A stretch of DNA of 20,831 nucleotides. Source: a virus. Below the pieces are notes generated by a model. It was not told where the DNA came from. It searched no databases and was given only the letters and a program-made list of their open reading frames with translations. The DNA lies in IMG/VR virus record IMGVR_UViG_3300020267_000016, positions 1-20,831 of that record; one strand, given 5' to 3'. The stretch's first letter is position 1. Each line of letters starts with the position of its first letter. Both the position numbers and the translations under genes were made by a program. This document shows positions 1 through 20,831 of this stretch, in pieces.

Positions 1-533
1 GTAGGTTCTATGCCTTTGACCACTTTGGCTCTATTACTACAGACGAGATACTCAATCGGGTTCGTTACATGGTTAAAGCTCTGGACTGTAAGTTCATTAT
101 CATTGACCACCTGTCCATCCTTGTATCAGGATTAGAAGGTGAGGATGAACGCAGAAACATTGACCAGCTTATGACTAAGCTACGTTCACTGGTAGAAGAA
201 ACCAGATGTGCAATGCTGCTTGTATCTCACTTGCGTAGAGCATCAGGTGATAAAGGTCAGGAACAGGGCAAGGAAATATCTCTGTCCATGCTACGTGGCT
301 CACATTCTATTGCACAGATTAGTGATGCAGTTATTGCATTGGAACGTGACCAGCAAGCACAAGACCCTATACAGGCAAACACAACTGCAGTCAGGGTACT
401 AAAGAACCGTTATGCAGGTGAGACAGGTGTAGCAACCTATCTTCTGTACGACAAAGAAACTGGCAGAATGTCAGAGATTGAAAACCCATTTGAGGTAGAC
501 ACAAACGCAGAAGATATAGGAGACTTTCTATGA
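1..533 (+). CDS. Replicative DNA helicase, T7 gp4-type, C-terminal part
   Basis: The open frame already runs at the left edge (first whole codon at position 3, reading RFYAFDHFGS), so the ATG at 69 is internal and the gene is cut by the window. The product is the RecA-fold motor domain of a ring helicase that unwinds DNA at the fork by NTP hydrolysis. The sequence shows the Walker B-like strand FIIIDHLSILVSG, then DERRNIDQLMTKLR, LLVSHLRR (motif H3), LRGSHSIAQISDAVIALERDQQ (motif H4, with the arginine-finger region) and VRVLKNRYAGETG, followed by an acidic tail. Order and wording match the end of T7 gp4 very closely. Whether a primase domain is fused upstream cannot be seen. The stop overlaps the next start as ATGA at 530-533. 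Confidence 0.93.
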   Translation, partial: RFYAFDHFGSITTDEILNRVRYMVKALDCKFIIIDHLSILVSGLEGEDERRNIDQLMTKLRSLVEETRCAMLLVSHLRRASGDKGQEQGKEISLSMLRGSHSIAQISDAVIALERDQQAQDPIQANTTAVRVLKNRYAGETGVATYLLYDKETGRMSEIENPFEVDTNAEDIGDFL

Positions 534-745
534 GTATAAAATATGAAGTACTTGAACATTTAAAATCAGGAAAAACTTTAACATCTATTGAAGCTTTAGA
601 TAAGTTTGGATGTATGCAACTAAACTCAAGGATACACGAGTTAAAAAAGGAAGGACATGATATAGAAACAACCTTAGTATCCAATGGTAAAAAAAGATGG
701 GGCATATACAAATTAAAACAGGAGAGCACAAATGAAGGTAGCTAA
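530..745 (+). CDS. Small helix-turn-helix protein (HTH_39-like)
   Basis: A 71-residue protein. The segment TSIEALDKFGCMQLNSRIHELKKEGHDIET has the look of the small winged-helix domain (PF14090-like) found in many phages, where a SxxEAxxxFG helix is followed by a recognition helix LxxRIxxLKxxG. A DNA-binding role is inferred from this; no target is known. It starts within the helicase stop (ATGA) and its end overlaps the next gene by 14 bases, so it sits inside the replication operon and may be a fork accessory or a small regulator. Confidence 0.6.
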   Translation: MSIKYEVLEHLKSGKTLTSIEALDKFGCMQLNSRIHELKKEGHDIETTLVSNGKKRWGIYKLKQESTNEGS

Positions 746-1202
746 GATTGATGGAGCATACAACAGACGATTTATTCGTGAGGTGTATGAGAAGAATGAT
801 GGCAAAGCAAAAGAAGCCATTATGAATTACTTGATAAAGAATGGACATGAGATACTTGATAGTCAGGAAAACTTTTCGTTTGACATTAAGAGCAAAAAAG
901 GAGATAATATATACTTCTCAGAAGCAGAGATGAAAAACCAGTGGAGTGGTGATTGGCCTGAGACATGGAAGGAAATCAGGATACCATATCGTAAACACAA
1001 ACTGATTAACAGGATGGCAGAGTTAGGAGCAGATAATCATTTCTTTAATTTCTATGTCATCAGAACAGATGCAAAGATGGCATGGCGAATCAAAGACTTT
1101 GTTGTTGCTGAATCAGAAGTGAAGAAGTTATTTAGTTATCGTGTAAAAGGTGAAAGCTTTTTCCACATACCATATCAGAAAGCGGAGTTAGTGGAACTAT
1201 GA
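732..1202 (+). CDS. Conserved phage protein, possible PD-(D/E)XK nuclease
   Basis: A 156-residue soluble protein with a good ribosome site (AGGAG at about 719-724) before ATG 732. I do not recognise a named family with certainty. Residues about 48-70 read FSFDIKSKKGDNIYFSEAEMKNQW: an Asp (51), a short gap and then E66-M-K68, which fits the D...(D/E)xK core of restriction-type nucleases or Holliday junction resolvases. Position between helicase and polymerase genes suits a repair or recombination nuclease. The nuclease label is inference from one motif; the gene itself is secure from its overlaps (14 bases with the gene before, ATGA with the polymerase). Confidence 0.55.
   Translation: MKVAKIDGAYNRRFIREVYEKNDGKAKEAIMNYLIKNGHEILDSQENFSFDIKSKKGDNIYFSEAEMKNQWSGDWPETWKEIRIPYRKHKLINRMAELGADNHFFNFYVIRTDAKMAWRIKDFVVAESEVKKLFSYRVKGESFFHIPYQKAELVEL
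880..908 (+). promoter_or_regulatory. Possible internal sigma70 promoter upstream of DNA polymerase
   Basis: TTGACA at 880-885, a 17-base gap, and GATAAT (one mismatch to TATAAT) at 903-908. It lies inside the preceding coding gene about 290 bases before the polymerase start. In AT-rich DNA such a pair can arise by chance, so it is weaker than the intergenic promoters listed here. Confidence 0.3.
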
Positions 1203-2848
1203 AAAGAGTAGTACTTGATATCGAAACAGATGCTATTGATGCAACAGTTGTGCATTGTATAGTAGCACAGGATTTAGATACAGGTGCAGTAGACACATGG
1301 TATGGGGAGTCCATCAAGGACTTTCCTGCATGGTCAGAGAGTGTTGATGTCTTTGTCATGCATAACGGTGTGTCTTTTGATGCACCAGTAGTAAACCGTT
1401 TAACAGGTAGCAATATACCTTTGAGTAAGATACGTGACACATTAATTCTATCTCAGCTTTATGACCCATCTCTTGAAGGTGGACACTCTCTTGAGGCTTG
1501 GGGTCAAAGACTTGGCTATCCAAAGATAGAGTTTAATGACTTTACACATTTCTCTGAAGAGATGTTGAAGTATTGTAAACAAGACGTAGTTGTTACTGTA
1601 AAACTATATGAACATTTACTTCCTCAAATGAAGAAGTATTCTGGTAAATCTATTGAACTTGAACATCAGGTACGAGCAATCGTAGACAAGCAAGAAAAGA
1701 ATGGATTTACTCTTAACATACAAGAAGCCTCATGCCTTGTTGCAAGGCTCTCAGAAGAGGCTACAGTTATCGAAGAAGAGATGCAGGGTATATTCCCACC
1801 TATTGTCACAGAACGCTACTCAGAGAAGACAGGGAAGCGTTTAAAGGACAATGTAGAGGTGTTCAATCCTGCATCAAGACAACAAATAGGTAAACGCCTG
1901 ATAGAGAAAGGCTGGAAGCCAAAGAACTTCACACCTACAGGTCAACCAATTGTGGACGAAGGTACACTGAAAGATGTAAACATACCAGAGGCACAGAAGA
2001 TTGCACAGTATTTGTTGTTACAGAAGAGAGTTTCACAGGTCAGGTCTTGGCTTGACGTGGTGGAAGAAGATGGTAAGGTTCACGGTAGAGTTATTACTTT
2101 GAAAGCCATCACAGGGCGTATGGCTCACAACTCTCCAAACATGGCTCAAGTTCCTGCTGTCTATTCTCCCTACGGTAAGGAATGTAGACAGGTTTGGATG
2201 ACTAGCAGTGATAAGTACAAGCTGTTAGGTTGTGATGCTAGTTCGCTTGAACTTAGATGCTTGGCACACTATATGGGTGACAAGAAATTTACTGATGAGG
2301 TAGTGGGTGGTGACATCCATACTGCAAATCAGAAAGCTGCAGGATTACCTAGCCGGGATTCAGCAAAGACATTTATTTATGCTTTAATTTACGGTGCAGG
2401 TCCAGCAAAGATTGGTAGTATCGTTGGTGGTGGTGCTAAAGAAGGAAAGAAAATTATGGACAAGTTTATGTCTAATATGCCAGCCCTAAAGACTTTGCGT
2501 GATAAAGTTGATAGAGCATCAGGCACTGGATATATTCGTGGACTTGATGGCAGACTTCTAAAGGTGCGACAACAACACGCAGCTATGAATCTATTGCTAC
2601 AGGGTGCAGGTGCTATCATCTGCAAAGAATGGTTGCGGCAAATAACTTTAATGGCGCAACGAGATTATGATTACAATCTTGTTGCGTCTATACATGACGA
2701 GTATCAGTTTGAAGTACGTGTAGACCAGACAGAAAGATTTGGTGAGCTTACACAGAGAGCAATGAAGCAGGTAGAAAAAACACTATCAGTTAATTGTCCT
2801 CTGGATAGTGAATATAAAATTGGAAACAATTGGGCAGAAACACACTAA
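1199..2848 (+). CDS. DNA polymerase, family A, T7-type, with 3'-5' exonuclease
   Basis: This 549-residue enzyme copies the phage genome. The proofreading domain shows Exo I (D7, E9 in LDIET), Exo II (N56 to D61 in HNGVSFD) and Exo III (Y125 to D129 in YCKQD). The polymerase domain shows motif A GCDASSLELRCLAHYM (D346), motif B RDSAKTFIYALIYGAG (R386, K390, Y394, Y398) and motif C SIHDE (H499, D500), and ends NWAETH like T7 gp5 (NWAICH). Tyr394 sits at the position of E. coli Phe762/T7 Tyr526, known to weaken discrimination against dideoxynucleotides. T7 gp5 has 704 residues; the difference lies largely between about 195 and 222, where the thioredoxin-binding loop should be. The start overlaps the previous stop as ATGA. 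Confidence 0.97.
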   Translation: MKRVVLDIETDAIDATVVHCIVAQDLDTGAVDTWYGESIKDFPAWSESVDVFVMHNGVSFDAPVVNRLTGSNIPLSKIRDTLILSQLYDPSLEGGHSLEAWGQRLGYPKIEFNDFTHFSEEMLKYCKQDVVVTVKLYEHLLPQMKKYSGKSIELEHQVRAIVDKQEKNGFTLNIQEASCLVARLSEEATVIEEEMQGIFPPIVTERYSEKTGKRLKDNVEVFNPASRQQIGKRLIEKGWKPKNFTPTGQPIVDEGTLKDVNIPEAQKIAQYLLLQKRVSQVRSWLDVVEEDGKVHGRVITLKAITGRMAHNSPNMAQVPAVYSPYGKECRQVWMTSSDKYKLLGCDASSLELRCLAHYMGDKKFTDEVVGGDIHTANQKAAGLPSRDSAKTFIYALIYGAGPAKIGSIVGGGAKEGKKIMDKFMSNMPALKTLRDKVDRASGTGYIRGLDGRLLKVRQQHAAMNLLLQGAGAIICKEWLRQITLMAQRDYDYNLVASIHDEYQFEVRVDQTERFGELTQRAMKQVEKTLSVNCPLDSEYKIGNNWAETH

Positions 2849-2854
2849 TACTTG

Positions 2855-2883
2855 TTGACATACTATTTTGTATGTTGTATACT
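2855..2883 (+). promoter_or_regulatory. Sigma70-type promoter before the SSB gene
   Basis: A perfect -35 box TTGACA (2855-2860), exactly 17 bases, then TATACT (2878-2883, five of six). It lies in the 91-base gap between polymerase and SSB, with transcription expected from about 2890. The upstream in-frame ATG at 2868 falls inside the promoter, which argues against using it as the SSB start. Confidence 0.75.
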
Positions 2884-2924
2884 TTCAAAATCAGAAGTGG
2901 CTAAGACCACACAGTAAACTAAAT

Positions 2925-2930
2925 AAGGAG
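2925..2930 (+). promoter_or_regulatory. Ribosome binding site that sets the SSB start
   Basis: AAGGAG ends nine bases before ATG 2940 and directly abuts ATG 2931, so 2940 is the likely start codon. The longer frame from 2868 would place promoter sequence inside the protein. Confidence 0.75.
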
Positions 2931-2939
2931 ATGAAAATT

Positions 2940-3413
2940 ATGCCAGTACTTTCAGGTAAAGCCCATTGGGCAAGCGTTGCAAACCCTAATACTACTTTTG
3001 AGCCAGTATGGTCTGTTGACTTGGCTATCGAAGGTGACGAACTTAATAAGGCTCGTCAGATGGGATTGTCGATTAAGAATAAGGGCGATGACCGTGGTGA
3101 CTTTGTTACCATTAAACGTAAGGTTAATCGTAAAGATGGTACGCAGAACCAAGCACCTGCTTTGGTGGATGCCAATAAGAACCCTATGAATGGTACTCTG
3201 ATTGGTAACGGTTCTGATATTAATGTCCTGTTCAAGACCTATGAGTGGGAGTATGCAGGTAAAACTGGTATGGGGGCTGAACTTCAAAAGGTTCAGGTTA
3301 CCAACCTGATTGAATACTCTGATGGGTCTGATGACTTTGATGTTGTGCCTGACGGTTATAGTGCAGTGGATACCTTGAATGACGATATCCCCTTTGGTAA
3401 CACTGGTAGCTAA
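2940..3413 (+). CDS. Single-stranded DNA-binding protein, T7 gp2.5-like
   Basis: A 157-residue protein expected to coat single-stranded DNA at the fork and contact polymerase and helicase. It opens MPVLSGKAHWASVANPNTTF and continues with EPVWSVDLAIEGDELNKARQMG and DRGDFVTIKRK, the pattern of marine T7-like gp2.5 proteins, and ends in a long acidic tail (SDGSDDFDVV ... LNDDIPFGNTGS). The start is chosen at 2940 because AAGGAG (2925-2930) lies nine bases before it; the ATG at 2931 touches the ribosome site and the ATG at 2868 lies within the promoter. The tail holds DDIPF, the tip motif of bacterial SSB, but followed by five more residues. Confidence 0.85.
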   Translation: MPVLSGKAHWASVANPNTTFEPVWSVDLAIEGDELNKARQMGLSIKNKGDDRGDFVTIKRKVNRKDGTQNQAPALVDANKNPMNGTLIGNGSDINVLFKTYEWEYAGKTGMGAELQKVQVTNLIEYSDGSDDFDVVPDGYSAVDTLNDDIPFGNTGS

Positions 3414-3430
3414 AACATAACATCAACAAG

Positions 3431-3488
3431 GGTGCTACACATATTGTAATATGGTAGTGAGTTGGCTAGTGTAGGGTGGGTACGCCAA
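3431..3488 (+). ncRNA. Possible structured leader before the DUF3310 gene
   Basis: The 95-base gap between SSB and the next gene can fold in two linked ways. CTACAC (3435-3440) pairs with GTGTAG (3469-3474), enclosing a small ATATT/AATAT hairpin (3441-3452). TTGGC (3462-3466) pairs with GCCAA (3484-3488), and the GTGTAG strand lies in its loop, so both together would form a pseudoknot ending just before AAGGAG (3494-3499). It may tune translation of the next gene. I recognise no named RNA family and the stems are short. Confidence 0.25.
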
Positions 3489-3508
3489 TTATTAAGGAGA
3501 TATTATAG

Positions 3509-3724
3509 ATGACTGATTATGTAAATAATCCACCACATTATAAGAATGGTGATATACAATGTATTCAAGCTATTGAATCAGCATTATCACCAGAAGAGTT
3601 TAAAGGTTTTTGTAAAGGTAATGTAATTAAGTATACTTGGAGAGAACAATACAAAGGTAAAGACCAAGACCTTTCAAAAGCTTTATGGTATCTAACTAGG
3701 TATTTAGAAAAGGAAAACAAATGA
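3509..3724 (+). CDS. DUF3310 protein (T7 gp1.7-related small protein)
   Basis: A 71-residue protein with the full DUF3310 signature: NPPHYKNGDIQCIQAIE, then FKGFCKGNVIKYTWR and DLSKALWYLTRYLE. The domain is common in phages of many hosts; in T7 it forms part of gp1.7, reported as a nucleotide kinase, but this short version has no visible P-loop, so enzyme activity is uncertain. It has a strong AAGGAG site (3494-3499) and its stop overlaps the next start as ATGA at 3721-3724. Confidence 0.88.
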   Translation: MTDYVNNPPHYKNGDIQCIQAIESALSPEEFKGFCKGNVIKYTWREQYKGKDQDLSKALWYLTRYLEKENK

Positions 3725-4575
3725 AAACTATAGATACTTTAATTGAAGATATACATACTCTGTTAGAGACAGGAATTAATACTTCAACTGTTCAGAATCG
3801 TGATAAGATTCGTGACTTTGCTATGGAAATATCTAAGTCTGTTGCTCGTCAATTAGGTGAGGGCAAACGTGAGAAGATGACTTCACTACGTATGTCACAG
3901 ATTGGTAAGCCAGATAGACAGCTTTGGTATGAATTAAAAAGTCCAGTAGAGCCAGCACCGATTGACGGTCAAACTAAACTAAAGTTTATTATGGGAGATA
4001 TCCTAGAGGCTCTTCTTATTCTACTTACTGACCTGTCAGGACATAAGGTAACAGAGCAACAAAAAGAAGTAGAGATTGATGGTGTTAAAGGCCACAAGGA
4101 CTGTCGTATAGATGGCACTGTGGTAGATATCAAGTCTGCTTCTTCCTATGCTTTCAAGAAGTTTAAAGAAGGTACGTTGCATACTGATGACCCATTCGGA
4201 TATATAGCTCAAATATCTGGCTATGCCGAAGCAGATAAAGACGAGGAAGCTGCGTTCTTTGCTATTGATAAATCATCTGGTGAAATGGCTGTTATGAAAG
4301 TCGAACCTATCAGAATGATAAATGCAAAGCAAAGAATAGGAAAGGTTAAGAACTTTATTAGCTCTGATATACCACCTGCAAGATGCTATCCTGATGAAGA
4401 GGATGGCAAGTCTGGTAACAGAAAGCTTGCTATTGGTTGTGTCTACTGTTCTTTCAAAGAAGATTGTTGGAAGGATGCTAATGGTGGACGAGGACTTAGA
4501 AAGTTCCAATACTCTAATGGTATTAGATATCTTACGCAGGTAGGTAAAGTACCTGATGTAAAAGAAGTTGCCTAA
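3721..4575 (+). CDS. Cas4/RecB-like PD-(D/E)XK exonuclease
   Basis: A 284-residue nuclease in the place where T7 has its gp6 exonuclease. Visible parts are E96 in GDILEALL, D131 in CRIDGTVVDIKSASS with D136-x-K138 as the metal site, and the RecB-family QxxxY motif (Q164, Y168 in AQISGY). Near the end four cysteines (222, 240, 243, 249; GCVYCSFKEDCW) could hold an iron-sulfur cluster or zinc as in Cas4/AddB nucleases. Likely role: resection of DNA ends, host DNA breakdown or recombination. The C-terminal 35 residues after the last cysteine have no assignable role. It overlaps both neighbours by a few bases at most. Confidence 0.8.
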   Translation: MKTIDTLIEDIHTLLETGINTSTVQNRDKIRDFAMEISKSVARQLGEGKREKMTSLRMSQIGKPDRQLWYELKSPVEPAPIDGQTKLKFIMGDILEALLILLTDLSGHKVTEQQKEVEIDGVKGHKDCRIDGTVVDIKSASSYAFKKFKEGTLHTDDPFGYIAQISGYAEADKDEEAAFFAIDKSSGEMAVMKVEPIRMINAKQRIGKVKNFISSDIPPARCYPDEEDGKSGNRKLAIGCVYCSFKEDCWKDANGGRGLRKFQYSNGIRYLTQVGKVPDVKEVA

Positions 4576-5015
4576 TGGGTAAGAAAAAAAATAGAGATAA
4601 AAACGAGCACAACTATCGTTCTAATTCAGAATATAACTGTGCTTGTTTTTTAAATAAAAATAAGGTTGAGTTTGAATATGAAACATTCAACATACCTTAC
4701 TTGTGGCAAGAGGATAAGAAGTACATACCTGATTTTATTCTTCCTAACGGCATCATATTAGAAGTCAAAGGAAGGTTTATGTTGGAAGACAGAAAAAAAC
4801 ATTTGTTTATACGTGACCAGCATCCTGAATATGATATTAGGTTTGTCTTTGATAATCCAAATAGAAAACTATACAAAGGCGGTAAGATGACTTATGGAGA
4901 TTGGTGTGATAAATATGAGTTTCTTTACTGCAAAGGTGGAGAGGGAATACCAAAAGCATGGTTGAGAACAAATGCAAATAAAGGATATAATCCTAGCAGA
5001 AGACGAGCAGGTTGA
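4575..5015 (+). CDS. Endonuclease I (Holliday junction resolvase), T7 gp3-like
   Basis: A 146-residue homologue of T7 endonuclease I, which cuts branched DNA and helps degrade host DNA. The catalytic residues all have counterparts: E19 (T7 E20) in NSEYNC, D53 (T7 D55) in IPDFILPNG, E63 and K65 (T7 E65, K67) in ILEVKGRF. The following DRKKHLFIRDQHPEYDIRFVF and KLYKGGKMTYGDWCDK run almost side by side with T7. Length matches (149 in T7). The start overlaps the previous stop by one base (TAATG). The 3' end overlaps the next frame by 44 bases. Confidence 0.95.
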   Translation: MGKKKNRDKNEHNYRSNSEYNCACFLNKNKVEFEYETFNIPYLWQEDKKYIPDFILPNGIILEVKGRFMLEDRKKHLFIRDQHPEYDIRFVFDNPNRKLYKGGKMTYGDWCDKYEFLYCKGGEGIPKAWLRTNANKGYNPSRRRAG

Positions 5016-5304
5016 GCTTAAAACGGCAGAGAAGACTTTATTCTTAACTGTCATACTACAAGCACTACTTGACGCAACAAAGCCCCGATATGATGGCGAA
5101 CCTACTAACTCTATTCTTGAAAGAGAAAGAGCTATAGCTTGGTTCTTTGCATCAGTCGGGGTGACTGCTGAAGACTTTCATTCTGTATGTGATTATGCAG
5201 GAGTTAATCCTGTGTACATGAGAGAGTTTGCTTTCAAGGTTCTCAAGTCAGGTGAGGTTGAGTACGTTAGAAAAAGAATTAATGCTGTTTTGGGGCATGA
5301 ATAG
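4972..5304 (+). CDS. Conserved hypothetical phage protein
   Basis: A 110-residue, mostly helical protein of unknown function. The core RERAIAWFFASVGVTAEDFHSVCDYAGVNPVYMREFAFKVL resembles small proteins in many tailed phages of proteobacteria, with a W-F ... F-x-x-V-C-x-x-A-G-x-x-P pattern that could be a helix-turn-helix; this is inference. The ATG at 4972 gives a 44-base overlap with endonuclease I; a later start would lose part of the N-terminal segment ILAEDEQVELKTAEKTLF, which still looks protein-like. Confidence 0.65.
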   Translation: MQIKDIILAEDEQVELKTAEKTLFLTVILQALLDATKPRYDGEPTNSILERERAIAWFFASVGVTAEDFHSVCDYAGVNPVYMREFAFKVLKSGEVEYVRKRINAVLGHE

Positions 5305-5306
5305 TA

Positions 5307-5335
5307 TTGTAATTTTATCTTTATTGTGATACAAT
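5307..5335 (+). promoter_or_regulatory. Promoter before the ribonucleotide reductase gene
   Basis: TTGTAA (5307-5312), a 17-base gap and TACAAT (5330-5335), preceded by TG at 5327-5328 so that the -10 is of the extended TGn type. It lies in the 66-base gap between the small unknown gene and the reductase, about 35 bases before the ATG. Confidence 0.55.
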
Positions 5336-5370
5336 TTTAAATTCCAACTCAGTTCAAGAAAGGGATATCA

Positions 5371-7311
5371 ATGAATAATTATTTACCTACAGATTACCAA
5401 AACTTTATTGCCTTGTCACGGTATGCTCGTTGGAAAGAAGACGAACAAAGACGTGAAACATGGCCCGAAACAGTTGGCAGATACTTTGATTATATGTCTG
5501 ACCATCTTAGCAAAAAGCACGGCTATAACCTTAAAGACGGATTACGCAACGAACTAGAGGAAGCCGTGCTCACACAACAAATAATGCCATCCATGAGAGC
5601 ATTGATGACTGCAGGTCCAGCGTTAGACCGTTGCCATGTTGGTGGATATAACTGTTCTTACATTCCTGTAGACAGTCCTCGTGCCTTTGACGAGTGTATG
5701 TACATCCTAATGTGTGGTACAGGTGTTGGCTTCTCAGTTGAACGTAACAACATTGATAAGCTTCCTATTGTAAATGAAGCATTTCATGAAACAGATACAG
5801 TTATCAAGGTGGGTGATAGCAGACCCGGTTGGGCAAAGTCTCTACGTGAAATGATTGCTATGTTGTACGCTGGTCAGATTCCTAAGTGGGATGTATCAGA
5901 GGTACGTCCTGCAGGGGCAAGGCTCAAGACTTTTGGTGGACGTGCATCAGGTCCAGCCCCTTTGATTGACCTGTTTAATTTCTGCATTGACATCTTTAAA
6001 AATGCAGCAGGACGTAGGCTATACCCTATTGAGTGCCATGACCTGATGTGTAAGATTGGTGAAGTTGTGGTAGTAGGTGGTGTACGTAGGTCAGCCCTTA
6101 TCAGCCTGTCCAATCTAAACGATGACCAGATGAGCCATGCTAAATCAGGACAGTGGTGGGAAAATGAAGGTCAACGTGCATTGGCAAATAACTCTGTAGC
6201 ATATAAAGAAAAGCCTCAGATGGGTACATTCATGCGTGAGTGGCTGTCTTTATACGAATCTAAGTCTGGTGAACGTGGTATCTTTAATCGTGAATCAGCT
6301 AAGGTGCAAGCAGCAAGTAATGGACGGAGAGATGCAGACCATGAGTTCGGTTGTAACCCTTGTTCAGAAATTATTCTACGTCCTTATCAGTTCTGTAATC
6401 TTTCAGAGGTGGTTGTACGTGCTACAGATAACTTGGAAACATTAGAAAACAAAGTTCGTCTGGCAACCATTCTTGGAACATTACAAGCTACACTGACAGA
6501 CTTTAAATATATACGTAAAATCTGGAAGGATAACACAGAAGAAGAAAGACTTCTTGGTGTATCTCTTACAGGTATTTTAGACAATCAATTAATGTCTGGT
6601 AAGAGTGCTCTGTTTGGTATGAATATTAAAACTACTTTACAAACTCTAAAGGATAAAGCAATTGAGACAAACAAACATATGTCTAAATCTCTTGGAATAC
6701 CACAGGCTGCAGCAATTACTTGTGTCAAACCATCAGGTACAGTATCTCAGTTGGTAGACAGTGCATCAGGTATTCATGCTCGTCACAACCCATATTACAT
6801 TCGCACTGTACGTGGTGATAATAAAGACCCACTTACGCAGTTTATGATTGCACAGGGTATTCCTGCAGAGCCAGATGTAATGAAGCCTGATAGCACAACA
6901 GTCTTTAGCTTCCCTATGCAGTCACCTGCAGGGGCTGTATGTCGTACAGATATGACAGCTATTGAACAGCTTGAATTATGGTTGATGTATCAACGTCATT
7001 GGTGCGAACATAAACCGTCTGTTACAATATCTGTTAAAGAAGAAGAGTGGATGGATGTAGGCTCGTGGGTGTATAAACACTTTGACGAGGTATCAGGCAT
7101 CAGCTTCCTACCTTTTAGTGAACATACGTATCAGCAAGCACCTTATCAGGACATTACAAGCATAGAGTATGACGAGGCCAAGATAAAAATGCCTGAGAAG
7201 ATTGACTGGTCTTTGCTTTCAGACTTTGAAAAAGAAGATACTACATCAGGTGGACGTGAGTTAGCTTGTACTGCAGGGGTCTGCGAAGTTGTAGATTTGG
7301 ATGCAGCATGA
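5371..7311 (+). CDS. nrdJ: Adenosylcobalamin-dependent (class II) ribonucleotide reductase
   Basis: A 646-residue enzyme that makes deoxynucleotides for phage DNA synthesis, starting from a coenzyme B12 radical. The barrel shows MSMRALMTAG, the first redox cysteine (C95 in YNCSYIP), GTGVGFSVE, and the active-site strand NPCSEI (N329, thiyl radical C331, E333) followed by FCNL (C342), the spacing of 11 between the two cysteines as in the Lactobacillus leichmannii enzyme (C408, C419). CVKPSGTVSQLVDSASGIHAR supplies the phosphate-binding end. The tail ELACTAGVCEVVDL has the C-x4-C pair (C633, C638) that passes electrons. It is shorter than the 739-residue L. leichmannii enzyme. Ribosome site AAAGGG lies at about 5359-5364. 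No separate small subunit is needed or seen. Confidence 0.95.
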   Translation: MNNYLPTDYQNFIALSRYARWKEDEQRRETWPETVGRYFDYMSDHLSKKHGYNLKDGLRNELEEAVLTQQIMPSMRALMTAGPALDRCHVGGYNCSYIPVDSPRAFDECMYILMCGTGVGFSVERNNIDKLPIVNEAFHETDTVIKVGDSRPGWAKSLREMIAMLYAGQIPKWDVSEVRPAGARLKTFGGRASGPAPLIDLFNFCIDIFKNAAGRRLYPIECHDLMCKIGEVVVVGGVRRSALISLSNLNDDQMSHAKSGQWWENEGQRALANNSVAYKEKPQMGTFMREWLSLYESKSGERGIFNRESAKVQAASNGRRDADHEFGCNPCSEIILRPYQFCNLSEVVVRATDNLETLENKVRLATILGTLQATLTDFKYIRKIWKDNTEEERLLGVSLTGILDNQLMSGKSALFGMNIKTTLQTLKDKAIETNKHMSKSLGIPQAAAITCVKPSGTVSQLVDSASGIHARHNPYYIRTVRGDNKDPLTQFMIAQGIPAEPDVMKPDSTTVFSFPMQSPAGAVCRTDMTAIEQLELWLMYQRHWCEHKPSVTISVKEEEWMDVGSWVYKHFDEVSGISFLPFSEHTYQQAPYQDITSIEYDEAKIKMPEKIDWSLLSDFEKEDTTSGGRELACTAGVCEVVDLDAA

Positions 7312-7955
7312 GTAACATTGTAAACATACCACCATGTAAAGTTTGGGTGAGAAAAGAATACCTAACAGACCATCAGTCTGGATATGGTGAATTTGTAGAA
7401 GGGTATTGGGTAACGGCAAAGTCGTTACCCGGTAGAACCTTTTACTTTGAGACTTACCTTCCTGCATATGCAGCTATGTATGATAAACTTCCTATATCTG
7501 CATTTGTATCAGAGCCTAAGACACCAGACCCTGACCTTCCTCTGGATGAGTTACAGTTCTGGAACTGCATGGACTATGGTGTAACTGCCATTGAAAAGCA
7601 GTTTATAGGTTCTATGGGTTTTCAAGCTCGAACAAAGAGGCATGGAATGATAGGTGGTAAATATCTTTTTACTCTGGATAATCTGCATGAAAACATTCAA
7701 CAGATTGATTGTAATGTAAGTGAAGTTCCACAGGAACATAAATCATTTAACTGCCTTGAACTTGAGAATGGACAGTATTGTTTATATCCTAACAACAGAA
7801 TGAGAATATATGATGTATCTCTTTCACCTAAAGATGTTAAAATACCAGACTTTAAAGTATCTACAGAATATTATGAAGTAGAAAATCCTTTCTCAGATTG
7901 GGGAACACTGGGAGACACTGAAGAATACTTTTGGAAAACGGAGAATGAAGAATGA
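7308..7955 (+). CDS. Conserved hypothetical phage protein
   Basis: A 215-residue protein beginning MSNIVNIPPCKVWVRKEYL. The start at 7308 overlaps the reductase stop as ATGA; an upstream in-frame ATG at 7266 would add only 14 residues read from within the reductase gene and is unlikely. The protein is rich in aromatic residues (YGEFVEGYWV, FYFETYLPAYAAMYDK, LQFWNCMDYGV), no membrane segment or catalytic motif is evident, and the acidic end FSDWGTLGDTEEYFWKTENEE suggests a soluble protein. I recall similar proteins in marine phages without a known function. A virion or host-takeover role cannot be decided. Confidence 0.7.
   Translation: MSNIVNIPPCKVWVRKEYLTDHQSGYGEFVEGYWVTAKSLPGRTFYFETYLPAYAAMYDKLPISAFVSEPKTPDPDLPLDELQFWNCMDYGVTAIEKQFIGSMGFQARTKRHGMIGGKYLFTLDNLHENIQQIDCNVSEVPQEHKSFNCLELENGQYCLYPNNRMRIYDVSLSPKDVKIPDFKVSTEYYEVENPFSDWGTLGDTEEYFWKTENEE
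7408..7430 (+). repeat. Inverted repeat GGGTAACG / CGTTACCC
   Basis: Eight perfectly paired bases (7408-7415 with 7423-7430) around a seven-base loop, inside the coding region about 100 bases after its start. No U-run follows, so it is not a standard terminator; it could act on translation, bind a protein, or be chance. Confidence 0.35.
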
Positions 7956-8182
7956 GCATGAGAGAAAATATTTTAAGTGCATTAAAAAAACACGCTTATG
8001 GTAATATTGAATTGCATAAAATGAATATAGAAGTATATTTAAAAAATCCTGCAGGTATTGGAGAGCACTCTGATATTATGGAAGCTATTCAAGCAGAGTT
8101 AGATAAAATGGCTATGCATGAAGATAGACTTGATGTAATTGATAATTGGATAGAAGACCATAGAGTTTTAGTTCAAGAATGA
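7952..8182 (+). CDS. Small conserved phage protein, unknown function
   Basis: A 76-residue, mostly helical protein: RENILSALKKHAYGNIELHKMNIEVYLKNPAGIGEHSDIMEAIQAELDKMA. The middle motif VYLxNPxGIGEHxDIxEAI is one I have seen in many phages of marine and other bacteria, always without a known role. It is tied to its neighbours by ATGA overlaps at both ends (7952-7955 and 8179-8182). A second ATG at 7958 gives almost the same protein. Confidence 0.75.
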   Translation: MSMRENILSALKKHAYGNIELHKMNIEVYLKNPAGIGEHSDIMEAIQAELDKMAMHEDRLDVIDNWIEDHRVLVQE

Positions 8183-8301
8183 TTGAATGTAGTGGACTAG
8201 ACTTATTGTGGTGGCAGTGGTGGATACTTGTAATGATTACGGTAAACACCCTGCTTAACTTAATTGTTTTCTTTAGACATAGGTTTAGAAAAAACAATTG
8301 A
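8179..8301 (+). CDS. Small single-span membrane protein (40 residues)
   Basis: A short open frame starting MIECSGLDLLWWQWWILVMI and ending RHRFRKNN. Residues about 11-32 form one strongly hydrophobic, tryptophan-rich segment, followed by a basic tail (RHRFRK) that would stay in the cytoplasm. It begins in the stop of the previous gene (ATGA at 8179-8182), which supports real, coupled translation. Its stop codon lies inside the -35 box of the following promoter. Candidates include a pinholin-like or superinfection-exclusion peptide; function is not known. Confidence 0.55.
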   Translation: MIECSGLDLLWWQWWILVMITVNTLLNLIVFFRHRFRKNN

Positions 8302-8326
8302 CAATTATAAAATGATAGAGTATAAT
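8298..8326 (+). promoter_or_regulatory. Perfect consensus sigma70 promoter before the sugar-modification genes
   Basis: TTGACA (8298-8303), exactly 17 bases, TATAAT (8321-8326): every base matches the bacterial housekeeping consensus. Transcription would begin near 8333, about 22 bases before the coiled-coil gene, whose ribosome site AAAGGAG is at 8345-8351. It would drive the block 8355-12117. Confidence 0.85.
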
Positions 8327-8354
8327 TGTAGATAATTGCAATTGAAAGGAGTAT

Positions 8355-8552
8355 ATGATGGAAGATTTATCAATGCTTGAAGAACAAATTAAAGAAACAG
8401 AAGCACAGCTTAAAGAGCTTAAAACAGAGTATCGTGAAAAGAGAACGGCAGGTCTTCGTGCAGCTTTTGCTGCTCGTGAAGATGCTAATCGTATGATTCG
8501 TGAAGAGATGAAAAACTTAGGATACCATAATCCTTTACAGATATTTAGGTAA
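8355..8552 (+). CDS. Small coiled-coil protein
   Basis: A 65-residue protein. Residues about 5-60 form one charged helix with heptad spacing (LEEQIKETEAQLKELKTEY, then REKRTAGLRAAFAAREDANRMIREEMK), so a coiled-coil dimer is likely. No function can be named. Two ATGs stand in tandem (8355 and 8358); the second has the better distance from AAAGGAG (8345-8351). It is the first gene after the consensus promoter. Confidence 0.7.
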   Translation: MMEDLSMLEEQIKETEAQLKELKTEYREKRTAGLRAAFAAREDANRMIREEMKNLGYHNPLQIFR

Positions 8553-8556
8553 TATT

Positions 8557-9333
8557 ATGTTTATAGAAAAAAGACCAGTAATTTATATTGGATATGATTC
8601 AAGGGAGCATGAAGCCTATGAGGTATTACGTAAATCAATTCTTAGATACAATCAAAAGTTTGATATCATACCTCTCGTACAACCAGCCCTTCGTAGAGCA
8701 GGGTTGTATAGGCGTACTATTCGTTTTGATAGTAATGCTGAGTCTGTCACTAGGATAGATGAGTTTGATGGTAGACCTTTTAGTTCTGACTTTACCTTTA
8801 CTAGGTTTTTAGTTCCTGCTATTAACCAGTACGATGGTCTTGCATTGTTTATGGATGCAGATATGTTTGTACGTTGGGATATTGAAGAACTGTTTGAAAA
8901 GTTTGGTAATCGTGAGGAGTTTGCTGTACAGGTAGTTAAACATAATTACAGACCCAAAGAAGGATTAAAGATGGATGGTCAGATACAGCAGAACTATAAT
9001 CGCAAGAACTGGTCAAGCTTTATTCTTTGGAATTGTTCACATCCTTCTAATTTAAACTTAACTGTGGACGATGTAAATACAAAAACAGGAAGTTGGCTAC
9101 ATGGTTTTTCTTGGCTATCTGATAACGAAATTGGTTGTCTTGACCATGAATGGAATTGGTTAGATGGTTGGTCACCAGAAGCTATTGTACCTAAAAATGT
9201 ACACTTTACCACAGGTGGTCCTTGGTTTGAGGATTGGAAAGGTGAACGTAAATCAGACACAGAATACGCTGGAGAATGGCAAGCATTTAAAAGCAAAGTA
9301 TTTATGGACAAACTTGTAGGAGAAGTAATATAA
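8557..9333 (+). CDS. Glycosyltransferase, GT-A fold (GT8-like)
   Basis: A 258-residue enzyme expected to move a sugar from a nucleotide sugar to an acceptor. It begins with a Rossmann-like strand PVIYIGYDSREHEAYEVLRKSI, has FTFTRFLVPAI before the metal-binding DxD motif LFMDADMFV (D100, D102), a middle with conserved tryptophans, and VHFTTGGPWFEDW (H216) near the end, resembling the HxxGxxKPW metal and phosphate motif of GT8 proteins. No membrane segment is seen. The substrate is unknown; it could decorate host surface sugar or virion proteins. The stop overlaps the next start as TAATG, linking it to the three-domain protein. Confidence 0.82.
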   Translation: MFIEKRPVIYIGYDSREHEAYEVLRKSILRYNQKFDIIPLVQPALRRAGLYRRTIRFDSNAESVTRIDEFDGRPFSSDFTFTRFLVPAINQYDGLALFMDADMFVRWDIEELFEKFGNREEFAVQVVKHNYRPKEGLKMDGQIQQNYNRKNWSSFILWNCSHPSNLNLTVDDVNTKTGSWLHGFSWLSDNEIGCLDHEWNWLDGWSPEAIVPKNVHFTTGGPWFEDWKGERKSDTEYAGEWQAFKSKVFMDKLVGEVI

Positions 9334-11627
9334 TGTATATTTTTGTGACATCATTTAGTGAATCTGGATACCACGAGTATGCTAAAAATATGCTTGAAAG
9401 TGTAGTAGAAAAATGGAATCCAAAACACTTCAAGCTTTATGCTTACTACCATGACTTTGATATCAACTCTGTTGATGCACCTCAGTCTGAAACAATTGAG
9501 TATAGAAACCTTAATGATATTGAGGAGATGCTTCAATACCGTGAACGTATGAAACAGCATGACGGTACAAATGGTGGTACACAAGCATATAACTGGCGTA
9601 TGGATGCAGTTAAATGGTGTCACAAAGTATACGCTTTGTCTGACCTTGCATTTGAAATGATGGAAGAAGAGTATGACGAAAGTAACTGGATGATTTGGTT
9701 GGATGCAGATACAGTAACTACCAAACGACTAGACATAAAACAGTTTCCTAAGTGGCTTCCTGATAAAGCAGACTTAGTACATCTTGGCAGAAAGGATGCA
9801 GATTACAGTGAAACAAGTTTCCTTGGTTTTAACCTCTCTTCTCATAATACTTGTAGTATTATTGCTGATTTCCGTGGTGCATACACTATTGGAGAAACCA
9901 TTTCATATAGAGAATGGCATGACGGATTTATCTTTGAACGGCTCCTCAACATCTACAAAGCCCACGGGATGGTTACCAAAAACTTATCTGAGCACGCTAG
10001 AGGACTAACAGCTTTTGCTCAGTCACCTTTGTCAGAGTATTTTAACCATTACAAAGGCAATCTAAAAAAGAAACTTAGTAACACAGAAGTTTCTCCAGAT
10101 GTAACAGGTCCACGTAGATACAAACAACTTGCAGATATTGTACGTTTCTATAAGCCAAGTACCATTCTTGAAACAGGTACATGGAATGGTGGACGTGCAG
10201 TAGAAATGTCTCTTGCTGCTTTTGAAAATACAGACAAAGTTCATTACATTGGCTTTGATTTATTTGAAGAAGCAACAGAAGAGTCTGATGCATATGAAAT
10301 GAATAGCAAAGCACACAACATGGTAGAAGCTGTTGAAAAAAGATTAGAAGATTTTCAAGTTCGTATGATAAAGACAGGCAAAGAATTTACTTTTGAATTA
10401 CATAAAGGTGATAGTAAAAAAACATTACCTGCTTGTAAGTCTTTAAAGAAAGCAGACTTTGCATATATAGATGGTGGACATTCTTATGAAACTGTAAAGG
10501 CAGATTGGGAAGCCGTTAAAAAATATATTCCTGTTGTTGTCTTTGATGATTTCTTTTCTAAAGACAAAGAAGGAAACCTTCCTAAAGAAGAACATCTTGG
10601 TGTAAACAAACTTATGAAGGAGATTGAAGCGTATGGAAAAGTCGTATTACCTAGTGCTGACGGTGTTCTTGGTGGTGGCATTACACATCTTTGTTTTGTA
10701 GCAAACAAAAAAGGTTTGGCTAAACTTCCTGAAGAATTAACTCGTGTACCTATCGTAGTAACTCCAAAAGATTCACGTCCTAAACAAGAAATTATTGACA
10801 ATGTAAAAGCAAACTCAAAACTTATAGAAGATTTTGATTTTATTAAAACAAGTAAAGTTAATAACGAGACAGCAATTATTGTCTCTGGTGGTACTATTGA
10901 CTTTAAAAAATTAAAGCAACGTATTAAGGCAACAAATAACAAAGTCTTTTGTGTTAAACATAGCTATCCTAAATTATTAAAAAATGGTATTAAACCTTTT
11001 GCCTGTGTTATCCTTGACCCAAGACACATTGAAGGTGTTAGCACACATAATATTATTCGTAAAGATTTATTTAAAAAGATAGATAAAAGTACAATCTTTC
11101 TTGTAGCTTCTATGACTGACCCTTCAGTTACTAAACATCTTCTTAGTAAAGGTGCAAATGTAAAAGGATGGCAAGCATACTCAGATGCATTACGTGATAT
11201 GAATATTAAGAATAAAATTGTTGTAGATAAAGAAACAGGTATTAACGAGGGTTCCACACTTATTACTGGTGGCACTTGTGCAGCAATGAGAACACTTGCT
11301 ATTGGACATACACTTGGTTTTCGTAACTTTGAATTGTTTGGTTTTGATTGTTCTGTAGATGAAGTAACAGAAGAAATGAAAAAAGAAACAACAGACACAG
11401 AAAAAACTAAACCTAAATACATGAAAGTAGAACTATCAGGTAAACACTTCTGGACAACAGGAGAACTACTTGCTATGGCTCAAGATTGTGAAAAGTTATT
11501 TGACCAAACTGAAATTGACATGGGTATTATATTCCACGGTGAAGGTACTCTATGTGCTCAAGTGTTTGAAAACTCAATGCGTGGAAAAGAAAAACATTAT
11601 TCAGAGTTACTAAATGTCGCAGCTTAA
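9333..11627 (+). CDS. Three-domain fusion: glycosyltransferase, methyltransferase, MptE/DUF115-like
   Basis: A 764-residue protein with three recognisable parts. Residues 1-245 look like a GT-A glycosyltransferase (MYIFVTSFSESGYHEYAKNM; DxD at D124, D126 in MIWLDADTV). Residues about 262-460 are a SAM methyltransferase of the Methyltransf_24 type: ILETGTWNGG (E280), YIGFDLF (D309), DFAYIDGGHSYE (379-386) and VVFDDFF (D405, D406). Residues about 508-745 resemble the DUF115/MptE-like fold of Maf flagellin glycosylation proteins: AIIVSGGTID, GIKPFACVILDPR, GGTCAAMRTLAIGHTLGF and ELFGFDCS. Together they suggest building or capping of a methylated sugar on the host surface or virion. Domain naming is from motifs; substrate is unknown. 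It overlaps the terminase gene by 14 bases. Confidence 0.8.
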   Translation: MYIFVTSFSESGYHEYAKNMLESVVEKWNPKHFKLYAYYHDFDINSVDAPQSETIEYRNLNDIEEMLQYRERMKQHDGTNGGTQAYNWRMDAVKWCHKVYALSDLAFEMMEEEYDESNWMIWLDADTVTTKRLDIKQFPKWLPDKADLVHLGRKDADYSETSFLGFNLSSHNTCSIIADFRGAYTIGETISYREWHDGFIFERLLNIYKAHGMVTKNLSEHARGLTAFAQSPLSEYFNHYKGNLKKKLSNTEVSPDVTGPRRYKQLADIVRFYKPSTILETGTWNGGRAVEMSLAAFENTDKVHYIGFDLFEEATEESDAYEMNSKAHNMVEAVEKRLEDFQVRMIKTGKEFTFELHKGDSKKTLPACKSLKKADFAYIDGGHSYETVKADWEAVKKYIPVVVFDDFFSKDKEGNLPKEEHLGVNKLMKEIEAYGKVVLPSADGVLGGGITHLCFVANKKGLAKLPEELTRVPIVVTPKDSRPKQEIIDNVKANSKLIEDFDFIKTSKVNNETAIIVSGGTIDFKKLKQRIKATNNKVFCVKHSYPKLLKNGIKPFACVILDPRHIEGVSTHNIIRKDLFKKIDKSTIFLVASMTDPSVTKHLLSKGANVKGWQAYSDALRDMNIKNKIVVDKETGINEGSTLITGGTCAAMRTLAIGHTLGFRNFELFGFDCSVDEVTEEMKKETTDTEKTKPKYMKVELSGKHFWTTGELLAMAQDCEKLFDQTEIDMGIIFHGEGTLCAQVFENSMRGKEKHYSELLNVAA

Positions 11628-12117
11628 TGATAAGCAAGAACAGTTTTGTCAGAACTATGTCCTCAGTCGAAATGCTACGAAAGCGGCAAAGGCTGCAGGA
11701 TATAGCGAGTCCTCTGCCTATAACCAAGGTCATAGACTTTTACAAGAAGAACGAATACAAGAAAGACTTAAAGAACTCACGAATGAAATGGTGACCAATG
11801 TAGATGTAGTCAGTGAGATTGAAAAGCAATATGAAGTAGCTCGTAATGGTGGACATGGGACAACAGCTTTGAAAGCTTTAGAGTTGTTGTCTCGTGTAAG
11901 AGGTAATAATACAGATGTAGAAGACCAGACAACAGAAAGCCTAGAGGAAGATATAAAAGGAATTATGCAAGCTCTAGGCTTTGAACAATGTTTTCTTCTT
12001 TTTGCAGAAGCTTTCCCAGATGAGTTTGATAATGAAGAAGAGGATGACGAACTACTTCTTACCGAAGAACTTAGTAGCACTACGGACACCGAAGCTGGCA
12101 GCTACGATAACTCCTAA
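11614..12117 (+). CDS. Terminase small subunit
   Basis: A 167-residue protein that should recognise the phage DNA for packaging and hand it to the large subunit (not in this window). The N-terminus LNDKQEQFCQNYVLSRNATKAAKAAGYSESSAYNQGHRLL is a textbook Terminase_2 helix-turn-helix, followed by a helical middle (IQERLKELTNEMVTNVDVVSEIEKQY) and a very acidic tail (DEFDNEEEDDELLLTEE). The ribosome site is weak and the start overlaps the fusion gene by 14 bases, so translation is probably coupled. It is the last + strand gene; its 3' end runs 66 bases into the opposing holin-like gene. Confidence 0.9.
   Translation: MSQLNDKQEQFCQNYVLSRNATKAAKAAGYSESSAYNQGHRLLQEERIQERLKELTNEMVTNVDVVSEIEKQYEVARNGGHGTTALKALELLSRVRGNNTDVEDQTTESLEEDIKGIMQALGFEQCFLLFAEAFPDEFDNEEEDDELLLTEELSSTTDTEAGSYDNS
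11936..11982 (+). repeat. Perfect 11-base inverted repeat inside the small terminase gene
   Basis: AAAGCCTAGAG (11936-11946) and CTCTAGGCTTT (11972-11982) are exact reverse complements, separated by 25 bases. It could be a protein-binding site, a packaging site or a weak two-way transcription stop at the meeting point of the two gene blocks. Confidence 0.6.
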
Positions 12118-12435
12118 ACTATATTGATACCATTCAGGCATCATTTCTAATTGTTTAAATCCATTAGCAACTACTTCTTCCATACCCGGAATGAAAGCTA
12201 AAATTAATGGGATTGAAAACAGTATTACTAACCACTCGTCTTTCCAACTTGACGAAGAGGCACGAGCCATTTCCAAATCCCAATCAATTTCTCCAGTGGC
12301 TTTCTTTTCCATTATTGTAGCTTCAGCTTTTGCTTTGGCTACCTTTGCTTCCGTCTTTGCTTTTGATTTTTCTACAGAACCTTTTAACCAAGTTCCTGCC
12401 AACTCTGAAACTGGACCTATAAGGGCTGTCCACAT
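12052..12435 (-). CDS. Holin-like membrane protein (GTA_holin_3TM-like)
   Basis: A 127-residue protein. After a short N-terminal hydrophobic stretch (ALIGPVSELAGTWL) comes a charged Ala/Lys helix (about 20-46), then SSWKDEWLVILFSIPLILAFIPG (membrane segment about 68-83) and EWYQYSLGVIVAASFGVRSATKFF (about 104-118). The SWKDEW ... P ... WY ... ASFG-R pattern is that of the gene-transfer-agent 3TM holin family of marine phages. It would open the inner membrane so the endolysin can escape. RBS-like AAGGGAG lies just before ATG. It follows the endolysin after a 40-base gap and is the last - strand gene; its end overlaps the terminase gene. Confidence 0.72.
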   Translation of the reverse strand: MWTALIGPVSELAGTWLKGSVEKSKAKTEAKVAKAKAEATIMEKKATGEIDWDLEMARASSSSWKDEWLVILFSIPLILAFIPGMEEVVANGFKQLEMMPEWYQYSLGVIVAASFGVRSATKFFGKK

Positions 12436-12475
12436 ATCCTATCTCCCTTGCTTTTGATATTATTATACCTATTAT

Positions 12476-12961
12476 TTAAAACTCTCCGTTTTTCATAGCA
12501 TCAGATAAAATTGAAGCACGTCTTCCTACCTGCCTAGCCCATCTAGAATCTAACATTTCTAGTGATGCAGCTTCCCACTTTTTTTCATATATTGCGTTCC
12601 ACATTTTTTTAAACTTACACAATCTTGGAACACCCATATTAAATGCCATGTCCATTAATACAAGTTGTCTTGTGCTATCTAATTCTTCTACACATTTATG
12701 TACTGCACACAGTTCACGTTCTACAATTTTAACATCATTCATTGCAAGATAACGTGCATCTGCTTCTGTAATACCATGCTCATAGACAGCATCCATATTA
12801 GGATAGTCCATGTAGTCAAGTTCTTCTTTGCTTATGCCACGGTCTTTTAAGTTCCTACCTATTCCTATTGTGTCTATTCCAAGTGTATCTTGGTAGACAG
12901 TAAGAACCATCCCCTCATGTTCTATAAGCTTATCTAAAAAATGTGATTCACTATACTTCAT
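12476..12961 (-). CDS. Endolysin, T4-type lysozyme
   Basis: A 161-residue enzyme that cuts the glycan strands of the cell wall at lysis. The catalytic triad of T4 lysozyme has direct counterparts: E16 (T4 E11) in IEHEGM, D25 (D20) in YQDTLG and T31 (T26) in DTIGIGRNL. The later VLMDMAFNMGVPRLCKFKKMWNAI and DSRWARQVGRRASILSDAM form the C-terminal lobe. The T4 His31 is replaced by Arg36, as in a number of phage lysozymes. No signal peptide is seen, so a holin is required for release. The start overlaps the end of the upstream gene as ATGA. Confidence 0.93.
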   Translation of the reverse strand: MKYSESHFLDKLIEHEGMVLTVYQDTLGIDTIGIGRNLKDRGISKEELDYMDYPNMDAVYEHGITEADARYLAMNDVKIVERELCAVHKCVEELDSTRQLVLMDMAFNMGVPRLCKFKKMWNAIYEKKWEAASLEMLDSRWARQVGRRASILSDAMKNGEF

Positions 12962-13164
12962 TTTTTATTACTAAACCCAAAATAAGATGCGACTAGGGCT
13001 GACAAGCTCCCGTACATCATCATCAGTATTGCTTCTGCACTGGCAAACCTTCCCGGACTTACAAGCACAGCTATCGTTGTCACAATCATTATTGCAAGTG
13101 CAACCCACGCCATGTACCTTCTGTTCTTCTGGTACGTCTTCTTGTCTGGTATTGTTTCGTTCAT
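12958..13164 (-). CDS. Two-helix membrane protein, possible second holin
   Basis: A 68-residue protein with a charged N-terminus (MNETIPDKKTYQKNRR), a first membrane helix (about 18-35, MAWVALAIMIVTTIAVLV), a short turn and a second (about 45-63, AILMMMYGSLSALVASYFGF) ending in FSNKK. Size and layout match class II holins, and it directly precedes and overlaps the endolysin by ATGA. Its role could also be as partner or antiholin of the 127-residue protein. A good AAGGAT site lies about ten bases before the start. Confidence 0.65.
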   Translation of the reverse strand: MNETIPDKKTYQKNRRYMAWVALAIMIVTTIAVLVSPGRFASAEAILMMMYGSLSALVASYFGFSNKK

Positions 13165-13175
13165 TTACCATATCC

Positions 13176-14408
13176 TTATTTTTGTAACGGTTTATAATTT
13201 ACTGGTGTATAGGTTTGTAAAGGTTTAAATATATCTAAACCTGAAATACGTGGCTCTTTAATTTTTTTACCAGTTTTAATATCTACTACTGTACCATCTG
13301 GAAGATACAATAAACCTTTTTCTCTATCTAATCTTGAACCTATAGGGCTTGGTGTTGTACCATAAAGATTTGCAATAAATGCATCACGTTGTGCAGCATC
13401 TGCTAAGTCTATAGTTTGAGTACCTACACCACGTTGGTAATAATCATCAGATGTTATTGGAGGTTGTGCAACTTCCCCTGATTGTAGTGTACCGCTTCCC
13501 CCTGCTATACTAGCCAATCCACTATCATTATCACCATCACCCATAGGACTTGGACCTGTTCCTACGATACGACCATCTGGCATTGTTACATAACGTACAA
13601 ATTGCTGTCCACTTCCACTAGCAGTTGCATATGTTGGTATTCCTCCACGTTGAATAGCATTTTGCATAGCACTAATATTTCTTTGTTTAACCTTATCAAA
13701 AATAGAACCGATTAAACCGGGTATTTTACTAGGATTATTTAATTGATTTAATTGTTGTTGTGCTAGTACATTAAGTCCTTGTCTACCTTCAGAGGATAAA
13801 AAATCACCACCAGCCCCAACTGTAATAGCAGATGTCTGCTCTTCATCATATATACTTGGGTCAAATCCGCCATAGCTTACCTTATCAGGTCTACCAGTAT
13901 CTCTACTTGGTCCTCTATCAACAACATCTAAACCAAAACTTGCTGCCAATTCTGCATCTACATCATCATCGTCATATGCTCCACCATCGTCAGAACCAGA
14001 GCTACTTGAACTACTGCTTGAGCTAGAGGAACTACTTGAACTACTACTACTACTACTATCATTGGAGCTACCACCTTGATATGAACCACCACCCCCTTGT
14101 AAAGACATTAGGCCACCCGGACCACGATTAGGTTTACCATCAAGAGAACCATACAGATTTGCATCAATAAGAATTTTTTGTTCAGCAGGAGTAATATAAG
14201 CAAGTTCTGCAACTACATGGTCAGGAGAAGACAACCACTGTTTAGGTACAGTAACTGTTTCTGTATCACCTAAATAATTAATTATGCCATTTACTTTTTT
14301 AGGTTTAACTTTTTTATTCAGACGTATATCTTTACCTGAAACAGCTCTACTTCCATATACTGGAATACCAGCTAAACCTTTAGTATCTGTTGTTTTTTTC
14401 TTTGCCAT
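13176..14408 (-). CDS. Virion-region protein with 20-serine tract, unknown function
   Basis: A 410-residue protein, mostly low-complexity and lacking membrane segments. Residues 1-100 are ordered in character (GIPVYGSRAVSGKDIRLNKK, VTVPKQWLSSPDHVVAEL); then a Gly-rich stretch, an uninterrupted run of 20 serines (118-137) and an acidic GSDDGGAYDDDDVDAE. The rest is rich in Gly, Ser and Gln (TVGAGGDFLSSEGRQGLNVL) and ends YTPVNYKPLQK. The flexible linker suggests a virion, fibre or scaffold-type protein, but no family is recognised. The start overlaps the end of the 1307-residue gene (TAATG), so it is in the structural operon. Confidence 0.7.
   Translation of the reverse strand: MAKKKTTDTKGLAGIPVYGSRAVSGKDIRLNKKVKPKKVNGIINYLGDTETVTVPKQWLSSPDHVVAELAYITPAEQKILIDANLYGSLDGKPNRGPGGLMSLQGGGGSYQGGSSNDSSSSSSSSSSSSSSSSSSSSGSDDGGAYDDDDVDAELAASFGLDVVDRGPSRDTGRPDKVSYGGFDPSIYDEEQTSAITVGAGGDFLSSEGRQGLNVLAQQQLNQLNNPSKIPGLIGSIFDKVKQRNISAMQNAIQRGGIPTYATASGSGQQFVRYVTMPDGRIVGTGPSPMGDGDNDSGLASIAGGSGTLQSGEVAQPPITSDDYYQRGVGTQTIDLADAAQRDAFIANLYGTTPSPIGSRLDREKGLLYLPDGTVVDIKTGKKIKEPRISGLDIFKPLQTYTPVNYKPLQK
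13998..14057 (-). repeat. Poly-serine coding tract with an (AGT)6 core
   Basis: Twenty consecutive serine codons. The first six are AGT (14040-14057) and the remaining 14 mix AGT, AGC, TCA, TCC and TCT. Confidence 0.9.
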
Positions 14409-17400
14409 TATTTTTCTATCCTTGTATTATAAAGTCTCTGATATAAATTGTAAACACTATCAGGTATGGTTGTTAGTGGTCCTTGAAATGTTTCTCTGGG
14501 TTTAGGTTCTGTTGGAACAAAAACATTTTGGTCTGCAGAAAATAACATTTCTAATTCACTAGGCTGTAGCTGTCTTTTTTTACCGCCCATAGTTATATCT
14601 TGTGTTAAACCTTCTACTGTATAACCAACATCTTTATATAATTGTATCACAGAACGTAATTCTTCAAAACCTTCAAACCTTATTTTTTGTGCATTAATAT
14701 ATTCTTCTTCTACTTCTTCAGGTGTAGCATTAGGATTATTTAATATTTGTTTTAATCTATTGTCAGCTTTTTTTATTTTAGATATGGGAGTATATATGTT
14801 TCTACTTATTCCTGCAGAAAGGTCTTGATTAGTTCTTCTTATACCTAATAAAGCAGGAACATCTATATCACCTTCTGATATAGTATATAAACTATCTGAC
14901 AGTCCTTTGTTGTAATAATTTTTTCTTCTTTCCATATATTTAAGATAACTAGGGTCAAACAAATCTATAAGTTGTTTACCTAATGCTTCTGATATTCCCA
15001 TTTCAGGAGAAGAAAAATCTTGTTTTCCTTTAACAATATCTATGATACCTTGAGTAAACATAGATGGTTGAACCATAGGATAAACAGTTTGTTCTAATGT
15101 TCCAAATAATAATTTATTTTGTTCATATTCAGATAAAGGTTCTCCTTCTAATAAACCTTGATGTATAGCTTTTGCTCCTACTTTAATAATACTATAAGGG
15201 TCATACGAACCTAAATATAAAGTGGGTGCAATAACATGACCTGTCTTTTTATCTTTTTGTATTGGACCTAAATAAATTCTATTTGTATTCATATAGTAAG
15301 GTGCATTAAGATAAGTCATTGCTTTATCTTGCTCATCTGTTATTCCAAATGCACTCATTGTCATGCTTTGTGCAACATCACCAAATGAACCTGCAACACC
15401 CATTCCTACTACTCTACCTGCTAGTGCCTGAAGTAAAGCTTCTCTATTAAAATTACTATCACTAGAATTAAATGCTGCTGTTTTAGCATCATCATAAGTA
15501 TATTTTACAAGGTTCTTAGTTGTTCGTACCATTTCTGCAGGGAAAGACACAAAGTCTCCAAAAGGAGAATAACCAAGTCCTTTAATAAACTTAGGAACAA
15601 GTCTATAGTTTGGCATCATATCTCTTGTTCTTTGTGCTGCCATTTGTTTTAAAGTATTATTATCCATATTAGGATATACTTTTCTTAAATAATTTTTTGT
15701 GTTTTCAAAATGTATAATTTTAAAAAAATCATCTTCTGCTTGATAAATGTCAGCAGCTTTTTTACCTACATTTTTTGCTTTTCTTAATGCAGTTATATCG
15801 TCAATATATTTTCCTGAATCTTCTGATGCAACTTTTAAATTTCTACGAACAATACCTAATCCAATACCTGAATTTGTAACACCTAATTCTACATACTCAG
15901 CTAAAGTTTCTGCTAGTTCTTTATTATTTTTATTTAAAAGTTGACTACTTGTTGTTTTTACTGCTTGTTTTAAAGATGTACCTGTTGGCAATATACCATT
16001 AGCTGTAAGCATAATAATATTTCCCATCATATTTTTTCCATGAGTAGGAATATTTGCTACAGTTTTTGCATATTGAGTAGCTGCTTGAGCACCAACAAGA
16101 CCTCTAAAAAATTTATTTTGAAAAATCTCTGGTAAAGTAACATCAATACCTTTTTTAATTGCATCTGCATATGCTTTGTCTGCATATACTTCTTGTAAAG
16201 GATTAATAATTTGTGGAAGTTTTATTGACTTACCTTCATTTAATGCACGAGAATCTTGATTATATTTTTGTAAAGATATTTTTCCTTGTTGTTTATATCT
16301 CTCAAGTGTTTCTCTTCCTTTGTCTCCAGATAATTTTACAAATTTATTTGCACCTTTAGTAATCCACTCAAGTTTTTCTACACCAACTCCTGAAGAAAGA
16401 TTTACTAAACCAGCTTGAGCTTCTTTAATTGCTTGGTCTTCAGTTAAATTAGGATTAGCTTCTCTAATTTTTCTTACTCTGTTTTGAAATTTAACACTTA
16501 GGTCACCTGCAATTTCTTCCATAAATTTATAGTCTGCATTTAACTTTGCAAGTTTAACATAAGTATTAACAAAGTTTTTTCTTGGGTCTTTTACTTCTCC
16601 CATAAGTTCACGTATAGAAACATCAATATCTTGCCTCTGAAGTAGAGGGTCATTAGAAGATGTGTATCTTCCTTTATTAGCAAGACTTTGCATAAAATTT
16701 GTAAAAGTATCTACATCTTCTATTCTTGAAATTTCTTCTAAAGTTTTTTGAACTTCATTGTTTGTAATTCCTACATTTCTTTGGTTTGCTACATATTGTG
16801 CTGCTCTTTCTATAACATCGTCAGTTAAGTTTTCTTTTAATGTTTTACCCTCTGCAGAACTAAGCTCACCTCTTGCAACTCTAGTATTAATTTCTTTAAC
16901 TTTAGAAAGATTTTCTTTACGGTTTAAAAGTTTTTTTGAAAGTTCTTTTTTATATGAAGGACTATCAAAAACTTTATAAGACCTATTAATATAAAAACCT
17001 TTATTTTTATCTATTATACCTTTTAATTTACCTGCCCCATAAGGCAATGCATCTGAAGCCTCATCTATTTTATCTCTCATTTCTTTAAGAATAGGATATA
17101 AGTCTGGAAATTTAGATTGCATATATTGTTGACCAGCTTCACTATATTGTAAATAATCATTTGAAGCACGAAGAATTATTTCTTCTGCTTTATCTCTAGA
17201 AGATGCTGGTAAATTTTTTACTCTTTCTGTAATTGCTTTATCAAGTTCAATAGCTAAAGCATCTGCACGAATAACTGCAGCTTCTTCTGCTGTTTCTCTT
17301 TTTATTAAAGAAGCTAAAAACAAATCATCTGTTCCCATACGAGAACTAAAAAGCTGTGCTGTTTTGCGTCTTGCAGGTTTAGTTATTTTGTCTAGTTTAT

Positions 17401-18331
17401 TAATGTAAGGACGTGCAGCTTTTTTAGTTGTGTCTCCTATTTGTGTAACTTTATTTTTAACTGGAGACAAAACACCTGTTCTATAACTTTTAGCTATAGA
17501 AGATGCTATAGTTCCTGCACTATGTATTCCTGCACCAAAAGCTCCTTCTATAGAAAGGTTACGAATAAAGGCTTCTAAATAATCTTGAGCTTCTACATCT
17601 TCAGGATTTTTTGCTAAAGCTTCTAATCTTTTAGTTGCTTCCTCATTACCAAAAATAGCAGAACTTATTTCGTCATAAATACTAATACGTGGGTCTTCAA
17701 TAAGAGTAGCAGCAGAAGCATAGCCAACTCCATATCCACCTGCAGTGGCAGCAGTCTTAGCTTTTTTGGACAGCCTACTTAACTTTGCTGCCATCATTGG
17801 TGTTTGTGCAACTAATCTACCAGTATTAAGAATAGTACTTACAGGTAAAGCATAAGAACCAATTACCCCAGATATTTCTTCTGCAGTATTGGTTTCCGGG
17901 TCAAGAAATAATTGTATTTCTTTTCTTGCACTTTCTGGAACAAAATGTTTATAAGCTTCATCTAAGTTATCAATTGTTTCATCAGGTAAAAAAGCTTGAC
18001 CTAAAAACTTTCCTGCTCTTGCTGTCTGCCTACCCACTACTCTTGCAGTTCTTTGAGTATATTCATTAATACCTATTCTAGGTTCTTTAGTAAAATAATT
18101 TATAAAATCTTCTCTTCCAGTTGTAAAACCAGTTTTATCAAAAAGTTCATTAGCTTGTTTAAAAGCTTCTCTATAATCTTGGGCTGCTCCTTTTACATCT
18201 TCAACAGAAACTTCATTAGCTTTTGCAACTGCACTAATATCAGCCGCAGTTATACTACCTTTTTGAGCTTTAATACCAGCAAGCTCAGAAGATATATTAT
18301 TATATGTTTTAGATTTAAAAGATAATGCCAT
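14408..18331 (-). CDS. Very large virion protein, probable internal/DNA-ejection protein
   Basis: A 1307-residue protein, by far the longest here. I find no catalytic motif. It is helical and charged, with hydrophobic, Gly/Ala-rich stretches near the N-terminus (about 152-172 EISGVIGSYALPVSTI, 195-211 ATAGGYGVGYASAATL, 260-280 IEGAFGAGIHSAGTIASSIA) and later hydrophobic areas. Length and composition resemble the large internal virion proteins of T7-like phages (gp15/gp16), which leave the capsid and span the host envelope during DNA entry, and it sits in the virion gene block. That role is inference from size, composition and place. The gene is visibly more AT-rich than the replication genes. 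Start is two bases after the previous stop; the ribosome site is weak (AGGTGA). Confidence 0.65.
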   Translation of the reverse strand: MALSFKSKTYNNISSELAGIKAQKGSITAADISAVAKANEVSVEDVKGAAQDYREAFKQANELFDKTGFTTGREDFINYFTKEPRIGINEYTQRTARVVGRQTARAGKFLGQAFLPDETIDNLDEAYKHFVPESARKEIQLFLDPETNTAEEISGVIGSYALPVSTILNTGRLVAQTPMMAAKLSRLSKKAKTAATAGGYGVGYASAATLIEDPRISIYDEISSAIFGNEEATKRLEALAKNPEDVEAQDYLEAFIRNLSIEGAFGAGIHSAGTIASSIAKSYRTGVLSPVKNKVTQIGDTTKKAARPYINKLDKITKPARRKTAQLFSSRMGTDDLFLASLIKRETAEEAAVIRADALAIELDKAITERVKNLPASSRDKAEEIILRASNDYLQYSEAGQQYMQSKFPDLYPILKEMRDKIDEASDALPYGAGKLKGIIDKNKGFYINRSYKVFDSPSYKKELSKKLLNRKENLSKVKEINTRVARGELSSAEGKTLKENLTDDVIERAAQYVANQRNVGITNNEVQKTLEEISRIEDVDTFTNFMQSLANKGRYTSSNDPLLQRQDIDVSIRELMGEVKDPRKNFVNTYVKLAKLNADYKFMEEIAGDLSVKFQNRVRKIREANPNLTEDQAIKEAQAGLVNLSSGVGVEKLEWITKGANKFVKLSGDKGRETLERYKQQGKISLQKYNQDSRALNEGKSIKLPQIINPLQEVYADKAYADAIKKGIDVTLPEIFQNKFFRGLVGAQAATQYAKTVANIPTHGKNMMGNIIMLTANGILPTGTSLKQAVKTTSSQLLNKNNKELAETLAEYVELGVTNSGIGLGIVRRNLKVASEDSGKYIDDITALRKAKNVGKKAADIYQAEDDFFKIIHFENTKNYLRKVYPNMDNNTLKQMAAQRTRDMMPNYRLVPKFIKGLGYSPFGDFVSFPAEMVRTTKNLVKYTYDDAKTAAFNSSDSNFNREALLQALAGRVVGMGVAGSFGDVAQSMTMSAFGITDEQDKAMTYLNAPYYMNTNRIYLGPIQKDKKTGHVIAPTLYLGSYDPYSIIKVGAKAIHQGLLEGEPLSEYEQNKLLFGTLEQTVYPMVQPSMFTQGIIDIVKGKQDFSSPEMGISEALGKQLIDLFDPSYLKYMERRKNYYNKGLSDSLYTISEGDIDVPALLGIRRTNQDLSAGISRNIYTPISKIKKADNRLKQILNNPNATPEEVEEEYINAQKIRFEGFEELRSVIQLYKDVGYTVEGLTQDITMGGKKRQLQPSELEMLFSADQNVFVPTEPKPRETFQGPLTTIPDSVYNLYQRLYNTRIEK

Positions 18332-18333
18332 TA

Positions 18334-20001
18334 TTATTCACCTAAGTTTTCTAATATATCTCCTGCAGTATCATTTTTTGTATCAGGTGTGCGGTCTACA
18401 GATTCATCCATTGATGTATTATCTCCTACACTTTGACTAACAGACGTACCAAGAGGAAGTCCACGAGATTTAAAAGTAGGAGCAAGTTTTCTCATTTCTG
18501 CCATAACCATTTCTTCTTGAGCTTCTTCAGTTATATTAGAATCACCAATTTGTTCAAGCACATTGTTTCTTGCTTGAGTTATTAAACCATCAATATTAAC
18601 ACTAGCTACTCCTAAATCTTTTGCAAAATCAGAAAATTTACCATATTTAGTAGCACCTGCAGTATAATCTGTAGGTGTCATAATTTCTGTAATATCTGCA
18701 AGACTAGATATTTGTGCCTGTCTAATTTTAATATTTGCTTCTGCCATAGAAATTTTACCATCAGCTAAATCTTGTTGAATTTGTCTAATTTGTTGTTCAG
18801 CAGCATCTTTAATACTACCAGCATATTCTGCTGCTGCTGCGACTTGAGCACCAGTACCTGCTTCAGGGTCTGCCATTGCATAACCTATTAGTAAATCAGA
18901 AACATATTCTGTAGGAGAAGTTTGTTTCATAAGTTTTTCTCTTTGCTCTTTAGCAAGTTTATCTTTTTCTTCTTGTGCAGCTTTTGTTTCTGTTTTGTAA
19001 GTATCTAAATCTGTTTGTAAAGCAAGAGCAGCATCCATAAGCTGTTCTCTATAAGTTTTTTTTCTAGGTGTTTCATTAGTTGTAGTTCCTACACTAGAAC
19101 CATTTGATAATTTTTGTACCATGCCTGACAATCCACCCTGAGAACGGAAAGCAACATGACCACCTTCTTTAAATAAACCAAATGAACCACCAATTTTACC
19201 AACTGCACCAAGAATACCTGCAAGGTTTTGTGCAGAAGAAGGTTTAGCCACAGGCTGGAATTGTTGGAAAGCTTGGTATGGATAGCCATACAATGTAGAC
19301 TGATACTGACCAAGTAAATCATAAGGATATTGTTGCTGTCTTTCAAACTGTTGTTTAGCAATATCAAGACCTGCTTGGGTCATACCACGTTGTGCTTCAC
19401 CAATACCAGACAATGCAGTAAGTTCTGCAAGAGCCTGACGAGGTGCAACCTGCCCAAGACTAGTAAGACCACTAGCTGCTTGACGTTCACGTTGTAGTTG
19501 AGATTCAAATGCACGTTGTGCAGTATCAAATGCCTTTTGTGAACCACGAGTTTGTATATCTGCAAGAAGTTGATTTTGATTACGCATAGCTTCTGATTCA
19601 AGAATAGCCTGACGTGAACCACCAAAGCTACCTGCCCGTGCAGCCTGTGCTCCAATGTTTTGCATTTGTGGTGCAAAAGCACGAGCAGCCTCACGTTTTT
19701 CAACATCTACGACTGCTTGCTGATAAGGAGACATATAAGTAGCAGCTTCAGTAGGAGTAAACTGACGTGCTGTACCTTGTATCATTTGAGCAGCAGGAGT
19801 AAAGTAAGACTGACCTGCACCTACAAGGCTTGATATACCTTGCATAGCTGCAAGTTCTTCAGGAGCAAATCCTGCAATTTGTTGTCCAGTATAAGTAGGA
19901 TATCCAGCAGTTTTCTTTTGCTGATATATATTACTAGCTTCTTTTAATACCTGTTCTAATCCTGACTTATAATCAGTAGGCGTTTGAAATTCTTCTGCCA
20001 T
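18334..20001 (-). CDS. Probable internal virion protein, Ala/Gln-rich
   Basis: A 555-residue protein. Residues about 85-190 form a long Ala/Gln/Arg-rich helical zone with YMSPYQQAVVDVEKREAARAF and ARAGSFGGSRQAILESEAM, a pattern I associate with a widespread marine-podovirus structural protein. Around 260-290 lies a hydrophobic Gly-rich stretch (LAGILGAVGKIGGSFGLFKEGG) that could touch membranes. The second half is charged coiled coil (about 315-430, KTYREQLMDAALALQTDL to EANIKIRQAQ) with a disordered acidic end. Function in DNA ejection is inferred from place and composition. The start overlaps the previous stop (TAATG). Confidence 0.68.
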   Translation of the reverse strand: MAEEFQTPTDYKSGLEQVLKEASNIYQQKKTAGYPTYTGQQIAGFAPEELAAMQGISSLVGAGQSYFTPAAQMIQGTARQFTPTEAATYMSPYQQAVVDVEKREAARAFAPQMQNIGAQAARAGSFGGSRQAILESEAMRNQNQLLADIQTRGSQKAFDTAQRAFESQLQRERQAASGLTSLGQVAPRQALAELTALSGIGEAQRGMTQAGLDIAKQQFERQQQYPYDLLGQYQSTLYGYPYQAFQQFQPVAKPSSAQNLAGILGAVGKIGGSFGLFKEGGHVAFRSQGGLSGMVQKLSNGSSVGTTTNETPRKKTYREQLMDAALALQTDLDTYKTETKAAQEEKDKLAKEQREKLMKQTSPTEYVSDLLIGYAMADPEAGTGAQVAAAAEYAGSIKDAAEQQIRQIQQDLADGKISMAEANIKIRQAQISSLADITEIMTPTDYTAGATKYGKFSDFAKDLGVASVNIDGLITQARNNVLEQIGDSNITEEAQEEMVMAEMRKLAPTFKSRGLPLGTSVSQSVGDNTSMDESVDRTPDTKNDTAGDILENLGE

Positions 20002-20729
20002 TAGGCTAACTCCCTTAACTTTTTGTCTCCGTCAATTTCTTTAATTTGTTTGCGTTGTCCTGTTGCAGACTCACGAACATCTCCCATAAACTTGTCTAGT
20101 TTTTCTGCACCTGCATCAGATGAACCATTTCCAAGATAGGAAACTACATCTGCAGGTAGTACGTATTCATCTCTACTTAAAAGTGCCTTGTCAATTTTTG
20201 GGTCACCTTTTACTTTAAATAGTATATCATCTGACATTCCATCACCACCATTGCCATCTACATCCAACATTCCTTCAAATGGACGTTTTCCTGCTGCAAG
20301 TGCTGCAATTCCACCAGCTTGCTCAAAATTTCCTTGATTTAAAGGCTGCTGAGTAGGCATCTCCATACCCTCTAGGGGTAAACTACCGGGCAAAGGCACA
20401 TTCTCTTGTACGGGCATTGTAGGGGCAGTAATGGGTGGTTCGTTATATTCGGCTATTTTATTGCGTCCATAGTTCATTAATTGTTGCATTGCCTCTCTAC
20501 CAGACATATCTTGGTTCATAAGACCAGATAATCCACTCATTGCTTCTTCTAAACTAAAAGCTTCAGGCAATCCTGTCATAGGATTAGATGTAAGTTTACC
20601 CATTGTACGTAGCATATTTATTTCTGGCTTAGACATATGTACTAATTCTGTATCACCCATGCGTCCACGCATAGCTAGTAAATTTGCTAGACCGCTTTGT
20701 GGTGCTTCTCTGTTTGTAAAATATGCCAT
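20001..20729 (-). CDS. Conserved structural-region protein, unknown function
   Basis: A 242-residue protein. The N-terminal part (RGRMGDTELVHMSKPEINML) and the C-terminal part (LLSRDEYVLPADVVSYLGNGSSDAGAEKLDKFMGDVR) match patterns widely seen in marine podovirus structural proteins, where a D-E-Y-V-(L/I)-P-A-D-V-V motif recurs. Between them lies a Pro/Gly-rich linker (PPITAPTMPVQENVPLPGS). No enzyme motif is seen. It is in the same operon and is coupled to both neighbours by TAATG overlaps. Confidence 0.68.
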   Translation of the reverse strand: MAYFTNREAPQSGLANLLAMRGRMGDTELVHMSKPEINMLRTMGKLTSNPMTGLPEAFSLEEAMSGLSGLMNQDMSGREAMQQLMNYGRNKIAEYNEPPITAPTMPVQENVPLPGSLPLEGMEMPTQQPLNQGNFEQAGGIAALAAGKRPFEGMLDVDGNGGDGMSDDILFKVKGDPKIDKALLSRDEYVLPADVVSYLGNGSSDAGAEKLDKFMGDVRESATGQRKQIKEIDGDKKLRELA

Positions 20730-20831
20730 TATGTATTTACCTTATTTGGAGTCATATAATTTGACTGTGCTTTTGTCATATCTGCTTGGAAATTACTGCT
20801 TTTATTATACAATGAACCAAGGTTATATGCC
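20729..20831 (-). CDS. C-terminal end of an upstream virion-region gene (partial)
   Basis: The - strand frame entering at the right edge (first whole codon at 20830) gives 33 residues, AYNLGSLYNKSSNFQADMTK and then AQSNYMTPNKVNT, ending in TAA that shares one base with the ATG of the 242-residue gene. The TAATG link and the open frame to the edge support a real gene continuing outside the window; no family can be named from so short a piece. Confidence 0.6.
   Translation of the reverse strand, partial: AYNLGSLYNKSSNFQADMTKAQSNYMTPNKVNT

Follow-up and report, generated by a model that had tools for sequence, protein, structure and literature searches.

A single gene of the analysed virus encodes a 764-residue protein in which three domains, with a GT-A glycosyltransferase fold, a methyltransferase fold and a Maf/MptE-like fold, respectively, are joined, an assignment that we regard as practically certain. 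In the window, that is, the whole stretch of DNA that was analysed (20,831 nucleotides), this gene occupies positions 9333..11627 of the plus strand as a single frame that starts with ATG and runs through 764 codons with zero internal stops. The fusion protein was delineated using the intact ORF, Pfam matches and an alignment of relatives, and includes, all on the plus strand, domain 1, a predicted GT-A glycosyltransferase (residues 1-245, positions 9333..10067), domain 2, a predicted class I SAM-dependent O-methyltransferase (residues 256-465, positions 10098..10727) and domain 3, the Maf/MptE-like (PF01973) part (residues 471-745, positions 10743..11567). A preceding sequence-only reading had posited a glycosyltransferase, a methyltransferase and an MptE/DUF115-like part in one 764-residue chain; the intact ORF together with the Pfam and structural matches bears this out, and the fold expected for each third, namely, GT-A, class I methyltransferase and Maf/MptE, was recovered.

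The residues of the first third match no Pfam family, and sequence searches of the PDB with the profile of each third yielded no significant match. The assignment of domain 1 comes from AlphaFold2, from matches to GT6 and GT8 enzymes in the PDB, and from the homologous protein Mosig_00189. The full-length AlphaFold2 model, built from 12 close sequences, is weak (pLDDT 51.6) and poor for domain 1; the model of residues 1-254, with 56 diverse relatives as the input, reaches pLDDT 90.2 and pTM 0.88 and is matched by BoGT6a (4ayl, GT6; Z 14.0, rmsd 3.5, 184 aligned residues), glycogenin (6eql, GT8; Z 13.6) and the capsid glycosyltransferase of PBCV-1 (2p72; Z 13.3). The modelled fold is clearly that of the GT-A (nucleotide-diphospho-sugar) transferases. 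The alignment of the copies places the DxD motif at D124-A-D126 (9702..9710, plus strand). In tblastn searches, domain 1 matches Mosig and ct7QV12 with E-values of 2e-10 and 4e-10, whereas the profile E-values for the same two sequences are circular because both are included in the alignment.

For domain 2, the Pfam family Methyltransf_24 was detected at residues 279-406, with 47.4 bits against a cut-off of 26.3 (E 3.9e-12). The SAM-binding motif E280-TGTWNGG-287 (10170..10193, plus strand) is accompanied by invariance of E280, G282, W284, G287 and D309 across 117 full-length copies. Farther downstream lies the presumed metal triad, with D380 as its first Asp (10470..10472, plus strand; D in 72 and G in 45 of the 117 copies) and D405-D406, identified from the clade alignment, as the remainder (10545..10550, plus strand). 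Structure comparison shows that this domain resembles cation-dependent O-methyltransferases including SpnH, MycF and CalS11, with Z of about 9-10; given that the Pfam model for the TylF-type macrocin O-methyltransferases scores 13.6 bits, under its cut-off of 23, these fold matches are taken as likeness only, without TylF membership. The methyltransferases encoded next to the homologues in Mosig and ct7QV12 were also considered as relatives of domain 2, and profile comparison does not support that relationship.

Domain 3 is the most conserved third, as judged by the per-domain identities. The MptE-like family PF01973 (Maf_flag10) covers residues 487-675 with 50.1 bits against a cut-off of 34.6 (E 3.5e-13), and the nearest NCBIfam family is PseD (E 2.1e-9). 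The top structural match of the full-length model is Maf (5mu5; Z 17.7), which spans domains 2 and 3 together (residues 260-746), albeit with a loose rmsd of 12.7; the second is the archaeal MptE (8sd5, MjHPPK), which aligns with residues 475-736 (Z 15.2, rmsd 3.3, 197 aligned residues). Only about 90 residues, modelled at low confidence, follow the PF01973 match. In Maf, a Rossmann domain that is degenerate and carries methyltransferase-like motifs is followed by pfam01973, with a Cst-II-like (sialyltransferase) fold, and by a C-terminal helical domain (PMC11339370). Because the methyltransferase and PF01973 parts appear to share this order and match 5mu5 together, the protein can be described as a GT-A domain joined to a Maf-like core, and, on the strength of the models, it is better read in this manner than as three unrelated parts. 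The earlier notion that these parts usually occur separately thus holds for domain 1, which stands alone in Mosig_00189 and about 80 relatives, but not for the rest of the chain, since the Maf core itself is laid out as a methyltransferase-like Rossmann domain followed by PF01973. We do not, however, assign the protein to the Maf family, considering the loose inter-domain match and the seemingly shortened C-terminus.

The fusion is widespread among uncultured viruses. Single-sequence patterns retrieved 12 IMG/VR contigs with the full-length gene, and an alignment-derived pattern set brought the number of confirmed relatives in IMG/VR contigs to 152, with 70 further, more distant ones, mostly with 45-80% identity to a query from the sister clade described below; a relative of the last third is present in at least 531 IMG/VR contigs. 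Removal of identical copies left 117-118 distinct full-length sequences, and the order of the three domains is kept in all 118 distinct copies from IMG/VR contigs; away from the contig edges, the gene is broken in one locus only (L229), by an apparent frameshift. An assembly artefact or a chance fusion, which would have left separate genes in related genomes, is ruled out by these observations. The dN/dS values of 0.09-0.18 for each domain in both clades indicate purifying selection. A tblastn search of 50,697 deposited phage records with thirds 2 and 3 produced no match, so that, at the sensitivity of this method, there is no fused relative among these records; the closest isolates, by DNA polymerase, are the 54-kb pelagiphages HTVC115P, HTVC104P and HTVC103P, with 46-47% identity.

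The gene neighborhood is conserved as well. Immediately upstream lies a gene for a 258-residue protein (8557..9333, plus strand) that strongly matches phrog_28018 (E 4.3e-54); with Pfam Glyco_transf_8, it scores 18.2 bits (E 0.002), under the cut-off of 24.3, and is accordingly denoted here ‘GT8-like' only, whereas its phage homologue Mosig_00188 passes that cut-off with 30.9 bits. The GT8-like protein contains DAD at residues 100-102, which is kept in about 100 relatives. It was also compared with domain 1 as a possible sequence homologue, and this connection is rejected, with no profile match (best E 0.05). All 111 copies with sufficient room on the contig are preceded by the GT8-like gene in the same orientation, at a distance within 60 nt in 101 of these, which strongly supports the proposal of the sequence-only reading that the fusion and its GT8-like neighbour form a small pathway. 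On the other side, a gene for the terminase small subunit, recognized by Pfam, PHROG and synteny (11614..12117, plus strand), overlaps the fusion gene by 14 nt; of the 110 copies with room, 109 are followed by such a gene in the same orientation, which overlaps the fusion in 70 loci and lies 1.1-2.0 kb off in 39. In the window, the TAA stop of the GT8-like gene overlaps the ATG of the fusion (TAATG). Given this junction and the 14-nt overlap, the GT8-like, fusion and terminase genes are probably translated together, and, the terminase small subunit being among them, the glycan genes are likely to act late.

In a maximum-likelihood tree of 46 representatives, the family falls into two cleanly separated clades (support 100/100), which differ in the state of the catalytic motifs. 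In the clade that includes the window, the DAD motif of domain 1 is present in 72 of 72 copies and the Asp triad D380/D405/D406 (DDD) in 69 of 72. In the 45 copies of the sister clade, D380 is replaced by Gly and D406 by Asn or His (GDN/GDH), and in a subclade (12 of the 45), NTN replaces DxD; the SAM-binding residues and domain 3 are nearly invariant across both clades. The sister clade carries an additional gene of 200-250 codons; in each of the 42 loci with room, it starts at the fusion's stop codon or overlaps it. Its product contains a DYGCGKG motif, and Methyltransf_23 was detected in every one of the 18 members scanned (best E 1.9e-8). The loci belonging to the window's clade gave no match to the profile of this separate methyltransferase. 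With the triad lost in one clade and the profile silent in the other, an intact methyltransferase domain in the fusion and the separate gene are mutually exclusive in this sample, although a single split in the tree amounts to one evolutionary event and is no statistical proof of replacement. We refer to this two-clade pattern as a METHYLTRANSFERASE exchange. Judging from the motifs, the fused methyltransferase is probably active in the window's clade. Conversely, the loss of motifs in the sister clade under retained purifying selection implies that domains 1 and 2 can be non-catalytic scaffolds. The two clades present a natural experiment on when the methylation step can leave the fusion for a gene of its own.

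Taken together, the GT8-like and fusion genes very probably constitute a glycan-synthesising module. The GT8-like enzyme and domain 1 would each take a sugar from a nucleotide sugar of the host and transfer it, building a short glycan; domain 3 would add another sugar or link the glycan to its acceptor, and domain 2 would O-methylate the product, presumably on the sugar rather than on a protein, so that a methylated sugar is a plausible outcome. A CMP-sugar synthetase (PF02348) is absent from 16 large phage records, and the Pfam scan of the most complete relative and the PF02348 search of these records revealed no phage gene for nucleotide-sugar synthesis; the donors are therefore likely to come from the host. 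Under this scheme, expression would be late and the acceptor most likely a virion protein. For the complete proposal, a late two-gene glycan pathway with a virion protein as the likeliest acceptor, the chances appear about even. The virion protein as the target, in itself, we put slightly short of that; it is favored by the constant link to the terminase gene and by homologues that ct7QV12, ctDrO704 and CcrColossus encode next to structural or terminase genes, even if gene position alone is no proof of such a target.

The sequence-only reading had left open whether the sugar is added to the host surface, to virion proteins or to DNA. Position and terminase coupling point to the virion, and the host surface persists as the main rival. 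A phage enzyme that altered LPS or another envelope glycan could block rival phages or keep progeny from being lost to debris, and LPS and capsule loci typically contain genes for GT8, sialyltransferase-fold and methyltransferase proteins. Compatible with such a role, in S-SCSM2R KdsB and KdsA, enzymes of the CMP-Kdo pathway, are encoded three and four genes away from the GT8-like homologue, respectively, and in CcrColossus a GT8-like homologue is close to a heptosyltransferase-like GT9 gene. However, in the Pfam scan of the most complete relative, genes for membrane anchoring, a flippase, a ligase or an acyl carrier were not detected, and the late, terminase-coupled position fits virion assembly better, whereas exclusion of rivals pays off early; modification of the host surface thus appears rather unlikely, albeit worth keeping in sight. 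Modification of host proteins is far less probable. Domain 3 has its closest structural and NCBIfam relatives among flagellin-modifying proteins (Maf 5mu5 and PseD), so that the phage might redirect or complete the glycosylation of flagellin or another host protein, altering motility or receptor exposure. Against this possibility, which we consider very doubtful, the short stretch after PF01973 suggests that the large Maf-like C-terminal helical domain, flagellin- or chaperone-like, is missing, and the isolates closest in DNA polymerase have SAR11 and roseobacter-type marine bacteria as hosts, which may not be those of this phage; SAR11 bacteria, to our knowledge, have no flagella.

Two further alternatives concern DNA and small molecules. 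Glycosylation and methylation of a modified base could protect phage DNA from restriction, and precedent exists in that phage-encoded glycosyltransferases can hypermodify DNA, according to a reference quoted in PMC12619734; moreover, phrog_2675, annotated as ‘DNA methyltransferase', weakly matches domain 2 (E 1.2e-6). Yet, the structural matches of domain 2 are small-molecule and sugar O-methyltransferases, not DNA methyltransferases, and a thymidylate-synthase-type hydroxymethylase (PF00303) is absent from the 16 large records of relatives, some of which may be incomplete, while 9 controls were positive, which renders DNA modification highly improbable. A search for TET/JBP-type base hydroxylases found no match in the relatives, with the control genomes equally silent. 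The similarity of domain 3 to MjHPPK also raises the prospect that the PF01973 part is a pterin/thiamine-type pyrophosphokinase, MptE-like in function, and that the module makes a cofactor or another soluble metabolite. This reading we deem the most remote, with PseD as the nearest NCBIfam family, a pair of GT-A glycosyltransferases invariably linked to domain 3, and pterin or thiamine genes not seen.

No description of this fusion family was found in the literature searched, from which subscription journals were mostly missing, and, while the fold classes are already known, there is apparently no earlier account of the domain architecture, the constant gene order or the methyltransferase exchange. 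The boldest interpretation, which we advance tentatively and consider unlikely in its full form, is that of a phage Maf-type protein O-glycosylation system, of a kind for which the literature searched gave no phage precedent, in which a single polypeptide assembles and methyl-caps a nonulosonic-acid-like virion glycan, with the fused methyltransferase having become structural in one clade, where it was replaced by an independent gene. If the proposed pathway is real, uncultured aquatic phages of a common group themselves make glycosylation machinery of the Maf-like class, which is otherwise familiar chiefly from flagella. The fusion would then unite sugar transfer and methylation in the single chain of a compact enzyme, and, should virions be decorated in this way, the module would bear on phage persistence and escape from defences.

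Among the known systems, Maf, as exemplified by the Magnetospirillum protein 5mu5 and PseD, appears to resemble the fusion in the succession of a Rossmann methyltransferase-like domain and PF01973. The fusion differs in the extra N-terminal GT-A domain, in the little sequence past PF01973 and in being phage-encoded and linked to a GT8-like gene and the terminase; furthermore, its SAM motif and metal triad are intact in the window's clade, whereas the Rossmann domain of Maf is degenerate (PMC11339370). The archaeal 6-hydroxymethylpterin diphosphokinase MptE (8sd5) shares the PF01973 fold across domain 3; unlike this enzyme, the fusion is a 764-residue chain in a glycosyltransferase context, with no pterin pathway seen. 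SpnH, MycF and CalS11 have the fold of domain 2 and an Asp triad spacing that we take to be the same, but these are standalone antibiotic-tailoring enzymes with about 15% identity to it. The whole chain has a UniProt relative in A0A6J7X5Q0 (714 residues, uncultured Caudovirales phage), which Foldseek aligns over nearly the entire length with 28% identity and which matches domain 1 with E 1.8e-21; in UniProt it is named for the methyltransferase part only (‘Methyltransferase domain containing protein'). Another UniProt entry, A0A6J5PVH5, is a GT-A plus MptE-like protein.

In other, unrelated phages, comparable parts are distributed over separate genes. The cluster Mosig_00185 to 00191 of Pelagibacter phage Mosig EXVC030M contains Mosig_00189 (27% identity to domain 1) beside Mosig_00188 (41% identity to the GT8-like protein), along with FkbM methyltransferases and a sulfotransferase; in contrast to the fusion, the genes are separate, the phage is a 141-kb myovirus, the methyltransferases belong to another family, and PF01973 was not found in the scanned Mosig proteins. 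A standalone homologue of domain 1 is paired with a GT8-like gene in 70 of the 71 Mosig-type loci with room, directly adjacent in 45. Like the window, CcrColossus (gp126-gp130) and DLP_6 (AAY80_199-202) combine a GT8-like and a methyltransferase gene with a PF01973 or GT29 sialyltransferase-like gene, unfused and in large phages: in CcrColossus, the GT8-like gp129 is close to the MptE-like gp126 (31.8 bits, just below the Pfam cut-off), and in DLP_6, the methyltransferase, GT8-like and GT29 sialyltransferase-like genes are consecutive. The separate methyltransferase family of the sister clade adjoins GT8-like homologues in DLP_6, ctDrO704 and CcrColossus. As far as can be judged from these gene neighborhoods, the GT8-like and GT-A glycosyltransferases, the methyltransferase and the PF01973 or sialyltransferase fold make up a recurring set, of which the window shows the most fused form.

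In the second clade of relatives of the three-domain fusion protein, the stop codon of the fusion gene is overlapped or abutted by a gene for a separate methyltransferase, in L220 (5869-6534) and in 41 additional loci of this clade. This separate gene is confined to the clade whose fused methyltransferase has lost the Asp triad. Away from contig edges, the fusion is split in a single locus, L229 (4165-6510), where domains 1 and 2 are encoded in one frame and domain 3 in another, probably as a result of a frameshift or a sequencing error. The locus L220 (PAKP01000072.1) is a 33-kb phage contig that was placed in a Sneathiella MAG by binning; because this binning may be wrong, it provides only a weak hint at Sneathiella as the host. 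The L220 contig equals IMG/VR 2788500214_000001 (L227) in length, and the fusion proteins of the two are identical.

In the window, the gene immediately following that of the class II ribonucleotide reductase (7266-7955, plus strand) encodes a 229-aa protein that matches phrog_3704, annotated as ‘ferredoxin' (E = 2.8e-102), and yields no matches in Pfam or NCBIfam; the ferredoxin label looks doubtful. The 1307-aa product of the gene at 14408-18331 (minus strand) shows 22-23% identity to the protein in the same position in the relatives, compared with 52-61% for the genes on either side, and appears to be a virion protein that was either replaced or is evolving very fast.

The 54.5-kb relative G002 (L221-L223) carries unusual cargo for a small phage, namely, one predicted protein with a Pfam match to Cpn10 (GroES-like) and a second one with a match to the ribosome-rescue factor ArfA. 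In the second clade, the GT8-like glycosyltransferase gene is closely preceded by a gene for an Hsp20 small heat-shock protein (L220:2304-2732); an Hsp20 gene is also present in the SAR11 pelagiphage HTVC104P.
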